From Bradyrhizobium sp. CB1717 (GTDB lineage: Bacteria; Pseudomonadota; Alphaproteobacteria; Rhizobiales; Xanthobacteraceae), in contig NZ_CP121666.1 of NCBI RefSeq assembly GCF_029714325.1, positions 1,612,001 to 1,676,000 on the forward strand: 64,000 nucleotides of DNA, in the 5' to 3' direction. Under the pieces are notes generated by a model. That model saw nothing but the letters and a program-made list of their open reading frames with translations. It was not told the origin of the DNA and did no database searches. This document shows positions 1 through 64,000 of the stretch, in pieces. A program made the position numbers and the translations under genes. Numbering within the stretch: position 1 is the stretch's first letter; each line of letters opens with the position of its first letter.

Positions 1-230
1 GCCCAGGGAATCGTGAACGGGCTCCTCGCATGACGTCCGCGGTGGGGCTGCACAGCCGCGCGCGCCGGGTGGGTTTCCGGCGAATTCGCCTCTTGCTTGC
101 GGTGGTCTGGTGGAGGTCTCGGCCGGGTCAGGCCGGAATCCTGGAAGTAGCGCTCCGCCGTGAGCACGAAGACGGCGGTGGCCGCCATCAGCAGCCAGCT
201 GTCGATTGGCTCGGAGCGCCGCACCAGCAT
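1..230 (-). CDS. YihY/BrkB-like inner membrane protein, N-terminal part, cut by window edge
   Basis: The minus strand is open from an ATG at 230 to the window edge and gives about 76 residues. They contain a hydrophobic stretch at residues 13-24 (WLLMAATAVFVLTA), then a Pro/Arg/His-rich linker ending RGRHARSPFTIPW. In rhizobial YihY/BrkB proteins a similar linker precedes the amphipathic segment and the multi-pass core, so I infer this family, but the core lies outside the window. The start is one base past the stop of the upstream membrane protein gene, so the two are probably co-transcribed and translationally coupled. The function of YihY proteins is not settled; the old ribonuclease BN label is not supported. 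Confidence 0.55.
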   Translation of the reverse strand, partial: MLVRRSEPIDSWLLMAATAVFVLTAERYFQDSGLTRPRPPPDHRKQEANSPETHPARAAVQPHRGRHARSPFTIPW

Positions 231-231
231 G

Positions 232-816
232 TCACGTCTCCAACCGTTGTCCGTGGCGTCGCCGGCGCGCTGCCGTGACGCCGAGCAGCCCGACCGCCGC
301 GAGCATCAGGCCAAGCTGCACGGGCCGCTTGGTGCGAGCTGGCCAAGGCCCGCCATGACGGCGTTCGCCGGGTACGAGCGGCGCGAGAGGAATCGTCGTC
401 GCGACCTCCTTCACCGCCTGCTTGACCGTTCCGCGCGGGATCCGTGGCGTCGCGACCGCCACGCGCAGACGGCTCGCAAGCGGCACGATCGGCTTGGGCT
501 TGCGCCTCATCTGCGCCATTGCCACCCCGGCACAGACCGCAGCCAGGACCAGCAGCACTGCCCCGGCGGCGCCAAAGCCCCAGAATTGCCCGTAGTGGAT
601 GGCGATCCAGCGGTAGAGGGCGATCAGCCCGACGAAGAAGGCTGCGACAACGAACAGGCCCGCGACCGCGAACAGCCCGCCAGCCACCGCGTAAGATGTC
701 ACCTTGCCGGTGGCTTGGCTGGTCTGGTCACGCAGATAGGATCGAGCAGCGCGTTTGACGTGATTGAGCTTGAGCGCCACGCCGGCGCGCAGCAATTCGC
801 CCGATGGCGCAAGCAT
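232..816 (-). CDS. Phage holin family (Phage_holin_3_6-like) membrane protein
   Basis: A 194-aa protein. A short charged, amphipathic N-terminus with LKLNHVKRAARSYL is followed by two closely spaced membrane segments at about residues 43-68 and 80-104, a basic linker, and a third hydrophobic segment near 168-181 ending in an Arg-rich tail. This layout resembles the Phage_holin_3_6 family of small chromosomal membrane proteins, which sit beside YqjD/ElaB-like and YihY genes and are probably not lytic holins. The start is supported by GGAGG eight bases upstream of ATG 816. The stop is one base from the next gene's ATG. The role is probably envelope-related, but nothing in the sequence fixes it. 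Confidence 0.65.
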   Translation of the reverse strand: MLAPSGELLRAGVALKLNHVKRAARSYLRDQTSQATGKVTSYAVAGGLFAVAGLFVVAAFFVGLIALYRWIAIHYGQFWGFGAAGAVLLVLAAVCAGVAMAQMRRKPKPIVPLASRLRVAVATPRIPRGTVKQAVKEVATTIPLAPLVPGERRHGGPWPARTKRPVQLGLMLAAVGLLGVTAARRRRHGQRLET

Positions 817-906
817 GGGGACATCCTCCGACAGCGAGACAATGCATCGGGGGATGAACGTGACGGGATTTGACTTGTTCCGTCGAAGTAAGGCGGCCGA
901 GGCGGA

Positions 907-1866
907 TCAGCGGAGATCGGCGGCCGAAATCCAGAACACCTCGCCCTCGGAGTCTTCGGTGTCCAGCCACAGCAGCGGCAGTTCCGGAAAGGCCTCGTCG
1001 ACCAACTCGCGGCCACGGCCGATCTCGCAGATCAGTCCGCCGCCGGGCGCAAGATGATCGGGCGCATCGCGCAGGATCTTCCGCACCACGTCGAGACCAT
1101 CGGCGCCACCGTCGAAGGCGAGTTTTGGCTCGGCCCGGCACTCCGGCGGCAATGCCGCCATGCCTTCGGCATCGACGTAAGGCGGGTTGGTAATGATCAG
1201 GTCATATCGTGCATCGCCGAGTGGGGCGAACAGGTCGCCGCGATAGAGCGTGATCCGGTCCTCGAGCCCGTAGTCCTCGACATTGCGCGCGGCGACCTCG
1301 ATTGCGCCCTTGGCGATGTCGACGGCATCGACGTCAGCGTTCGGGAAGTGATGCGCGGCGAGGATCGCAAGACATCCCGATCCCGTGCAGAGATCGAGTA
1401 CGCGCTCGACGGCGGTGGGGTCGTCGATCAGCGAGCCGGGTCCGCCCTCGTCGCTGAAATGCGAATCCAGGAGCTCGCCGATGAAGGAGCGTGGAACGAT
1501 GACGCGCTCGTCGACATAGAAGGGCAGGCCGCGCATGTAGATCTTGTTGACGAGATAGGCGGCCGGTTTGCGCGTCGTGACGCGCTGATGGATGAGATCG
1601 AGGAGGGTCTTGCCTTCCGCGACGGTGATACGCGCGTGGGCAAAGCCCTCGAACTGGTCGGGAGTGAGATGCAGCGCCTCAGAGATCAGGAAAACGGCTT
1701 CCGCGACCGGATCGGTCGTGCCATGGGCAAAGGCGAGCTTCGCCTCGACAAAGCGGCTCACCGCGTAGCGAACGAAGTCGAGCAGCGTGAGAAGCTCGCC
1801 GGGCCCCACCTTCGCAAGCTTCGGCGCGGCGCGGCCGCGCGTGGTCTTTTTCGCAACTTTTGCCAT
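907..1866 (-). CDS. prmB: Ribosomal protein uL3 N5-glutamine methyltransferase PrmB
   Basis: A 319-aa class I SAM-dependent methyltransferase that methylates a glutamine of ribosomal protein uL3 during 50S assembly. A helical N-terminal domain (about 20-105) precedes the Rossmann domain, with the SAM-binding motif LDLCTGSGCLA at about 158-168 and the catalytic NPPY at 227-230 that marks glutamine and adenine N-methyltransferases. PrmB rather than PrmC is favoured by its length, by the N-terminal phrase FVRYAVSRF and by RGLPFYVDERVIVPRS. Its ATG overlaps the moaE stop by one base (TGATG), so it is the last gene of the uvrC-pgsA-moaD-moaE operon. The basic N-terminus with several lysines is longer than in E. 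coli. Confidence 0.92.
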   Translation of the reverse strand: MAKVAKKTTRGRAAPKLAKVGPGELLTLLDFVRYAVSRFVEAKLAFAHGTTDPVAEAVFLISEALHLTPDQFEGFAHARITVAEGKTLLDLIHQRVTTRKPAAYLVNKIYMRGLPFYVDERVIVPRSFIGELLDSHFSDEGGPGSLIDDPTAVERVLDLCTGSGCLAILAAHHFPNADVDAVDIAKGAIEVAARNVEDYGLEDRITLYRGDLFAPLGDARYDLIITNPPYVDAEGMAALPPECRAEPKLAFDGGADGLDVVRKILRDAPDHLAPGGGLICEIGRGRELVDEAFPELPLLWLDTEDSEGEVFWISAADLR

Positions 1867-2333
1867 CAGGATTTGGTCCAGCGTGCGGCGGCCTCGTCGT
1901 CGCGGGCGTGGGCCTCGACCCAGCCGGTGCCGGTGGCGCTCTCTTCCTTCTTCCAGAACGGGGCGCTGGTCTTGAGATAGTCCATCAGGAACTCGGCGGC
2001 CTGGAATGCGGCCTGGCGGTGCTGCGAGGCAGTGAGCACCAGGACGATGTTCTGGCCCGGCATGAATCGCCCGACGCGGTGGATCACCGTGACGCCGTTG
2101 AGCGGCCAGCGCGAGATGGCCTCGTCGGCATGGCGCCTGATCTCTTCCTCGGCCATGCCCGGATAATGCTCGAGCGTGAGCGCGGCGACCTGGGCGCTGT
2201 CGTCGTCGGCGCGGCAGATGCCTGAGAAGCTCACGACGGCGCCGATGTCGTTGCGGCTCTTGGTCAGGACCGCGATCTCGCGGGCGATGTCGAAATCGTC
2301 TTCCTGGATGCGGATGGTGACCGGGCAGCTCAT
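1866..2333 (-). CDS. moaE: Molybdopterin synthase catalytic subunit MoaE
   Basis: A 155-aa large subunit of molybdopterin synthase. It converts cyclic pyranopterin monophosphate to molybdopterin using sulfur from the MoaD thiocarboxylate. Family features are visible: GAVVSFSGICR near 31-41, LEHYPGM near 54-60, HRVG at 86-89, and catalytic-type lysines K121 and K128 in KTSAPFWKKE. It starts four bases after the moaD stop, so the two subunits are translated together. The enzyme acts in the cytoplasm and supplies cofactor for nitrate reductase, xanthine dehydrogenase and related enzymes, none of which is in this window. Confidence 0.95.
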   Translation of the reverse strand: MSCPVTIRIQEDDFDIAREIAVLTKSRNDIGAVVSFSGICRADDDSAQVAALTLEHYPGMAEEEIRRHADEAISRWPLNGVTVIHRVGRFMPGQNIVLVLTASQHRQAAFQAAEFLMDYLKTSAPFWKKEESATGTGWVEAHARDDEAAARWTKS

Positions 2334-2337
2334 GCGC

Positions 2338-2589
2338 CTAGCCGCCGGTCATCGGCGGGAAGAACGCGATCTCGCGTGCGCCCGCGATCGCGGCGTCCGA
2401 CTTGACGTGGGCATGGTCGATTGCGGCGCGGATCACCTTCGGCTTCTCGAACGCGTACGCATAAGCATCGCTCCGGCCGGACAGCCAGGCGATCAGCTCC
2501 TCCACGGTACGCACGGTCGCCGGCGGCTCGATGGTCTCCTCGGCCTTGCCGACGCGCTCGCGCACCCAGGCGAAATACTTCACCTTCAT
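2338..2589 (-). CDS. moaD: Molybdopterin synthase sulfur carrier subunit MoaD
   Basis: An 83-aa ubiquitin-like (beta-grasp) sulfur carrier. The C-terminus reads PPMTGG; the terminal Gly-Gly is the residue pair adenylated by MoeB and converted to a thiocarboxylate, which then docks in MoaE. The N-terminus MKVKYFAWVRERVG is typical of the first strand of MoaD. The ATG at 2589 overlaps the end of pgsA by four bases (ATGA), and moaE follows four bases after the stop, which makes a tightly coupled pgsA-moaD-moaE unit. Confidence 0.94.
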   Translation of the reverse strand: MKVKYFAWVRERVGKAEETIEPPATVRTVEELIAWLSGRSDAYAYAFEKPKVIRAAIDHAHVKSDAAIAGAREIAFFPPMTGG

Positions 2590-3203
2590 CCCTCGTCCTC
2601 CTTGATGAGGTGATGGATGCCGGCGCGGAAATAGTCGTAGCCGGTGTAGATGGTCAGGATCGCCGAGGCCCACAGCAGCGCCAGTCCGATCATCGTAACG
2701 ACGGGCACCACCTCGTCGCCGGCAGGTCCCGCGAGCAGGAAGCCGATCGCGACAAGCTGAACCGTGGTCTTCCACTTCGCAAGCTTGGTCACGGGCACGC
2801 TGACGCGGAGCGCGGCGAGGTATTCGCGCAGGCCCGAGACCAGGATCTCGCGGCACAGGATCACGATGGCGGCCCATAGCGACCAGCCATGGATGATGCC
2901 GTCGGCGGCCAGCATCAAGAGGCAGGACGCGACCAGCAGCTTGTCGGCGATCGGATCGAGCATCCGGCCGAATGCCGATTGCTGATTCCAGATCCGCGCG
3001 TAATAGCCGTCGAGGTAGTCGGTGACCGCGGCCGCAATGAAGATGGCGACCGCGACCCAGCGCAGCCACAGCGGCTGATCCAGAATCGACTGCGCATAGA
3101 TGCATCCGACCACGACCGGGATCGCGGCGATCCGGCCATAGGTCAGGATGTTGGGGAGGGACATCGCGCGGCTGGTTGTCCCTCGTGTCGTGGCGATGTT
3201 CAT
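2586..3203 (-). CDS. pgsA: CDP-diacylglycerol--glycerol-3-phosphate 3-phosphatidyltransferase PgsA
   Basis: A 205-aa integral membrane enzyme for the committed step of phosphatidylglycerol synthesis. The CDP-alcohol phosphotransferase signature is complete (DYLDGYYAR, then eight residues, then GRMLDPIADK), giving the metal-binding aspartates. Four to six membrane segments are visible (for example ILTYGRIAAIPVVVGCIY at the start and VTMIGLALLWASAILTIYTGY near the end). I start at ATG 3203, which has GGA at a good distance; a TTG at 3215 is in frame. It lies about 108 bases after uvrC and overlaps moaD by four bases. The uvrC-pgsA-moaDE order is common in alphaproteobacteria. Confidence 0.93.
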   Translation of the reverse strand: MNIATTRGTTSRAMSLPNILTYGRIAAIPVVVGCIYAQSILDQPLWLRWVAVAIFIAAAVTDYLDGYYARIWNQQSAFGRMLDPIADKLLVASCLLMLAADGIIHGWSLWAAIVILCREILVSGLREYLAALRVSVPVTKLAKWKTTVQLVAIGFLLAGPAGDEVVPVVTMIGLALLWASAILTIYTGYDYFRAGIHHLIKEDEG

Positions 3204-3310
3204 CCGTCCTACCAATACCGCTCAAGGCTGAAGGTCAACCGTCCCGCGCACAAATGCGACGCCGGATGCGACGACCTTATGACCATGGCGCCCCTTGGCT
3301 CCCCTTTAGT

Positions 3311-5368
3311 TCACCCCGGCTGGGGATGGAAATACTCGAAAATCCTGCGGGCGCTTTCGGCGCTCACCCCCGGAACCTTGCCGAGATCGGCGATCGAGGC
3401 CCGTTCGATCTCCTTCAGGGTTCCGAAATGGTGCAGCAAGGCACGTTTGCGTGACGGGCCGATGCCCGGAATCTCCTGCAAACCGGCCTCGCGGATGTCC
3501 TTCTTGCGCAGCTTGCGGTGCGAGCCGATGACGAAGCGGTGGGCCTCGTCGCGCAGGCGCTGGATGAAATAGAGCACGGGATCGCGCGGCTCCAGCTTGA
3601 TTGCCTCGCGCTCCGGCATGAACAGGGTTTCGCGCCCGGCATCGCGGTCCGGCCCCTTGGCGACCGACATCAGCGACACCTGGGTCAGGCCGAGAGCGGC
3701 AAAGATCTCGCGCACCGCGTTGAGCTGGCCGCGGCCGCCGTCGATGATCACGAGGTCGGGCCATTGCGGGAAGTCGTCGTCCTTGACCTTGGCGCCCTCT
3801 TCGGGTGGATTGATCAGGCGCTTGAAGCGCCGCTCCAGCACCTCGCGCATCATGGCGAAGTCGTCGCCCGGCGTGATCCCTTCCGACTTGATGTTGAACT
3901 TGCGGTACTGGTTCTTCACGAAGCCGTCGGGGCCGGCGACGATCATGGCGCCGACCGCATTGGTGCCCTGGATGTGGCTGTTGTCGTAGACCTCGATGCG
4001 CTTGGGCGCATGCGGCAGGCTGAGCGTCGCGGCCATGGCGTCGAGCAGGCGGCTCTGGGTCGCGGTGTCCGCGAGCTTGCGGCCGAGCGCCTCGCGCGCA
4101 TTGGTCAGCGCGTGGGCGACGAGCTCCTTCTTCTCGCCGCGCTTGGGCGCGGTGACCTCGACCTTGTGGCCGGCCTTGATCGCGAGCGCGTTGGCGAGCA
4201 GCTCGCTCTCCTCGATCTCGTGCGAGAGCAGGATGACCTTCGGCGGCGGCTTGTCGTCGTAGAACTGCGCGAGGAAGGAGCTGAGCACCTCTTCCGGCGT
4301 GAAGGTCTTCTCCGCGCGCGGAAAATAGGCACGGTTGCCCCAGTTCTGGCCGGTGCGGAAGAAGAACACTTCGACGCAGAAGAAACCGCCTTCCTGGTGG
4401 ACCGCGAACACGTCGGCTTCCTCGACCGTGCGCGGATTGATGCCCTGCTGGGACTGGATCGCCGACAGCGCGGCGAGGCGGTCGCGGTAGAGCGCTGCGC
4501 GCTCGAATTCGAGCTCGCCTGAGGCCTTCTCCATCTCGCCGGCGAGTTCCTGCTTCACCGCATGGCTCTTGCCGGAGAGGAAGTCGCTCGCCTCGCGCAC
4601 CAGCGTCGTATAGCCGCCGAAGTCGATCTCGCGGGTGCAGGGACCGGCGCAGCGGCGGATTTGGTAGAGCAGGCAGGGCCGGGTGCGGCTCTCGAAGAAG
4701 GAATCGGTGCAGGAGCGGATCAGGAACGCCCGCTGCAACGCCGTGATGGTGCGGTTGACCGCGCCGGCAGAGGCGAACGGGCCGAAATAGCGCCCGGGCC
4801 GGGTCTGCGCGCCACGATGCTTCAGGATCTGCGGCGCCCAATGGTCGCCGGTGATCAGGATATAGGGAAACGACTTGTCGTCGCGCAGCTGCACGTTGAA
4901 GCGCGGCCGCAGCTGCTTGATCAGGTTGGCTTCCAGCAGCAGCGCCTCGGTCTCGGTGTTGGTCGAGACGATCTCCACCGTCACGGTGGCGGCGATCATG
5001 CGCAGGATGCGCGCCGGCTGCGGCGCGCTCTGGCGCGCGTAGTTGGACAGGCGCTTTTTGACGTTCTTGGCCTTGCCGACATAGAGCACGTCGGCATTGG
5101 CGTTGAGCATGCGGTAGACGCCGGGCGAGGTCGGGGCGAGGCGGACCGCGCGCTCGATCGCCTCGTGGCCGGTCGCCAGCGGCTCTTCGCCGATCGCGCC
5201 GCTCTCTTCGAGGATATCAGGCAGCAGCGCATCGTCCTCGTCGTCGCCGCCTGCGGTGGCGGGATCGACGTCCGGCGCCGCCGGGCTCCCGGGCGGCGCG
5301 TCGTTCGCTGCCGCTTGCCGCGATTTGCGCGCGCTGTCGTCCGGATTGTCGGTGGAATCGTGAACCAT
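3311..5368 (-). CDS. uvrC: UvrABC excinuclease subunit UvrC
   Basis: A 685-aa nucleotide excision repair nuclease, which cuts on both sides of the lesion after UvrB loading. The GIY-YIG domain ([20 protein letters not shown]) lies near residues 79-98, an E/R-rich UVR domain for UvrB binding near 270-300, the RNase H-like domain in the middle ([20 protein letters not shown], then [11 protein letters not shown]), and tandem helix-hairpin-helix motifs at the C-terminus ([13 protein letters not shown]). The protein is about 75 residues longer than E. coli UvrC because of an acidic, probably disordered N-terminal extension. It is the first gene of a minus-strand operon with pgsA, moaD, moaE and prmB. 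UvrB is encoded on the same strand at 38577-41480. Confidence 0.96.
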
Positions 5369-5622
5369 GGGACGAATTTAGGCGCTGGGGGTGCCGATTT
5401 GAAGTTCCGGTCATGCCGCACACACAGGATGGGGGCGCAGTTCCCGGTAACGCTTGCTTAAGCCTGTTAACAGCGCGGTAACCCGGCTTAGCAGCCCTTT
5501 AACTTAAAACTCTCGATAAATCCTACGCGAAAGGGTCTTGGTTCCGTAACCATGCGGTTTTGCCTCGCGCGCGGCGGCGCCTGGTATCGCACCGGTTGCG
5601 GCAGTTGCGTTGGAGTTGAGTG

Positions 5623-6246
5623 ATGAAGAGGCTCGTTGTGGGCGCAGCCGCGTTGGTTGCAGCCGGCTGGACGGGTTCGGCAGGGGCCGCCGACATGAAT
5701 TATGGAGGGCGCGCGCCCTATACCGTGAACCAGCCGCTCAATGCGTATAGCTGGGCTGGTCCCTATCTCGGCGGCAACATCGGCTACGAATGGGGCTCGG
5801 TCGACAACAACCCCGCAAAGCCGTCCGGCTTCGTCGGCGGCGTCCAGGCCGGCTACAATTTCCAGAACGGCCCGTGGGTGTTCGGCGTCGAGGGCGACAT
5901 CCAGGCGGCCGGTGCCGACGACACCTTCGCACCGTGGAAGTTCTCCAATCCGTGGTTCGGCACGCTGCGCGGCCGCGCCGGCTATGCCTTCAGCAACGTG
6001 CTGTTCTACGGCACCGCGGGCCTTGCCTTCGGCGAGCTGCGCGCGCAGACCTTCGGCTGGACGGAGTCGCACACCACCGCCGGCTGGACCATCGGTGCAG
6101 GTGCGGAAGTCGGCCTCGCGCCGAACTGGAGTGCGAAGCTCGAATATCTCTACATCGACCTGTCGACGAGCCAGTTCGCAATTACCGGGGTGTCGAACGG
6201 CTACAGCGCCAGCGTTGTGCGCGCAGGCGTGAACTATCACTTCTGA
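5623..6246 (+). CDS. Outer membrane beta-barrel protein, RopB/Omp25-like
   Basis: A 207-aa protein with a signal peptide (MKRLVVGAAALVAAGWTGSAGAA, cut near residue 23-24) and an eight-stranded barrel pattern. It contains YSWAGPYLGGNIGYEWGS, GGVQAGYNFQNGPWVFGVEG, WFGTLRGRAGYAF and a C-terminus ending GVNYHF, where the terminal Phe is the BAM recognition signal. This is the Omp25/RopB porin-like family abundant in Rhizobiales, which gives membrane stability and surface antigens. ATG 5623 is preferred over the adjoining GTG 5620. An intrinsic terminator follows 33 bases after the stop, so it is probably monocistronic. A 254-bp upstream region divergent from uvrC carries its promoter, which I cannot define exactly. 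Confidence 0.88.
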   Translation: MKRLVVGAAALVAAGWTGSAGAADMNYGGRAPYTVNQPLNAYSWAGPYLGGNIGYEWGSVDNNPAKPSGFVGGVQAGYNFQNGPWVFGVEGDIQAAGADDTFAPWKFSNPWFGTLRGRAGYAFSNVLFYGTAGLAFGELRAQTFGWTESHTTAGWTIGAGAEVGLAPNWSAKLEYLYIDLSTSQFAITGVSNGYSASVVRAGVNYHF

Positions 6247-6278
6247 TAGCTGAAGAAGAAAATACCGGACCACAACCT

Positions 6279-6306
6279 CCCGGCCGCTCGCGGCCGGGAT
6301 TTTTTT
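6279..6306 (+). terminator. Intrinsic terminator after the outer membrane protein gene
   Basis: A perfect 8-bp stem, CCCGGCCG at 6279-6286 and CGGCCGGG at 6291-6298 with loop CTCG, is followed by an AT-rich run with seven T residues. Confidence 0.9.
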
Positions 6307-6347
6307 GCGCCAGGTGCTTTCGCATCAAGCGTTTCGCGGCAGGCTCG

Positions 6348-6563
6348 CTAGGAGAGGATCACCAGGTTGACCGCCTTGGGTCCCTTCCCCTTCTTGTCCG
6401 GTTCGACTTCGAAAGTGATACGCTGTCCTTCGGCAAGGTCTTTCAGTCCCGCACGCTCTACAGCCGTAATATGTACGAAGACATCGCGACCGCCGTCATC
6501 AGGCTTGATGAAGCCGTAGCCGCGCTCGCCGTTGAAGAACTTAACTGTTCCCGTCATGGCCAT
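6348..6563 (-). CDS. Cold shock protein, CspA family
   Basis: A 71-aa single OB-fold protein that binds single-stranded RNA and DNA and melts secondary structure. RNP1 (GYGFIKP, near 16-22) and RNP2 (DVFVHI, near 27-32) are both present, along with FEVEPDKKGKGPKAVNL. I start at ATG 6563 (MAMTGTVKFF), which follows AAGGGGGAA; MTG at 6557 is possible. The Shine-Dalgarno sequence forms part of the palindrome GGGAATTTCCC (6565-6575), so weak sequestration of the ribosome site is conceivable. The region 6564-6816 holds no convincing gene and probably carries the promoter and a long 5' leader, as in other csp genes. Confidence 0.93.
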   Translation of the reverse strand: MAMTGTVKFFNGERGYGFIKPDDGGRDVFVHITAVERAGLKDLAEGQRITFEVEPDKKGKGPKAVNLVILS

Positions 6564-6816
6564 CGGGAAATTCCCCCTTAATGCTCCTCCGTCGCGACGC
6601 AGACACACGACACGACATGACCGGGCCTTACGAAGCCCGGGAGAGCTGGCCATCCTTGGTCGGACCTCATTGGCCCGGCGGGATCTTTCTTAGGCCTTCA
6701 CTCCGCCGCAACCATTCGCGGAAGCGGAACGTAAAGCCAGTCACGGAAACAGCATAATACGGTTCTTTGCGGATTGACTACCGCTACTGCATCTTTTTCC
6801 CAAGAATGCCGGAGCG

Positions 6817-7680
6817 TTACGACTGTTTGGGTACCTCCAATCGGAATCTGGCAGCGCCGCCTTGGCCGAGCGGCATTTCCAGCTCGGGCAGAATGGTCTT
6901 GAGCTCGCCGTGCAGCGTGTAGGGCGGATTGACGATCAAAAGCCCGGTCGAGGTGAGGGGCCCGCCATCGGCTTGCGGTGCGGCGCTGAATTCGAGACGC
7001 AGGCATTTGCCCGGTGGTTTTGCTGCGGCTGCGAGCCGCGCCACTGATTGTGCCAGCGTGTCGGTGGCGCGGCGGTTCTTGGCCGGATACCAGATTACAT
7101 AGATACCGGTCGGCCATTTCGCGAAGGCTGCCGAGAAGGCTTCGCCCAGCCGTTCGAACTCGTCCTTGGCCTCGAACGGCGGGTCGATCAGCACGAGACC
7201 GCGCCGTTCTTTCGGCGGCACGAAGGCCGGCAGCGCCATCCAGCCGTCGAGATCAACCACGCGCGCCTGCTCGTCGCGGCGCAGCACGTCGATCAGCGCC
7301 TTGCGTGCCTTCGGCTCGAGCTCGCAGGCGACGAGGCGGTCCTGCGGCCGCAGCAGACCGCGCGCGATCAGCGGCGAGCCGGGATAGGCCTTGAGCTCGC
7401 CCTTCGGATTGAAGGCGCGGACGATGTCGAGATAGGGTTTTGTCAGTGCGATGGTCTCGTTCGACAGGCGCGCCTGCATCAGCCGCGCGATGCCGGTCAG
7501 CCACTCGCCGCCGCGGCGCGCCTCGTCGCTTTCGAGATCGTAGAGGCCGGCACCGGCGTGGGTGTCGATGACGCGGAACGCCCCCGGCTTCTCCTGCAGA
7601 TAGGTGATGATGCGCGCCAGCACGATGTGCTTGATGACATCGGCGAAGTTGCCGGCGTGGAAGGCGTGGCGATAGTTCAT
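6817..7680 (-). CDS. rlmJ: 23S rRNA (adenine2030-N6)-methyltransferase RlmJ
   Basis: A 287-aa protein close to the 280 aa of E. coli RlmJ, which methylates A2030 of 23S rRNA. Diagnostic features are the N-terminus MNYRHAFHAGNFADVIKH, the SAM motif VIDTHAGAGLYDL near residues 38-50, and the catalytic motif IDPPFE near 164-169. Near the C-terminus is IVNPPYTL. It is a single gene, and the start is the only Met matching the family. A palindromic repeat lies 40 bases upstream. Confidence 0.93.
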   Translation of the reverse strand: MNYRHAFHAGNFADVIKHIVLARIITYLQEKPGAFRVIDTHAGAGLYDLESDEARRGGEWLTGIARLMQARLSNETIALTKPYLDIVRAFNPKGELKAYPGSPLIARGLLRPQDRLVACELEPKARKALIDVLRRDEQARVVDLDGWMALPAFVPPKERRGLVLIDPPFEAKDEFERLGEAFSAAFAKWPTGIYVIWYPAKNRRATDTLAQSVARLAAAAKPPGKCLRLEFSAAPQADGGPLTSTGLLIVNPPYTLHGELKTILPELEMPLGQGGAARFRLEVPKQS

Positions 7681-7720
7681 GGGATAGGGCTACGTTGTCT
7701 TGCGCGATCCTATCCCCTTG

Positions 7721-7804
7721 TCATTGCGAGCGCAGCGAAGCAATCCAGAATCCATCGGCGGCGGCAGGCTGGATTGCTTCGTCGCAAGAGCTCCTCGCAA
7801 TGAC
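7721..7804. repeat. Intergenic palindromic repeat, family B
   Basis: An imperfect inverted repeat with arms TCATTGCGAGCGCAGCGAAG and the complement near GCTCCTCGCAATGAC; an inner pair is GAAGCAATCCAG and CTGGATTGCTTC. A second copy in the same layout is at 62246-62326. It lies between rlmJ and the RNase T2 gene. Confidence 0.85.
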
Positions 7805-7810
7805 GGGGAA

Positions 7811-8503
7811 CTACCCACCCCTGATCGGCGGCATCGTCACCTGGTCGCGGCGGCAGGCGCGGCGGTCGATCTCCTCGCAGGCGCGGAATTGCAGGTCCTT
7901 GCTGAGGCAGATGCGCACCTCGGACAATCGCGTCCGGTTGCAGGTGACCGAGACGGCGGCGCTGCTGAGGCCCGGATTGGCCTTGATGAAGGCCTCCTCG
8001 ACGTCACCGGGGGCCACGGTCTTGGCCTGCGACAGATCGAGATACTCGGCCGGGATCTTGATCGCGGCTCGCGCTTTGCGGATCGTCTCGAAATAGCTGC
8101 GGTCGGCCAGACCCGAGCAGGTGCCGTGCTTGTCCCACTCGTTGAAGATCAGGCCCGGCGCCGGCATCAGGTCGAGCATCGAGGAGACGATGCTGCGACT
8201 CAGCCGCGGCGCCGGCCGCTGGCAATATTCCGGAAAGCCGTTCTCATATTGCGGCCAAAGCCCGTGCACCACGAAGGCGTAGGGCCGGCCGCTGCATTGG
8301 ATCTGCGAGCGGCCGCCGCGCTCGGCCGCCTCCTCGCAGAACGAGGGCGACCATGACAGCGACAGCACATAGAAATCGAATTCGCCCGGCGCGTTCTGCC
8401 GCTTGTCCTGGGCTTTCGCGCCGTCGGCGAGCGACGCCAGCCCGGCGGCAAGGGCGAGTGAGATCACAAGACGGGAGAACGAACGCAATCTGGAATGGAA
8501 CAT
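7811..8503 (-). CDS. Secreted ribonuclease T2 family protein
   Basis: A 230-aa protein with a signal peptide (about residues 1-31, ending ADGAKAQ). The two catalytic segments of RNase T2 are intact: CAS I FVVHGLWPQ at 77-85 with H80, and CAS II NEWDKHGTC at 121-129 with E122 and H126. Paired cysteines suit an exported, disulfide-bonded enzyme. It should cleave single-stranded RNA in the periplasm or outside the cell through 2',3'-cyclic phosphate intermediates. I start at ATG 8503, which follows GAGGGCG, rather than at an in-frame Met nine residues upstream. It is probably monocistronic. Confidence 0.92.
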   Translation of the reverse strand: MFHSRLRSFSRLVISLALAAGLASLADGAKAQDKRQNAPGEFDFYVLSLSWSPSFCEEAAERGGRSQIQCSGRPYAFVVHGLWPQYENGFPEYCQRPAPRLSRSIVSSMLDLMPAPGLIFNEWDKHGTCSGLADRSYFETIRKARAAIKIPAEYLDLSQAKTVAPGDVEEAFIKANPGLSSAAVSVTCNRTRLSEVRICLSKDLQFRACEEIDRRACRRDQVTMPPIRGG

Positions 8504-8621
8504 GGCGACGCCCTCAACTAGGCTGTGCAATCGAGCCTAGCAGGCGACGAGAACATTTCAAGAACAAATTTCGGGCGCCGGTGGTTCGGCCGCTTGATCG
8601 GGCCGAATCAGGGATTTCGAA

Positions 8622-9083
8622 TTACTGCCTGGCGGCGCGGCAGGCCGGGTTGTAGGCCCAGTTGCGATCGAGCCCGACCACGCACCATTCGACGCCATTG
8701 CCGTAGCCGGCAAAGCCGCCATCCTCGATGATCGAGAAATGCACCTTGCGGACCTTGCCGTCAGTGAGCATGGCCTCGCCGGTGCAATAGCGGCGCGGGA
8801 TATTGTCGGACTGCCAGGGCCGGAAAGCGATCTCGCGAACCGCCGAGAAGCCCGTGATCTTCAAGGAGGAATTCCAGAACGAGCTTTCCTTCTCCCAGAA
8901 CTGGGTGGCGATCGTCGGCAGCGCCTTGTCGCAATCGGTGACGGCGCCGTCATAGCGCGGCCCGCTCAGCCAGAAGTTCAGCTCCAGCGGATTGGCGGCC
9001 CGGGCCTCGCCGAGCGACAGCGCCCCGAACATGAGGCCGAGCAAGGCGGCGAAGCGGAGCGATTTGAAGGAGGGGGCGCGCAT
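8622..9083 (-). CDS. Secreted protein of unknown function
   Basis: A 153-aa protein that I do not recognise. The N-terminus has a signal peptide (MRAPSFKSLRFAALLGLMFG, cut after EARAA near residue 30). The mature part has four Cys residues (VTDCDKAL, RRYCTGEA, EWCVVGLD and NPACRAARQ at the end), consistent with two disulfide bonds, and many aromatic residues. The start at 9083 is chosen because the signal peptide begins there; the frame stays open further upstream. It lies alone on the minus strand, divergent from the small secreted protein at 9265. Confidence 0.65.
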   Translation of the reverse strand: MRAPSFKSLRFAALLGLMFGALSLGEARAANPLELNFWLSGPRYDGAVTDCDKALPTIATQFWEKESSFWNSSLKITGFSAVREIAFRPWQSDNIPRRYCTGEAMLTDGKVRKVHFSIIEDGGFAGYGNGVEWCVVGLDRNWAYNPACRAARQ

Positions 9084-9264
9084 GGGCAATCCGGACAGCT
9101 GGGTCTTCGAAGCTCGGACGGTGCCGCGAAGGCCGGAAGAGGTCAAGTGCAGCGCGGCAACACTTCGCCAGGAGTTGACCAGAACGTCGCGGCCGGCCGG
9201 CCTCGGTTCTTTTCACTTTGGCCCCGGCACCGTAAACTGGCGCCAACCAATTGGAGTGACGGGA

Positions 9265-9558
9265 ATGCGAATCATTGCGGCCGCGGGCCTTCTTGCCTTG
9301 GGTATGATGGCGAGCCAGTCGGCGCGCGCCGATATCCTTCCAGTGCCGCCGTTCAAGGGCAACGACACCGGCGGCATCATCGCCTATTCGATGGCAAACC
9401 AGGTCGATGCGCGGCAGGTCGCGGTCGATCATTGCGCGCGCTACGGCAAGGTCGTCAAATTCCTTGGCGTGCAGGCTTATGAGGGCGGATACATCTCGTT
9501 CTCCTGCCGCTGGGTGCCCTATGGCGCCGCCGATCGGCCGATCCGCACGCTCTACTGA
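9265..9558 (+). CDS. Small secreted protein of unknown function
   Basis: A 97-aa protein with signal peptide MRIIAAAGLLALGMMASQSARA (about 1-22). The mature 75 residues contain VDHCARYGKVVKFL and ISFSCRWVPYG, so two cysteines may pair. It has a good ribosome site, GGAG nine bases before ATG 9265. The pattern of a periplasmic protein of about 75 residues with an N-terminal helix and Cys pair is frequent among uncharacterised Bradyrhizobium proteins. It lies 44 bases before the DUF3617 gene and may be co-transcribed with it. Confidence 0.7.
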   Translation: MRIIAAAGLLALGMMASQSARADILPVPPFKGNDTGGIIAYSMANQVDARQVAVDHCARYGKVVKFLGVQAYEGGYISFSCRWVPYGAADRPIRTLY

Positions 9559-9602
9559 GGCGTCGTCGTAACGTCGCAGTCTCTTAGCCGGGAGCTTCCC
9601 AC

Positions 9603-10133
9603 ATGACGCGCAAACTCGCTTTGCTCGGCTCGGCCCTTTGCGTTGTAGTGTCGGCAGGCAGTGCATCTGCCGACGATCTGCCCGTGCGCAAGGCCGGCCT
9701 CTGGGAAATGAAGCTGGTCACGAGCGGCTCGCCCGTGCCCGAAATGACCATGCAGCACTGCACCGACGAGACCGTCGACAAGGAGATGAGCAACAACGTC
9801 TCGCCGATGGCCAAGCAAGTCTGCGCCAAGCAGGAGATCAAGAAGACTGCGAGCGGCTATGTCAGCGATTCCGAGTGCAGCGTCGCCGGCGTCAGCACGA
9901 CTTCGCATGCCGAGATCACAGGCGACTTCAACTCGGCCTACACAGTGAAGTCTTCCTCGCATGCGCAAGGCGGCGTCGCCGGCGCTGCGGGGCGCGATAC
10001 CACCATGACGCTGCAAGCGAAGTGGTTAGGTGCCTGCAAGCCGGACCAGAAGCCCGGCGACATCGTGATGCCCGGCGGCTTCAAGATGAATGTGCGCGAC
10101 ATGGACAAGCTGAAGGCGCTGCTGCCGAAGTAG
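9603..10133 (+). CDS. DUF3617 domain periplasmic protein
   Basis: A 176-aa protein with signal peptide MTRKLALLGSALCVVVSAGSASA (about 1-23). The mature part begins DDLPVRKAGLWEMKL, the hallmark of DUF3617, followed by conserved QHCTDE and VCAKQEIKK cysteine motifs and a repeated beta-strand pattern. The family's function is unknown; members are periplasmic and widespread in proteobacteria. GGGAG before ATG 9603 is the ribosome site. No membrane segment appears after the signal peptide. Confidence 0.82.
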   Translation: MTRKLALLGSALCVVVSAGSASADDLPVRKAGLWEMKLVTSGSPVPEMTMQHCTDETVDKEMSNNVSPMAKQVCAKQEIKKTASGYVSDSECSVAGVSTTSHAEITGDFNSAYTVKSSSHAQGGVAGAAGRDTTMTLQAKWLGACKPDQKPGDIVMPGGFKMNVRDMDKLKALLPK

Positions 10134-10155
10134 GGCGGGATCGTAGCCGCGATGC

Positions 10156-10316
10156 TCTTTCCCTCTCCCCTGTGGGAGAGGGTGGCTCGCCGCGTAGCGG
10201 CGAGACGGGTGAGGGGTTTGTCTCCGCGGCTGAATCTTTTGCTTTGGAGTACGCTGAAGCAACCCCTCATCCGGCGCTTCGCGCCACCTTCTCCCACAAC
10301 AAGGGGAGAAGGGAAG
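10156..10316. repeat. Intergenic REP-like repeat, family A (paired halves)
   Basis: Two hairpin-forming halves face each other. The left half has CCCTCTCCCC/GGGAGAGGG and a CTCGCCGCG/CGGCGAG hairpin and ends GGGTGAGGGG; the right half begins CCCCTCATCC and ends in CTTCTCCC/GGGGAGAAGG. Related copies are at 33018-33170 and around 52161-53001 and 55136-55306. Confidence 0.85.
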
Positions 10317-10323
10317 AAGGCAG

Positions 10324-11709
10324 CTACACCGGTATCCGCACACTCGCCCTCAATCCGCCCAGCGGGCTGTCGCCCAGCGTGATGTCGCCGCCATGCGAGC
10401 GGGCGATGTCGCGGGCAATCGCAAGGCCAAGGCCGGTGCCGCCTTCGTCCTGGTTGCGGGCATTGTCCAGCCGCAGGAACGGCTTGAACACTTCTTCGCG
10501 CAGATGGGCGGGAATGCCGGGGCCGTCGTCGTCGACCGTCACGGTCAAATAACGGTGATCGCGCTGCCCGGTGATGGCGATGCTCTTGCCGTAGCGCGCC
10601 GCGTTGGTGACGAGGTTGGCGAGGCAGCGCTTGAACGAGGCCGGCTTCACCGTCACCACGGGCAGGCCGTTGAACGCCACGGTCGCGGTGTGGCCGTGGC
10701 GCTCGGCGTCGCTGCGCAGCTCCTCGAGCGCCTGCGCCATGTCGGTCGGTTGTGACTGCTCGCCGGAATCGCCGCGGGCAAAGGCGAGGTAATCCTCCAG
10801 CATCATCGACATCTCGTCGACGTCCTTGCGCATGCCTTCGAGCTCGGGGCTGTCGCCGATCAGCGCCAGCTCGAGCTTGAAGCGGGTCAGGATGGTGCGC
10901 AGATCGTGGCTGACGCCGGCGAGCATCGCGGTGCGCTGCTCCATCGTGCGCTCGATGCGCGACTTCATCTCGAGGAAGGCCACCGCCGCGCGCCGCACCT
11001 CGCGCGCGCCGCGCGGGCGGAAATTCGGCGCCTCGCGGCCCTTGCCGAAGCTTTCGGCGGCGTCCGCAAGCCGCAGGATCGGCTTGATCTGGTTGCGCAG
11101 GAACAGCACCGCGACGATCAACAGGATCGAGGACGTGCCGACCATCCAGAACAGGAAGATCTCCGAGTTCGAGGCATAGGCGGCGCTGCGCTGCGCGAAC
11201 ACGCGCATCACGGCATCGTCGAGCTGGATGCGGATCTCGACGAGGTTGGAGCGGCCGACGGTGTCGATCCAGAACGAGCGGCCGATCTGGCGGCCGAGCT
11301 GCACCGACAGCGTCTGGTCGAGCAGCGAGAAGAACGGCTTCGGTCCCGGCGGCGGCATGTCACCGGCGGGCAGGAAATCGACCACCAACTGCAACCGCTG
11401 CCCAATGCTCTTGAGCTGCGCGCGGTCCTTGTCCTGCGGATAGCTCTTATAGACGTCGATCAGCGCGGCGATGTCCTGCACCACCGCGGCCGACAGCCGT
11501 CGTGTCACCGTGTTCCAGTGCCGCTCCATGAACACGAAGGCGACCACGGTCTGCAGGATCACCATCGGCACGATCATGATCAGCAGCGCGCGGGCATAGA
11601 GGCCGGTCGGCATCCAGCCCTTGAACGCGTTGCCCATCCAGCCATTGGCGGCGGAGACGCGGCCGGCGGCGCTCTTCAGAAGCGTCAGGCCGGTATCGAT
11701 CGTGCTCAT
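10324..11709 (-). CDS. EnvZ-like membrane sensor histidine kinase
   Basis: A 461-aa kinase. Membrane segments at about 38-60 and 184-205 enclose a periplasmic domain of about 125 residues. A HAMP-like linker (NQIKPILRLADAAESFG, about 207-223) leads to the dimerisation box with H268 in GVSHDLRTILTR, then the N box NLVTNA (365-370), DDGPGIP (394-400) and GTGLGLA (424-430). The H box has Ile where most EnvZ relatives have Pro (HDLRTPLTR). It lies 19 bases downstream of the OmpR-like regulator and is surely its partner. The signal sensed cannot be read from the sequence. Confidence 0.93.
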   Translation of the reverse strand: MSTIDTGLTLLKSAAGRVSAANGWMGNAFKGWMPTGLYARALLIMIVPMVILQTVVAFVFMERHWNTVTRRLSAAVVQDIAALIDVYKSYPQDKDRAQLKSIGQRLQLVVDFLPAGDMPPPGPKPFFSLLDQTLSVQLGRQIGRSFWIDTVGRSNLVEIRIQLDDAVMRVFAQRSAAYASNSEIFLFWMVGTSSILLIVAVLFLRNQIKPILRLADAAESFGKGREAPNFRPRGAREVRRAAVAFLEMKSRIERTMEQRTAMLAGVSHDLRTILTRFKLELALIGDSPELEGMRKDVDEMSMMLEDYLAFARGDSGEQSQPTDMAQALEELRSDAERHGHTATVAFNGLPVVTVKPASFKRCLANLVTNAARYGKSIAITGQRDHRYLTVTVDDDGPGIPAHLREEVFKPFLRLDNARNQDEGGTGLGLAIARDIARSHGGDITLGDSPLGGLRASVRIPV

Positions 11710-11728
11710 CTAGCGCGCTTCACTTGAT

Positions 11729-12460
11729 CTATGGTGAGGCCACCAGCCGGTAGCCGATGCCACGCACCGCCTGCAGGAACAGCGGATTGGCCGGGTCGGT
11801 CTCGATCTTGCGCCGGAGGCGGTTGATCTGCACGTCCACGGCGCGCTCGTTGACGCTGCCATTGCCGGTCAGCGCGCTACGCGGCACGGTCTCGCCCGGC
11901 GTCTCCGAGAGAATGCGCAGCATCTCGCGCTCGCGGTCGGTGAGGTGGATGACCTCCTCGCCCTGGCGCAACTCGCCGCGATCGAGATGGTAGACATAGG
12001 GACCGAACGCGATCTTCTCGACCGTCGCGGCCTGCTGCGGCGGCGCGGCGCGCTTGAGGATGTTGTTGATGCGCAGCGCAAGCTCGCGCGGCTCGAATGG
12101 TTTTGCGACGTAGTCGTCGGCGCCGATTTGCAGGCCCTCGATGCGGGCTTCGGCCTCGTGACGCGCCGTCAGCATCACGATCGGCACCGAGGAGGAGGTC
12201 CGGATGAAGCGGGCAAGATCGAAGCCGGTCTCGCCGGGCATCATGACGTCGAGGATCAAGAGGTCGAAATGCAGGCCCAGCAGTTTCGAGCGCGCGTCAC
12301 CCGCGCTTGCCGCGGTGGTGACGCGGTAGCCCTCGCTGGCGAGAAAGCGCGAGAGCAGGTCGCGGATACGGCGGTCGTCGTCGACCAGCAGCAGATGCGG
12401 GGCATCGTCGGCCGGTTGCACCGGCGGACGGGCGAGCGTGGCTGCGAGCGGCACGGTCAC
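11729..12460 (-). CDS. OmpR-family response regulator
   Basis: A 243-aa regulator. The receiver domain carries the acidic pocket DDD at 27-29, phosphoacceptor D71 in LILDVMMPG, T98 and K120. The C-terminal winged helix has the family pattern (LTDREREMLRILSETPGE, then VQINRLRRKIETDP and GIGYRLV). It starts at GTG 12460, overlapping the MarR stop by four bases (GTGA), so MarR, regulator and kinase form one operon. No target can be inferred. Confidence 0.93.
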   Translation of the reverse strand: MTVPLAATLARPPVQPADDAPHLLLVDDDRRIRDLLSRFLASEGYRVTTAASAGDARSKLLGLHFDLLILDVMMPGETGFDLARFIRTSSSVPIVMLTARHEAEARIEGLQIGADDYVAKPFEPRELALRINNILKRAAPPQQAATVEKIAFGPYVYHLDRGELRQGEEVIHLTDREREMLRILSETPGETVPRSALTGNGSVNERAVDVQINRLRRKIETDPANPLFLQAVRGIGYRLVASP

Positions 12461-12999
12461 TCCTTCGAGTCTTGATTGACGGAGGCGAAGATCGTCTCGA
12501 GCACCTTGTCCGGATCGTCTCGGTCGATCATCGCGCGCAGGAAGCGCTTGACCGTCTCGGCGTCCTGCGGACCCATCTCGGCAAGTGCCTTGGTGATCCG
12601 CGTGGTCTGCAGCCCGGCGAGCTTCTGGACCAGCGCCTCGCCCTTCGGCGTCGCGTAGAGCAGGCGCTGGCGGCGGTCATTGTCGCCGGTCTTCTGCACG
12701 ATATAGCCCTCGTCCAGGAGCTGCTTGAGCACCCGGCCGAGCGACTGTTTTGTGATGCGCAGGACGTCGAGCAGGTCGGCGACCTTCAGCCCGGGATAGC
12801 GGTAGACGAAGTGCATGACACGGTGGTGGGCCCGGCCGAAGCCGAACGCCTCGAGTTCCTGGTCGGGATCACCGACGAAATCGCGATAGGCGAAGAACAG
12901 CAGCTCGATGATATCCCAGCGCAAATTGCCTCCATCACCTGCGGCCGGCCGGTGCGCGGCAGCGTCTTGAGGGGGAGTCGCGAAATTTATGTCAGGCAT
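12457..12999 (-). CDS. MarR family transcriptional regulator
   Basis: A 180-aa winged-helix regulator. After a 30-residue N-terminal tail comes the MarR fold: ELLFFAYRDFVGDP, then GRAHHRVMHFVYRYPGLKVADLLDVLRITKQSLGRVL as helix-turn-helix (about 70-105), and the wing with DNDRRQRLLYATPKG. It leads an operon with an OmpR-like regulator and an EnvZ-like kinase, an uncommon head gene for such a pair. The start at ATG 12999 is tentative; a GTG at 13044 is in frame and neither has a strong ribosome site. Confidence 0.88.
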   Translation of the reverse strand: MPDINFATPPQDAAAHRPAAGDGGNLRWDIIELLFFAYRDFVGDPDQELEAFGFGRAHHRVMHFVYRYPGLKVADLLDVLRITKQSLGRVLKQLLDEGYIVQKTGDNDRRQRLLYATPKGEALVQKLAGLQTTRITKALAEMGPQDAETVKRFLRAMIDRDDPDKVLETIFASVNQDSKE

Positions 13000-13337
13000 A
13001 TTGACGTATCTTGGGTTCAATGTTACAAAAGGATCGACCCGCACGAAATTTTAGATCGTTTCGCATCGGGTGGCATCGTAGCAGGGCGGCCGGAGAGAGC
13101 CGGACAGGCGGCGACGGCCGAAGCAGATCTACCGTGCGATTGTCGAGCGGCATTTCGGCAAAACATACTGGACTTCCGCCTTCCGCAAAAGCATGTCCTC
13201 GGCGACATGCTGGCCACGGAAACCGGCCGTAACATGGCTGGCGGCGGTCCGGCCAGAAACCCAATCAAGCCAGCCGGCCCCGAAACGGGCAGGCGGGCGC
13301 CAGAATAGCGCCGCCACCGGCAGCGGGAGGCAAGGAC
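13000..13337. other. Divergent marR/ilvE intergenic region
   Basis: These 338 bases contain no convincing gene. They hold the promoters of the MarR operon and of ilvE. GGGAGG lies eleven bases before the ilvE ATG. I see no clear attenuator, T-box or MarR palindrome, so regulation remains open. Confidence 0.5.
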
Positions 13338-14420
13338 ATGAGCATGAAATTCGACATCCAGCCCGCAACCAATCCGACGTCCGAAAAGGACCGTGTCGCC
13401 AAGCTGGTGGACCCCGGCTTCGGGCGGGTCTTCACCGACCACATGGCGATCGTCCGCTACAACCAGGCCAAGGGCGGCTGGTATGAGGCCCGCGTCGAGG
13501 CGCGCGCCAACTTCCAGCTCGATCCGGCCGGCGCGGTCCTGCACTACGCCCAGGAAATCTTCGAAGGCCTCAAGGCCTACAAGCGCGACGATGGCGGTGT
13601 GAACCTGTTCCGTCCCGACGCCAATGCGCGGCGCTTCAAGGATTCCGCCGACCGCATGGCGATGGCGCAATTGCCCGAGGACGTCTTCATCGAGGCGGTC
13701 GAGCAGGTCGTGCGCATCGATCGCGCCTGGATGCCGGGCGGCGAGGGCAGCCTTTACCTGCGCCCCTTCATGATCGCGAGCGAGACCTTCCTCGGCGTCA
13801 AGCCGTCGTCCGAATACATCTTTGCGGTGATCGCTTCGCCTGTCGGCTCCTACTTCAAGGGTGGGCCTGCGCCGGTGTCGATCTGGGTCTCCGAGAACTA
13901 TACGCGCGCCGCGATCGGTGGCACCGGCGCCGTCAAATGCGGCGGCAACTATGCCGCGAGCCTGCGCGCCCAGGCGGAAGCGATCCAGCACGGCTGCGAT
14001 CAGGTCGTCTTCCTCGACGCGGTCGAGCGCCGCTATATCGAGGAACTCGGCGGCATGAACATCTTCTTCGTGTTCGACGACGGCTCGCTCTCGACGCCGC
14101 CGCTCGGCACGATCTTGCCCGGCATCACCCGCGACTCCATCATCGCGCTCGCCCGCGATGCCGGCAAGACCGTGCGCGAGGAGCCGTACTCGCTCGACCA
14201 GTGGCGCAAGGATGCGGCCTCCGGCAGGCTCAAGGAAGCCTTCGCCTGCGGCACCGCCGCCGTGATCTCGCCGATCGGCAAGGTGCGTTCGGTGAGCGGC
14301 GATTTCGAGATCTCGGGCGGCGCCGCCGGCCCCGTCGCCATGGGCCTGCGCAAGCAGCTCGTCGACATCCAGTACGGCCGCACCAACGATCCGCACAATT
14401 GGATCCGCAAGGTGTTTTGA
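13338..14420 (+). CDS. ilvE: Branched-chain amino acid aminotransferase IlvE
   Basis: A 360-aa fold-type IV PLP aminotransferase catalysing the last step of valine, leucine and isoleucine synthesis with glutamate as donor. PLP lysine K200 lies in GAVKCGGNYAAS. Other family motifs are YAQEIFEGLKAYKR (about 70-83), SLYLRPFMIAS, ELGGMNIFFVF, TPPLGTILPGITR and FACGTAAVISPI. The length and the motif LHYAQEIFEG place it in the longer, eukaryote-like BCAT-II group rather than the 310-aa E. coli type. It is transcribed alone, divergent from the MarR operon, and followed by a repeat. Confidence 0.93.
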   Translation: MSMKFDIQPATNPTSEKDRVAKLVDPGFGRVFTDHMAIVRYNQAKGGWYEARVEARANFQLDPAGAVLHYAQEIFEGLKAYKRDDGGVNLFRPDANARRFKDSADRMAMAQLPEDVFIEAVEQVVRIDRAWMPGGEGSLYLRPFMIASETFLGVKPSSEYIFAVIASPVGSYFKGGPAPVSIWVSENYTRAAIGGTGAVKCGGNYAASLRAQAEAIQHGCDQVVFLDAVERRYIEELGGMNIFFVFDDGSLSTPPLGTILPGITRDSIIALARDAGKTVREEPYSLDQWRKDAASGRLKEAFACGTAAVISPIGKVRSVSGDFEISGGAAGPVAMGLRKQLVDIQYGRTNDPHNWIRKVF

Positions 14421-14427
14421 TCTCTTC

Positions 14428-14588
14428 ACCCTCCCCTGGAGGGGGAGGGTCGATCGCGCGAAGCGCGAGCGAGCTTGGGTGATTTCTCCACACGGGCGGT
14501 GCGCAGAGTGGAGAGACCGTCACCCCGCCCCGTCTCTCATCTTCGCTATGCTCAGATGCGAGCCGACCCTCCCCCTCCAGGGGAGGGT
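14428..14588. repeat. Long inverted repeat with 25-bp perfect arms
   Basis: A 25-bp arm at 14428-14452, beginning ACCCTCCCCTGGAGGGGGAG, is repeated exactly in inverse orientation at 14564-14588. Each arm is itself a near-palindrome (CCCTCCCC/GGGGGAGGG). The 111 bases between have no gene. This is a variant of the REP-like intergenic family. Confidence 0.9.
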
Positions 14589-14684
14589 AAGACGCGCAAC
14601 GTTTGTGGCTTATTGCGCACTGAACGTGCTGCTGCCGACATGCGACAAAGCCAGGACACAACAAGCATCCTGGACATCGCGAAC

Positions 14685-15209
14685 ATGGCATCCAAACTCT
14701 CCCAACCCATGAAATGGGTGGTTCTCGCCGCCATCACCGGCGTCTCCGTTTTCGGCATCCTGACCATCGGCCCCACGCACGAGGTGGTCGCGCAGGACCG
14801 CTCGCCGATCGTCGACGTGCGCACCACCGCCCCCAAGATGAATGCCGCGATTGCCCGCGCCCGCGGCTCGCTGCCGACCTTCTGGGCCTCCTATGACGCG
14901 CCAAAATCGTCGGAGACCGGGCACGCCCTGAAAGTCCGCTTCTCGACCCGCAAGGGCGGCGAGCACATCTGGATCGGCGAGGTGAAGAAGCAGCCCGACG
15001 GCAGCTATTCCGGTCTGTTCGCCAATGAGCCGCGCGATCTGCCGGGCAAGCACGCAGGCGACGAGGTCAAGTTCAGCGAAGCCGACATCTCGGACTGGAT
15101 GTTCATGCGCAACGGCAAGATCGTCGGCGGCGAGACCATCAAGCCGACGCTGAAGTCGCTGCCGAAGGCGGACGCGGACGCGCTCCGGGCCCGGATGGAG
15201 CGGCCGTAG
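14685..15209 (+). CDS. DUF2314 domain protein with N-terminal membrane anchor or signal
   Basis: A 174-aa protein. Residues 9-28 form a hydrophobic segment (PMKWVVLAAITGVSVFGILT) that is either a signal anchor or an uncleaved signal peptide. The rest matches DUF2314: MNAAIARARGSLPTFWASY, then KVRFSTRKGGEHIWIGEV, FANEPRDLPG and VKFSEADISDWMFMRNGKI. The domain's function is unknown. The chosen ATG at 14685 lies just before the hydrophobic segment; the longer frame upstream runs through a repeat and is unlikely to be translated. Confidence 0.75.
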   Translation: MASKLSQPMKWVVLAAITGVSVFGILTIGPTHEVVAQDRSPIVDVRTTAPKMNAAIARARGSLPTFWASYDAPKSSETGHALKVRFSTRKGGEHIWIGEVKKQPDGSYSGLFANEPRDLPGKHAGDEVKFSEADISDWMFMRNGKIVGGETIKPTLKSLPKADADALRARMERP

Positions 15210-15300
15210 GGCAAGCTCTCTCTTACCCTCTCCCAGCAAGCGGGGCGAGGTGAAGAACAGCCCGGTTGCCGCCTCGCGCCCCGGCTGGTAAACGCCGCGC

Positions 15301-16815
15301 ATGGCCGAGAAACCCAAAAAACCCCAGAAACTGAAGGCGCGCCTGCCGCGCGGGCTCGAGGATCGCGATCCCGCCGCGATCCGGGCGACGCGCGAGATGG
15401 TCGAGAAGATCCGCGCCGTCTACGAGCTCTACGGTTTCGAGCCGGTGGAAACGCCGGCGATGGAATACACCGACGCGCTCGGCAAATTCCTGCCCGACCA
15501 GGACCGTCCGAACGAGGGCGTGTTCTCGTTCCAGGACGACGACGAGCAGTGGATCAGCCTGCGCTACGATCTGACCGCGCCGCTCGCCCGCTACGTCGCC
15601 GAGAATTTCGACACGCTGCCCAAGCCCTACCGCAGCTATCGCGCCGGTTACGTGTTCCGCAACGAGAAGCCCGGCCCCGGCCGCTTCCGCCAGTTCATGC
15701 AGTTCGATGCCGACACGGTCGGCTCGGCGACGCCGGCGGCGGATGCCGAGATCTGCATGATGGCGGCCGACACGATGGAAGCGCTGGGCATCGCGCGCGG
15801 CTCCTATGTCGTGAAGGTCAACAACCGAAAAGTGCTCGACGGTGTTCTCGAAGCCATCGGGCTCGCCGGTGCCGAGAACGCAGGCCGCAGGCTGACCGTG
15901 CTGCGCGCCATCGACAAGCTCGACAAGTTCTCCGCCGACGAAGTGCGCAAATTGCTTGGTCCCGGACGATGGGATGGTGGCGAGGAAGGCAAGGGCGACT
16001 TCACCAAGGGCGCCAATTTGAGCGAAGCTGAAGCTGACGTCGTTCTCGCCATCACCAGGCCGCGCGACGATTGGAAAGAGGCCGTTGCCGCCGCAGAAAC
16101 CTACCTCGCCAAGAGCGAGATCGGTCAAGCCGGCGTCAGCGAGCTGGAAGAGATTGCGAAGCTGGTGACGGCGTCGGGCTACGGCGCGGACCGCATCAAG
16201 ATCGATCCGTCCGTGGTGCGCGGCCTCGAATATTACACCGGCCCGGTCTACGAGGTCGAACTGCTGCTCGACACCAAGGACGAGAAGGGCCGCCCTGTGC
16301 GCTTCGGCTCCGTCGGCGGCGGTGGCCGCTATGACGGCCTCGTCTCGCGCTTCCGCGGCGAGCCGGTGCCGGCGACCGGATTTTCCATCGGCGTCTCGCG
16401 GCTGCAGGCGGCGCTGACGCTGCTCGGCAAGCTCGACACGCGGCCCGAATTCGGGCCCGTCGTCGTCACCGTGTTCGATCGCGACCGTGTCGCCGACTAT
16501 CAGAAGATGGTGGCAAGCTTGCGCACCGCGGGCATCCGCGCCGAGCTCTATCTCGGCAATCCCAAGAACATGGGCAACCAGCTCAAATATGCCGATCGCC
16601 GCAACTCACCCTGCGTCATCATCCAGGGCTCGGACGAGAAGGCGCGTGGCGAGGTGCAGATCAAGGATCTGGTCGAAGGCGCGAAGGCAGCCGCGGCGAT
16701 CGCTTCCAATCAGGAATGGCGCGAGACCCGCCCGGCGCAGTTCTCGTGCAGCGAAGCCGATCTCGTCGCAAAAGTGCGTGAAGTCCTCGCGCGCCATGAC
16801 GTGAGCTGGGGCTAG
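15301..16815 (+). CDS. hisS: Histidyl-tRNA synthetase
   Basis: A 504-aa class II aminoacyl-tRNA synthetase. Motif 2 lies near 111-137 ([20 protein letters not shown], then RQFMQFDAD). The histidine-specific segments are [13 protein letters not shown] and [10 protein letters not shown], followed by motif 3 ([12 protein letters not shown]). The anticodon-binding domain follows from about 380 ([14 protein letters not shown]). It is longer than the 424-aa E. coli enzyme, as is usual in Rhizobiales. The N-terminus is rich in Lys and Pro. No T-box is visible. Confidence 0.96.
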
Positions 16816-16831
16816 CCATTCGCTCCATTGG

Positions 16832-16910
16832 TCATGCGCGGGCTTGACCCGCGCATCCATCTTTCAAATGATGAATGGCCGGGACAAGCCCGGCCATGAC
16901 GACCAGCAGC
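16832..16910. repeat. Short intergenic palindrome pair
   Basis: Two neighbouring hairpins: GCGCGGGCTTGACCCGCGC near 16837-16855 and GGCCGGGACAAGCCCGGCC near 16878-16896. This GGCTTG-type palindrome is common between genes in Bradyrhizobium; a related fragment lies near 30226-30253. Confidence 0.7.
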
Positions 16911-16922
16911 AGGGAGACAACG

Positions 16923-17126
16923 ATGCCTGAGATCACCATCAGCATGGCCGAGGGCCGCACCGACGAGCAGAAGGCCGGCATGATGCGCGACATCACCCAG
17001 GCGCTGGTGAAGAACCTCGGCGTCGACGCCGATGCCGTCGTCATCCAGATCAACGAAGCCCCGCTCCGCCACAAGATGAAGGGCGGCAAGACGTTCGTGG
17101 AGCGCGCGGCGGCTGCGAAGAAGTAG
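16923..17126 (+). CDS. 4-Oxalocrotonate tautomerase family protein
   Basis: A 67-aa tautomerase. Processing of the initiator Met exposes Pro1 (MPEITISMAEGRTDEQKAG), the general base of the family. The usual small-tautomerase core follows (MMRDITQALVKNLGVDADAVVIQINE). The substrate is unknown; such proteins isomerise 2-hydroxymuconate-like enols. The start is fixed by the Pro after Met. It stands between repeats and is probably monocistronic, or read on from hisS. Confidence 0.88.
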   Translation: MPEITISMAEGRTDEQKAGMMRDITQALVKNLGVDADAVVIQINEAPLRHKMKGGKTFVERAAAAKK

Positions 17127-17152
17127 CCGACGCAGTAGCGTCAAACACAACT

Positions 17153-17273
17153 GTCGTCCCGGCGAAGGCCGGGACCCATAACCCCAGGGAGAAGTTGCGG
17201 CGCGGGCCGGCAACTCCGAGTCTTCGCCAAACTACGTCAGGTGGCTATGGGTCCCGGCCTTCGCCGGGATGAC
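17153..17273. repeat. Intergenic inverted repeat, family C
   Basis: Arms GTCGTCCCGGCGAAGGCCGG and its near complement GGGTCCCGGCCTTCGCCGGG frame about 75 bases. Related copies (CCTGGCGAAAGCCAGG type) are at 18633-18758 and 36907-37025. Confidence 0.85.
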
Positions 17274-17286
17274 GGATGGAGTGACC

Positions 17287-17691
17287 ATGGACGCACGCGA
17301 CTTCATCAAGATCGGCATGAGCGCCGAGCGCACCCTGGTGGTCCCAGTGGAGCGCACTGTCGGGCATTTCGTGCCCGGCATGCCCATGGTGTATGCGACG
17401 CCGATGATGATCCTCGAGATGGAGATGACCGCGGGCGATGCGATCCGCGCCGCGCTTCAGCCGGGCTGGGTCACCGTCGGCACCGAGGTCGACATCCGCC
17501 ATCTTGCAGCAGCGCTGGTCGGCGCGACGGTGCGGACCACCGCGAAGGTGACTGCCGTCGAGCGCCGCGTCATCCGCTTCGAGGTCGAGGCATTCGAGGG
17601 CGCGCGCAAGCTCGGCGAGGGCCGCCACGCACGCGGGCTCGTCAATGTCGAGATGTTCAACAAGCGGCTGGCCGCTGGCTCGAAATCGTAG
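17287..17691 (+). CDS. FlK-like hot-dog thioesterase
   Basis: A 134-aa hot-dog fold protein resembling fluoroacetyl-CoA thioesterase. A possible catalytic set is T38 (in YATPMMILEMEM), a Glu near 44-46, and H72 (in VDIRHLAA), which parallels the Thr-Glu-His set of FlK. The strands VTVGTEVDIRH, ATVRTTAKVTAVERR and IRFEVEAFEG complete the fold. The natural acyl-CoA substrate is unknown. I start at ATG 17287; an in-frame Met at 17269 lies inside a repeat. The TAG stop is part of the family D repeat that follows. Confidence 0.8.
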   Translation: MDARDFIKIGMSAERTLVVPVERTVGHFVPGMPMVYATPMMILEMEMTAGDAIRAALQPGWVTVGTEVDIRHLAAALVGATVRTTAKVTAVERRVIRFEVEAFEGARKLGEGRHARGLVNVEMFNKRLAAGSKS

Positions 17692-17778
17692 GGTGGGCAA
17701 GGCGCAAAGCGCCGTGCCCACCATCGTTCCTCAACCGCGATGAAGTTGGTGGGCACGCTTCGCTTTGCCCACCCTACG
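17687..17778. repeat. Intergenic inverted repeat, family D
   Basis: Arms CGTAGGGTGGGCAAGGCG and the complement CGCTTTGCCCACCCTACG. The stop codon TAG of the thioesterase gene (17689-17691) is part of the left arm. Further copies are at 30272-30354 and 31479-31569. Confidence 0.88.
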
Positions 17779-17786
17779 GCACCTGT

Positions 17787-18611
17787 TTACTTCGCCAGTT
17801 CCTTCGACCGCTTCGTCGCCGCCGCGATCGCGCGGATCATCAGATCGCGCAATCCCGGCTCGCCCATCAGCACGCCGAGCGCAGCGGCCGTGGTGCCGCC
17901 GGGCGAGGTGACGTTCTGGCGCAGCGTGGCGGAGGGGAGCTCCGACTGGTGCAGTAGCTCGCCGGAGCCGGCGACGGTCTCGCGCGCAAGCCTGGTCGCG
18001 AGCGCTTCGGGTAGCCCCGCCTCCAAGCCGGCCCGCGCCAGCTCCTCGGCGAGCAGGAACACATAGGCCGGGCCCGAGCCGGACACGGCGGTCACCGCGT
18101 CCATCAGGCCTTCATCCTCGATCCATTCGACCGAGCCGGTGGCACGCAGCAGCGCGTCCGCCACCGCGCGCTGCGCGGGGCTGACGGTCTTCGCCGCAAC
18201 TGCGACGGTGATGCCGCGGCCGATCGCAGCCGGCGTGTTCGGCATCGCGCGCACCACGGCGCCGCCGCAGACCTCCTCGAGCGAGGCGATCGTGGTTCCC
18301 GCCATGATCGAGACCACCGAGGTCTTGTCCGAGACGAAAGCTTTCAACTTCGCGCCGGCCTCGCGGAACATCTGCGGCTTCACCGCGACGACCATGGTCT
18401 CGACTGTGCCCGCGGCCTTCACGTCGGGATTGAGCGCGACGCCCTTGGCGGCAAGTGCCGTGATCTCGGGCGAGATGAACGGGTCGACTACCGCGACGCG
18501 GCGCGGGTCGAGCCCGCCCGCCAGCCATCCGGTCAGCATCGCGCCGCCCATCTTGCCGGCGCCGGCGAGCAGGATGGTGCCGGTGATGTTTTGAAGGGTG
18601 CTGTTTGCCAT
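17787..18611 (-). CDS. proC: Pyrroline-5-carboxylate reductase ProC
   Basis: A 274-aa NAD(P)H-dependent reductase for the last step of proline synthesis. The Rossmann motif LLAGAGKMGGAML lies near residues 14-26, followed by VVAVKPQMF, RAMPNTPAAIGRGI, and the conserved C-terminal dimer region AVSGSGPAYVFLLAEELA and LRQNVTSPGGTTAAALG. I start at ATG 18611; a GTG at 18623 is in frame. It lies downstream of the YbjN-like gene on the same strand, with a family C repeat between them. Confidence 0.94.
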   Translation of the reverse strand: MANSTLQNITGTILLAGAGKMGGAMLTGWLAGGLDPRRVAVVDPFISPEITALAAKGVALNPDVKAAGTVETMVVAVKPQMFREAGAKLKAFVSDKTSVVSIMAGTTIASLEEVCGGAVVRAMPNTPAAIGRGITVAVAAKTVSPAQRAVADALLRATGSVEWIEDEGLMDAVTAVSGSGPAYVFLLAEELARAGLEAGLPEALATRLARETVAGSGELLHQSELPSATLRQNVTSPGGTTAAALGVLMGEPGLRDLMIRAIAAATKRSKELAK

Positions 18612-18632
18612 CGCTGTTGCCACAAAATCCGC

Positions 18633-18758
18633 CGTCGTCCTGGCGAAAGCCAGGACCCATTACCCCGGCTGGTTCTAGTGGATGGCGGGCAGAGCAACAA
18701 GTATTGCGAGATACGGAGAGACCTCGCGGTATGGGTCCTGGCTTTCGCCAGGACGACG
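18633..18758. repeat. Intergenic inverted repeat, family C
   Basis: The arms CGTCGTCCTGGCGAAAGCCA and the complement TGGCTTTCGCCAGGACGACG enclose about 80 bases between the YbjN-like gene and proC. If both genes share a transcript, the repeat would form a strong hairpin in it. Confidence 0.88.
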
Positions 18759-18789
18759 TTGGGGAGGGAGCGTTGGCTCCCTTGCAGAC

Positions 18790-19290
18790 TTACGCCTCGC
18801 CCACCGTATCGAACATCGCCGCGTCCATTGCCTCGGTCGTGGTCTTGCCGGCCCACACCACGAACTGGAACGCAGGGAAGTAGCGCTCGCAGGCGTGGAT
18901 CGCGCCGGCGAGCATGGCCTCGCATTGCGCGGGCGAGGCGGTGAGGCCGCCCGGCAGCACCAGGGCCTGGCGGTGCATGACCATGCCGGTGTTGGTCCAC
19001 AGATCGAAATGGCCGACCCACAGCTGCTCGTTGACGGCGGCGACGAGCCGCTGCACTTCGCTCCGCCGCGCGAGCGGTATCTTCATGTCGAACGCGCAGG
19101 CCAGATGCAGCGCCTCGATCTCGCCCATCCAGGTGAAGGAGATCTGGTAGTCGGTCCATTGTCCCTTGGAGACAATCGTGAGTTCGTCTTCGCCGGAGCG
19201 TTCGAACGGCCAGTTGTTGCTGGCAGCGATATCCTCGACCACCGCGAGCGGATGGTTTCGGGAATCGATGTTGCCTTCGAGCAGGGACAT
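18790..19290 (-). CDS. YbjN domain protein
   Basis: A 166-aa YbjN-domain protein. Conserved phrases include NHPLAVVEDIAASNNWPFER, the strand WTDYQISFTWMGEIEALHLAC, and the C-terminal VVWAGKTTTEAM. The family resembles type III secretion chaperones in fold; E. coli YbjN affects motility and stress, but this Rhizobiales form is uncharacterised and is often next to proC, as here. I start at ATG 19290 (MSLLEGNIDSR); an in-frame start 14 residues upstream has no better support. Confidence 0.8.
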   Translation of the reverse strand: MSLLEGNIDSRNHPLAVVEDIAASNNWPFERSGEDELTIVSKGQWTDYQISFTWMGEIEALHLACAFDMKIPLARRSEVQRLVAAVNEQLWVGHFDLWTNTGMVMHRQALVLPGGLTASPAQCEAMLAGAIHACERYFPAFQFVVWAGKTTTEAMDAAMFDTVGEA

Positions 19291-19374
19291 GCCGTCTCGA
19301 CCTCTTGCCTTCTTGTTGTCGTTGATACGCACGCGGTTGGGCCCGGCGCGCGCTCCCTAAACGCTACGGCGTCC

Positions 19375-19412
19375 CCTCGGAGTCGCTCTAGCGATCTCCT
19401 CGGAGTCGCTCT
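19375..19412. repeat. Short tandem repeat, period 23
   Basis: CCTCGGAGTCGCTCT occurs at 19375-19389 and again at 19398-19412, with a partial third copy (CCTCGGA) near 19419. It lies upstream of the YbjN-like gene. The rest of 19291-19745 shows no gene and must hold the divergent promoters. Confidence 0.7.
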
Positions 19413-19745
19413 TGCTATCCCTCGGATCAGCGCGGGCCTGTCGCGGATCAAGTGATGTGATTTGCGGAATCTGCGCAACGGGGTCGCGAGTCCGTCCACA
19501 AGCCAGGACTCGGTCGTCCACAGCTCATCTCCGCCACAATTGTTAACGTGGGAGTCGCGATCCGGACGGATGAGAACAAACCGGAATCGGATTCGAGCGG
19601 CTGGCGCCAATCGTTAATTCCGTCCCGCGAGGCCGCCCGCCACGATGGCATGGCACCATGCGCTTTCCCCATGGGGAACGCGCTTGCTGTCGCCGCCGGC
19701 CGGCGTCATATTTCCGGTCAGGCCGTTCATTCCGGACGGCCGATG

Positions 19746-19894
19746 TTCTCAGGGCGGGGTGAAAGTCCCCACCGGCGGTAAGGGCCGAAAGGCCCAAGCC
19801 CGCGAGCGCCTTCTCCGAGGTCTTGTCCGAAGGGAAGGGTCAGCAGATTCGGTGCAATTCCGAAGCCGACGGTTAAAGTCCGGATGAAAGAGAA
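19746..19894 (+). promoter_or_regulatory. FMN riboswitch (RFN element)
   Basis: All the conserved RFN blocks are present in order: TTCTCAGGGCGGGGTGAAAG, TCCCCACCGGCGGTAAGG, AGCCCGCGAGC, GGTCAGCAGATTCGGTG, AATTCCGAAGCCGACGGT, and TAAAGTCCGGATGAAAGAGA. The closing stem pairs TTCTC with GAGAA. It lies 83 bases before the ribH2 start codon. FMN binding should lower ribH2 expression. No strong terminator precedes the gene, so control may be by ribosome access. Confidence 0.96.
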
Positions 19895-19977
19895 CGGTCG
19901 GTGGCAGACGCATCGTGAGGATGCGGCTGTTTGTCGTTCCGTGTGCCCTGATTCTGGTCCTTGAACCGAGGAAAGCC

Positions 19978-20544
19978 ATGAATCAGATGTTGCAAGATCC
20001 CCAAACCGAAACGTCCCAACCCACCCAAACGCCGCCGCCGGTTCCGCAGGAGCCGGCACCCGCGCATCCGCGCTTCGCCAAACCGCAGCGGGTGGCCTTC
20101 GTGCAGGCCTGCTGGCACCGCGACGTGGTCGAGGAAGCCCGCATCGCCTTCATGAAGGAAGCCGAGGCGCGTCACCTCACCCATGTCGACGTGTTCGAGG
20201 TGCCGGGCTCGTTCGAGATTCCGCTGCACGCGCAGCTGCTCGCCAAGACTCGGCGCTACACCGCGATCGTCGCCGCCGGCCTCGTCGTCGACGGCGGCAT
20301 CTATCGCCACGAGTTCGTCGCCGACACAGTGATCAAGGCGCTGATGGACGTGCAGCTGCGCACCGAGGTGCCGGTGTTCTCGGCGGTGCTGACGCCGCAG
20401 CAATTCCACGAGACCGAAGTGCACTACGATTTCTTCCGCAGGCATTTCGCCATCAAGGGCGTCGAGGTCGCGGCAGCCTGTGCGGAGACGTTGCACGGCC
20501 TGGAGCGCCTGCGCGGCCAGGTCGCGGCGGGGATCGTGGGGTAG
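19978..20544 (+). CDS. ribH2: 6,7-dimethyl-8-ribityllumazine synthase, type II
   Basis: A 188-aa lumazine synthase that condenses 3,4-dihydroxy-2-butanone 4-phosphate with a ribityl-aminouracil to the riboflavin precursor. The sequence matches the Rhizobiales RibH2 type: VAFVQACWHRDVVEEAR, VFEVPGSFEIPLHAQLLAKT, GGIYRHEFVADTVIKALM, and VPVFSAVLTPQQFHE. A Pro-rich N-terminal extension of about 35 residues precedes the core. ATG 19978 follows GAGGAAAG. It is under an FMN riboswitch and stands alone, unlike the ribH1 copy usually found in the rib operon. In Brucella the homologue is also riboswitch-linked. Confidence 0.93.
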   Translation: MNQMLQDPQTETSQPTQTPPPVPQEPAPAHPRFAKPQRVAFVQACWHRDVVEEARIAFMKEAEARHLTHVDVFEVPGSFEIPLHAQLLAKTRRYTAIVAAGLVVDGGIYRHEFVADTVIKALMDVQLRTEVPVFSAVLTPQQFHETEVHYDFFRRHFAIKGVEVAAACAETLHGLERLRGQVAAGIVG

Positions 20545-20561
20545 GCACAACACGATTGTTT

Positions 20562-20587
20562 CCGGGGCGGCGGCTGCGCCGCCCCGG
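20562..20587. terminator. Hairpin between convergent ribH2 and DUF1700-like genes
   Basis: A perfect 11-bp stem, CCGGGGCGGCG at 20562-20572 and its complement at 20577-20587, with loop GCTG. There is no good T run on either side, so termination efficiency is uncertain. Confidence 0.55.
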
Positions 20588-20610
20588 TTGACGATGCATC
20601 TTCGTCTGAC

Positions 20611-21181
20611 CTACGCGACTGGCTGATCCGGCTTGAGCAGCCGATAATGCAGCCGTGCATAATTGCCGAGCCATCTGACGGCGGCGTTGAGTCCAAGCGC
20701 CAATAGCGCAGCGAAGCCCGCCCCCGTGGTTACCAACGCGACGCCTGCGAGCCCGCGCAAGATCACATTGACCACGTGTCCGTCGCCAAAATGCTTGTAG
20801 ACACTGATCAGCAACCCGATGCCGACGATCCCCAGCACGCACATGACGAAAGCGATCAGGAGCAGGATGAGTAGAACGGCAAGCAACAATGGCAGCAGCA
20901 AGACGATGTCGACCACGGCGAGGCCACTGAGCGCCAGCAGCGGCCGTGGAGTTGCGGAAGGAGTGATGGTTCTCCCACCGGCGCAGTCCCGTCTCGGCGC
21001 GCAGCTCGCGCGCCAGTCGTCGTGGGTCGCCGAGCGCGGAGGCAACCTCCTGCTCCGTTCGCCCTGAGGCGCGGGCCTCCCCGAAATGGGCAGCGTAGTC
21101 GGACAGAATATCGTCGATCTCGGCCGCGGGCAGTCCAGTGAGCCCATCGGCGAGGATGTGAAGGAAGTCGTCGCGGGTCAT
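20611..21181 (-). pseudogene. HAAS/DUF1700-like membrane protein gene with a frameshift
   Basis: The first 75 or so codons from ATG 21181 encode a HAAS-type helical domain (MTRDDFLHILADGLTGLPAA, then DPRRLARELRAETGLRRWEN). In the same frame the sequence then turns into Arg-rich nonsense and runs antisense into ribH2. The continuation, with three or more membrane segments (VVDIVLLLPLLLAVLLILLL, GIVGIGLLISVYKHFG, ALVTTGAGFAALLALGL), lies in the frame shifted by one base and ends at 20611. The shift must fall between about 20945 and 20975. Its ATG overlaps the padR stop by four bases, the usual PadR-DUF1700 pair. It could be a real loss of function or a sequencing error. Confidence 0.75.
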
Positions 21182-21507
21182 CTGGCGTCTCCGAGGAGGC
21201 GGTCGACTGCGTCGGTAAAGCTTCGCCATTCGCGCTTCTGCGCCGTGAAGGCGGCGCGGCCGGCGGCCGTCAGACGGTAGTATTTGCGCGGCGGGCCGCT
21301 GCTGGATTCCTCAAGGCGGGTGTCGACCAGCCCGTCGTCCTGCATTCGCCGCATCAGCGGATAGATCGTGCCTTCACCCATGCCGACGCCGGCCGACAGC
21401 GTGCTCGCGATCTCGTAGGCATAGCTCTCTCCGCGCGCGAGCAGAGCGAGCACGCAGAGTTCCAGCGCGCCCTTCTTGAGCTGAACCTGATTCGTCGAGT
21501 CGGCCAT
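21178..21507 (-). CDS. PadR family transcriptional regulator
   Basis: A 109-aa PadR winged-helix protein: QLKKGALELCVLALLARGES, then YAYEIASTLSAGVGMGEGTIYPLMRRMQDDGLV with the helix-turn-helix at about 25-55, and the wing PRKYYRLTAAGRAAF. ATG 21507 follows AAGGAGGAA. It overlaps the downstream HAAS-domain gene by four bases; in related operons the regulator controls its own operon and the membrane partner. An inverted repeat in the 97-bp gap to the divergent serine hydrolase may be its operator. Confidence 0.9.
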   Translation of the reverse strand: MADSTNQVQLKKGALELCVLALLARGESYAYEIASTLSAGVGMGEGTIYPLMRRMQDDGLVDTRLEESSSGPPRKYYRLTAAGRAAFTAQKREWRSFTDAVDRLLGDAR

Positions 21508-21546
21508 TTCCTCCTTGACTACACCGCTTTCGAAGAAGCTTATATA

Positions 21547-21574
21547 GCAAGGTACTATGTATTGCAAGGTACCT
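21547..21574. promoter_or_regulatory. Candidate PadR operator between divergent genes
   Basis: An inverted repeat AGGTAC at 21550-21555 and GTACCT at 21569-21574. The same stretch reads as a direct repeat GCAAGGTAC at 21547 and 21564, 17 bases apart. It is AT-richer than its surroundings and lies 40 bases before padR and 31 bases before the serine hydrolase start. Confidence 0.5.
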
Positions 21575-21604
21575 GTGAATACCCCATTCTGGAGGAAACG
21601 AGCT

Positions 21605-22693
21605 ATGGCTTCTCTCAACCGTCGTCATCTGCTGGCTGGTCTTGGCGCGAGTGTGGCTCTGCCATGGGTCGTTCCGGCCGTTGCCGCTTCGTCCGATGCG
21701 GCCGAGCGTCTCGCCGCGCTCGTGCAGGCGGGAAAGGTGCCCGGTCTGCACGCGCTCCTGGTGAGCCAGGGCGGCAAGCTCGTGTTCGAGCACTATGGGG
21801 AGGGCGAGGATCAAAGGTGGGACCGAACGCTCGGCAACGTCGTGTTTGGTCCTGACGTGCTGCACGATCTTCGTTCGGTATCGAAGAGCGTCGTTGGACT
21901 GGCCTATGGGATCGCGCTTAGTGAAGGCAAGGTGCCGGCGCCGGACGCAAAGCTCTATGCGCAGTTTCCGGAATATGCCGATCTCGCAGCACAGCCAGGC
22001 CGAGACAAGCTCACGATCCATCATCTGCTTTCGATGACGCTCGGCCTTGAATGGGATGAGCTCACCATTCCCTATGGCGATCCACGCAACAGCGAGATTG
22101 CGATGGAAGCCGCGCCCGATCGTTATCGTTTCATTCTCGGGCGCCCGATCGTCGGCGAGCCCGGCGCGAAATGGACCTATTGCGGCGGCGCCACCGCGCT
22201 GCTCGGCCGGCTCATCGCCAAAGGCACTGGTCAAGCCCTGCCGGCCTATTGCCGCCGCGTGCTGTTCGATCCCCTGGGCTTCGGCCCGTCCGACTGGAGC
22301 GTCGGCCATGATGGCGAGCCGCGCGCTGCGTCAGGGGCGCGTCTCCTGCCGCGCGATCTTCTCAAGATTGGTCAGCTTATGCTGGCGAATGGCCGCTGGA
22401 ATGGAAAGTCCGTCGTTCCGGCCGATTGGGTCAAGCGCGTGACGACGCCTGTCGTCCAGACCCGGGTTGGCCGCGACTACGGCTATCAATGGTACATCGG
22501 CGATTTCGCCACCGCGCAGCCGCTGCACTGGTTCGGTGCTGTCGGCTGGGGCGGCCAATATCTGTATGTAATTCCAGCGCGTGATCTCGCCTTCGTGATC
22601 CACTGTGGAAATTATGGGCGATCAGGGCAGGAGCAGGCCGCCGTGTTGATCGCACTCTTGAACGACGTGGTGCTCCCGGGCTTTGCGACGTGA
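21605..22693 (+). CDS. Tat-exported serine hydrolase, beta-lactamase/DD-peptidase fold
   Basis: A 362-aa class C-like serine hydrolase. The N-terminus MASLNRRHLLAGLGASVALP has a twin-arginine motif and hydrophobic core, cut after AVAA near residue 28. The nucleophile motif SxxK is S91-V-S-K94 in DLRSVSKSVVGLA. The second motif reads WTYCGGATALLG, with Tyr followed by Cys-Gly instead of the usual Ser-Asn, and HCGNYG near the end may stand for the third motif. The substrate is unknown (esterase, peptidase or amidase). ATG 21605 follows GGAGGAAACG. It is divergent from padR and may be under its control. Confidence 0.85.
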   Translation: MASLNRRHLLAGLGASVALPWVVPAVAASSDAAERLAALVQAGKVPGLHALLVSQGGKLVFEHYGEGEDQRWDRTLGNVVFGPDVLHDLRSVSKSVVGLAYGIALSEGKVPAPDAKLYAQFPEYADLAAQPGRDKLTIHHLLSMTLGLEWDELTIPYGDPRNSEIAMEAAPDRYRFILGRPIVGEPGAKWTYCGGATALLGRLIAKGTGQALPAYCRRVLFDPLGFGPSDWSVGHDGEPRAASGARLLPRDLLKIGQLMLANGRWNGKSVVPADWVKRVTTPVVQTRVGRDYGYQWYIGDFATAQPLHWFGAVGWGGQYLYVIPARDLAFVIHCGNYGRSGQEQAAVLIALLNDVVLPGFAT

Positions 22694-22778
22694 GGCGCCG
22701 CTCGCATCGCAACGAGAATAAGGTCGGCACGGCGCGTCGCGCCTTTGTCCACCCTACGAGACCTTTTGGATCGGAAAG

Positions 22779-23732
22779 CTAGTCGAACAGGCTCGACACC
22801 GACTCTTCGGCGGCGGTGCGCGCGATCGCGTCCGAGATCAGGCTGGCGATTGGCAGCGTGCGGATGTTCGGCGCCTTGGTCACCGCTTCGGTCGGCAGGA
22901 TCGAGTCGGTGATCACCAGCTCCTTCAGCTTCGAGCCGGAGATGCGGGCGGCCGCGCCGCCGGAGAGCACGCCGTGGGTGATGTAGGCGTAGACATCCTT
23001 GGCGCCCTTGGCGATCAGCGCGTCGGCCGCATTCACCAGCGTGCCGCCGGAATCGACGATGTCGTCGACCAGGATACAGCTGTAGCCGGAGACGTCGCCG
23101 ATCACGTTCATGACTTCGGATTCACCCGGACGCTCGCGACGCTTGTCGACGATGGCGAGCGGGGTGTTGATGCGCTTGGCGAGGCCGCGGGCGCGGGCCA
23201 CGCCGCCGACGTCGGGCGAGACCACCATCACCTTGCCGAGGTCGAAACGTTCGCGGATGTCGCGCACCATCAGGGGGGCAGCGAACAGATTGTCGGTCGG
23301 GATATCGAAGAAGCCCTGGATCTGGCCGGCATGCAGGTCGAGCGTCATGACGCGGTCGACGCCGGCATGGGTGATCAGATTGGCGACGAGCTTGGCCGAG
23401 ATCGGCGTGCGCGAGCCGGAGCGGCGGTCCTGCCTGGCATAGCCGAAATAGGGGATCACAGCGGTGATGCGGCGCGCCGAGGAGCGGCGCAGCGCGTCGG
23501 TGATGATCAGCAGCTCCATCAGATTGTCGTTCGCAGGAAACGAGGTCGACTGGATGATGAAGGCATCCGAGCCGCGGATGTTCTCCTGGACCTCGACGAA
23601 GATCTCCATGTCGGCGAAGCGCCGGACCACCGCCTTGGTCAGCGGCACGTTGAGGCCCTGCGCGATGGCCTGGGCGAGTGCCGGATTGGAGTTGCCGGCG
23701 ACGAGCTTGATGGAGCCGTTCTTGGCCGACAT
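22779..23732 (-). CDS. prs: Ribose-phosphate pyrophosphokinase
   Basis: A 317-aa PRPP synthetase that makes the activated ribose for purine, pyrimidine, histidine, tryptophan and NAD synthesis. The ATP and ribose 5-phosphate binding parts are clear: [17 protein letters not shown] (about 39-55), [26 protein letters not shown], and the PRPP loop [13 protein letters not shown] start at ATG 23732 ([13 protein letters not shown]); an in-frame start 14 residues upstream adds unconserved residues. It is transcribed alone. Confidence 0.96.
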
Positions 23733-23928
23733 GGACGCTTCCTCCCGCGCTTTGCTGGATACGACGTTCAACATCAGAAAATACCCACTGGGAGCACGGT
23801 TACGACGGGCGAGGAAATATCAGGCCGGGGGCCGCAATGGCAACCCGGGATGCTACGTTTTCCCTTTGAAATCCTGAGTCCGGCCAACGGCTTGGCTGCA
23901 TCTTGAGCCCGTGGTTTAGCGGGGGTTA

Positions 23929-24543
23929 TCACTCGGCATAGCCGAGCGCCGAGGCCGGCAGGTCAGGCACTGGGCTCTCCTTGATCACGCTCGCCACCGC
24001 CGGTCCGCGCAGGCCGGGAGCCGCGCTAGGTGTATCCGGCGCTCCGTTGATCATGTTGGAAAGTCCGCTGAATCCGGCCTGGGCGATCTTCCGCAGCACG
24101 AGGTCGTCGGCCGCCGCCCATGCATCTCGGCCGCCCTTGGCCGAGGTCGGTTCCTCGCCGGAGAGGCGCAGCGCCCGCTGCTGGTTGGCGTCGTAGACGT
24201 CCCAGACCCAGGCGATCACGGTCTTGCCGCGCACCACCTGGGCGGAGAGGTAGCTGCGCACGCGGTAGGCCGCCGTCCCCTCGCGGGAGACCACGGAGAG
24301 GCTGCGCAGCTTGGATTCGCTGTCGAGTACGCCAACCATGCGGTCGAACACTTGGGGTGGCGGCCCGTCGATCGACTCGAATGCCACCGTCGCTCCCGAG
24401 CCGGTGCTCGGCGCCATCGCATAGGAATTGGCGGCATTGCCGCCGCCACCGGCGCAGCCGCCAAGCGCGGCCGCCGCCGCCAGCAGCATGACCGCCAGCA
24501 CGCGCGAACCCGCACGGCCCAAGATGAACGACGCGTCCCTCAT
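23929..24543 (-). CDS. Lipoprotein of unknown function
   Basis: A 204-aa protein with a type II signal peptide: hydrophobic core VLAVMLLAAAAALGGC with lipobox LGGC, so Cys30 should be lipidated and the mature protein anchored in a membrane. A Gly/Asn-rich linker follows, then a domain with VAFESIDGPPPQVFDRM and YRVRSYLSAQVVRGKTVIAWVWDVYD. I do not recognise a named family beyond conserved alphaproteobacterial lipoproteins. It lies 112 bases downstream of pgeF in the same direction, at the end of an operon that contains lgt, the enzyme that would lipidate it. Confidence 0.75.
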   Translation of the reverse strand: MRDASFILGRAGSRVLAVMLLAAAAALGGCAGGGGNAANSYAMAPSTGSGATVAFESIDGPPPQVFDRMVGVLDSESKLRSLSVVSREGTAAYRVRSYLSAQVVRGKTVIAWVWDVYDANQQRALRLSGEEPTSAKGGRDAWAAADDLVLRKIAQAGFSGLSNMINGAPDTPSAAPGLRGPAVASVIKESPVPDLPASALGYAE

Positions 24544-24655
24544 TATGGAGGGCAGCGATATCGTTAAAATCGATTAAGGTCTAGGGCAGAGGCGACATAG
24601 ACCACTGTCATCCGGTCCAGGTACGCCCCGGAATGACACGAGGTTGCTCTTGTGT

Positions 24656-25423
24656 TCACGCTTCCAGCGCGATCGCGTGAACGTGCCGGCCGTAATCCGG
24701 CTCCTTGCGATGCACCGAGCGGCGATAGCTGAAGAAGCGCTCGTCGGCGTAGGTGTCGAGACCAAGGTCGTCGATCATCAGGATGCCGGCCGCCTCCAGC
24801 CGCTTGCGGATGAAACCGGCGAGATCGAACATCGCGTGACCCTCGCGCACCGAGGGAATGAAGAACACCGCGTTGTCCGCGTCGGCCTCGATGAAGCGCG
24901 CGACGAACTCGTTGCCGACCTCGTAGCTGTCCTGGCGGATCAAGGGGCCGATCGCGGCGATGATGCCGCTGCGCGTGGCGCCGAGCTTCTCCATGGCCGA
25001 GATCGTTGATTCCAGCACGCCTGTCAGCGCGCCCCTCCAGCCGGCATGCGCACCGCCGATCACGCGCGCGTTGGGGTCGACGAACAGCACCGGCCCGCAA
25101 TCGGCGGTGGAAACGCCGAGCGCAATGCCGGGCGTCTTCGTGACCAGCGCGTCGCCCTTCGGCCGCGGTCCGCTCGGCCACGGCAGTTCGGCGATGAGCA
25201 CGTCGGGCGAATGGATCTGATGCAGGCTGATGAAGCGCTCCGGCGCGACGCCGACATGCTCGGCCATGCGGCGGCGGTTTTCCGCAACGAGGGCCTGGTC
25301 GTCGTTGGAGCCGAGCCCGCCGTTCAGCGCGGCATATATGCCGCCGGAGACACCGCCCTCGCGGGTGAAGAAAGCATGGCGCAGGCCGGGCACCGCCGAC
25401 AGCAGCGACGAGGCAACAGTCAT
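24656..25423 (-). CDS. pgeF: Peptidoglycan editing factor PgeF (multicopper polyphenol oxidase family)
   Basis: A 255-aa YfiH/PgeF protein. Metal-site residues are H71 (LHQIHSPDV), C109 (STADCGPVLF) and H126 (GGAHAGWRG). Family segments GGVSGGIYAALN and AAIGPLIRQDSYEVG are present. Members remove mis-incorporated L-Ser from UDP-MurNAc in E. coli and act on purine nucleosides in other studies; the original laccase claim is doubtful. The ATG overlaps the stop of the MidA-like gene by one base (TGATG), which makes it part of the lgt operon; this order is typical of Rhizobiales. Confidence 0.92.
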   Translation of the reverse strand: MTVASSLLSAVPGLRHAFFTREGGVSGGIYAALNGGLGSNDDQALVAENRRRMAEHVGVAPERFISLHQIHSPDVLIAELPWPSGPRPKGDALVTKTPGIALGVSTADCGPVLFVDPNARVIGGAHAGWRGALTGVLESTISAMEKLGATRSGIIAAIGPLIRQDSYEVGNEFVARFIEADADNAVFFIPSVREGHAMFDLAGFIRKRLEAAGILMIDDLGLDTYADERFFSYRRSVHRKEPDYGRHVHAIALEA

Positions 25424-26538
25424 CAATTTCCTCCGGCGTGTTCGAGATCGCTGAGGCCGGCAATGCCTGACAGCCGCGGCTCGGAGATGCCGAGCACCTT
25501 GAACATCGAGCCCATGCCGCTGCGCCCCGTATCGGTCAGGCGCTTGAGTGCGACCGAAATGTCGGTGGCCACCTCCGGCGTCGCCTTCTGCATCAGGGCG
25601 GCGGCGCGGGTATCGATGCCGACGCGCTTGAGGAAGTCGCCTTGCGTCACCGGGCCGTGCACCCGTGCACCGACATCTTCCGCCGCGCGCGCCAGCGCCT
25701 GGAAATCGACGTGGGCGGTGACGTCGGCTTGGCCCGGCGCCTTCAACGGATCGGTGAAGGTATGGCGCGCGATGGCCTGGAACGTGTCGCCGGCATCGCT
25801 GCGTAAGTGGCCATAGTCGATGATCAGGGCAGCGCCGTCCTGGTCGCGCACGCGCGTGGCGAGCTTCATGATCTCCCCGTCCGGCCGCCATTCGAACACG
25901 GCGCCGACGGGGGCGGCGCGCACCAGAGGCGGCAGCAGCACCTCGAAGCGCGGCGTCGGCTCGGACGCCGCGCCAAACTGCAGCTTGCCGTTCGGGTCGA
26001 TCTCGATCACCCGCTCGTGCCAGCCGTTCTCGCCCTTCACCATCTGGTGGATCGGCAGCACGTCGAAATATTCGTTGGCGAGGATGATGCCCGGTCCTTC
26101 CGGCACGTCGTCGATGCTGTCGTGCCAGGAGATGTTGCGCACGCCCGCCAGCGTCGCGCTCTGCCGCTCGCGCAGCACGGGATTGACCTCGACCATGTGG
26201 ATGTGGAGCGCCTGGTAGAGCGGCGGCAGCACGCGGAGCGCGCGCAGCGCATCCGCCATCATGGTGCCGCGGCCGGGGCCGAGCTCGATCAGCCGGAGGA
26301 ATTGCGGCGAGCCCATCTGCTTCCACACCGAGGCGGTCCACAGGCCCAAGAGCTCGCCGAACATCTGGCTGACCTCGGGCGCGGTGGTGAAGTCGCCCTC
26401 ACGCCCGAGTGGATCGCGCGAGACGTAATAGCCATAGCGCGGATGCATCAGGCACAGTTCCATGTACCGCCAGACCGGCATGGGACCTGAGGCTTTGATC
26501 AGTGCCTTGATCTCGTTGAGTAGCGGCTGGTCGGTCAC
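25423..26538 (-). CDS. MidA/NDUFAF7 family SAM-dependent methyltransferase
   Basis: A 371-aa protein of the NDUFAF7/MidA family (DUF185). Diagnostic stretches are MPVWRYMELCLMHPRYGYY, GDFTTAPEVSQMFGELLGLW and the SAM site IELGPGRGTMM at about 84-94, followed by NEYFDVLPIHQ. In mitochondria NDUFAF7 dimethylates an Arg of complex I subunit NDUFS2; by analogy this protein may methylate NuoD, but that is inference. It lies 21 bases after lgt and overlaps pgeF by one base. Confidence 0.9.
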   Translation of the reverse strand: MTDQPLLNEIKALIKASGPMPVWRYMELCLMHPRYGYYVSRDPLGREGDFTTAPEVSQMFGELLGLWTASVWKQMGSPQFLRLIELGPGRGTMMADALRALRVLPPLYQALHIHMVEVNPVLRERQSATLAGVRNISWHDSIDDVPEGPGIILANEYFDVLPIHQMVKGENGWHERVIEIDPNGKLQFGAASEPTPRFEVLLPPLVRAAPVGAVFEWRPDGEIMKLATRVRDQDGAALIIDYGHLRSDAGDTFQAIARHTFTDPLKAPGQADVTAHVDFQALARAAEDVGARVHGPVTQGDFLKRVGIDTRAAALMQKATPEVATDISVALKRLTDTGRSGMGSMFKVLGISEPRLSGIAGLSDLEHAGGN

Positions 26539-26559
26539 GGCGTGCTTTCTCGAAATGAA

Positions 26560-27402
26560 TTAACGAACGGCCTCGATCGGCTCCGGCGCACCGCGCCGCA
26601 CTGCCAATACAATAAGTATGAGGCCGACAATAAGCATCGGGATCGACAACAGCATGCCCATGGTTAACCCGCCCCAGAGGTAGCCGAGCTGGACGTCCGG
26701 CTCGCGGAAATGCTCGCCGATGATCCGGGTCAGGCCGTAGATCAGGATGAAGCTGCCGAGGATGAGCCCCGGCCGCTTCAGGGCGCCGCGGCGGATCATC
26801 ACGGCGAGCACGATGAAGAGCAGCAGCCCCTCCATGCCTGCCTCGTAGAGCTGGCTCGGATGGCGCGGCACGTCACCGCCGGTCGGAAAGATCATGGCCC
26901 AGGGCAGGCTGGGGTCGGCAGCGCGGCCCCACAATTCGCCGTTGATGAAGTTGGTCAGCCGCACCAGAAAAATCCCGATCGGCGCGACGCCGCAGGTGAT
27001 GTCGCCGAGCGACAGGATCGAGATGCGGTTCTTCCGGGCGAACCACATCACCGCGACGACGCAACCGAGGAAGCCGCCATGGAAGGACATGCCGCCTTCC
27101 CACAATTTGAAGATGGCGGCCGGGTGCTCGATGAAGAAGGGCAGATTGTAGAACAGGACGTACCCGGTGCGGCCGCCGACGATGATGCCGAGCGTCACCC
27201 ACAGGATGAAATCGTCGATCTGCACCAGGCTGATCGGCGACGAGCCGGCCCACAGCTTGTCGTTCTTGATCAGTGCGCGGGCATAGAGCCAGCCGAACGT
27301 GATCCCGCAGATATAGCCAAGCGCATACCAGCGGATCGCAAACGGCCCGATCTGGAGTGCGATTGGACTGAACGAGGGAAAGTCGATGAGCAGAAAGGGC
27401 AT
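26560..27402 (-). CDS. lgt: Prolipoprotein diacylglyceryl transferase Lgt
   Basis: A 280-aa multi-pass inner membrane enzyme that moves diacylglycerol from phosphatidylglycerol to the lipobox Cys of prolipoproteins. Conserved parts are [11 protein letters not shown] (76-86), [12 protein letters not shown] (102-113) with H108, [13 protein letters not shown] (148-160), the signature HPSQLYE (181-187) and GEHFREPD. Seven membrane segments fit the known topology. It is 14 bases after the dienelactone hydrolase gene and 21 before the MidA-like gene, so all are probably one operon. PgsA, encoded at 2586-3203, makes its lipid donor. Confidence 0.96.
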
Positions 27403-27416
27403 CACGCCTTCTATGT

Positions 27417-28148
27417 CTAGACGAGATTGCGGCGATAGAGCGCCAGCAAACGCTCCCAGTGCCGCTCCGCGGCGTCGCGGTCGTAGACCGGACGCTTGGG
27501 AAAGGCAAAACCGTGATGCGTGCCTGGATAGATCTCGACCTCGGCTTTGGTCCCGGTCATGCCCTGCCTGACCTTTTCGATGATTTCGGTCGGCGCGTAG
27601 ATGTCGGTCTCCGCGCAGGCGAAATAGAGCTCGGCTTTGGTTTTGCTTGCTGCGAGATGCGGGCTGTCGTCCTGGTCGGTCGCAAGCTGCGTGCCGTAGA
27701 CCGAGGCGGCGGCCTTGACGCGGTCGGGGAAGTGCGTGGCGGCATTCACGGCGTAGCGTCCGCTCATGCAATAGCCGACGGTGCCGACGATCTCAGTGTT
27801 GGCGGCCGCCTGGCCCTCGGCATAGGTGAGCAGGGCGCGCGTGTCGTCCATGATCATGGGAATGGTGAGCGAGCCCATCAGCGCGAACATGCGCTTGCGC
27901 TCCGGCGCGTTCGGGTCGGCCGGCAGCGCGCCGAGCTCCATCACGCCGGAACGGTAATAGAGGTTCGGCAGCATCACGTAATAGCCTGATGTCGCGAACC
28001 GGCGCGCCATGTCGCGCAGCTCTTCGCGGATCGCCGGCGCATCCATGTAGAACAGGATGACCGGAAACGGTCCGCCGCGTTCGGGATGGCTGATGAAGGT
28101 TGCGGTGTGGCCGTCCTTGGTGGGAATCGCGATCTGCTGGTCGATCAT
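27417..28148 (-). CDS. Dienelactone hydrolase family protein
   Basis: A 243-aa alpha/beta hydrolase. The catalytic triad of dienelactone hydrolases is visible: Cys127 in [12 protein letters not shown], an Asp in ETDIYAP, and a His in GTHHGFAFP. The N-terminus [20 protein letters not shown] fits family starts. Its substrate is unknown; no chlorocatechol or beta-ketoadipate genes are nearby. It appears to lead the lgt-MidA-pgeF operon (14-base gap to lgt). ATG 28148 was chosen from the conserved start; upstream in-frame codons are not conserved-looking. Confidence 0.88.
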
Positions 28149-28316
28149 CTGATACGCCTTCTGATTCTTCTTATGCCGGGACGTTGAATACGATTGCAAG
28201 GAAACCGGGGCATGACAAGGATACCGCCGCTTCGCTCTTGAACCGTTCGGTGCGGATTGCCATTGTCTTTTCGAATGTTCGCGCAAAGTTTATCGCAAGG
28301 CCGCCAGGAGACCGAC

Positions 28317-28568
28317 ATGACCCAGACCAGCAACCGGTTTTTCGACGAGATCGGCCGCCTGATGAACGACGCCGCCGGTGCGGCTCAGGGCGTCAAGCGC
28401 GAGTTCGACACGGTGATGCGCACCCAGGCCGAAAAATTCCTGCGCGACATGGACCTCGTCAAGCGCGAGGAGTTCGAGGCGGTCAAGGACATGGCCCGCC
28501 TGGCGCGTGAAGAAAACGAGGCCCTGAAGGCGCGGATTGCTGCGCTGGAGGCCAAGCTCGGCGGGTGA
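28317..28568 (+). CDS. ubiK: UbiK-like accessory factor (BMFP family)
   Basis: An 83-aa protein of the BMFP/UbiK family: an amphipathic N-terminal helix (NRFFDEIGRLMNDAAGAAQG) and a C-terminal coiled coil from about 48 (KREEFEAVKDMARLAREENE, ending ALEAKLGG). In E. coli UbiK binds UbiJ and helps aerobic ubiquinone synthesis; Brucella BMFP fuses membranes in vitro. ATG 28317 has AGGAG seven bases upstream. It stands alone before a repeat. Confidence 0.85.
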   Translation: MTQTSNRFFDEIGRLMNDAAGAAQGVKREFDTVMRTQAEKFLRDMDLVKREEFEAVKDMARLAREENEALKARIAALEAKLGG

Positions 28569-28578
28569 CGCCTCCCGG

Positions 28579-28663
28579 CGTCATTCCGGGGCGATGCGAA
28601 GCATCGAACCCGGAATCTCGAGATTCCGGGTTCGGCCGCTGTCGCGACCGCCCCGGAATGACG
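28579..28663. repeat. Intergenic palindromic repeat, family E
   Basis: Outer arms CGTCATTCCGGGGCG and CGCCCCGGAATGACG; the inner hairpin has arms AACCCGGAATCTC and GAGATTCCGGGTT. A half copy (TCATTCCGGGGCG) is near 38484. Confidence 0.88.
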
Positions 28664-28828
28664 GCAGATCCGGTACCTTCCACCAGCCCATTCTCCTTGT
28701 CATTTCCGCATCTTCCGGGTAAAAGCCCGCCACGTCCGCGGCCCCCGCACCCCTGGAGGCTTGCTGTGGACCATGCCATGGGCCGCCTTGCGGCCCATTA
28801 ACTTTTGAAAAAACAAGGACTTAACGAC

Positions 28829-29554
28829 ATGGCGACGACCGTCAAGGAATTGAAGGCGACCGCACGTCCGAAGAGCGGCAAGGGGGCCGCCCGGGCTGAG
28901 CGTCGCGCCGGGAGAGTGCCCGGAGTGATCTATGGCAACAACCAGCCCCCCGTCACGATCTCGATCGAAGATCGTGAACTGCGCCAGCGCATCCTCGCCG
29001 GCCGGTTCCTGACCACGCTGGTCGACATCGATCTCGAGGGCAAGAAGCACCGCGTGATTCCGCGCGACTACCACCTCGATCCGGTCAAGGACTTCCCGAT
29101 CCATGTCGACTTCATGCGGCTCGGCGAAGGCGCCACCATCCGCATCAGCGTGCCCCTGCACGTGGTGAAGGCGGAAGGCTCCCCGGGCGTGAAGCGCGGC
29201 GGCACCGTCAACATCGTCGCCCACGCCATCGAGCTCGAATGCGGCGTCGAGAGCATCCCGCAGTACATCGAGGCCGATGTCGGCTCGCTCGAAATCGGTC
29301 ACTCGCTGCATCTGTCGGACGTCAAGCTGCCGGCCGGCGTGAAGGCGCTGACCCGCGAGGACGCGACCCTCGTGACCATCGTGCCGCCGTCCGGCTACGC
29401 CGAAGAGCAGAAGGCTGCGGCTGCAGCTGCTGCTGGTGGCGCGGCTCCGGCTGCGGGCGCTGCTGCTCCAGCGGCTGGCGCGGCTGCTCCGGCGGCTGGT
29501 GCTGCTGCTCCGGCGGCTGCCAAGGCGCCCGCCGGCGGCGACAAGAAGAAGTAA
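28829..29554 (+). CDS. rplY: 50S ribosomal protein bL25/general stress protein Ctc
   Basis: A 241-aa bL25 of the long Ctc type, which binds 5S rRNA. The N-terminal L25 domain (about 5-95; ELKATARPKSGKGAARAERR, then VPGVIYGNNQ) is followed by the beta-rich TL5/Ctc C-terminal domain (about 100-190). The tail is low-complexity with four tandem AAPAAGA-type units and a KKK end. Long Ala/Pro tails are common in Rhizobiales L25. ATG 28829 has AAGGA nine bases upstream. pth follows 58 bases downstream, the common rplY-pth-ychF order. Confidence 0.95.
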   Translation: MATTVKELKATARPKSGKGAARAERRAGRVPGVIYGNNQPPVTISIEDRELRQRILAGRFLTTLVDIDLEGKKHRVIPRDYHLDPVKDFPIHVDFMRLGEGATIRISVPLHVVKAEGSPGVKRGGTVNIVAHAIELECGVESIPQYIEADVGSLEIGHSLHLSDVKLPAGVKALTREDATLVTIVPPSGYAEEQKAAAAAAAGGAAPAAGAAAPAAGAAAPAAGAAAPAAAKAPAGGDKKK

Positions 29555-29566
29555 TCTCTCAAAGCT

Positions 29567-29591
29567 GGCGCGCGGTCTCTAGCCGCGCGCC
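29567..29591. other. Hairpin between rplY and pth
   Basis: Perfect 9-bp stem GGCGCGCGG at 29567-29575 and CCGCGCGCC at 29583-29591 with a 7-base loop, no T run. It may act as a 3' stabiliser or partial attenuator between rplY and pth. Confidence 0.6.
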
Positions 29592-29612
29592 GAGCGAGGG
29601 GCGCGCCGCGTC

Positions 29613-30218
29613 ATGCGACTCTTTGTTGGGCTCGGCAATCCCGGCGCGAAATACGCACGTAACCGGCACAATATCGGCTTCATGGCCGTCGACGAGATCG
29701 CGCGGCGTCATGGTTTCTCGCCATGGCGCCGTCGTTTTCAGGGCGAGACCTCGGAAGGGGCGCTGGGCACTGAGCGCGTGATCCTGCTCAAGCCGACGAC
29801 CTACATGAACGACTCCGGTCGCGCAGTGCAGGAGGCGGCGAGCTTCTTCAAGATCGCGCCGGGCGACGTCACCGTGTTCCACGATGAGCTCGAACTGCCG
29901 CCGGGCAAGGTGCGGGTGAAGATCGGCGGCGGCATCGCCGGCCACAACGGCCTGCGCTCGATCTCGGCGCATATCGGCAACGACTATCGCCGGGTGCGGC
30001 TCGGCATCGGTCATCCCGGCGTCAAGGAAATGGTGCACGGCCACGTGCTGTCGGACTTCGCCAAGGCCGACAACGAATGGGTGGCGACGCTCTGCGACGC
30101 GGTCGCCGAGCATGCCGCACTGATCGCCAAGGGCACGGACGCAACCTTTGCCAACAGGGTGCATCTTGCCATGCAGGCGAAGGGATTTTTGACCAAGGAC
30201 GAGAACGGCAAGGAATAG
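29613..30218 (+). CDS. pth: Peptidyl-tRNA hydrolase
   Basis: A 201-aa Pth that releases tRNA from prematurely dropped peptidyl-tRNA. Catalytic residues are readable: N9 and H19 in [20 protein letters not shown], and Asp in [13 protein letters not shown]. The motif [12 protein letters not shown] completes the family pattern. It lies between rplY and ychF on the same strand. A GGCTTG-type palindrome fragment and a family D repeat follow. Confidence 0.95.
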
Positions 30219-30271
30219 CACCTGTCATCGCCGGACTTGATCCGGCGATCCATCGTTCGAAGTGATGAATG

Positions 30272-30354
30272 CGTAGGGTGGGTTAGCCGAAGGCGTAACC
30301 CACCATGTCACGGCAAGGAAATTGGTGGGTTACGCTTCGCTAACCCACCCTACG
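30272..30354. repeat. Intergenic inverted repeat, family D
   Basis: Arms CGTAGGGTGGGTTAGC and its complement GCTAACCCACCCTACG. The right end (CTACGAGGACC) runs straight into the ribosome binding site of ychF, so the repeat end supplies part of GAGG. Confidence 0.88.
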
Positions 30355-30363
30355 AGGACCACC

Positions 30364-31461
30364 ATGGGATTCAAATGCGGGATCGTCGGGTTGCCCAATG
30401 TCGGCAAGTCGACCTTGTTCAATGCGCTGACCGAGACGGCCGCGGCGCAGGCTGCGAACTATCCGTTCTGCACCATCGAGCCGAATGTCGGTGAGGTCGC
30501 CGTGCCCGATCCGCGGCTCGACAAGCTCGCGGCGATCGCCAAGTCGGGCCAGATCATCCCGACCCGGCTGACCTTCGTCGACATCGCCGGTCTCGTCCGC
30601 GGTGCCTCCAAGGGTGAAGGCCTCGGCAACCAGTTTTTGGCCAACATCCGCGAGGTCGACGCCATCGCGCATGTCGTGCGCTGCTTCGAGGATTCCGACA
30701 TCACCCATGTCGAGGGCAAGATCGCCCCGCTCGCCGACATCGAGACCATCGAGACCGAGCTGATGCTCGCCGACCTCGACAGCCTCGAGAAGCGCGTCGA
30801 CAACCTCACCAAGAAGGCCAAGGGCAACGACAAGGACGCCAAGGAGCAGCTCGACCTCGTCAACCGCACCCTGGTGCTGCTGCGCGACGGCAAGCCCGCG
30901 CGCCTCGTCGAGCGCAAGGCCGAGGAGGAGCGCGCCTTCTCGATGCTCGGCCTCTTGTCATCCAAGCCCGTGCTCTATGTCTGCAACGTCGAGGAAGGCT
31001 CGGCCGCGACCGGCAACGCCTTCTCCAAGGCGGTCGAGGAGCAGGCGGCAAAGGAAGGCGCCGTCGCCGTCGTCATCTCCGCCAAGATCGAATCCGAGAT
31101 CGCGACGATCTCGCGTGAAGAGCGCGCCGACTTCCTGGAGACGCTGGGTCTTGAAGAGGCCGGCCTCGACCGCCTGATCCGCGCCGGCTACTCGCTGCTC
31201 CAGCTCATCACCTATTTCACCGTGGGACCGAAGGAAGCGCGCGCCTGGACCATCCATCGCGGCACCAAGGCGCCGGGCGCGGCCGGTGTGATCCACACCG
31301 ATTTCGAGAAAGGCTTCATCCGCGCCGAGACCATTGCGTATGAGGATTACGTCGCGCTGAACGGCGAAGCCGGCGCCCGCGATGCCGGCAAGCTCCGCCT
31401 CGAAGGCAAGGAATACGTCGTCGCCGACGGCGACGTGATGCATTTCCGGTTCAATACGTAA
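30364..31461 (+). CDS. ychF: Redox/stress-linked P-loop NTPase YchF
   Basis: A 365-aa Obg-family NTPase. G1 is GLPNVGKST near residues 9-17, G3 DIAGLVRG, and the G4 position reads NVEE instead of NKxD, the change that makes YchF/OLA1 prefer ATP. The coiled helical domain (about 130-200) and the C-terminal TGS domain ([18 protein letters not shown]) are present. It binds ribosomes and influences catalase and stress responses in other bacteria. It follows pth, as in most proteobacteria. Confidence 0.96.
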
Positions 31462-31478
31462 GCCGCAAAGAGCGGCCT

Positions 31479-31569
31479 CGTAGGGTGGGCAAAGCGAAGC
31501 GTGCCCACCACATCTCTCTCAAATCGAAGAATGGTGGGCACGGCGCAGTGCGCCTTTGCCCACCCTACG
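31479..31569. repeat. Intergenic inverted repeat, family D
   Basis: Arms CGTAGGGTGGGCAAAGCG and complement CTTTGCCCACCCTACG; third family D copy in the window, 18 bases after the ychF stop. Confidence 0.88.
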
Positions 31570-31599
31570 AGGCCGGTGATTACGGCACCCGCGCCCGCC

Positions 31600-31896
31600 T
31601 CACCGCATCCCGCCGCCCTGGTCCCGGATCGCGCCGAGATGCTCGTTGATGCGGAAGACGATCAGGATCAGCTCCGCGACGATGCGCGAGAACACGATCC
31701 CGACCACGACGCTCGCGATCGACGACAGCAGCACCAGGAAGCCGCCGAACGGGCTGATCGCCATTGCAGCGAGGCCGGAGAAGATGCCCGAGAGGCCGAA
31801 CAGGCAGATCAGCGCGATCACCAGCCAGTAGAAGGTCTTGATGATCGTCGGCGTGATGAAGCGGTCCCATTGGAACAGGTCGCTGAATGAAAACAT
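31600..31896 (-). CDS. DUF4282 domain membrane protein
   Basis: A 98-aa protein with two membrane segments (IIKTFYWLVIALICLFGLSG, about 20-40, and LVLLSSIASVVVGIVFSRIV, about 53-75). The start FSFSDLFQWDRFITP and end ELILIVFRINEHL match DUF4282, whose function is unknown. ATG 31896 follows GGGGAGAG; an in-frame Met four residues upstream is less well placed. It is convergent with ychF. Confidence 0.82.
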   Translation of the reverse strand: MFSFSDLFQWDRFITPTIIKTFYWLVIALICLFGLSGIFSGLAAMAISPFGGFLVLLSSIASVVVGIVFSRIVAELILIVFRINEHLGAIRDQGGGMR

Positions 31897-32062
31897 GGCT
31901 CTCCCCAAGCAAATCGGGACGTCAAATCGGGTTTCGGCTGCCGATCGATCCGACTCAAATCAACGCCGATCCCCCGTATGTAGCACGAGCCATGCGGGAC
32001 GGCGGGTTGAGATTGCCGCAAAGTGCGGCCACAATCTGTCATTCCCGCAAAGCTTTCCCAAG

Positions 32063-32515
32063 ATGACCCTGACCTTCGAAGATTTCCCTCCCGGCCGGTT
32101 CGGAACGTTCGGCCCGCGCCATGTCACCCGCGACGAGATTCTGGCCTTCGCCGCCGAGTTCGATCCGCAGCCGATGCACCTCGACGAGGAGGCAGCCAGC
32201 AAGAGCATGCTGCGCGGCCTGTCCGGCTCGGGCTGGCACCTCTGCTCGCTGATGATGCGGATGATGGCCGACGGTTTCATCACCCGCGCCGCGTCACTGG
32301 GGTCTCCCGGCGTCGACGAGGTGCGCTGGTTGTCACCTCTGCGCCCCGGTGACGATCTCACGCTCGATGTCGACGTGCTGGAGGCGCGGGTCTCGAAGAG
32401 CCGCCCCGGGCTCGGCATCGTCAAGTTCAAGTGCACCGCGCGCAACGCCGCGGGGCAGGCGCTCGCCGAGATGACCTCGCCGATCCTGATCAAGCGGCGC
32501 GAGGGAGCGGTCTGA
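32063..32515 (+). CDS. MaoC-like hot-dog dehydratase, first of a pair
   Basis: A 150-aa (R)-specific enoyl-CoA hydratase-type protein. The hydratase motif with Asp and His is present in FAAEFDPQPMHLDEEAA (about 32-48), followed by LSGSGWHLCSLMMRMM. Such proteins hydrate enoyl-CoA for polyester or fatty acid pathways, often as heterodimers. Its TGA overlaps the ATG of a second MaoC protein by one base (TGATG), which suggests that the two paralogues form one complex. The longer frame upstream is not supported by a ribosome site. Confidence 0.9.
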   Translation: MTLTFEDFPPGRFGTFGPRHVTRDEILAFAAEFDPQPMHLDEEAASKSMLRGLSGSGWHLCSLMMRMMADGFITRAASLGSPGVDEVRWLSPLRPGDDLTLDVDVLEARVSKSRPGLGIVKFKCTARNAAGQALAEMTSPILIKRREGAV

Positions 32516-32994
32516 TGCGGTTCTTCGAAGACATCGCGATCGGACAGCGCCGCGAGATCGGCGCCTATACGTTCACGGCGGAGTCCATCAAGACGTTCGC
32601 CGCGAAGTTCGATCCGCAGCGCTTTCACCTCGACGAGGAGGAAGGCAAGAACTCGCTGTTCGGCGGGCTCGCGGCCTCGGGCTGGCATGTCGGCTCGGCC
32701 TGCATGAGCCTGCTTGTCGCCGACGGCCAACGTCTGGCACGCGAGGCCGCAGCGCGCGGCGAGGAGGTCGCGGTCTGGGGGCCGTCGCCGGGCTTTCGCG
32801 ACCTGCGCTGGATCAGGCCTGTGCTCGCCGGCGACACCGTCTCTTACGTCAACGAAGTCATCGACAAGCGCAGCTCCGCCTCGCGTCCCGGCTGGGGCAT
32901 TTTGACGGCCCGCACCACCGGCACCAACCAGCGCGGCGAGGAGGTCTACTCCGTCACCGCAAGTGCCTTCGTGCCGCTGCGAAAGGGCGCGTAG
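32515..32994 (+). CDS. MaoC-like hot-dog dehydratase, second of a pair
   Basis: A 159-aa paralogue of the preceding protein. It keeps the hydratase segment FAAKFDPQRFHLDEEEG (about 28-44) and the following LAASGWHVGSACMSLLVA. Similarity extends over the whole length (for example FRDLRWIRPVLAGDTVSY against DEVRWLSPLRPGDDLTL), so a tandem duplication is likely. Both members retain the Asp-His pair, unlike some pairs in which one half is degenerate. The natural substrate is unknown. Confidence 0.9.
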   Translation: MRFFEDIAIGQRREIGAYTFTAESIKTFAAKFDPQRFHLDEEEGKNSLFGGLAASGWHVGSACMSLLVADGQRLAREAAARGEEVAVWGPSPGFRDLRWIRPVLAGDTVSYVNEVIDKRSSASRPGWGILTARTTGTNQRGEEVYSVTASAFVPLRKGA

Positions 32995-33017
32995 TTTAGA
33001 ATCGATCGAGCGATTGC

Positions 33018-33170
33018 TCTTCTTCCCTTCTCCCCTTGCGGGAGAAGGTGGCGCGAAGCGCCGGATGAGGGGTTCTCTCCGCGAACGCGCCTGCCGAGAC
33101 AGACCCCTCACCCAAGCGAGTTTGCGTCCACCTGCGTCGCTGCCCTCTCCCACAAGGGGCGAGGGCGCAG
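33018..33170. repeat. Intergenic REP-like repeat, family A (paired halves)
   Basis: Left half CTTCTCCCCTTGCGGGAGAAG with GGCGCGAAGCGCC and GGATGAGGGG; right half CCCCTCACCC and CCCTCTCCCACAAGGGG. Same arrangement as the copy at 10156-10316. The rest of 32995-33398 holds the promoter of the 48-aa gene. Confidence 0.85.
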
Positions 33171-33349
33171 CAATGCGCATCCCGCGCGTTGCTAGATTGT
33201 CATGGGGAGGGGAACACTGCCGGATCCAGAAACCAACCAACTGTTGCCCGCGCGCTATGGACGCTGTTCGGACCGGCTGCCATAAGCCTGCGCAACATGG
33301 TTACCGCGAAGCAATTGCCGGAACCATCAAGTTGCTAACCAATTATGAA

Positions 33350-33387
33350 CCTGTCGCTGTCTATTTGAACGAATAGACAGAGACAGG
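33350..33387 (+). promoter_or_regulatory. Long hairpin in the leader of the 48-aa membrane protein gene
   Basis: Nested arms: CCTGTC at 33350-33355 with GACAGG at 33382-33387, and CTGTCTATT at 33357-33365 with AATAGACAG at 33372-33380, separated by one mismatch (G/A) and closed by loop TGAACG. It ends 11 bases before ATG 33399, just upstream of the ribosome site. It could be an operator or an RNA structure that controls translation. Confidence 0.75.
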
Positions 33388-33398
33388 GGACGAGGACC

Positions 33399-33545
33399 AT
33401 GGCTGACCGCGGCGCACTCAAGTTTGTTGGATTTATCTTTGCGACCGCGACGCTGGCCGTGATGCTGGTCGCCGGCATGGTGGTGAAGGGCTATGCCGAC
33501 GGCGGCTACACCCTGGAAGCCTCGACCGTGGACGCTGACCGGTAA
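33399..33545 (+). CDS. 48-aa single-span membrane protein of unknown function
   Basis: A short gene (ATG 33399, TAA 33543-33545) with ribosome site CGAGGACC. The product starts MADRGALKFVGFIFATATLA and has one membrane segment at about residues 8-29, then a short polar tail GYADGGYTLEASTVDADR. Codon use fits neighbouring genes. Similar 45-50 residue proteins occur in other Bradyrhizobium genomes as far as I recall, without known function. It sits behind a striking hairpin and faces a 45-aa gene on the other strand. Confidence 0.7.
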   Translation: MADRGALKFVGFIFATATLAVMLVAGMVVKGYADGGYTLEASTVDADR

Positions 33546-33561
33546 CGGTCTGTTAAAGTTC

Positions 33562-33578
33562 CGGGGCTCTCAGCCCCG
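33562..33578. terminator. Hairpin between two convergent small genes
   Basis: CGGGGCT at 33562-33568 pairs with AGCCCCG at 33572-33578 around loop CTC. It lies 16 bases after one stop and 2 bases before the other, so it may end both transcripts; T runs are poor. Confidence 0.5.
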
Positions 33579-33580
33579 CC

Positions 33581-33718
33581 TCAGCGGCTATAGACGAACG
33601 CCAGCACCGCGATCGCAACCGCCAGCAATCCGACAAAGCGCAGCATGATCGTGCCGAACTGGTTCGGCGCGGGCCGCAGCGGTATGGGGTCCGTGGTGTC
33701 GGGCCGAATGCTTTCCAT
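33581..33718 (-). CDS. 45-aa single-span membrane protein of unknown function
   Basis: A short minus-strand gene (ATG 33718, TGA 33583-33581). The product begins MESIRPDTTDPIPLRPAPNQ and ends with a membrane segment LRFVGLLAVAIAVLAFVYSR, so it is a tail-anchored type protein with the soluble Pro-rich part first. The third positions are GC-rich as in real genes here. No clear ribosome site is visible (GGGGACATGTCAG precedes the ATG). Confidence 0.55.
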   Translation of the reverse strand: MESIRPDTTDPIPLRPAPNQFGTIMLRFVGLLAVAIAVLAFVYSR

Positions 33719-33805
33719 CTGACATGTCCCCTGAGCCCGGCCGCGACGGCACGGGCGCTTGGCATTGGTCGCCGGGGAGCGGCGGAGGGTTCAAAAGTAC
33801 ACCCT

Positions 33806-33942
33806 CGTGTCCCGGACGCGCTGCAGCGTGCAGCGCTGCTGCGCAGAGCCGGGCTCCATCGCGCCGCGTGTTCATCCTGACTGTGGGCCCCGGCTCTGCG
33901 GCGCGTCACTGCGTGCCGCACCGCGTCCGGGGCACGAGACAT
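33806..33942. repeat. Intergenic inverted repeat, family F
   Basis: Imperfect arms: GTGTCCCGGACGCG with its complement CGCGTCCGGGGCAC, and inner GCGCAGAGCCGGG with CCCCGGCTCTGCGGC. Single copy in this window; the type is frequent between Bradyrhizobium genes by general knowledge. Confidence 0.75.
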
Positions 33943-33953
33943 CCCCACAAATC

Positions 33954-33987
33954 AAAACCGCCGCGCCCCCTTCCGGGAACGCGGCGG
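33954..33987 (-). terminator. Intrinsic terminator for the gene at 34011-34433
   Basis: Read on the minus strand, CCGCCGCG and CGCGGCGG (33980-33987 and 33958-33965) form an 8-bp stem around a 14-base loop, followed by TTTTGAT. Confidence 0.75.
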
Positions 33988-34010
33988 CCAATGACGCTTG
34001 AGACCAGCGA

Positions 34011-34433
34011 TCAGCTGTTGCGCAGGCCGTCGGCGGCGCGCTTCCACTGCGCGACGTTGTCGGCGATCATGCGGGTCGACTTCATCGCGGCCTGGCTGAG
34101 CTGGGCGTAGCCGGAGATCTCGCGCTGGACGCGCTGGCCTTCGGCATGGAGCAGGTCACGCAGGCTCTCGAGCTCGGAGATCAGATTCTCGATCTCGGCG
34201 AGGGAGGTGCCAGCGACGCGCTGAATCAGCGAGTTGACATTGGTGACGGTCGCTTCCGCGCTCGCATCGAGCGGCGGCGCGTCGGTGGTCGACGCCGGAC
34301 GGCGCAGATAGGCGATGTCGTTGCGGACGAAATCACGGATGCCGGCTTCGACCTCGGTTACCGCGGCGAGATTGCTGTCGACGGCGGTCTCGGTCTCGGC
34401 GGCCTCGATCTTTTCCGGACGAATGGCGTTCAT
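34011..34433 (-). CDS. Phasin-like helical protein of unknown function
   Basis: A 140-aa, mostly helical cytoplasmic protein without membrane segments. The C-terminal 70 residues (SLIQRVAGTSLAEIENLISE, LESLRDLLHAEGQRVQREIS, then GYAQLSQAAMKSTRMIADNV) form amphipathic helices that resemble phasins or methyl-accepting coiled coils. I infer a phasin-like or structural role only weakly. ATG 34433 is the first Met of a plausible start (MNAIRPEKIEAAE) and follows GGGGAAC. An intrinsic terminator follows, so it is probably monocistronic. Confidence 0.65.
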   Translation of the reverse strand: MNAIRPEKIEAAETETAVDSNLAAVTEVEAGIRDFVRNDIAYLRRPASTTDAPPLDASAEATVTNVNSLIQRVAGTSLAEIENLISELESLRDLLHAEGQRVQREISGYAQLSQAAMKSTRMIADNVAQWKRAADGLRNS

Positions 34434-34676
34434 CGTTGTTCCCCTGTTCGCGTTGAGCGCAGCGCGAGTGTCCCCCGCACGACGAATTCGGTCAGCCCGA
34501 CTAGGGCGTCGGATTTTGACCGCAACTTGGCCGAGATACGGCAAGGGCGGACGATTCGGGGGCTTTGCCGTGGCGTATGGTTAGGGGAGTCTTAACGGCG
34601 GAGGCGCGGCGAGGCGAATGCGCGGCTCGGCCGGTGCTTCGCTCCCTCGCCCCGCTTGCGGGGAGAGGCGAAGATA

Positions 34677-35597
34677 CTACCAGCTCTTCTTGAATCCCGC
34701 CGTCACGCTCTTGTTGATCGCGCCTTGCGAGGTCTCGCCGACCGAGCCGGAGACGGTGACGTTGTCGAACAGCTTCTGCTCGGCGCCGAACTTGCGTAGC
34801 CATTTGTCGTCGGTGGTCGACAGCGTCTGGCCCGCGCTGATGCTGGTGCCGGTGTCGGTGATGGTGACCTTGGCGGACTGATCGGTCTCGTAATTGCGCG
34901 TGATGTGGCCGCCGATGCCGGGGACGGCGGTGGTGCCCTGCTGGTTGACGCTGTAGCCGTTCTGCAGCGTCAGCTGTGTGTCGCCAGACAGCGGCATCGA
35001 TTTGGTCAGCGACGCCCCAATCTTGCTCTGCTCGGAGCCGGGGTCGACGCGGGCTTCGACCGCGGTCTTGTCCCAGATCACCCCCGCGCCCGGCGCGGTC
35101 GCGGTCGCCCAGGCGCTGCCGGAGGATTGCGGCAGGCTGCCGCCATTGGCGGCCTTTTGTGCCAGGAGCTCGGACATCGTCCGCGGCTCGCTCGCCACCG
35201 TCATGTCGGCGCCGATCCGCGTATCCCAGAACTCGAACACCGACTGCTTCACGGTCACCGCCGAGGAGCCATTGGTGTTGGCGTTCGACGACCAGTTCAG
35301 TCCGCTATTGGCCGCGGCCTGCGCGCGCTTCTTGGCGGCGATGATGTCGTTGAGCGTGCCGGCGTCGATGGCGAGCTGGCTCCAGTCGAGCTTGTCGACG
35401 TCGATGCCCTTCATCACGTCAGGGTCGTTGGCGCTGGGAGCCTCCGCCGTCTCGGCCTCCTCCTCGTCGGACGCCGCGGCCGGGCCGGGGGAGAAGGGCG
35501 GAATGATCTGCGCCGAGACGGTCAGCAGCGATCCCAAGATGAATGCGGCCGCCAGCACCGGCAGCCTGGCCCAGCCAAAACCCGTCGAGAATTCCAT
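34677..35597 (-). CDS. Exported protein of unknown function with beta-rich C-terminus
   Basis: A 306-aa protein. The N-terminus has a signal peptide (ARLPVLAAAFILGSLLTVSA, cut near residue 30). An acidic segment (SDEEEAETAEAPSANDPDVM) and a helical segment (KLDWSQLAIDAGTLNDIIAA) precede a Ser/Thr/Gly-rich repetitive region of about 190 residues, where alternating strands such as TQLTLQNGYSVNQQG, QSAKVTITDTGTSISAGQ and VTVSGSVGETSQG occur and the end is TAGFKKSW. The C-terminal aromatic and strands suggest an outer membrane or surface protein, but no family is recognised. The start at 35597 is a judgement; 35648 is in frame. Confidence 0.65.
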   Translation of the reverse strand: MEFSTGFGWARLPVLAAAFILGSLLTVSAQIIPPFSPGPAAASDEEEAETAEAPSANDPDVMKGIDVDKLDWSQLAIDAGTLNDIIAAKKRAQAAANSGLNWSSNANTNGSSAVTVKQSVFEFWDTRIGADMTVASEPRTMSELLAQKAANGGSLPQSSGSAWATATAPGAGVIWDKTAVEARVDPGSEQSKIGASLTKSMPLSGDTQLTLQNGYSVNQQGTTAVPGIGGHITRNYETDQSAKVTITDTGTSISAGQTLSTTDDKWLRKFGAEQKLFDNVTVSGSVGETSQGAINKSVTAGFKKSW

Positions 35598-35881
35598 CGT
35601 CCTGCCCGCGAACCCCAGCGCATGCTGCCGCCAATATAGTGCGGCCATCCGCCATGCGCCATTCCGCAGCGAGGATGCTCACCTATCGTTGCGAAATTGT
35701 GGCGACTCGCCTCGAGACGCCTGGCTTGAGACGCTTGGCTGGGGACGCGAACCAACGGGCCGCGCGAAGGGCGCGCGCCCGATGACGGCTTGCCAGCGAC
35801 GGCATCCGGCGGGGCTGGAGGCCAGGACGTCGCGGTCGCCTTTTCATCGGTCCCGAAAAGCGGGGCCCGTTGGCGTCCCCC

Positions 35882-36322
35882 TCAGCCGACGCTGGTCATC
35901 TTCGGCAGATGAATGGCGCGGCCGAGTGCCTGCTCGACCAGGTCGAAGGTGTCGATCAGCACCCGCATGCTGATGAGCTTGCCCGCCCTGAATTGGGCGA
36001 ATTGCGCGACGCGCAAGGAAATCGGCTTGTTGGAATCGAGCGCCGTCAGCGAATAGCGCAGCATCGAGGCGGCGGAATCCACGCCCAGCATGATGCTCTC
36101 CCGGTCGAAGCGACGAACTTGGAAATTGTCGGCGAGCTGGCGGATGACGTCGAGCACGGCGTCCTTGCCCTGGCGCGCGCCGAGGAATGGAAACATGTCG
36201 ATCGGGCCATAGAGCGCCCACTCGACATCCTCGTCGATCAGGGTCTCGATATCCTCAAAATGCCGGTCGTTGATCGCACGGTGCAATGCGCGCGAGAAAC
36301 GCCAGAGGCTGTGCTCTGTCAT
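35882..36322 (-). CDS. SnoaL/NTF2-like protein
   Basis: A 146-aa NTF2-fold protein: ALHRAINDRHFEDIETLIDE, then DVEWALYGPIDMFPFLGARQ, the strand FDRESIMLGVDSAASMLRYS and KLISMRVLIDTFDLVEQALG. SnoaL-like proteins are cyclases, isomerases or ligand-binding proteins; nothing identifies a substrate. A related protein is encoded at 37064-37513, with the same GPIDMFPF/APIDVLPH segment and the same closing IDTFDLVEQ/IDSYDLVQQ. ATG 36322 is preferred (AGGAC nearby) over a Met 46 residues upstream. Confidence 0.8.
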   Translation of the reverse strand: MTEHSLWRFSRALHRAINDRHFEDIETLIDEDVEWALYGPIDMFPFLGARQGKDAVLDVIRQLADNFQVRRFDRESIMLGVDSAASMLRYSLTALDSNKPISLRVAQFAQFRAGKLISMRVLIDTFDLVEQALGRAIHLPKMTSVG

Positions 36323-36527
36323 TTGGGCAGTCCTGACGCTGGCTTGCAGAAAAAACGGAAAACAACCCCATGCACCGTAAAGGTGCCGCGGGGCGCTCAA
36401 CTCATTTGTATGCGAACGAAATACTCGATTTCGGCCAAAACGCAATTCACGTTTTCGCAATGCACAATTGACTGTGCTTTGTGAGATTTACAACAAAACC
36501 CCGTAATCTACCGGTCCCCGGGGTCGT

Positions 36528-36794
36528 CTACCGATCCCCGTGGACGACGGGTTCCCGCTCGATGGCGATCGCATCGTCCCGCAATGCCAGCAGGCCGAAC
36601 AGCACCGCGCCGCCGATCCCGCCGATCGCAGCGCCCAAAGGCATGAAGGTGAAGAACACCAGCATGCCGTTTTGTCCTTCGAAATTCGAGGTTTGCGCGA
36701 TTTCGACGAAAGCGAGCCCGGCCCCGATGCCGAGCGCGGCGCCGCCCAGCGTTCCCAGGAACAGCCCCAAAACAGCAAGCAACACGACTTTCAT
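36528..36794 (-). CDS. Small two-span membrane protein of unknown function
   Basis: An 88-aa protein with Gly-rich membrane segments (VVLLAVLGLFLGTLGGAALG, about 3-22, and VFFTFMPLGAAIGGIGGAVL, about 46-66) joined by a short loop AQTSNFEGQNG. The C-terminus is soluble and acidic. No family is recognised. ATG 36794 is selected because the hydrophobic segment begins there. It lies between the two NTF2-like genes in the same direction. Confidence 0.65.
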   Translation of the reverse strand: MKVVLLAVLGLFLGTLGGAALGIGAGLAFVEIAQTSNFEGQNGMLVFFTFMPLGAAIGGIGGAVLFGLLALRDDAIAIEREPVVHGDR

Positions 36795-36906
36795 CGGCCC
36801 ATCACCCCAGCCGGCGTGCACAACGCCCCGGAGTAGGTCTGCGAGGCGGGGAGGGAGGTTCAAACGGCTTGGTAGAGATGCGCGAGCGAGCGCCACCCGC
36901 TCGGTG

Positions 36907-37025
36907 TCGTCCTGGCGAAAGCCAGGACCCATTACCCCGAATGCCAGTGTGGCGGCACATCACGACCACCAGCCTGCCCATTGCAGAAGCCGGTGGGTAT
37001 GGGTCCTGGCTTTCGCCAGGACGAC
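36907..37025. repeat. Intergenic inverted repeat, family C
   Basis: Arms GTCGTCCTGGCGAAAGCCAG and the complement CTGGCTTTCGCCAGGACGAC enclose about 80 bases. Nearly identical arms occur at 18633-18758. Confidence 0.88.
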
Positions 37026-37063
37026 GCCGGGGAATACGCGGGAGGGGCGCGACGACAACAGTG

Positions 37064-37513
37064 CTACCTGTCCACCCCCGCCCCCGTGATCAGCGGCCCG
37101 ATCTCGCGCTCCAGCACCTGCTGCACCAGGTCGTAGGAATCGATGATCTCGCGGATCTCGACCACCAGCCCGCCGCGGAAGGTGTAGAACACCGCCATGT
37201 CGAACTGCACGATGCGGCCGTTGCTGCGCTTCCTGAAATAGGTCTGCAAGTAGGTCGCGACCGCGTCGCCGTCGGCGAGGATGTGCGGCGCCTTGTAGCG
37301 AACTTCCGAATAGCGCGACCAGACCGTCTGCCAGAGCTCGCGCAGCTCTTGCTTGCCGTGGCGCGGCACCATGTGCGGCAGCACGTCGATCGGCGCGTGG
37401 GTGAGGAAGTCGACGTCGTCGGTGCAGCACGCCAGTGCGGCCTCGATATCGCCGCGCGCGAAGGCGTCGAGCAGATGCACGACCCGCTGCCTGTTCAACG
37501 ATTCCACCGTCAT
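37064..37513 (-). CDS. SnoaL/NTF2-like protein
   Basis: A 149-aa NTF2-fold protein: RVVHLLDAFARGDIEAALAC, DVDFLTHAPIDVLPHMVPRH, the strand DAVATYLQTYFRKRSNGRIV and VVEIREIIDSYDLVQQVLER. Related to the protein at 35882-36322. The pocket-lining segment suggests a small ligand, but the function is unknown. ATG 37513 is the likely start. Transcribed on the minus strand, with a family C repeat downstream. Confidence 0.82.
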   Translation of the reverse strand: MTVESLNRQRVVHLLDAFARGDIEAALACCTDDVDFLTHAPIDVLPHMVPRHGKQELRELWQTVWSRYSEVRYKAPHILADGDAVATYLQTYFRKRSNGRIVQFDMAVFYTFRGGLVVEIREIIDSYDLVQQVLEREIGPLITGAGVDR

Positions 37514-38076
37514 GCCGCGTCGCCCTCATTGCCATGACCCGCGAACGCTATCGCGCAGCCCGCGCGTGCTTCAATTCGCAAGAACACAGGCTGATTGCAG
37601 ACTATGACGCGCGGGCGCAATGCCCGGTTCATGGGGGTGCAATGACGGGTTGTGCGCCTGTTCGCCTGCAAGAAAACGAGCAGCTATCGCGTCCCAGAGA
37701 TGACGCCGCGTGCATATCAGCCGACACCTCGTGCAAAGCCCGCGCAAGGGAACCTAGAGAGGCAGCGGCAAGAGCGGAGCCAGGTGAACGGGCAGGGGAA
37801 GCTGTAGGGCTGTCCTTCCCGGCGAGTGAGGCGGCCGCTGGCCTCTCACTTCCTCCCCCTTGCGGGGGAGGGACGGGGAGAGGGGTGGCCACGAACGCTG
37901 ACCTCTCTCGGAGCCACCCCTCTCCCTAGCCCTCCCCCGCAAGGGGGGAGGGAACGCAGCGGAGTTCGTGGCTACATTCGTGTGAACGGCGAAGCCGTAA
38001 AGGCGCGTGACCCATCTCACATCAGCCTGCGCCTGCCGCAGCTACCGTCATCCCCATGTCATCAGGGAGACGTGCC
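37514..38076. repeat. Gene-free stretch with a REP-like repeat, family A variant
   Basis: No convincing gene lies in these 563 bases. From 37847 to 37951 there is a large inverted repeat: CCCCCTTGCGGGGGAGGG with GAGAGGGGTGGC on the left, and GCCACCCCTCTCCC with CCCTCCCCCGCAAGGGGG on the right. The remainder must hold the promoter of the gene at 38077. Confidence 0.75.
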
Positions 38077-38463
38077 ATGGCCGCCATCGCCGCCGCGAGA
38101 AAGTCCCGCCTGCACAACGCGCTCGAAGGCCTCGCGCTGACCGCGACACTGCAGAGCTTCCCGACCTTCGCCACTGCGGCCTTCCTGCTCAAGCTCGTCG
38201 GCAACCACGACCTCGTCGGCGACCCCGGCGTCGCCATCTTCGTCGCCATCGCCTCGCTCGCCCACGCGATGCTGGCCGTGACCCTCGGCCCGAGTTCTCC
38301 CGCCGTCTTCAAGACCGTCTACGAGCCGAAATTCTTCGAGGCCCATCTATCGCTCTCCGCCAAGATCACGGCCTGGCGCACCCAGCCGGCCGCCTCGCTC
38401 CAGCTCATGACGATCGTGTTGCTGCTGTCGGTGATGGCGGTGGTGACGGCGAGCGTGGGGTGA
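38077..38463 (+). CDS. Small multi-span membrane protein of unknown function
   Basis: A 128-aa protein with three likely membrane segments: ALTATLQSFPTFATAAFLLK (about 18-37), GVAIFVAIASLAHAMLAVTL (about 49-68) and LQLMTIVLLLSVMAVVTASV (about 107-126). The N-terminus is basic and the loop before the third segment is soluble (FKTVYEPKFFEAHLSLSAKI). ATG 38077 follows GGGAGACG; an in-frame ATG at 38056 has no such site. No family is recognised. Confidence 0.65.
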   Translation: MAAIAAARKSRLHNALEGLALTATLQSFPTFATAAFLLKLVGNHDLVGDPGVAIFVAIASLAHAMLAVTLGPSSPAVFKTVYEPKFFEAHLSLSAKITAWRTQPAASLQLMTIVLLLSVMAVVTASVG

Positions 38464-38576
38464 GGGGGTAATCTTTCCGCGTGTCATTCCGGGGCGCCGC
38501 AGAGCGGCGAGCTATGACGCGCAATTGCGCATCTGAGAATCTATAACCACGAACGTCGCCGATAAACCTGCGCCCC

Positions 38577-41480
38577 CTACCTCTTCTTCCACCCACCCCT
38601 TCGCCCCGGCGCTCCACCCGTCGACTTCGGCGCCGGCCCGAACTCCGGCCCCGACTGCCGTGAATCCGTCGGCTGAATGATCCGGCTCGTACTTCCGAAC
38701 GGCTTTGACGGCAGCGTCTGGTTGGCGCGGTAGGGCAGGGATTCCGGGCCGTGCATCTCGTCGAGATGCGGCTTGTGTACTTTCGAGCCGCTGCCGGCGC
38801 CGCTGGCCTTCAGCGCGGAGCTCACCGTTTTCTTCTTCATCGCGCTGACGGGGAGGTTGGCGGCGTCGCCGTATTTCTTCGCGCCGGCATAGGCACCGGC
38901 CTTGCCCGCAACAGTGCGCTGCTTCGCGGTGGGATCGTCCACCACCGCAAGCTCGGTCGCGCGCAGGCGCTTGACTTCGTCGCGCAGGCGCGCGGCTTCC
39001 TCGAAATTCAGGTCGGCGGCGGCCTCGCGCATCCTTGTTTCGAGATCTGCCAGCACGGCCTCAAAGTTGTGGCCGATCGAGATGACGTCGTCTGTCATGT
39101 CGTGGCCGCCGACCTCGACCAGCACGTGGTCGCGCTCGTAGACCGAGTTGAGGATGTCGCCGATCTGCTTCTTCACGCTCTCCGGCGTGATGCCGTTGGC
39201 GGTGTTGTACTCGACCTGCTTCTCGCGGCGGCGGTTGGTTTCGGCGATGGCGCGCTCCATCGAGCCGGTCATCTGGTCGGCATAGAGGATCACCTTGCCG
39301 TCGACGTTGCGCGCGGCGCGGCCGATGGTCTGAATCAAGGACGTTTCACTGCGCAGAAAGCCTTCCTTGTCGGCGTCGAGGATCGCGACCAGCGCGCATT
39401 CGGGAATGTCGAGGCCTTCGCGCAGGAGGTTGATGCCGACCAGCGCGTCGAAGGCGCCGAGGCGGAGGTCGCGGATGATCTCGATGCGCTCGATGGTGTC
39501 GATATCGGAGTGCATGTAGCGGACGCGAATGCCCTGCTCGTGCAGATATTCGGTGAGATCCTCCGCCATGCGTTTTGTGAGAACCGTGATCAGCGAGCGA
39601 TAGCCGGCTTGGGCTGTGGCACGGACCTCTCCGACGAGATCGTCGACCTGCGTGCGGGCCGGGCGGATGTCGACGGGCGGATCGATCAGGCCTGTGGGGC
39701 GAATGACCTGCTCGACGAACACGCCGCCGCTCTCGTTCAACTCCCAGCCGCTCGGCGTCGCCGACACCGCGACGGTCTGCGGCCGCATCATGTCCCATTC
39801 CTCGAACCGCAGCGGGCGGTTGTCCATGCAGGACGGCAGACGGAAGCCGTATTCGGCCAGCGTCGCCTTGCGGCGGAAGTCGCCGCGGAACATGGCGCCG
39901 ATCTGCGGGATGGTGACGTGGCTCTCGTCGGCGAAGATCAGCGCGTTGTCGGGCACGTATTCGAACAGCGTCGGCGGCGGCTCGCCGGGGCGGCGTCCGG
40001 TGAGGTAGCGCGAATAGTTCTCGATGCCGGCGCAGCTCCCCGTCGCCTCCATCATCTCCAGGTCGAAGGTGGTGCGCTGCTCCAGCCGCTGCGCTTCGAG
40101 GAGGCGGCCCTGGTCGTGCAGCTGGTCGAGCCGCTGCTTCAGCTCGAACTTGATCGACTTGATCGCCTGCACCAGCGTCGGGCGCGGCGTCACATAGTGC
40201 GAGTTGGCGTACATCTTGATGAATTCGAGCTCGTCCTGCTTGTGGCCGGTGAGCGGGTCGAACTCCTCGATGGTCTCGATGCTGTCGCCGAACAAATTCA
40301 CGCGCCAGGCGCGGTCCTCATAGTGCGCCGGGAAGATGTCGATGACGTCGCCCCTGACCCGGAAGGTGCCGCGGGTAAAATCGGCCTGGGTGCGCTTGTA
40401 CTGGAGCGCGACGAGGTCGGCGATGAGCTGGCGCTGGTCGATGCGCTCGCCCTTCTTCAGCGCGAAGGTCATCGCGGTGTAGGTCTCGACCGAGCCAATA
40501 CCGTAGATGCAGGACACCGACGCCACGATGATGACGTCGTCGCGCTCCAGCAGCGCGCGCGTCGCCGAGTGGCGCATGCGGTCGATCTGCTCGTTGATCG
40601 AGGAGTCCTTCTCGATATAGGTGTCGGTGCGCGGGACGTAGGCTTCCGGCTGGTAGTAGTCGTAATACGAGACGAAATACTCGACCGCGTTATCGGGGAA
40701 GAAGTTCTTGAACTCGCCGTAGAGCTGGGCCGCCAGCGTCTTGTTCGGCGCCAGGATCAGCGCCGGGCGCTGCGTCGCCTCGATCACCTTGGCCATGGTG
40801 TAGGTCTTGCCGGAGCCGGTGACGCCCAGCAGCACCTGCGAGCGGTCGTTGCGCTTGATGCCTTCGACCAGCTCCTTGATCGCGGTCGGCTGGTCGCCGC
40901 GCGGCTCGTAGGACGATTTGATCTCGAAGCGCACACCGCCTTCGGACTTTTCAGGGCGCGGCGGCCGGTGCGGCGTCCACACCTTCATGGAGCCGTCGCC
41001 CTTGCGGAACTCCGGACGGCCCTCGCGGATCAGCGACTCCAGCGCGTCGGCAGTCGCCTTGACGCCGAGCGCTTCCATCTTGGAACGCGGCGGACGCGCC
41101 AGCGCTTCCGCGTCGTCCTCTTCGGTGGGCAGACCGAGCTGACGCGCCAGTTCCGGATCGAGCGTCGGGATCGTTGCGGCGGTGCCGTAATTGGCTTGCG
41201 GTGCCTCGTCCAGGCCCGCCGGGCGGTCGCTGGGGAAGTCCTTCGGCGTCGAGGCGCGTGCGCGATGCGCGGCGGCCTCGCCTCCGGCGCGGCGGTCGCG
41301 CGAATTGTCCGGCGGCGGCTGCAGGCCGGTGCCCGAGCCAAGCCCGGCATCGCCGCGATTGATCGCGGGATTGAGCAATTCGGCCAGCGCCGGCCCGATC
41401 GGCTGCACGTCAGGCCGATGCGCCTTCGAGTTCGGGGCCTTGGATTTGGGGGATTTCGGGGGAGCAGGTTTCTTCGCCAT
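38577..41480 (-). CDS. uvrB: UvrABC excinuclease subunit UvrB with long terminal extensions
   Basis: A 967-aa UvrB, against about 670 in E. coli. The canonical helicase core begins near residue 186 ([20 protein letters not shown]). Walker A is GVTGSGKT at 219-226; the beta-hairpin motif for damage recognition reads [16 protein letters not shown]. Helicase motifs V and VI follow ([23 protein letters not shown]), and the C-terminal UVR domain ([20 protein letters not shown]) binds UvrC. The N-terminal 185 residues are Pro/Ala/Arg-rich and appear disordered; about 105 residues follow the UVR domain, ending basic (GRRGGWKKR). Such extensions are known in Bradyrhizobiaceae. It stands alone on this strand. 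Confidence 0.95.
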
Positions 41481-41735
41481 GGGGCGAATATGGGACGAGT
41501 CCGCCCCTCAATAAAGGGCGAATGACCCGCCAAGCTCAGGCTGCTGACAGCAGGTTGGCAGCAGGTCTGCGCGCCACGCGCCGACAGCGGTGGTCCCGCC
41601 GTCGGCACCTCATTTCAGGCACCGCGGCCAGGGGCACCGGGGCCGCGTCGGCCGCGCGGCCGGCTCGCGGCAAGTTCAATTTTGGGTTGATAGATGTGAA
41701 TAAATCGACTTGAATGGAACCGGGAGGACATGCAG

Positions 41736-42071
41736 ATGCTGGGGCCTGCACTGAGCTTGCTTCTCGCGGAATTGCACAAGCGTCCGGACGATCGGACCGA
41801 CTATGAGGAGCTCCTTTATGCCGAGCTCCTCGATCTCTTCGACAATTCGGCCGTCATCGCGCCCGGCATCGAAACCGCGCCCTTGATGAAGTCCCTGGTG
41901 AAATCCAAGGCACAGCGCGCGGCAAAAGCGCCCCCTAAACTGCACGCGCGCCCCTTCAATGAATATTTTCAGCACATCATCCGCCCGGCCGATGAGGATG
42001 AGAACCGTCCGCGGGTGCAAATCAATTGCGGCCAAAAGGATTGCCCCAACAAGAAGTACAGGCCCGAGTGA
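41736..42071 (+). CDS. Uncharacterised 111-aa protein, first gene of a two-gene module
   Basis: A soluble protein without recognised domains. The N-terminal 70 residues are helical and acidic (LSLLLAELHKRPDDRTDYEE, LLYAELLDLFDNSAVIAPGI). A basic middle (VKSKAQRAAKAPPKLHARPF) and a short C-terminal part with two Cys (INCGQKDCPNKKYRPE) follow. I prefer ATG 41736, which has GGGAGG eight bases upstream; ATG 41730 is also in frame. Its TGA overlaps the next ATG (TGATG), so the two proteins are made together. The function is unknown. Confidence 0.65.
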   Translation: MLGPALSLLLAELHKRPDDRTDYEELLYAELLDLFDNSAVIAPGIETAPLMKSLVKSKAQRAAKAPPKLHARPFNEYFQHIIRPADEDENRPRVQINCGQKDCPNKKYRPE

Positions 42072-43591
42072 TGCCGTTCACGATCGGAAACCGAAACCCA
42101 GCGAGAATTCCCGGTGATTTTCAGATCGCGCCAGCGCAAGCCCATACGCCGAACGATGCGGAGCGAGCGATCCTCGACAACATTGCGCGCGCGCTCGATC
42201 AGCTCGTCGCGCAGGCGGCGGCCGATACCAGGGCCCATGTTCGCGACAGCATCCTGCAGGCCCGCGTAGCGTTCAGGGCGGCGCAGATTGCGGTGCTGCG
42301 CGCGGTCGGAGATGAACTGGTCAACGGCCCCGTCGACATCGCCGCGACGACCGATCGCTCTGTCGAGATCGCGAGGCGAGTCAACACCAGCGTCCCGGAC
42401 GTGACACTCGTAGACGCCGCGACGCCGCGCTTTGCCGGCGAGGTCGGAATCGCGGTCGTCAATTATATGCCTGATCAAGCCGAGCAGGCCTATCTCGACG
42501 CGCATCAGGAGACGATCGACGGTTTCGCCGCCGATGAGGCCGCGGATTTGCGTGCCAATTATCTGGAGCCCGCGCTGCAGGCGCGTCGCGCGCAGCGCGC
42601 CGAGGCGATCGACAAGCTCAAGGAGACCTTTTCCTTCTGGAAAGCTGCGGAGGTCAGGTCGGGTGTGGCGGCAGCCAACGTGTCCTACGCCACCGGCTTT
42701 TACGCGGCGCAGCGCGCCCGGCTGAAACGCAAGCTTTTCACCGTGAGTGCTGTGCGCGGCACAGACCGGGATGACAGGTACAATGTCGCGCTCGACATAA
42801 CCGTTGCGGACGGACTGCCGGCCCCCAACGACCAGCCGACGCAGGACCAGCGCGACCTCTATGTCGAGATCAGCAGGGCCGAGACGATCATCGATGCGGT
42901 TTGCCGTCAGATACGTGCGCGGGCTCACTCGCGATGGTGGCCGCGCGAGGAGGACGATCAGCGGGGCTTGCGGCTGCTCGGTGAATATATCGACAAACTG
43001 ATTGGAATCGCGCGGATCGGGCTCGAGCAGCCGCACACCCAGCTCGCGAAACTCGCGATCAACAGCCTCCGCGAGGAATTCGTTGCGCGGGAAGCCCGGG
43101 AAATCCTGAACAGGTATGTGCGCCGCCTTGGCGGATGGTCCTTCAGCTTTGCAGCGGTGTTTCTGATCATGTACGTCGCGGCCAGGAACCACGCGTGTGA
43201 CAATGCCGGGCCTTGCGACTCATGGTGGTATGCGCACAGGTCGTTCCTGCTTGCCGCGACCGGTGCGTCCCTGGGGACCTGGGCCTCGTTCTCGGTGCGT
43301 CAGATCAATCTGACGTTCGAGCAGCTCGCGACGCCCGAAGACCAACTGCTCGATGCGCCGTTGCGCGTCATTTTCGTGGTGGTGCTGACGATGGCCGCCT
43401 GCCTCCTGTTCTGGACAGGCGCGATCAATGTCAAAATCGGCGATCTCGACACTCAGGCGAGCTGGTTCGCCAAGACCGGCAGTGTCGCGATCCTGATCGG
43501 ATTCTTCTGCGGATTGTCGGAACGCGCGCTGTCGTCGGCGATCGCCGGGCGGGCGACGGCCTTTATCGGCGGCATCGCTGGCGGCCGCTAG
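42071..43591 (+). CDS. Uncharacterised membrane protein, second gene of a two-gene module
   Basis: A 506-aa protein that I do not recognise. Residues 1-360 are soluble and mostly helical, with Ala/Arg/Glu-rich stretches (DNIARALDQLVAQAAADTRA, LKETFSFWKAAEVRSGVAAA). The last 140 residues have four membrane segments: WSFSFAAVFLIMYVAA, RSFLLAATGASLGTWASF, LRVIFVVVLTMAACLLFWTG and SVAILIGFFCGLSERALSS. The phrase GFFCGLSERA resembles the GFxxGxSER motif seen in assorted bacterial membrane proteins. The module is read on from the 111-aa gene with a one-base overlap and lies between uvrB and a zinc-ribbon gene. GC content and codon use look slightly less biased than in neighbours. Confidence 0.7.
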   Translation: MPFTIGNRNPARIPGDFQIAPAQAHTPNDAERAILDNIARALDQLVAQAAADTRAHVRDSILQARVAFRAAQIAVLRAVGDELVNGPVDIAATTDRSVEIARRVNTSVPDVTLVDAATPRFAGEVGIAVVNYMPDQAEQAYLDAHQETIDGFAADEAADLRANYLEPALQARRAQRAEAIDKLKETFSFWKAAEVRSGVAAANVSYATGFYAAQRARLKRKLFTVSAVRGTDRDDRYNVALDITVADGLPAPNDQPTQDQRDLYVEISRAETIIDAVCRQIRARAHSRWWPREEDDQRGLRLLGEYIDKLIGIARIGLEQPHTQLAKLAINSLREEFVAREAREILNRYVRRLGGWSFSFAAVFLIMYVAARNHACDNAGPCDSWWYAHRSFLLAATGASLGTWASFSVRQINLTFEQLATPEDQLLDAPLRVIFVVVLTMAACLLFWTGAINVKIGDLDTQASWFAKTGSVAILIGFFCGLSERALSSAIAGRATAFIGGIAGGR

Positions 43592-43619
43592 CGGTTGGAC
43601 ATGTGAAGGGCTGGCGCCT

Positions 43620-43853
43620 TTACGCCGCAGGCAGCGGTCCGTCGTCGTCCTCAGTCGTACCGCGCGGCTTCAGGACGTCGAGATGGATGCCGCCGCAATC
43701 GGTGCAGCGCATGGTCCAGTACTCGCATCCGGCGCGGCCGCCGATCACACGGAGCACCGTGAGATCGCCGTCGCAGTCGGGGCATCTCGACAGCACCGAT
43801 CGGGCGTAGGATCGGGCCAGCGGCTGGGTCTCTTCGATCTCGATAGACGACAT
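43620..43853 (-). CDS. Small zinc-ribbon protein
   Basis: A 77-aa protein with two Cys pairs, RCPDCDGDLTV and RCTDCGGIHLD, which form a zinc ribbon of about 40 residues. The N-terminus is acidic and the tail acidic (TTEDDDGPLPAA). ATG 43853 follows GAGGA seven bases upstream; a GTG immediately before it is in frame. No partner is evident; the 74-aa gene at 43893-44117 is upstream on the same strand with a 39-base gap, so they may be co-expressed. Confidence 0.7.
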   Translation of the reverse strand: MSSIEIEETQPLARSYARSVLSRCPDCDGDLTVLRVIGGRAGCEYWTMRCTDCGGIHLDVLKPRGTTEDDDGPLPAA

Positions 43854-43892
43854 CACCGGTTCCTCGTTGCGCGCCGCGCTGTGCTGAAAGGC

Positions 43893-44117
43893 CTATTCGT
43901 CGTCGCTGTCGGCGCGCCGGCGGAAGCGATCGATGTGATGCTTGGCGTCGGCGATCGCGGCGTCCTGGTCGGGCCAGGCGAAGCCGACCTCCATGGCCGG
44001 AAACAGCACGCCGTCGATGGCAACCGGGCTGAAATCGGCGCGCCGGATGCGGGCGTGCCACAGTCCCTTGCCAGCTTCGAAGGATTCGATGTCAAAGCCG
44101 TCGTAGAGGGTCGTCAT
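43893..44117 (-). CDS. Small protein of unknown function
   Basis: A 74-aa acidic, soluble protein. It starts MTTLYDGFDIESFEAGKGLW and contains VLFPAMEVGFAWPDQDAAIA and a terminal helix KHHIDRFRRRADSDDE. The pattern is a small alpha/beta domain with a strand-rich first half and a helical second half. No named family is recognised. GGGAC precedes the ATG. An inverted repeat at 44194-44230 separates it from the LysR gene. Confidence 0.6.
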   Translation of the reverse strand: MTTLYDGFDIESFEAGKGLWHARIRRADFSPVAIDGVLFPAMEVGFAWPDQDAAIADAKHHIDRFRRRADSDDE

Positions 44118-44193
44118 TGCTAGTCCCCAAAGTGGTCCGTACGTGTCTTGTTGGAGGGGCAAGGGACCACGTTTGCGGATTTGTGGATGTGAA

Positions 44194-44230
44194 GCCGTTC
44201 ACAAGGGGCCGGCTTTTTTGCCTGAACGGC
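44194..44230. other. Inverted repeat downstream of the LysR-type gene
   Basis: GCCGTTCA at 44194-44201 and TGAACGGC at 44223-44230 form an 8-bp stem with a 21-base loop that includes six T residues on the plus strand (six A on the minus strand). It may be a transcription end or stabiliser for the LysR gene. Confidence 0.45.
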
Positions 44231-44231
44231 G

Positions 44232-45158
44232 TCAGTTCCGCGCGGAACTGCGGCCGGCGCGCCGCACGGGGCGGGTCGCGGGTTCCGATGCCGCGCGCAT
44301 GATCCAGCGGCGGAACGCGGCGAAGTCGCGCTGCTCGGTCTGGAAGCTGCGATAGAGCAGGTACCAGCGCATGCCCTTGGGGACGGAGAGATCGAACGGG
44401 GCGACCAGACGCCCGGCGGCGAGATCGTCGTCGATATAGGGCCTGATCCCCATGGCGATGCCGAGACCGTCGGCGGCGGCTTGCAGCGCCTGACCGTAGA
44501 ACTGGAACTCCGGCCCGCGCGCGTTGATGCGAGGCAGGTTCGCGGCCTTCAGCCAGATCGGCCAGTCCTCAGGCGAATGTGCGACGCGGATCAGGCTCGG
44601 TCCCCTGAGATCGGCCGGCCGCTTCAATGAGGCGGCGAGGCGGGGAACGCAGACCGGCGTGAGGTCGCCGGCAAACAGCGGCTCGGCGACGAGGCCGGGC
44701 CAGTCGCCGGTGCCGAGCTTGATGCCGCAATTCCAGTCCTCGCCGAACGGCACCAGCGCGCCGCCGGTGGTGAAGCGCACCTCGATGTCGGGCTCCTCGC
44801 TGCGAAACTCCGACAGCCGCGGGATCAGCCAGCGCATCGCAAAGGTGTGGCCGACGCCGATGGTCAGCACGCGCACGCTGGACGGCGCCGTCACCTGCGC
44901 GGTCAGGCTTGCCAGCGCATCGAAGATCGGGGTCAGCCCGCTCTGATAGGCGCGGCCGGCCTGCGTCAGCACCAGGCGGTTGGCCTTGCGCTCGAACAGC
45001 GCGACGCCGAGGCGTTCTTCCAAGAGATGCACCATGCGGCTGACGGCGGCCGCCGATACGCTGAGCTCGAGCCCGGCCGCAGCAAAACTGCCGGTCCGCG
45101 CCGCCGCCTCGAATGCCTTGATGCCGTTGAGAAACAGCAGCCGCCGCAAATGATTCAC
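44232..45158 (-). CDS. LysR family transcriptional regulator, GcvA-like
   Basis: A 308-aa LysR regulator. The DNA-binding domain begins at GTG 45158 (read as MNHLRRLLFLNGIKAFEAAA), which fits the GcvA-type start; the helix-turn-helix is about residues 20-45 (SFAAAGLELSVSAAAVSRMV). The effector domain follows from about 90 (VRVLTIGVGHTFAMRWLIPR). The GTG has a TGAGG ribosome site directly before it. It is divergent from the TauE/SafE gene at 45357, its likely target by the usual LysR arrangement. The ligand is unknown. Confidence 0.9.
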   Translation of the reverse strand: MNHLRRLLFLNGIKAFEAAARTGSFAAAGLELSVSAAAVSRMVHLLEERLGVALFERKANRLVLTQAGRAYQSGLTPIFDALASLTAQVTAPSSVRVLTIGVGHTFAMRWLIPRLSEFRSEEPDIEVRFTTGGALVPFGEDWNCGIKLGTGDWPGLVAEPLFAGDLTPVCVPRLAASLKRPADLRGPSLIRVAHSPEDWPIWLKAANLPRINARGPEFQFYGQALQAAADGLGIAMGIRPYIDDDLAAGRLVAPFDLSVPKGMRWYLLYRSFQTEQRDFAAFRRWIMRAASEPATRPVRRAGRSSARN

Positions 45159-45356
45159 CCTCAGGAAAGCTGATGCCAGGGCAAGATAACTCAGTTTGCG
45201 GAGAAGGGGCAAGCGAGGCACAACTTGCAGCGTAGATTTAGGCTGATTTGTCGAGAGCGCCGCGGCTTCTTCGCCTCTCCCCGCAAGCGGGACGAGGGAG
45301 TGCACGCAATCTGCTTCCCTTATTCGCCACCAGGAGAACTCCATCGTGACGCCCAC

Positions 45357-46124
45357 ATGATCGCTGCCCTTGGATTGCTGATGGTCGGCACCGCGTTTCT
45401 GTCGGGGCTGTTCGGTATGGCGGGCGGGCTGATCCTGATCGGCGTGCTGCTGGCGTTGATGCCGCTGCCGACCGCGATGGTGCTGCATGCGATCACGCAG
45501 ATGGCCTCCAACGGCTGGCGTGCGTTCTTGTGGCGGGCGCATATCCGCTGGCGGCCGGTCGCGAACTACATGGTCGGCGCTGCCATTGCGCTCGCCGCCT
45601 GGTCCATCACCCGCTACGTGCCGGACAAGCCGACGGCGTTGCTCCTGCTCGGCGTCACCCCGTTCATGGCGCGGCTGCTGCCGTCAAACATCAAGCCGGA
45701 TCCTGACAGGCTCTGGCAGGGCACCGTCTATGGCACGATCTGCATGGGCTTGATGCTGATGACCGGCGTGTCGGGGCCGTTGCTCGACACCTTCTTCCTC
45801 GGCGGCGACTTCGGCCGGCGCGAGAAGGTCGCGACGAAAGCGATGTGCCAGCTCGTCAGCCATTTCACCAAGCTGGTCTATTTCGGCGGCATCATCGATC
45901 AGGCGGCGAGCCTCGATCCCGTGCTGGCCGGCGTCGCCATCGCAGCCTCGATGCTCGGTACCACGCTGGCACGGCGCATCCTCGAAGCCATGACCGACCA
46001 GCAATTCATCGCCTGGTCCAACAAGCTGATCACCACCATCGCCTGCTATTATATCGCCTATGGCGGCTGGCTGCTGGTTCGCACGCCAGTGCTGGCCGCT
46101 TTCGACAAGGGAGGTTTGCAATGA
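45357..46124 (+). CDS. TauE/SafE family membrane transporter
   Basis: A 255-aa multi-pass inner membrane protein of the sulfite exporter TauE/SafE family. It contains the family repeat motif near the start (LSGLFGMAGGLILIGVLLAL) and again in the second half (GVSGPLLDTFFLGGDFGRRE, AIAASMLGTTLARRIL). About eight membrane segments are visible. These proteins export organosulfur or small anions; the substrate is not known. ATG 45357 has no strong ribosome site. It is divergent from a LysR gene and overlaps the next small gene by four bases (ATGA). Confidence 0.88.
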   Translation: MIAALGLLMVGTAFLSGLFGMAGGLILIGVLLALMPLPTAMVLHAITQMASNGWRAFLWRAHIRWRPVANYMVGAAIALAAWSITRYVPDKPTALLLLGVTPFMARLLPSNIKPDPDRLWQGTVYGTICMGLMLMTGVSGPLLDTFFLGGDFGRREKVATKAMCQLVSHFTKLVYFGGIIDQAASLDPVLAGVAIAASMLGTTLARRILEAMTDQQFIAWSNKLITTIACYYIAYGGWLLVRTPVLAAFDKGGLQ

Positions 46125-46351
46125 GCGAGACCGCCGATCCGCTGGTGCTGGACTTCGTCGAATGGGTCGCGCGCGAGCCGCGCGCCTATGCCGAGGTGAT
46201 TTCGACCTGGAAGACCTCGTGCCCGCGCCTCACCATCTGGGAAGACGCCGCCGACCGCGGCTACGTCGCGCGCGAGACGCTGCCCGGTGTGGGGCTGGTT
46301 ATCGCGGTGACGGAAGGCGGCGAGAGGCTGCTGCGAACCAACGGGCGGTGA
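46121..46351 (+). CDS. Small protein of unknown function, coupled to TauE/SafE gene
   Basis: A 76-aa soluble protein (starts MSETADPLVLDFVEWVAREP). Its middle contains CPRLTIWEDAADRGYVARET and ends with VIAVTEGGERLLR, a winged-helix-like pattern of a helix, a strand and an Arg-rich end. Proteins of this type are conserved in Rhizobiales without a name. GGGAGG lies upstream of the ATG, inside the preceding gene, with which it overlaps by four bases, so co-translation with the transporter is likely. Confidence 0.75.
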   Translation: MSETADPLVLDFVEWVAREPRAYAEVISTWKTSCPRLTIWEDAADRGYVARETLPGVGLVIAVTEGGERLLRTNGR

Positions 46352-46372
46352 GCCCGTCGCATCCAGCCAGCG

Positions 46373-46978
46373 CTACCGCGAAGGCGCCGCAAGCCGCGGC
46401 CGGATGATCTCGGCCATGCGCTCGGCCGAGGTGCCCGGCGGAAAGAAGCCGAGATATCTTCCGTCGCGGTCCATCAGGTAGATGAAGGAGGTATGGTCGA
46501 CCGTGTAGTCGCCGGCCTTCTTGCCGATCGGGATCTTGGCAAAATAGACCTTGTAGGCCTCTGCCGCTGTCCCGATCGCGGCGAGGCTGCCGGTCAGCCC
46601 GAGCAGCCGCGGATGAAACAGCGGCACATATTCGGCGAGATGCTCGGCCGTGTCGCGTTCGGGATCGAGCGTGATGAAGACGGGCTGGACCGCGTCGGCA
46701 TCCGGCCCGAGCTGCTCGAGCGCCTGTCCGATCGCCATCAAATCGGTCGGACAGACGTCGGGGCAATAGGTGAAGCCGAAATAGACCAGCATCAGCCGTC
46801 CGCGGAAATCGCGGTCGCTGCGCGGCTTGCCGGTCTGGTCGACCAGTTCGAACGGGCCGCCGACCGGCTCCCGATTCCACATCAGGATGTCCATGGTCTC
46901 GGCGGCCGAGCGCGCCTGCGCCGCGCCCGCGCAGGCGAGCATCAGCATCACGCACAGCCAGGCGCGCGCGCCTCGCAT
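46373..46978 (-). CDS. SCO1/SenC family copper chaperone or thioredoxin-like protein
   Basis: A 201-aa protein with signal peptide (about 1-22, ending AAQA). The Sco fold is clear: copper-binding CxxxC is C72-P-D-V-C76 in FTYCPDVCPTD, and H162 (DHTSFIYLMD) is the third ligand. Family members deliver Cu to the CuA centre of cytochrome c oxidase or reduce disulfides. Its ATG overlaps the stop of the Tat-exported metallo-hydrolase by one base (TGATG), so both are made together. No oxidase gene is nearby. Confidence 0.93.
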   Translation of the reverse strand: MRGARAWLCVMLMLACAGAAQARSAAETMDILMWNREPVGGPFELVDQTGKPRSDRDFRGRLMLVYFGFTYCPDVCPTDLMAIGQALEQLGPDADAVQPVFITLDPERDTAEHLAEYVPLFHPRLLGLTGSLAAIGTAAEAYKVYFAKIPIGKKAGDYTVDHTSFIYLMDRDGRYLGFFPPGTSAERMAEIIRPRLAAPSR

Positions 46979-48093
46979 CACAGCCCGAAGGTGAGGCGGC
47001 TGCCCGTCGTCGTCACCACCACCTTGCCCTCCATCTGGGCATTGGCTTCCTGTGCGAAGTTGAGCCCGCTGCAATGCATGGGCACCACGACATCAGGATT
47101 GAGCGCCTTGATCTCGCTCACGACCTGCGTGAGGTAGTCCTTGGGCGCGGGGCCGAGATGGAAGCCGCCGACGATGGCGTGCACTTTCTGGATGCCCGAC
47201 ACCTCCTGCGCCTGCTTCACCGAATTGACGATGCCGACATGGCCGCAGGACGAGATCACGACGAGGCCGAGATCCCGCACGTTGAAGCAGGTGGCGTGCT
47301 CGTGGATGTGCTCGTCCGGCACGATCTTGCCCTCCATCTCCGCGGGCAGATAGTGGCCGACATTGCAGCCCAGCCCGTCCTTGATGCCGAACTCGACCAG
47401 CGTGTTCGGCAGCACGCGCTCACCGCTGCGCCGGGTGATCTTGCCGGTGGTGAAAGCATGGTCCGCGATCACCGTCGGCGTTTCGCACAGCACGGTCGTC
47501 ACCTTCTGCGCCGCGAGCTGCCGCCGGTCGAGCGTGCCGAAATCGGCGAACTGCCCCTGCGTCGGCGTCGGGTTGAGGCGATGGCAGAAATTGTCCTCGC
47601 CGCCCGCATAGAGCTTGAGGTCGGCGGGCAGCTTGTCGCGGAACTTGTCGAGGAAGCCGTTCAGGCCGCCGAAATGATCGTAATGGCCGTGGCTGACGAT
47701 CAGCGCGTTGAGCTTGGCCGGATCGACGCCGATCAGCGCCATGTTGTTGAGCAGCACCTCCGGCGTGTAGCCGTAGTCCAGCATCAGCGTGCGCTGGTTG
47801 CCGCCGCCTTCGGATTCCAGCCAGAGCGACAGGCCCCATTCATTGTGCAGCGATTTGCGGAAATCGCTGCCGCGCGCGGCCGGCGCGATCGAGACGCCGT
47901 TGATCTGCTTGGGGCGGAAGAACAGGTCGAAACTCGAATCCACCAGCACGCGGATCGACAGCTTGTCGACGGTCGGAACGGCAATCGGCGCGGCGCTCGC
48001 GATCTCGATGCAGGTGAAGGCGTTGGCGGCCGCGGCTCCGGCGAGCGCTGCCGAGCCCAGAAGGAAATCGCGCCGTGGAATGGTTCTCGTCAT
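46978..48093 (-). CDS. Tat-exported metallo-beta-lactamase fold hydrolase
   Basis: A 371-aa MBL-fold protein. The N-terminus MTRTIPRRDFLLGSAALAGA is a twin-arginine signal (RRDFLL), cut near residue 35. The zinc site HxHxDH is H135-G-H137-Y-D139-H140. Further metal ligands are likely in SSCGHVGIVN and PMHCSGLNFA. The family resembles MBL proteins related to 7,8-dihydropterin-6-methyl-4-aminobenzenephosphate synthase, but secreted. The reaction is unknown. It is co-transcribed with the SCO gene, which suggests metal or redox handling in the periplasm. Confidence 0.87.
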   Translation of the reverse strand: MTRTIPRRDFLLGSAALAGAAAANAFTCIEIASAAPIAVPTVDKLSIRVLVDSSFDLFFRPKQINGVSIAPAARGSDFRKSLHNEWGLSLWLESEGGGNQRTLMLDYGYTPEVLLNNMALIGVDPAKLNALIVSHGHYDHFGGLNGFLDKFRDKLPADLKLYAGGEDNFCHRLNPTPTQGQFADFGTLDRRQLAAQKVTTVLCETPTVIADHAFTTGKITRRSGERVLPNTLVEFGIKDGLGCNVGHYLPAEMEGKIVPDEHIHEHATCFNVRDLGLVVISSCGHVGIVNSVKQAQEVSGIQKVHAIVGGFHLGPAPKDYLTQVVSEIKALNPDVVVPMHCSGLNFAQEANAQMEGKVVVTTTGSRLTFGL

Positions 48094-48294
48094 TGCAATG
48101 CCTCCCGATGTCTGAAATGCCCGAGCTTAGGTCCAATCCGGAAGCGGCTCAACAAGTCGTGGCATCTCCGCGCCGTCAGTCTTGCCGGGCATGAGCGTGC
48201 TCGTTGATTGACAGCCCGGTAGGATGTTACGAAATTTATGCAACTGCATCCTTGCCTTTCGGACCACACTGTTCGCCAATCAACGGGACCAACC

Positions 48295-48990
48295 ATGTCA
48301 CTCAAACTCTACGAACTCGTCGGCACCGACGCCGCGCGCCCCTTCAGCCCGTATTGCTGGCGCACGCGGATGGCGCTCGCGCATAAGGGCCTGTCGGCGG
48401 AGACGCTGCCCTGGCGCTTCACCGAGAAGAGCGCGATCGCGCCGCACGGCTCGGAGAGGGTGCCGGTGTTGCTGCATCACGACAAGCCGGTGGTCGACTC
48501 CTGGGTAATCGCCAACTACCTCGAGGACAATTTCCCGGATCGCCCGTCGCTGTTCGGCGGCGAGGGCGGGCGGGCCATGGCGCGCATGATCAATGCGTGG
48601 GGTGACATCGCCATCGTCGGCGGTCTCTCTCCGCTTGTTATCGCCGACATCCCGAACAATCTCGCCGAGGTCGACGCCGCCTATTTCCGGAAGTCGCGCG
48701 AGGCGCGGTTCGGCAAGGGCCTGGAAGAGGTCCAGGCGAGCCGCGACACCGCCATCGTCGCGTTCCGCAAATCGCTGGAGATCATGCGCCAGACGTTCAA
48801 GACGCAGCCGTTCCTCGGCGGGCAGGCGCCGAACTATGCCGACTACATCGTGTTCGGTGGTTTCCAATGGGCGCGCGTGGTGAGCCCGTTCAAGCTGCTG
48901 GAGGTGGACGATCCGGTCTACGCCTGGCGCGAGAAATTGCTGGATGCGTTCGACGGCATGGCGCGCAAATCGCCGGGGTTTGAGGTGTAG
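48295..48990 (+). CDS. Glutathione S-transferase family protein
   Basis: A 231-aa GST. The N-terminal thioredoxin-like domain (about 1-80) has RPFSPYCWRTRMALAHKGLS, with Ser/Cys at the catalytic region, and the cis-Pro in RVPVLLHHDKPVVDSW. The helical C-terminal domain contains FLGGQAPNYADYIVFGG, the usual GST N-capping box region. It belongs with etherase-like (beta-etherase, LigE/LigF type) GSTs by its WRTRMALAHKG segment, though that is weak evidence. It is divergent from the MBL operon, with a 201-bp shared region. Confidence 0.88.
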   Translation: MSLKLYELVGTDAARPFSPYCWRTRMALAHKGLSAETLPWRFTEKSAIAPHGSERVPVLLHHDKPVVDSWVIANYLEDNFPDRPSLFGGEGGRAMARMINAWGDIAIVGGLSPLVIADIPNNLAEVDAAYFRKSREARFGKGLEEVQASRDTAIVAFRKSLEIMRQTFKTQPFLGGQAPNYADYIVFGGFQWARVVSPFKLLEVDDPVYAWREKLLDAFDGMARKSPGFEV

Positions 48991-49040
48991 GGCGGGCCTT
49001 CGCCGGGACGACACCGAAGGTGTGGCGATCTCTCTCGCAT

Positions 49041-49250
49041 CTAGCGAGCAGCGCTCGCCTCCGCTGCAGCCTTGCGCAAGCACTCCCGGCACAGGCAATC
49101 CTCGCCCTTGACCGGCATCGGCAGCCGCGCCGTCTCCTCTGCGCACCAGCAATTGCCCGACAAATCGCAGCCGAATTCACTGCCGCAGCGGGCGCAGATG
49201 AGGCGGCGCGCAAGTGCCGGCGCTGACGGCATTTCTTTCGGAATTGTCAT
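49041..49250 (-). CDS. Cysteine-rich CWC family protein
   Basis: A 69-aa protein with eight cysteines: CARCGSEFGCDL, NCWCAEE and CLCRECL. The CWC motif within GNCWCAE gives the family name. Two metal sites or iron binding are plausible but unproven. ATG 49250 lacks a strong ribosome site. It is divergent from the DUF1800 gene, sharing a 114-bp intergenic region. Confidence 0.82.
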   Translation of the reverse strand: MTIPKEMPSAPALARRLICARCGSEFGCDLSGNCWCAEETARLPMPVKGEDCLCRECLRKAAAEASAAR

Positions 49251-49364
49251 GATTTGCCCAAAAGCTGCACCGTCATTTTCATGTCGGGTTCATCTGTTGC
49301 TGCGGTATATTATGCGCCGAGCACGCATCAGGAAAGCGGTTGGCAATCCGCGAAGGACAAATCG

Positions 49365-50945
49365 ATGGCCCGCGATTCGCAAGCCGCCCTCGTTGCGCTC
49401 AACCGTTTCGGCTTCGGCGCCCGCGGCGGTGCCTCCGGCGACCTCATCAATGCAGCATCCGATCCGCGCGGCTTTGTAAAGGCGGAACTGGCCCGTCCCA
49501 ATGGCGTGCTGCTGGAGGCGCCGGGCCTGCAATCGACGCCGCAACTCGGGCAGGCGGTGTTTGCCTATCAGGACCAGGTCAAGCAGGCGCGCGAGGCTGC
49601 CAAGGAAACTGCCAAGGAAACTGCCAAGGCCGCCGCGCCCGCGGAGACGCCGCCGCAGGCGCCCGCCGATCAGAAGCCCGCTCTGCGCCGCAACCTCTCA
49701 CTGAACACAGCCGCAACCGAGATCGCCGGCCAGATGGCGGACGCGAAGCCGGCTGAGGCGCCGGCCAGGCCCGAGACGATGCAGCCCAACGCGGCCACGC
49801 CGCCGGCCGCAAAACCCGCGCCGCAACCGCTCAACGTGATCCAGAAAACCTTTCGTGCCGAGGCGCTCGCGCGCCTGCAGCGCGCGACGCTGGTCGAATG
49901 CGGCTTCACCGAGCGTCTCGTCGTGTTCTGGTCCAACCATTTCTGCATCTCCGCGAGCAAGGGCGAGCTGGCGCGGATCTGGGCCGGCGCGTTCGAGCGC
50001 GAGGCGATCAGGCCGCATGTGCTCGGACGCTTCGCCGACATGCTCAAGGCCGTCGAGCAGCATCCGGCCATGCTGTTCTTCCTCGACAACCAGCAATCGC
50101 TGGGTCCGGACTCGCGCGCAGGGCAAAACCGCAAGCGCGGGCTGAACGAAAATCTCGCGCGCGAGATCATGGAGCTGCATACGCTCGGCGTCGGCGGCGG
50201 CTACACGCAGGAGGACGTCACCTCGCTCGCGCGCATCATCACCGGCTGGACCTATGCCGGCCGGCAGGGGCAGCTCGGCACACCAGGCTCCTTCGTGTTC
50301 AACACCAATGCGCACCAGCCCGGGCCGCAAATGCTGCTCGGCAAGACCTATGAGCCGACCGGCCTTGCGCAGGGCGAAGCCGCGCTCGCCGACATCGCCC
50401 GCCATCCATCGACCGCGAATTTCATCGCGACCAAGTTCGTCCGTCACTTCGTCGCCGACGAGCCACCGCCGGCGCTCGTCGCGCGGCTGCGCGATGTCTT
50501 CGTCAGGACCGACGGCGATCTCAAGGCGATGGCAACCGCATTGGTCGATGCCGACGAGGCCTGGAAAGCGCCGCTGACCAAGATGCGCAGCCCTTACGAT
50601 TTCCTGGTCGCGAGCGGCCGGCTGCTTGCGCGGGTGCCCGAGGATCCCGGGGCGTATCTGAACAATCTCAACCTGCTCGGACAGCCGCTGTGGTCGCCGG
50701 CAGGGCCAAACGGTTTCCCGGATACCAGCGCCGCCTGGGCCGCGCCCGAAGGCATGAAGCTCAGGCTCGACATCGCCGCGCAAATGGGCGCGCGGCTCGG
50801 CAACAACATCGACCCGCTCGACCTGCTGGAATTCGCCGCGGCCGATGCGGCCTCGATCGAGACGCGCCGCACCATCGAGCGCGCAGAGTCGCGCCAGCAG
50901 GCGCTGGCGCTGCTGCTGATGTCCCCGGAAATGCAGAGGAGATGA
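49365..50945 (+). CDS. DUF1800 domain protein
   Basis: A 526-aa DUF1800 protein. The N-terminus (ALVALNRFGFGARGG) is the typical start of the family. A Pro/Ala-rich insert with tandem AKETAKETAK (about 105-190) is followed by conserved FWSNHFCISASKGE, NENLAREIMELHTLGVGGGYTQEDV and RHPSTANFIATKFVRHFVAD. No signal peptide is visible at the chosen start. ATG 49365 has AAGGA eight bases upstream. It is translationally coupled with the DUF1501 gene (overlap of four bases), the standard genomic pairing. Their role is unknown. Confidence 0.92.
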   Translation: MARDSQAALVALNRFGFGARGGASGDLINAASDPRGFVKAELARPNGVLLEAPGLQSTPQLGQAVFAYQDQVKQAREAAKETAKETAKAAAPAETPPQAPADQKPALRRNLSLNTAATEIAGQMADAKPAEAPARPETMQPNAATPPAAKPAPQPLNVIQKTFRAEALARLQRATLVECGFTERLVVFWSNHFCISASKGELARIWAGAFEREAIRPHVLGRFADMLKAVEQHPAMLFFLDNQQSLGPDSRAGQNRKRGLNENLAREIMELHTLGVGGGYTQEDVTSLARIITGWTYAGRQGQLGTPGSFVFNTNAHQPGPQMLLGKTYEPTGLAQGEAALADIARHPSTANFIATKFVRHFVADEPPPALVARLRDVFVRTDGDLKAMATALVDADEAWKAPLTKMRSPYDFLVASGRLLARVPEDPGAYLNNLNLLGQPLWSPAGPNGFPDTSAAWAAPEGMKLRLDIAAQMGARLGNNIDPLDLLEFAAADAASIETRRTIERAESRQQALALLLMSPEMQRR

Positions 50946-52165
50946 AGATGATCGACTGCGTCGAGAACCGCCTCCTCACCTCGCGCCGCGGCCTTCTGCT
51001 CGGCGGCGCCTCCTTCGCGGCGTGGGCTTACTTGCCGAAATTCGCGCGCGCCGCTGGCGGGCGTGATGCCAGATTGATCGTCGTGATCCTGCGCGGCGCA
51101 CTCGACGGGCTCTCGAGCGTCGCGCCGCTCGGTGACCCCGATTACGCCGGCCTGCACGGTTCGATCGCCCTCACGGTCGATGGCCCGCATCCCGCGATCA
51201 TGCTCGACAGCTTCTTCGCGCTGCATCCGGCGATGCCGGAGTTCGCGCGCATGTATCGCGACAGGCATGCTGCGGTGATCCATGCGGTGGCGACGCCCTA
51301 TCGCGACCGCTCGCATTTCGACGGCCAGGACGTGCTCGAAAGCGGCTACGCCGGCCCGGGCCGCGTGCAGTCCGGCTGGCTCAACCGTGCGCTGGAGGCG
51401 CTGCCGCGCGGCGAGCGCGTTTCGAGTGGGCTTGCGGTCGGTCCGACCACGCCGCTGGTATTGCGCGGCAATGCGCCGACGGTCGGCTGGGCGCCGGTCG
51501 CGCTGCCGCAGGCCGACGACGACACCGCGATGCGGCTCGTCGATCTCTACCGACACCGCGATCCCGCGCTGGCCTCGGCGCTGTCGCAAGGCTTGCAGCT
51601 CGACAAGGTCGCAAGCGGCGACGACATGAAGCCGAAGGGCGGCAATCAGGTCGCGCAGATGCGCCAGGTCGCGCGCGGCGCGGCCAAGCTGATGGCGGCC
51701 GACGATGGCCCGCGCATCGCCGCGCTCGCCTTCGACGGCTGGGACACGCACGCCAATGAGGGCGGCCCCGTGGGGCGTCTCGCCTTCCTGCTCGGCGGGC
51801 TCGACGGTGCGCTCGCGGAATTCGAGAGCGGCCTCGGCGAGCGCTGGCGCGACACCGTCGTCGTCGTCGCCACCGAGTTCGGCCGCACCGCGCGCATCAA
51901 CGGCACCGACGGCACCGATCACGGCACCGGCACCATCGCGCTGCTCGCCGGCGGCGCCGTGAAAGGCGGCCGCGTCATCTCGGATTGGCCGGGCCTCAAG
52001 CTCGCGAACTTGTATGAGGCCCGTGACCTCAAGCCCACAACGGACCTGCGCGCGGTGATCAAGGGCGTGCTGCAGGACCAGTTTGGCCTGTCCGATCGTG
52101 TGCTGGCGGAGACGGTGTTTCCGGACAGCGCAGGCGCAAGACCGATGAAGGGGCTGGTGGCTTAA
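50942..52165 (+). CDS. DUF1501 domain protein, Tat-exported
   Basis: A 407-aa protein with a Tat signal (TSRRGLLLGGASFAAWAYLP, cut near ARAAGG). The DUF1501 fold is related to sulfatase/alkaline phosphatase proteins; conserved stretches are LIVVILRGALDGLSSVAPLG, YRDRSHFDGQDVLESG, AFDGWDTHANEGG, VVVATEFGRTARINGTDGTD and HGTGTIALLAG. Asp and His of DWDTH-like and GTDHG-like motifs could bind metal. It starts at ATG 50942, four bases inside the DUF1800 gene. Its stop TAA (52163-52165) lies in the CTTAACC that begins the repeat downstream. Confidence 0.93.
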   Translation: MKMIDCVENRLLTSRRGLLLGGASFAAWAYLPKFARAAGGRDARLIVVILRGALDGLSSVAPLGDPDYAGLHGSIALTVDGPHPAIMLDSFFALHPAMPEFARMYRDRHAAVIHAVATPYRDRSHFDGQDVLESGYAGPGRVQSGWLNRALEALPRGERVSSGLAVGPTTPLVLRGNAPTVGWAPVALPQADDDTAMRLVDLYRHRDPALASALSQGLQLDKVASGDDMKPKGGNQVAQMRQVARGAAKLMAADDGPRIAALAFDGWDTHANEGGPVGRLAFLLGGLDGALAEFESGLGERWRDTVVVVATEFGRTARINGTDGTDHGTGTIALLAGGAVKGGRVISDWPGLKLANLYEARDLKPTTDLRAVIKGVLQDQFGLSDRVLAETVFPDSAGARPMKGLVA

Positions 52166-52401
52166 CCCACCCCGCTCTTCTGCGGGGAGAGGTCGGATTG
52201 CCCCGGCGATGCGCAGCATCGTCCGGCGCGATCCGGGTGAGGGGCAGGGCACACTGTTGCCACGAACCAAATCCCTCCGACTCGCAAGACCATTGCGGTT
52301 GAGCGGACCGCATCTACAATTCACACCAAACTCGCGGAGACAGCCCCTCACCCCACCCTCTCCCCGTAAGAACGGGGCGATGGAGCGAGAGAGCGGTGCG
52401 T
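52161..52401. repeat. REP-like direct repeat, left copy, flanking a DUF559 gene
   Basis: This 241-bp unit is repeated at 52780-53001 in the same orientation. Both share CTTCTGCGGGGAGAGGTCGG, ATCCGGGTGAGGGGCAGGGC, TACAATTCA, AACTCGCGG, and AGCCCCTCACCCCACCCTCT, with a closing GCGGTGCGT. The first half ends GGGTGAGGGGC and the second half begins GCCCCTCACCC, its inverse. The DUF1501 stop codon lies within the first bases. Confidence 0.9.
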
Positions 52402-52842
52402 CCATCACGGGTGGGGGCAGGGCAATGCGCAGCCATAGCGAAAAAGTCATCCGACTCGCACGGCGCTTGCGTGCGGATCAAACAGATGCCGAGACCGTTC
52501 TCTGGAACCGCATTCGCAATCGGAGGATCGATGGGCAAAAATTCGTCAGGCAGGAGCCGATCATCGGCTACATCTGCGACTTCGTATGCCGCGAGAAACG
52601 GCTCATCATCGAAGTCGACGGTGGACAGCACAATGAATCCGCGGCAGATGCAATTCGTGACGAACGCTTGAGAGAGAAGGGGTACAAGGTGCTTCGCTTC
52701 TGGAACAACGATGTCCTTGGGAATATCGAAGGTGTTCTCACCGTAATTCAGGCTGAACTCGCGACGGCAGGAGGTGTGACTTAACCTCTCCCCGCACTTC
52801 TGCGGGGAGAGGTCGGATTGCGCAGCAATCCGGGTGAGGGGC
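52343..52842 (+). mobile_element. Putative REPtron-like unit: DUF559 gene inside REP-like termini
   Basis: A 500-bp unit bounded by an 11-bp terminal inverted repeat, GCCCCTCACCC at 52343-52353 and GGGTGAGGGGC at 52832-52842. Each end carries a hairpin (CCCCGTAAGAACGGGG; CCCCGCACTTCTGCGGGG). The gene 52425-52784 fills the interior almost completely. A gene-less unit with the same ends is at 55136-55306. I infer a mobile or formerly mobile unit; no target duplication is defined. Confidence 0.55.
52425..52784 (+). CDS. DUF559 endonuclease-like protein
   Basis: A 119-aa DUF559 protein of the PD-(D/E)xK nuclease-like clan, related in fold to very-short-patch repair nucleases. A helix with LRADQTDAETVLWNRIRNRR leads to the core: D52 (YICDFVC), then E63 and D65 in LIIEVDGGQH, and the closing strand YKVLRFWNNDVL. 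The active-site residues are intact, so an active nuclease is possible. ATG 52425 follows GTGGGGGCAGGGCA, which itself resembles the repeat sequence GGGTGAGGGGCAGGGCA; the TAA stop lies in the CTTAACC that begins the right repeat. Thus the gene is closely fitted between repeat halves. Confidence 0.85.
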   Translation: MRSHSEKVIRLARRLRADQTDAETVLWNRIRNRRIDGQKFVRQEPIIGYICDFVCREKRLIIEVDGGQHNESAADAIRDERLREKGYKVLRFWNNDVLGNIEGVLTVIQAELATAGGVT

Positions 52843-53001
52843 AGGGCATGCTGTTGCCAAGAGGGTAGTCCATCCGACTCCCACATTGACCATGCGCGCA
52901 TCACGCACTTCGCCTACAATTCAAACTGAACTCGCGGCAGCAGCCCCTCACCCCACCCTCTCCCCGTAAGAACGGGGCGAGGGAGTGAGAGGGCGGTGCG
53001 T
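52780..53001. repeat. REP-like direct repeat, right copy, flanking a DUF559 gene
   Basis: Second copy of the unit at 52161-52401, offset by exactly 600 bp at the GCCCCTCACCC mark (52943 against 52343). Differences are concentrated in the stem of the first half, where the left copy has a longer GCGATGCGCAGCATCG hairpin. Confidence 0.9.
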
Positions 53002-53035
53002 TCCTCACAATTGCCGCTTACAGGAGACACCACCC

Positions 53036-53359
53036 ATGTACATCGCCATGAACCGCTTCCGCGTCGCCAAGGGCTCCGAAGCTGCCTTCGAGCAGGTCTG
53101 GCTTACTCGCGATACGCATCTGGACAAGGTGCCGGGCTTCGTCGAATTCCATCTGCTGCGTGGCCCCGAGCTCGAGGATCACACGCTCTACGCCTCGCAC
53201 ACGGTGTGGGCGAACCATGCCGCGTTCGAGGCCTGGACCAAGTCCGAGGCGTTTCGCGCCGCGCATCACCGGGCCGGCGACAACAAGCCGCTTTATCTCG
53301 GTCATCCCCAGTTCGAGGGCTTTGAGGTGATGCAGACGGTGGGACGCGGCGCGAAGTAG
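53036..53359 (+). CDS. IsdG/HmuD-like antibiotic biosynthesis monooxygenase, probable haem-degrading
   Basis: A 107-aa ABM-fold protein. The three residues that define IsdG-type haem oxygenases are at matching positions: N6 (MYIAMNRFRV), W67 (EAWTKSE) and H77 (FRAAHHRAG). The segments VPGFVEFHLLRGPE and HTVWANHAAFEAW are typical. Bradyrhizobium japonicum has two such enzymes, HmuQ and HmuD, that release iron from haem; this could be HmuD or a paralogue, but I assign no symbol. ATG 53036 has AGGAG nine bases upstream. No haem-uptake or Irr-box genes are adjacent. Confidence 0.8.
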   Translation: MYIAMNRFRVAKGSEAAFEQVWLTRDTHLDKVPGFVEFHLLRGPELEDHTLYASHTVWANHAAFEAWTKSEAFRAAHHRAGDNKPLYLGHPQFEGFEVMQTVGRGAK

Positions 53360-53378
53360 CGCGCCGCGCCGCAAGCAA

Positions 53379-54320
53379 TCAGCCCAGCGTGATCCTGTCG
53401 ATCTCGGCCATCTCGTCGGCGCTGAGCTTCCAGGCGATCGCCTTGACGTTCTCCTCGATCTGCTCGACGCGGGTGGCACCGGCGATCACGCTCGAGACTT
53501 GCGGGCGCGCCGCGAGCCAGGAGAAGGCGAGCTCGAGCATGCTGTGGCCGCGCGCTTGCGCAAAGGCCTGGAGCTTCTCGACGATGTCCTCGTTGCGCGG
53601 CGTGACGTAGCGGTCGCGCAGCCGCGGCACCTTGCCGAAGCGGGTGTCGGCAGGCGCGGCTTCGCCTTTCCTGTATTTGCCCGTCAAGAGCCCGCTCGCG
53701 AGCGGGAAGAACGGCAACAGGCCGAGCTTGTATTCCGTCGCGGCCGGCAGAAGGTCCTTCTCGATGTCGCGCACGAGCAGGGAATATTCGTCCTGGCAGG
53801 AGACGAAGCGGCTGACATTCATCGCGCGCGCGACGTACTCCGCTTCCGCGATCCGCCAGGCCGGAAAATTCGAATTGCCGATGTAGCGGACCTTGCCCTG
53901 GCGGACCAGATCGTCCAGCGCACGCAGGCTCTCCTCGATCGGCGTCAGCGGGTCGTAATCGTGCTGCTGATAGAGATCGATGTAATCGGTCTTCAGTCGC
54001 TTCAGGCTCGCTTCCACGGCCTCCATGATGTAGCGGCGCGAGGCGCCCTGCTTGGTGCCGTCCTCGGCCATGGGCTTGGCGTATTTCGTCGCCAGCACGA
54101 TGTCCTTGCGGCGATCGCCCAGCACGGTGCCGAGCACGGTCTCCGAGCCGCCCATGTTCGAATAGATGTCGGCGGTGTCGAACAGCGTGATGCCGAGGTC
54201 GAGCGCGCGATGGATGACCTTGCGCGAGGTCTCGAGGTCGGTGCGCTGGCCGAAATTGTTGCAGCCGAGCCCGACCGCGGACACGCGAAGGCCGGAGGCG
54301 CCGAGATTGCGAATTTCCAT
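53379..54320 (-). CDS. Aldo/keto reductase
   Basis: A 313-aa NADPH-dependent (beta/alpha)8 reductase. Start MEIRNLGASGLRVSAVGLGC, catalytic Asp and Tyr in FDTADIYSNMGGSE, Lys in VLATKYAKPM, and His in DLYQQHDYD; the NADPH site follows near SSVIAGATRVEQIEENVKAI. It resembles the YghZ/PdxI-like general group (AKR with GxSEExxG variation), so the substrate is unknown. ATG 54320 has AGGATC nine bases upstream. Convergent with the monooxygenase gene. Confidence 0.92.
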   Translation of the reverse strand: MEIRNLGASGLRVSAVGLGCNNFGQRTDLETSRKVIHRALDLGITLFDTADIYSNMGGSETVLGTVLGDRRKDIVLATKYAKPMAEDGTKQGASRRYIMEAVEASLKRLKTDYIDLYQQHDYDPLTPIEESLRALDDLVRQGKVRYIGNSNFPAWRIAEAEYVARAMNVSRFVSCQDEYSLLVRDIEKDLLPAATEYKLGLLPFFPLASGLLTGKYRKGEAAPADTRFGKVPRLRDRYVTPRNEDIVEKLQAFAQARGHSMLELAFSWLAARPQVSSVIAGATRVEQIEENVKAIAWKLSADEMAEIDRITLG

Positions 54321-54572
54321 GAAAGATCCTGTCGGAGATGAGCGGCGGGCATTCTGACCGCCGTGTGCCGCAGCAGCAAGCTGCCCGCCGCGCTGCTGCC
54401 ATGCCGGCAGCGCGCACAAAAAATGCGGCCCCTGTCAGACGCGGCGACTGACGGGGACCGCTTTGGGGCGCTTGATCGGTGACGGGGGGCCTGATCAGAC
54501 GCAGGTGCAGCGTAGTCCCGCTATGTTACGCGCCGGTGACAGGCCAAGTTATCCACAGGCTGTGCGCGGGGA

Positions 54573-55028
54573 TCAGAACAGCTTGCGATAGACGATGAAG
54601 CCGGAGCGCTCCGCGACCTTGTCGTACAGGCTCTGCGCCGTGACGTTGGTCTCGTGCGTCTGCCAGTAGACCCGCGGCGAACCCGCCAGTTTCGCCCGCT
54701 CATACACCCCATGGATCAGCGCCGAGCCGACGCCCTTGCCGCGGGCGGCTTCGAGCGTGAACAGGTCCTGCAGATAGCAGGATGGCTCGATCGCGGTGGT
54801 GCTGCGATGGAACAGATAGTGCGTCAGTCCGAGCAGCTTGCCGTCGCTTTCGGCGACCAGCGCGTGCACCGGCTCATAGGCATCGAAGAAGCGCTGCCAC
54901 GTCATCTTCGTGATCTCACCTGCAAGCGCGGTCGGGCCCGAGCGGCCGTAGAAAGCGTTGTAGCCGTCCCAGAGCGGGAGCCATTGATCGTAGTCCTGCC
55001 TCGTGACGGAGCGAATGATGAGCGACAT
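54573..55028 (-). CDS. GNAT family N-acetyltransferase
   Basis: A 151-aa acyl-CoA transferase. The acetyl-CoA loop reads EAARGKGVGSALIHG (about 93-107) after the strand CYLQDLFTL, and the C-terminal RVYWQTHETNVTAQSLYDKV is typical for GNATs of the amino-group type. The N-terminus MSLIIRSVTRQDYDQWLPLW also fits. The substrate is unknown. The start has no strong ribosome site. It is preceded on this strand by a REP-like unit. Confidence 0.9.
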   Translation of the reverse strand: MSLIIRSVTRQDYDQWLPLWDGYNAFYGRSGPTALAGEITKMTWQRFFDAYEPVHALVAESDGKLLGLTHYLFHRSTTAIEPSCYLQDLFTLEAARGKGVGSALIHGVYERAKLAGSPRVYWQTHETNVTAQSLYDKVAERSGFIVYRKLF

Positions 55029-55135
55029 GTGAGAATTCCGCGATCGATGAAGCGTCCTTCATACGTGATGAAGGGCAAGGCGATCAATTATCTTGGGAGT
55101 CGGAGGGGCATGCAGTCATGGCGACAGTGTGCCAT

Positions 55136-55306
55136 GCCCCTCACCCGGATTGGGCCGGACGATGCTTCGCGTCGCCGGGGCAATCCGACCTCTCCCCGCG
55201 GAAGGGCGGGGAGAGGTTAAGACAGCAAATGCTTGTTTGAGTGAGGGACGCACCGGTCTTTCGCTCCCTCGCCCCGCTCTTGCGGGGAGAGGGTGGGGTG
55301 AGGGGC
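55136..55306. repeat. REP-like unit without a gene, same ends as the DUF559 unit
   Basis: GCCCCTCACCC at 55136-55146 and GGGTGAGGGGC at 55296-55306 bound a 171-bp unit. Read on the minus strand it has the same two halves as the DUF559 unit, with GGTGCGTCC, then about 24 bases, then CTTAACC in place of the nuclease gene. It looks like an empty form. It accounts for most of 55029-55352. Confidence 0.85.
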
Positions 55307-55352
55307 TGCTTCCGCGGGCGCCGGCATTTGATGTTCGCACGCTGAAGCAACA

Positions 55353-56159
55353 TCACTCCGCGACGCGCAGATACCGGATCAGCTTGCGGCTCTGGGGATC
55401 GCGCAGCGAGCGGTAGTAGTCGGCGCGCGCCGGCGCATCGGTGTGGCGCACGAGGTCGGTAACCGGCGTGTAGCTCAGCATGCGCCCGCCGTCGGGCAGC
55501 GCGGCGCAGACGAAGCGCAGCACCTCGCCATTGCGCAATTTGATGTTGATCGGCGTCGCATCGCCGATCCGCACCATCTCCATGCGCTGTGCGATGAAGG
55601 TGCCGAGCTCGTCCTCGGGCAGTTCGAACGCGCCGGTGTCGCGGCTGTGATACATCAGCGCGATGAAGGGCGGCTTGCCGTCGGCGATGTCGTCCGGCAC
55701 CGCAAAATAATCGCGGAAGGCGCGGTTGATGAATTCGGCCCGCGTCTCCGTGTCGAGCAGCACGATGCCGATGTCGACCTGGTCGAGTGCGGCCGACAGC
55801 CGCGCGGCGGTGGCGTGGCTCTGGCGCTCGGTGGCGAAGGCGGCGAGCAGCCGCTCGCGCATCAGGCCGGTGATGCCTGCGGTGCCGAAGGCCGTCACCG
55901 CGAGCAGGCCGACCAAGTCCGCGCTGGCATGGAAGGGCACGGCGCGATGGCCGGCGAAGAACAGCGCCGCGCCGGCGACCGCGAGGGCCGCGCTGGCCAT
56001 GGCGGAGGCGAAACCCGCCAGCGCGCCGGCAAGTGCGACGACGCAGACGAAAAGTGGGGCAGGCGAGGGAATGTGAATGGAGCGATCGAGCAGGATCGCC
56101 AGCAGCGTGATCGCTACCGTCAGCATCGGGCCGCAGATTGCGCGCCATCCGGACCGCAT
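55353..56159 (-). CDS. Membrane protein with PAS domain, no output domain
   Basis: A 268-aa protein. The N-terminal part has four membrane segments (CGPMLTVAITLLAILLDRSI, LFVCVVALAGALAGFASAMA, LAVAGAALFFAGH and ADLVGLLAVTAFGTAGITGL, about 10-105), resembling the DUF4118-type four-helix bundle of sensor kinases. A single PAS domain follows from about 130 (ALDQVDIGIVLLDTETRAEF, then RAFRDYFAVPDD) to 245. No histidine kinase, GGDEF or other output region follows: the protein ends after RYLRVAE. It may be a truncated sensor or a ligand-binding membrane protein. ATG 56159 was selected; the frame is open 38 residues further. Confidence 0.75.
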   Translation of the reverse strand: MRSGWRAICGPMLTVAITLLAILLDRSIHIPSPAPLFVCVVALAGALAGFASAMASAALAVAGAALFFAGHRAVPFHASADLVGLLAVTAFGTAGITGLMRERLLAAFATERQSHATAARLSAALDQVDIGIVLLDTETRAEFINRAFRDYFAVPDDIADGKPPFIALMYHSRDTGAFELPEDELGTFIAQRMEMVRIGDATPINIKLRNGEVLRFVCAALPDGGRMLSYTPVTDLVRHTDAPARADYYRSLRDPQSRKLIRYLRVAE

Positions 56160-56287
56160 GGCCTGTCTCGTTCCTCCCTGAACGAGGGAACGCCGCAACA
56201 CTGACCGATTGTTGCGCCGGCGCGGTGAGGAATCGTGCGGAGTGCTTAAGGGCGGCTTGCGCGGGCGCGCCAAGATTTCGGATGATT

Positions 56288-56446
56288 TTAGACCAAATGC
56301 GAATGCCTGACGCGCTGCTGCAACGCCGGCGCATTCAGCGTCGAGGTGCCCGAGCTCTTGCGCATGCCGGTGAAAATCAACAGCGATGCCGCGACCAGGA
56401 TGGCCGCGGTCAGGGTAATTGCAACGACGACCACAGGTGATTTCAT
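56288..56446 (-). CDS. 52-aa membrane protein of unknown function
   Basis: A small gene (ATG 56446, TAA 56290-56288). The product starts with a membrane segment (MKSPVVVVAITLTAAILVAA, continuing SLLIF) and ends with a polar tail of about 25 residues rich in Ser, Arg and His. The frame has GC-rich third positions. It lies 73 bases after the 58-aa membrane gene on the same strand, so the two may be co-transcribed. No family is recognised. Confidence 0.55.
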   Translation of the reverse strand: MKSPVVVVAITLTAAILVAASLLIFTGMRKSSGTSTLNAPALQQRVRHSHLV

Positions 56447-56519
56447 CGACGTCCCGTCGCGATGCCGGTCAGCGCGGGCCGCGCGGCACCTTGAAGGCGA
56501 GTCCAGGATGAAACGGGAA

Positions 56520-56696
56520 TCAGACCGGCAGGCCCATCGCCATGGTCGCCTTGGTCGACAGCACTGTCAGGGTGACGATCAGGCACAGCGAAAGCGCAGC
56601 GACGGCAAGCGAGGCCGCGACCGCATTGGTCAGCCGGGAAGACGAAACGGTAGCGGGTTGGCCCTGAAAGCCTGCCGTGCCGGACGCCCGAGTCAT
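56520..56696 (-). CDS. 58-aa membrane protein of unknown function
   Basis: A small gene (ATG 56696, TGA 56522-56520). The product has a polar N-terminus (MTRASGTAGFQGQPATVSSS) and one membrane segment (NAVAASLAVAALSLCLIVTL, about 24-43), then a short tail ending MAMGLPV. Third positions are GC-rich. No ribosome site better than AGGATTTAGACC is seen. The adjacent 52-aa gene has the same orientation. Confidence 0.55.
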   Translation of the reverse strand: MTRASGTAGFQGQPATVSSSRLTNAVAASLAVAALSLCLIVTLTVLSTKATMAMGLPV

Positions 56697-56851
56697 GGTC
56701 TAAATCCTTCAACGTGCGAGCGAATCACCCGCGACGCCGAATAATTTCACCATTTCAACCGGCAATATTGCGGCAGCTGCCGCGGCAAAGATGGCGGGAT
56801 TGCGGCAAAGATTAACGCTGTGCCCGCTATTCCCCAGCGCTGCACCAATTT

Positions 56852-57502
56852 TCAGGCCCCCGCCGCGATGCTGGCGGGGTCGTCGATGTCGGCCGGACGC
56901 CAGTCCATCGACACGAAGCCGGGGGCGGCCTCGACGCGGTTGAGCCAGTCCCGGATCGCCGGGAAGGCCTCGAGGTCGAAGTCGCAGCGATCGGCGAGGT
57001 GGGTGTAGCCGTAGAGCGCGATGTCGGCGACCGTGAGCTGGCGGGCGGCGAAGTAGGGGCTGGTCTTGAGGTGGTTCTCCATCACCTGGAGCGCGCCATA
57101 GCCGCGCTCCATCCAGTCCTCCAGCGCGTGGGTCTGCAGGTCGCGGCCGCCCTTCACCAGCGATAGCCAGAAATAGGCGGCGCCGATATTCGGCTCGAGC
57201 GCGTGCTGCTCGAAGAACATCCATTGCAGCGCCTCGGCGCGGTCGATGCGGTTCTCCGGTGCGAGCGGCGTGCCGACGGCGACGTACCAGAGGATGGCGT
57301 TGGACTCGGCGAGAAAGCGGTCCTCGCCGACCTCGAGCAGCGGCACCTGGCCCGACGGGTTCTTGGACAGGAAGTCCGGCGTGCGGCTTTCGCCGCGCAG
57401 AATGTCCACCTCCACCGCTTCGTAAGGTACGTTCAACAGCGCCAGCGCAAGGCGGACCTTGTAGCTGTTGCCGGAGCGTTGCATCGAATAGAGCTTGTAC
57501 AT
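56852..57502 (-). CDS. Glutathione S-transferase family protein
   Basis: A 216-aa GST. The N-terminal domain has MYKLYSMQRSGNSYKVRLAL, with Ser in the position of the catalytic residue, then NPSGQVPLLEVG with the cis-Pro and FLAESNAILWYVA, the glutathione-binding Glu-Ser pair. The C-terminal domain contains RQLTVADIALYGYTHLAD, the N-capping box. A general theta/zeta-type GST for detoxification; the substrate is unknown. ATG 57502 matches the conserved start. Confidence 0.92.
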   Translation of the reverse strand: MYKLYSMQRSGNSYKVRLALALLNVPYEAVEVDILRGESRTPDFLSKNPSGQVPLLEVGEDRFLAESNAILWYVAVGTPLAPENRIDRAEALQWMFFEQHALEPNIGAAYFWLSLVKGGRDLQTHALEDWMERGYGALQVMENHLKTSPYFAARQLTVADIALYGYTHLADRCDFDLEAFPAIRDWLNRVEAAPGFVSMDWRPADIDDPASIAAGA

Positions 57503-59256
<1,754 letters not shown>

Positions 59257-59276
59257 GCCGAAGACAGTGCGAATTG

Positions 59277-59306
59277 AAAAGGCCCGCTTCGTGCGGGCCT
59301 TTTTAT
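59277..59306 (+). terminator. Intrinsic terminator after the aspartate aminotransferase gene
   Basis: AAAAGGCCCGC and its complement GCGGGCCTTTTT form an 11-bp stem around TTCGT, ending in a run of five T residues. Confidence 0.92.
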
Positions 59307-59425
59307 TGTTTGCACGCTTCTGGTCGCGCGCTATCTGGCACCACCGCGGCTCTTGTGGCATAGACCATCGCGCGGCGTGTGCCGCGTCCTTCCTGCTCGC
59401 ATCCTATTCATCGCCGGAGACATTC

Positions 59426-59908
59426 ATGCGCCGTTCGTTCATCTTCGCCGGGCTCGTCGCCACGAGCCTCGTTGCCTCGGTCACCGGCGGCAGCGCGCAG
59501 CAGCAGCGGATGGTCCGGGTCGGCGTGCTCGAATGCCGCGGCGGCGCCAGCGTCGGCTTCATCGTGGGATCGGTGACCAATCTCGGATGCGTGCTGCGCG
59601 CCGACGGCTTGCCTGACGACCGCTATGTCGCGACGATCCGGAAAGTGGGCCTCGACATCGGCATCACCCAGGAGACCACGCTGGCCTGGGGCGTGTTCGC
59701 GCCGGTCGACCGGCTCGGTCCCGGCGACCTCTCCGGCAATTATGCTGGCGCGCAGGGCAGCGCCGCGCTCGGCGTCGGCGTCGGCGGCAACGTGCTGATC
59801 GGCGGCTCCAACAACTCGATCGCGCTCCAGCCGCTCAGCGTGCAGGGCCAGGTCGGCCTCAGCGTCGCCGCCGGTCTCGAAAGCCTGGAACTGCGTCCGG
59901 GCCGTTAA
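59426..59908 (+). CDS. DUF992 domain periplasmic protein
   Basis: A 160-aa protein with signal peptide (MRRSFIFAGLVATSLVASVT, cut after GGSA near 24). The mature part is DUF992: VRVGVLECRGGASVGFIVGS, then TNLGCVLRADG with the second Cys, and GNYAGAQGSAALGVGVGGNV, NNSIALQPLSVQGQVGLSVA. The domain is common in Rhizobiales and its function is unknown. The start has GGAG seven bases upstream. A terminator follows. Confidence 0.88.
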   Translation: MRRSFIFAGLVATSLVASVTGGSAQQQRMVRVGVLECRGGASVGFIVGSVTNLGCVLRADGLPDDRYVATIRKVGLDIGITQETTLAWGVFAPVDRLGPGDLSGNYAGAQGSAALGVGVGGNVLIGGSNNSIALQPLSVQGQVGLSVAAGLESLELRPGR

Positions 59909-59922
59909 CACTTTTGCGTGTG

Positions 59923-59950
59923 ATCGCGCCGCGCGAAGCGGCGCGATTTT
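59923..59950 (+). terminator. Intrinsic terminator after the DUF992 gene
   Basis: ATCGCGCCGC at 59923-59932 and GCGGCGCGAT at 59938-59947 form a perfect 10-bp stem around GCGAA; TTT follows. Confidence 0.85.
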
Positions 59951-60063
59951 ACGGACGACGCACCGCAGCGACGTTTGATGCTTGCCAAATCTGAGGGACG
60001 GGCAGAGCATCTGCGTTTGCCGACCCAATCATGGGCCGAGCTCCACACAAAGGAGGCGGCGAA

Positions 60064-62112
60064 ATGGGACAAGACGTCAGAAGTCCCCGAGGTCCACGGT
60101 GCATCGCGCTGGTGGGCCCTTTCCAAAGCGGTAAAACCACACTTCTTGAAGCAATATTGGCGCGAACGGGCGCAATCCCGCGCGCCGGCAGTGTCGACGC
60201 CGGAACTTCCGTCGGCGACGCCTCCCCGGAGGCCCGTCATCACAAGATGACCGTCGGCCTCACTGCCGCCACCACGAGTTTCATGGGCGACAGCTACACC
60301 TTCCTGGATTGTCCCGGTTCCGTCGAGTTCGCCCACGACATGCGCGCCGCGCTGCCCGCGGTCGATGCCGCCATCGTGGTCTGCGAGGCCGACGAGAAGA
60401 AGCTGCCGCAACTTCAGATCATCCTGCGCGAGCTGGAGGAGCTGAAGATCCCGCGTTTCCTGTTCCTCAACAAGATCGACCGCGCCAATCAGCGCATCCG
60501 CGAGACCCTCGCGATGCTGCAGCCCGCCTCCCGCGTGCCGCTGGTGCTGCGCCAGATCCCGATCTGGAAGGGCGAGCTGATCGAGGGCTTCGTCGATCTC
60601 GCGCTGGAGCGCGCCTTCATCTATCGCGAGCACAAGGCCTCCGAGGTGGTCGCGCTCGAAGGCGGCGATCTCGACCGCGAGAAGGAAGCCCGCTTCTCGA
60701 TGCTGGAGAAGCTCGCCGATCACGACGACGCCCTGATGGAGCAGTTGCTGGAGGACATCCAGCCGCCCCGCGATGCCGTGTTCGACGATCTCGCCCGCGA
60801 ACTGCGCGAAGGGCTGATCTGCCCGGTGCTGATCGGTGCTGCCGCGCGCGAAAACGGCGTGCTGCGCCTGATGAAGGCGCTGCGCCACGAGGCGCCCGGC
60901 ATCGCCGAGACCGCCAAGCGCCTCGGTGCGCCCGAGAGCAAGGACGCGCTCGGCTACGTCTTCAAGACGCTGCATTCGCAGCACGGCGGAAAGCTGTCGC
61001 TGACGCGGCTCGTCGCCGGCCATCTCGACGACGGCGCCACGCTGCAATCTTCCTCCGGCGGCGCGGGGCGCATCTCCGGCATCCTCGCCGTCAACGGCGC
61101 CTACGACACCAAGCGTGCCTCGGCGGAAGCCGGTGACACCGTGGCGCTCGCCAAGCTCGATCCGGTCAAGACCGGCGACATGGTCTCGAGCGGCAAGACG
61201 CAGCCGGAGGCGCTGGTCACGGCGGAGCCGACATCGGCCGTGCTCGCGATCTCGGTTGCGGCCACCGACCGCAAGGACGACGTCAAGCTCGGCCAGGCGC
61301 TGACGCGGCTGCACGAGGAGGATCCTTCGCTCCTGATCGTGCAGAATCCCAAGACCCACGACACCGTGCTGTGGGGCCAGGGCGAGATGCACCTGCGCGT
61401 CGCCAGCGAGCGCTTGCGCGATCGCTTCGGCGTCAAGGTCACCTCGCATCCGCCCGCGATCGGCTACCAGGAGACCATCCGCAAGCCGATTACCCAGCGG
61501 GGTCGTCACAAGAAGCAGTCCGGCGGCCACGGTCAGTTCGGCGATGTCGTGCTCGACATCAAGCCGCTGCCGCGCGGCGACGGCTTCAAGTTCGCCGAGA
61601 AGGTGGTGGGCGGCGCGGTGCCGCGCAACTACATCCCGGCGGTGGAGGAGGGCGTCGTCGATGGCCTCACGCGCGGTCCGCTCGGCTTTCCCGTCACCGA
61701 CGTGCAGGTGACGCTGACCGACGGCTCCTATCACAGCGTCGATAGCTCCGATCTCGCCTTCCGCACGGCAGCGCGGGTCGGGCTCAACGAAGGCCTGCCG
61801 CAATGCCAGCCGGTGCTGCTGGAGCCGATCCACGTGGTCGAGATCGTCTGTCCGACCGATGCCACCGCCAAGATCAACGCGATCCTGTCGGCGCGGCGCG
61901 GCCAGATCCTCGGCTTCGACACCCGCGACGGCTGGAGCGGCTGGGACTGCGTCCGCGCCATGATGCCGGAAGCCGAGATCGGCGAGCTCATCGTCGAGCT
62001 GCGTTCCGCGACAGCAGGCGCCGGCAGCTTCACCCGCCAGTTCGACCACATGGCCGAAGTCACGGGCCGCGCCGCCGACCAGATCATCGCCGCGCATCAG
62101 CACGCGGCGTGA
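60064..62112 (+). CDS. EF-G-like translation GTPase paralogue with altered G motifs
   Basis: A 682-aa EF-G2-type protein. G1 GPFQSGKT (18-25) and G4 NKID (136-139) are intact. G3 reads DCPGSVEF (82-89) where EF-G has DTPGHVDF: the catalytic His is Ser. The canonical G2 (RGITI) is replaced near 62-70 (MTVGLTAAT). Domain II, domain IV (QSGGHGQFGDVVLDIKPL), and domain V follow, so the overall EF-G form is kept. The usual fusA/EF-G is outside this window. ATG 60064 follows AAGGAGG. It may be a slow or conditional GTPase; EF-G2 paralogues in other bacteria are poor or inactive in translocation. No partner is nearby. Confidence 0.85.
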   Translation: MGQDVRSPRGPRCIALVGPFQSGKTTLLEAILARTGAIPRAGSVDAGTSVGDASPEARHHKMTVGLTAATTSFMGDSYTFLDCPGSVEFAHDMRAALPAVDAAIVVCEADEKKLPQLQIILRELEELKIPRFLFLNKIDRANQRIRETLAMLQPASRVPLVLRQIPIWKGELIEGFVDLALERAFIYREHKASEVVALEGGDLDREKEARFSMLEKLADHDDALMEQLLEDIQPPRDAVFDDLARELREGLICPVLIGAAARENGVLRLMKALRHEAPGIAETAKRLGAPESKDALGYVFKTLHSQHGGKLSLTRLVAGHLDDGATLQSSSGGAGRISGILAVNGAYDTKRASAEAGDTVALAKLDPVKTGDMVSSGKTQPEALVTAEPTSAVLAISVAATDRKDDVKLGQALTRLHEEDPSLLIVQNPKTHDTVLWGQGEMHLRVASERLRDRFGVKVTSHPPAIGYQETIRKPITQRGRHKKQSGGHGQFGDVVLDIKPLPRGDGFKFAEKVVGGAVPRNYIPAVEEGVVDGLTRGPLGFPVTDVQVTLTDGSYHSVDSSDLAFRTAARVGLNEGLPQCQPVLLEPIHVVEIVCPTDATAKINAILSARRGQILGFDTRDGWSGWDCVRAMMPEAEIGELIVELRSATAGAGSFTRQFDHMAEVTGRAADQIIAAHQHAA

Positions 62113-62142
62113 ATCTGTCTCTCGCGCAGTGAGGGACGTACG

Positions 62143-62198
62143 CCTCTCTCACTCCCTCTCCCCGTTCTTACGGGGACAGGGAGGGGTGAGGGGCTGTT
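62143..62198. repeat. REP-like half-unit, family A
   Basis: CCCTCTCCCCGTTCTTACGGGG then AGGGGTGAGGGGCTG, a half-unit like those around the DUF559 gene, with the same GGTGAGGGGC end. It lies 30 bases after the EF-G-like stop. Confidence 0.8.
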
Positions 62199-62245
62199 CT
62201 CACACGTGCGGTGAACGTTGGACTCTCGCGCTCTCCTCCCTACCG

Positions 62246-62326
62246 TCATTGCGAGCGCAGCGAAGCAATCCAGACTGTCTCCGAGGAGGTCTGGATTGCT
62301 TCGTCGCAAGAGCTCCTCGCAATGAC
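62246..62326. repeat. Intergenic palindromic repeat, family B
   Basis: Arms TCATTGCGAGCGCAGCGAAG and complement near GAGCTCCTCGCAATGA; inner GAAGCAATCCAGAC and GTCTGGATTGCTTC. Second copy of the element at 7721-7804. Confidence 0.85.
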
Positions 62327-62364
62327 GGAGAAGACAGACAGGCAGTCTCTTGCATTCGCCCACA

Positions 62365-62385
62365 AATGATGTATTTTACATCATT
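62365..62385. promoter_or_regulatory. Palindrome in the promoter of the XRE gene
   Basis: AATGATGTA at 62365-62373 and TACATCATT at 62377-62385, a perfect 9-bp inverted repeat with three bases between, in an AT-rich stretch (62360-62425) that contrasts with the GC-rich surroundings. It ends 47 bases before the XRE start and is a likely operator for it. Confidence 0.65.
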
Positions 62386-62432
62386 GTATATGTGCAAGAT
62401 ATCACTTATAACTCCTGATACGTGAGGCCAAG

Positions 62433-62705
62433 GTGATCACCTCGTTCCAGATGCGGGCCGCCCGTGCGCTGCTCGGCATCGACCAGAAAACCCTGGCCGA
62501 GCTCGCCGGCGTGTCGCTGCCGACCATCCAGCGGATGGAGGCCTCGACCGGCAATGTGCGCGGCGTGGTCGAGACCTTGATGAGGGTGGTCGAGGCGTTC
62601 GACCGGGCCGGCGTCGAGCTGATCGGCGAGCAGGCGCGCAGCGACAGCGGCGGGCGCGGCGTTCGGCTGAAGGAGCCGGGGCCGCCGCGTCGGGTCGGGG
62701 CGTGA
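62433..62705 (+). CDS. XRE family transcriptional regulator
   Basis: A 90-aa helix-turn-helix protein. The motif is at about 7-40: MRAARALLGIDQKTLAELAG, then VSLPTIQRMEAS. The rest is a short helix (VETLMRVVEAFDRAGVELIG) and a basic tail. The start is either GTG 62433 or ATG 62451 (MRAARALL). It precedes the SulP gene by 107 bases in the same direction. A palindrome in its own promoter suggests autoregulation; control of SulP is an inference from position. Confidence 0.85.
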   Translation: MITSFQMRAARALLGIDQKTLAELAGVSLPTIQRMEASTGNVRGVVETLMRVVEAFDRAGVELIGEQARSDSGGRGVRLKEPGPPRRVGA

Positions 62706-62812
62706 TCTCGTGATGATCATGCCTCGAGCAGTTTGAACTAACGCACCGTCGCGCCGACGCACGCGGCCGCACGATGCATCGGAGCGTTGTGGGCAGCGGA
62801 GCACTTCGGGGC

Positions 62813-64000
62813 ATGAGCATCACCAGCGATCACGCAAGCCGGCTGCACCAGCTTCGCAGGCCGACCTTCACCGAACTCTACCTGCCAAAGCTCGTCACCG
62901 TCTGGCGTGAAGGCTACGGCATCGCGGACTTTCGCGCCGACGTGTTCGCGGGCCTGACGGTCGCGATCGTCGCGCTGCCGCTGTCGATGGCGATCGCGAT
63001 CGCCTCGGGCGTGACGCCGGACCGCGGCCTCTACACCGCCGTCGTCGGCGGTTTCATCGTGTCGCTGCTCGGGGGCAGCCGCTTCCAGATCGGCGGTCCT
63101 GCGGGTGCCTTCATCGTCTTGGTCGCGGTGACCGCGGAGCGGCACGGCGTCGACGGCGTGATCCTCGCCACCATGATGGCGGGCCTGTTCCTGATCGCCG
63201 CAGGGCTCCTGCGCGTCGGCACCTACATCAAGTTCATTCCCTATCCGGTGACGGTCGGCTTCACCGCCGGCATCGCGGTGATCATTTTTGCGAGCCAGCT
63301 CCGCGATCTCTCAGGGATAACGCTGGCGGGCAAGGAGCCCAGCGAGTTCGTGCCAAAGCTCGCCGCGCTCGCGAGCGGCCTCCACACCGTCAATCCGTCG
63401 GCGGTTGTCGTTGCGCTCGGAAGCATCGCCATCATCGCGGCCTTGCGGGTCTGGCGGCCGTCCTGGCCCGGCATCCTGATCGCGGTCGTGTTCGCGGCCG
63501 TCGCATGCGCGGCGTTCTCGCTGCCGGTCGAGACCATCGGCTCGCGCTTCGGCGGCATTCCGCGCGAATTGCCCTCGCCGGCACTCCCCGTGTTCTCGCT
63601 GGAGAAGGCGAAAGCGGTGCTCCCCGACGCGATTTCCTTTGCGCTGCTGGCGGCAATCGAATCGCTGCTGTCGGCGGTGGTGGCTGACGGCATGACCGGA
63701 CGCCGTCACCGCTCCAATTGCGAGCTGGTGGCGCAAGGCGCGGCCAATATCGGCTCGGCGCTGTTCGGCGGCATCTGCGTCACCGGCCTGATCGCGCGCA
63801 CGGCCACCAACATCCGCGCCGGCGCGCGCGGGCCGCTGGCGGGCATGCTGCACTCGGTCTTCCTGCTGCTGTTCATGCTGATCGCTGCGCCCCTCGCCAG
63901 TTACATCCCGCTCGCCGCGCTCGCCGCGGTGCTCGTGGTGGTCGCCTGGACCATGGCGGAGAAGCAGGAATTCGCCACGCTCCTGCGCTCCTCCTGGGGC
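62813..64000 (+). CDS. SulP family anion transporter, cut by window edge
   Basis: The frame from ATG 62813 stays open to the window end and gives 396 residues. The SulP core is clear: YGIADFRADVFAGLTVAIVA, then LPLSMAIAIASGVTPDRGLY, the substrate loop FQIGGPAGAFIVLVA, and later FSLEKAKAVLPDAISFALLA, ESLLSAVVADGMTGRRHRSN and CELVAQGAANIGSALFGGI. At least ten membrane segments are seen. Any C-terminal STAS domain would lie beyond the window. Substrates may be sulfate, bicarbonate or other anions. It follows an XRE gene, and probably shares its transcript. Confidence 0.93.
   Translation, partial: MSITSDHASRLHQLRRPTFTELYLPKLVTVWREGYGIADFRADVFAGLTVAIVALPLSMAIAIASGVTPDRGLYTAVVGGFIVSLLGGSRFQIGGPAGAFIVLVAVTAERHGVDGVILATMMAGLFLIAAGLLRVGTYIKFIPYPVTVGFTAGIAVIIFASQLRDLSGITLAGKEPSEFVPKLAALASGLHTVNPSAVVVALGSIAIIAALRVWRPSWPGILIAVVFAAVACAAFSLPVETIGSRFGGIPRELPSPALPVFSLEKAKAVLPDAISFALLAAIESLLSAVVADGMTGRRHRSNCELVAQGAANIGSALFGGICVTGLIARTATNIRAGARGPLAGMLHSVFLLLFMLIAAPLASYIPLAALAAVLVVVAWTMAEKQEFATLLRSSWG

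What the first reader, a model, noticed from the sequence alone, without database searches (positions are those of the whole stretch)
52161..53001. A DUF559 nuclease gene packaged between REP-like half-units: a possible REPtron analogue
Seen: a 119-aa PD-(D/E)xK nuclease-like gene (D52, E63, D65 intact) fills a 500-bp unit (52343-52842) with 11-bp inverted ends GCCCCTCACCC/GGGTGAGGGGC and hairpins at both ends. The whole lies between direct repeats of 222-241 bp. Start region and stop codon both overlap repeat sequence. A unit with identical ends but a short spacer in place of the gene lies at 55136-55306. Known: in REP/RAYT systems a transposase gene is flanked by inverted REPs and spreads them. 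Inference: here a DUF559 nuclease may mobilise or mark REP-like repeats in Bradyrhizobium.
Basis: partly seen in the sequence, partly recalled or inferred. Interest (0 to 1): 0.72.

Follow-up and report, generated by a model that had tools for sequence, protein, structure and literature searches.

The report
DUF559 nuclease paired with dedicated repeats
In many bacteria a small predicted DNA-cutting enzyme gene is wrapped in its own matching hairpin repeats, and gutted copies of the package lacking the gene also occur, which suggests that the enzyme may be what spreads this class of repeats.

Summary
The window's 119-aa DUF559 (PD-(D/E)XK) gene lies between two kinds of hairpin-bearing repeat end, R and L. 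Four surveys (164 distinct DUF559 loci, Bradyrhizobium to other phyla) show the same packaging: a CCCTC-type hairpin lies within 200 bp of 148, against 0 of 30 HNH genes and 12 of 376 ordinary ORFs. Alphaproteobacterial genomes with a strong DUF559 usually hold at least two such hairpins (37 of 46); others rarely do (11 of 143). Intact R-gene-L units occur at the same site in three relatives. Gene-free R-spacer-L units keep pieces of the gene's first and last codons, as internally deleted, MITE-like derivatives would. Repeat subtype follows DUF559 clade. Sites are patchy between species; the gene is under purifying selection, catalytic residues intact. A parallel pairing appeared: a GIY-YIG nuclease packaged in CGTC-class REPs, a class reported to lack a dedicated transposase. 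Best reading: DUF559 is a non-homologous analogue of RAYT acting on its own repeats. Packaging, deletion derivatives and co-occurrence are shown; that the nuclease does the moving is inferred. No transposition was observed.

The parts
52166..52245 (+). R end, copy 1: hairpins and terminal GGGTGAGGGGC (52235-52245); begins at the stop of the DUF1501 gene
52246..52342 (+). Gene-free spacer A: keeps pieces of the DUF559 5' and 3' coding ends; internally deleted derivative
52343..52408 (+). L end, copy 1: GCCCCTCACCC and CTCTCCCCGTAAGAACGGGG hairpin (weak fold, z -1.3)
52409..52424 (+). Probable degenerate R terminus (GGGTGGGGGCAGGGCA) directly before the start codon; compare GGGTGAGGGGCAGGGCA|ATG in intact R-gene-L units
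52425..52784 (+). DUF559 PD-(D/E)XK nuclease gene, 119 aa; D52 E63 D65 intact
52784..52842 (+). R end, copy 2: two hairpins (z -7.4) and free GGGTGAGGGGC tail; overlaps the gene's stop codon
52843..52942 (+). Gene-free spacer B: remnants TCCATCCGACTC (codons about 9-14) and ACAATTCAAACTGAACTCGCGG (last codons)
52943..53008 (+). L end, copy 2 (z -3.6)
55136..55306 (-). Second unit with the same GCCCCTCACCC/GGGTGAGGGGC ends, L-R order, no gene
62129..62196 (-). Further partial copy of the L end in the window (G000:C1:1674129-1674196)

Best explanation
The feature is one member of a widespread repeat-nuclease element. Unit: R end (hairpin(s) plus GGGTGAGGGG tail), then a small DUF559 PD-(D/E)XK nuclease gene, then L end (CCCCTCACCC plus hairpin). 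DUF559 clades have their own versions of the hairpin. The nuclease recognises and cuts its own ends, and host repair or recombination then copies or moves the bracketed DNA. Losing the middle of the gene gives short R-spacer-L units that can still be used in trans and that account for gene-free repeats. SHOWN: packaging, specificity, co-occurrence, clade-subtype match, deletion derivatives, patchy sites, purifying selection. INFERRED: that the ends are the enzyme's substrate, that it drives the spread, and the cut-and-repair route.
For: Inverted repeats bracket DUF559 (local-alignment score >=15) in 4/5 small genes of the own genome, 27/29 genus loci, 20/29 class loci with one per genome, 11/15 other Pseudomonadota, 6/10 further alpha loci and 65/80 named loci (4 of the 80 repeat earlier loci). 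Controls: 3/376 ORFs, 0/29 HNH. CCCTC-type hairpin within 200 bp: 84/88 DUF559, 0/30 GIY-YIG, 0/30 HNH, 12/376 ORFs; 68/80 named. Genomes with DUF559 at E<1e-20: 37/46 have >=2 hairpins versus 11/143 without, Fisher 4e-21; 28/34 versus 5/45 for genomes >=3 Mb. Repeat subtype on the DUF559 tree: 22 changes versus 44.9 shuffled, 0/500; Bradyrhizobium 3 versus 11.9, 0/500. Three intact R-gene-L units. Coding remnants in gene-free spacers: the gene's 5' piece beats all 1000 shuffles in 11 of 12 spacers, the 3' piece in 10 of 12. DUF1501-ABM site: 7 with the unit, 20 without, of 27 resolved. On a recF-region gene tree the ABM site changes state at least 5 times and the dnaN-recF site 15; on the ABM-downstream tree 6 and 12. 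Median dN/dS 0.08. The own genome's one Y1 transposase hit is weak and lies beside GTAG-type sequence.
Against: No transposition event, target-site duplication or near-identical recent copies were seen; the two window units are only 75% identical. Of the 12 gene-free spacers scored, 8 lie at the DUF1501-ABM site itself; the 4 elsewhere (L205-L208) have different middles, and only L205 keeps both coding remnants above every shuffle. The class-only clade-subtype test is weak (12 versus 15.1, 18/500). Nine strong-DUF559 genomes have no pattern match and seven without strong DUF559 have >=5; at least three of the nine carry a variant hairpin that the pattern misses (L066, L069, L075). The DUF559 domain in a longer gene (L006) and two small ones (L013, L071) lack the repeats. 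A Caulobacter DUF559 protein, VsrA, is tied to DNA damage in cells lacking a cytosine methylase and read as a Vsr-like repair enzyme (PMC12907096, passages).
Confidence: 0.6

Rival explanations
1. Homing-like cassette exchange. DUF559 cuts chromosomes at matching intergenic sites that lack the unit, and homologous repair from a donor swaps the whole intergenic block; the unit rarely jumps to new places. Repeats are cut sites or recombination tracts.
For: At DUF1501-ABM and dnaN-recF one repeat class excludes another: CCCTC-type only 7 and 10, CGTC-type only 18 and 13, both 0 and 0, neither 2 and 4, of 27 and 27. Two DUF559 clades occupy the same pheS-pheT gap in different species, among them the close relatives G000 and G058. 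One pheS-pheT gap is a clean 76-bp empty site. Most full gene-free spacers scored lie at one site.
Against: The own genome holds 112 core hairpins and all 60 genus genomes hold partial matches to R/L sequence, which needs movement to non-allelic places. The exclusion counts are not corrected for shared descent.
Confidence: 0.2
2. DUF559 is a host-serving Vsr-like repair or genome-guarding nuclease. The repeats are spread by something else and settle near it, or serve as its promoter, terminator or insulator.
For: VsrA of Caulobacter is a DUF559 protein needed for the SOS response of cells lacking ScmA (PMC12907096, passages). Strong purifying selection.
Against: Several divergent copies in many genomes, patchy presence, gene-free derivatives carrying gene remnants, and specificity of hairpin type to DUF559 over HNH, GIY-YIG and ordinary genes.
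Confidence: 0.13
3. Another enzyme (a RAYT/Y1 transposase, the GIY-YIG nuclease or an IS) moves these repeats; DUF559 is cargo.
For: GIY-YIG and Y1 genes occur in the own genome too.
Against: Each sits in another repeat class: GIY-YIG has 0/30 CCCTC-type and 26/30 CGTC-type; the own genome's only Y1 hit (E 3.8e-4) has GTAG-type flanks. IS elements were not surveyed.
Confidence: 0.05

Closest known systems
RAYT (TnpA-REP) and GTAG REPs/REPINs
   Same: Small nuclease-type gene bracketed by inverted hairpin repeats; gene-free paired repeats elsewhere in the genome (RAYT features partly from PMC3733652, partly recalled)
   Different: DUF559 is a PD-(D/E)XK fold, not a HUH tyrosine transposase; tail is GGGTGAGGGG, not GTAG; R and L ends differ; cutting and mobilisation untested
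CGTC-tagged REPs (Di Nocera 2013, PMC3733652)
   Same: Alphaproteobacterial palindromes, often in inverted pairs, found here at the same intergenic sites
   Different: Different hairpin, and here packaged with a GIY-YIG gene rather than DUF559
MITEs derived from insertion sequences
   Same: Internally deleted copies that keep both ends of a gene-bearing element
   Different: No recognised transposase; no target-site duplication found
DUF559/Vsr-like nucleases (VsrA of Caulobacter; PDB 3hrl; Rpn/YhgA proteins, recalled)
   Same: Same or related nuclease fold; 3hrl_A is the nearest solved chain by sequence (E 9.5e-21)
   Different: No repeat partnership in the passages seen; a repair role is proposed for VsrA
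Br-REP1/Br-REP2 of Bradyrhizobium (PMC5082802)
   Same: Intergenic repeats in the same genus
   Different: Different sequences; the word endonuclease does not occur in that text

Membership tests
DUF559 (PF04480) PD-(D/E)XK nucleases | Match to the family profile | tested here: met
   131 bits, cut-off 20.6
DUF559 (PF04480) PD-(D/E)XK nucleases | Catalytic D, E, D conserved | tested here: met
   D52, E63, D65 in 88/88
DUF559 (PF04480) PD-(D/E)XK nucleases | Nuclease activity | not testable with these tools
   needs protein
RAYT/REP system | Y1 (HUH) tyrosine transposase gene in the unit | tested here: not met
   The gene hits only DUF559 and, below cut-off, MTES_1575; the own genome's one Y1 hit lies elsewhere
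RAYT/REP system | GTAG tag beside the hairpin | tested here: not met
   Free tail of R is GGGTGAGGGGC
RAYT/REP system | Gene bracketed by inverted repeats that are dispersed in the genome | tested here: met
RAYT/REP system | Enzyme cuts its own REP | not testable with these tools
   needs assay
MITE (non-autonomous derivative) | Shares both ends with a gene-bearing element and carries an internal deletion | tested here: met
   13 gene-free versus 3 gene-bearing rows (L209 aligned only in part); coding remnants scored in 12
MITE (non-autonomous derivative) | Target-site duplication | tested here: inconclusive
   Sites without the unit mostly hold another repeat class; one clean empty site seen (L390); no duplication worked out
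Vsr mismatch-repair endonuclease | Linked cytosine methylase and TG-mismatch cutting | not tested
   none
Homing endonuclease | Lies inside an intron, intein or gene | tested here: not met
   Intergenic at the three sites compared

The most novel reading that the evidence does not exclude
Three unrelated small nuclease folds have each become the dedicated partner and mobiliser of one bacterial REP superfamily: HUH/Y1 (RAYT) with GTAG repeats, GIY-YIG with CGTC repeats, and PD-(D/E)XK DUF559 with CCCTC repeats. They compete for the same intergenic sites, where one class excludes the others.
Probability: 0.45. Interest if true: 0.92.

Novelty: new variant of a known kind. Interest (0 to 1): 0.85.

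Why it matters
How non-GTAG palindromic repeats spread is an open question: Di Nocera et al. [quoted passage not shown] This work names a testable enzyme for the CCCTC repeats (DUF559) and, as a by-product, for the CGTC repeats (GIY-YIG). It would also give a biological context to DUF559, a widespread domain of unknown function often annotated as Vsr-like, and would make RAYT/REP one instance of a general pattern.

Tried and rejected
Rfam scan at gathering thresholds: only an FMN riboswitch, no repeat family. The first flank test cut at stop codons missed many cases because reading frames run through the downstream repeat: IR>=16 in 2 of 5 own, 7 of 29 genus and 9 of 29 class loci, against 1 of 376 ORFs. 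It was replaced by a test from domain ends. R-spacer-L search by the 11-mer in 464 kb of own genome found few copies of this subtype; a genus-wide DNA search found more. My first shuffle test of the spacers included the repeat terminus and was weak at the 3' end of spacer A (24 against a shuffle maximum of 27); the coding-only test replaced it. My first wording, that one deletion was then copied to many places, was withdrawn: the shared middle belongs to copies at one site. No target-site duplication could be derived. Chance and generic repeat density rejected by ORF, HNH and reversed-pattern controls. RAYT as the mover rejected for the own genome. Not tried: structure prediction, fold search, viral or metagenome scans, the search for homologous proteins.

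Full report
CHECK OF THE OBSERVATION. The gene, its residues, the 11-bp ends, the direct repeats and the second unit at 55136-55306 are all there at the stated coordinates. The window lies at 1612001-1676000 of a 9.23-Mb single-contig genome; the closest relative among the 80 named loci kept is in Bradyrhizobium sp. C9, 74% identity. R copy 2 folds as two hairpins with a free tail (z -7.4), R copy 1 z -3.2; the two L copies z -3.6 and -1.3.

OWN GENOME. Six PF04480 matches: five small genes and one domain in a longer open frame (403 aa). The five small genes have palindromic repeats on both sides, of four different types. The one in the longer frame (L006) has none.

SURVEYS. The flank test aligned 300 bp upstream with the reverse complement of 300 bp downstream of the domain. 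Score >=15: own 4/5 (the fifth, the window gene, has a direct repeat of score 103), Bradyrhizobium 27/29, Alphaproteobacteria class sample 20/29 with one locus per genome, other Pseudomonadota 11/15, further alpha loci 6/10. A further set of 80 named loci, whose records include Pseudomonas, Rhodanobacter, Luteimonas, Gallionella, Chloroflexi, Omnitrophota and Nitrospirae, gave 65/80; 68/80 had a CCCTC-type hairpin and 4/80 had neither. Four of these 80 are identical, over 200 nt of the gene, to loci already counted, and all four were positive on both measures, so the distinct total is 164 loci, 148 with a CCCTC-type hairpin; closely related orthologues remain among them. Controls: 3/376 ORFs >=100 aa from 464 kb of the own genome and 0/29 measurable of 30 HNH genes. 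Genomes with a match: genus 59 of 60, class 64 of 190, phylum 86 of 249.

SPECIFICITY. CCCTC-type hairpins within 200 bp: DUF559 84/88, GIY-YIG 0/30, HNH 0/30, ORFs 12/376. CGTC-type, loosely defined: DUF559 17/88, GIY-YIG 26/30, HNH 3/30, ORFs 64/376. The patterns were written after seeing the 88 loci; the named loci were scored afterwards with the same patterns.

CO-OCCURRENCE. Pattern CCCTCYCCCN{2,9}GGGRGAGGG: 112 places in the own genome, 0 for the reversed pattern; in the class sample the reversed pattern is mostly 0, at most 48 (G115, where the pattern itself has 199). Over 189 class genomes (own genome left out), >=2 matches in 37/46 with DUF559 at E<1e-20 and 11/143 without; among genomes >=3 Mb, 28/34 versus 5/45. 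Exceptions both ways are listed. Relatedness was not corrected for.

ANATOMY AND DELETION DERIVATIVES. In L025, L210 and L161 the order is R, gene, L...GGGTGAGGGGCA(G/A)GGCA-ATG...gene...GAACTCGCGGAGGC-(A/G)GCCCCTCACCCC... (L161 has one extra G in the R tail), and the frame runs into L to a TAA in its hairpin loop CCCCGTAAGAA. All three lie at the DUF1501-ABM site. Thirteen gene-free rows share R, L and pieces of the gene (L209 aligned only in its L part). Scoring coding sequence alone against 1000 shuffles of each of 12 spacers, the gene's 5' piece is above all shuffles in 11 (not L207) and the 3' piece in 10 (L206 7/1000, L208 76/1000). Eight of these 12 lie at the DUF1501-ABM site, beside the gene, and share a similar middle; four lie elsewhere (L205-L208) with different middles, of which L205 keeps both pieces. 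So gene-gutted derivatives exist at several sites, but I cannot say that one deletion spread.

SITES. DUF1501-ABM: of 30 loci 27 were resolved; 7 hold the DUF559 unit (three with R-gene-L alone, the others with added gene-free units) and 20 do not, with gaps of 79-179 bp. dnaN-recF: DUF559 units, GIY-YIG units with CGTC repeats, CGTC or GTAG-like repeats alone, and one internally deleted GIY-YIG unit, L127. pheS-pheT: DUF559 matches in 18 of 30 loci (one partial), of two clades with different hairpins; one clean 76-bp empty site (L390); one 109-bp remnant that appears to keep the gene's 3' end (L395); most of the other ten could not be resolved. On a recF-region tree the ABM site changes state at least 5 times and the recF site 15; on the ABM-downstream tree 6 and 12. 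These are gene trees, not a species tree. CCCTC and CGTC repeats never share a gap: 7/18/0 of 27 and 10/13/0 of 27, the other 2 and 4 having neither by pattern; not corrected for descent.

CO-EVOLUTION AND SELECTION. Hairpin subtype on the DUF559 tree of 88 loci (84 labelled): 22 changes versus 44.9 shuffled; Bradyrhizobium 3 versus 11.9; outside Bradyrhizobium 19 versus 28.4 (each 0/500); class only 12 versus 15.1 (18/500, weak). Subtypes are my own pattern classes, the tree is short (108 columns, 45 of 85 forks open), and orthologues at one site inflate the Bradyrhizobium test. Median dN/dS 0.08 in four clades (15 of 21, 25 of 36, 48 of 55 and 1 of 1 pairs usable; dS is near saturation).

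MECHANISM. Most likely DUF559 nicks or cuts its own ends and repair copies the bracketed DNA, gene-free units being served in trans. The same-site exclusion points to a homing-like exchange as the main rival. None of this was observed directly.

A SECOND SYSTEM. The GIY-YIG protein (PF01541, E 3e-15) has matches in 67 of 190 class genomes, some of them weak or distant; inverted repeats bracket it in 20 of 30 loci, many with GTC-tagged hairpins and CCA tails as described for CGTC REPs (PMC3733652 section 6).

LITERATURE. Searches 'DUF559' (14 papers), 'COG2852/PF04480/YcjD' (20), RAYT/REPIN (22), Bradyrhizobium palindromes (5), GIY-YIG with 'repetitive extragenic palindromic' (0), Vsr or very-short-patch-repair with extragenic palindromes (0 and 0), and three mixed searches of which I saw only the top 6 of 1,899, 12 of 113 and 10 of 40 showed in their listings no paper that links DUF559 or GIY-YIG to REPs. 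Only openly licensed PMC papers are held; subscription papers and preprints were not searched. Seen: PMC3733652 abstract, sections 6 and 7 and passages; PMC5082802, PMC12907096 and PMC12306157 passages; the rest listings only.

Noticed in passing
L116, L119, L120, L128, L129, L137, L138, L143 (dnaN-recF gap): A roughly 95-aa GIY-YIG nuclease gene bracketed by inverted CGTC-class REPs; in the class sample 26 of 30 such genes have CGTC-type hairpins.
   Followed up: partly
L127:1352-1500: Same ends as the GIY-YIG unit but the gene is gutted: a deletion derivative parallel to the DUF559 ones.
   Followed up: partly
DUF1501-ABM and dnaN-recF gaps, L115-L144 and L231-L257: One repeat class per gap: CCCTC and CGTC types do not occur together in 27 and 27 gaps. 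Unexplained.
   Followed up: partly
pheS-pheT gap, L371-L400: Two DUF559 clades with different repeats occupy the same gap in different species, even in the close relatives G000 and G058.
   Followed up: partly
L003, downstream end of the gene: The reading frame runs through the downstream repeat, giving a repeat-coded tail (PPSLTLPHKGGG).
   Followed up: no
L200: The own genome's only, weak Y1 transposase hit lies beside GTAG-type sequence, as expected of a RAYT.
   Followed up: partly
window 19741-19899: FMN riboswitch (RF00050, 113.8 bits).
   Followed up: no
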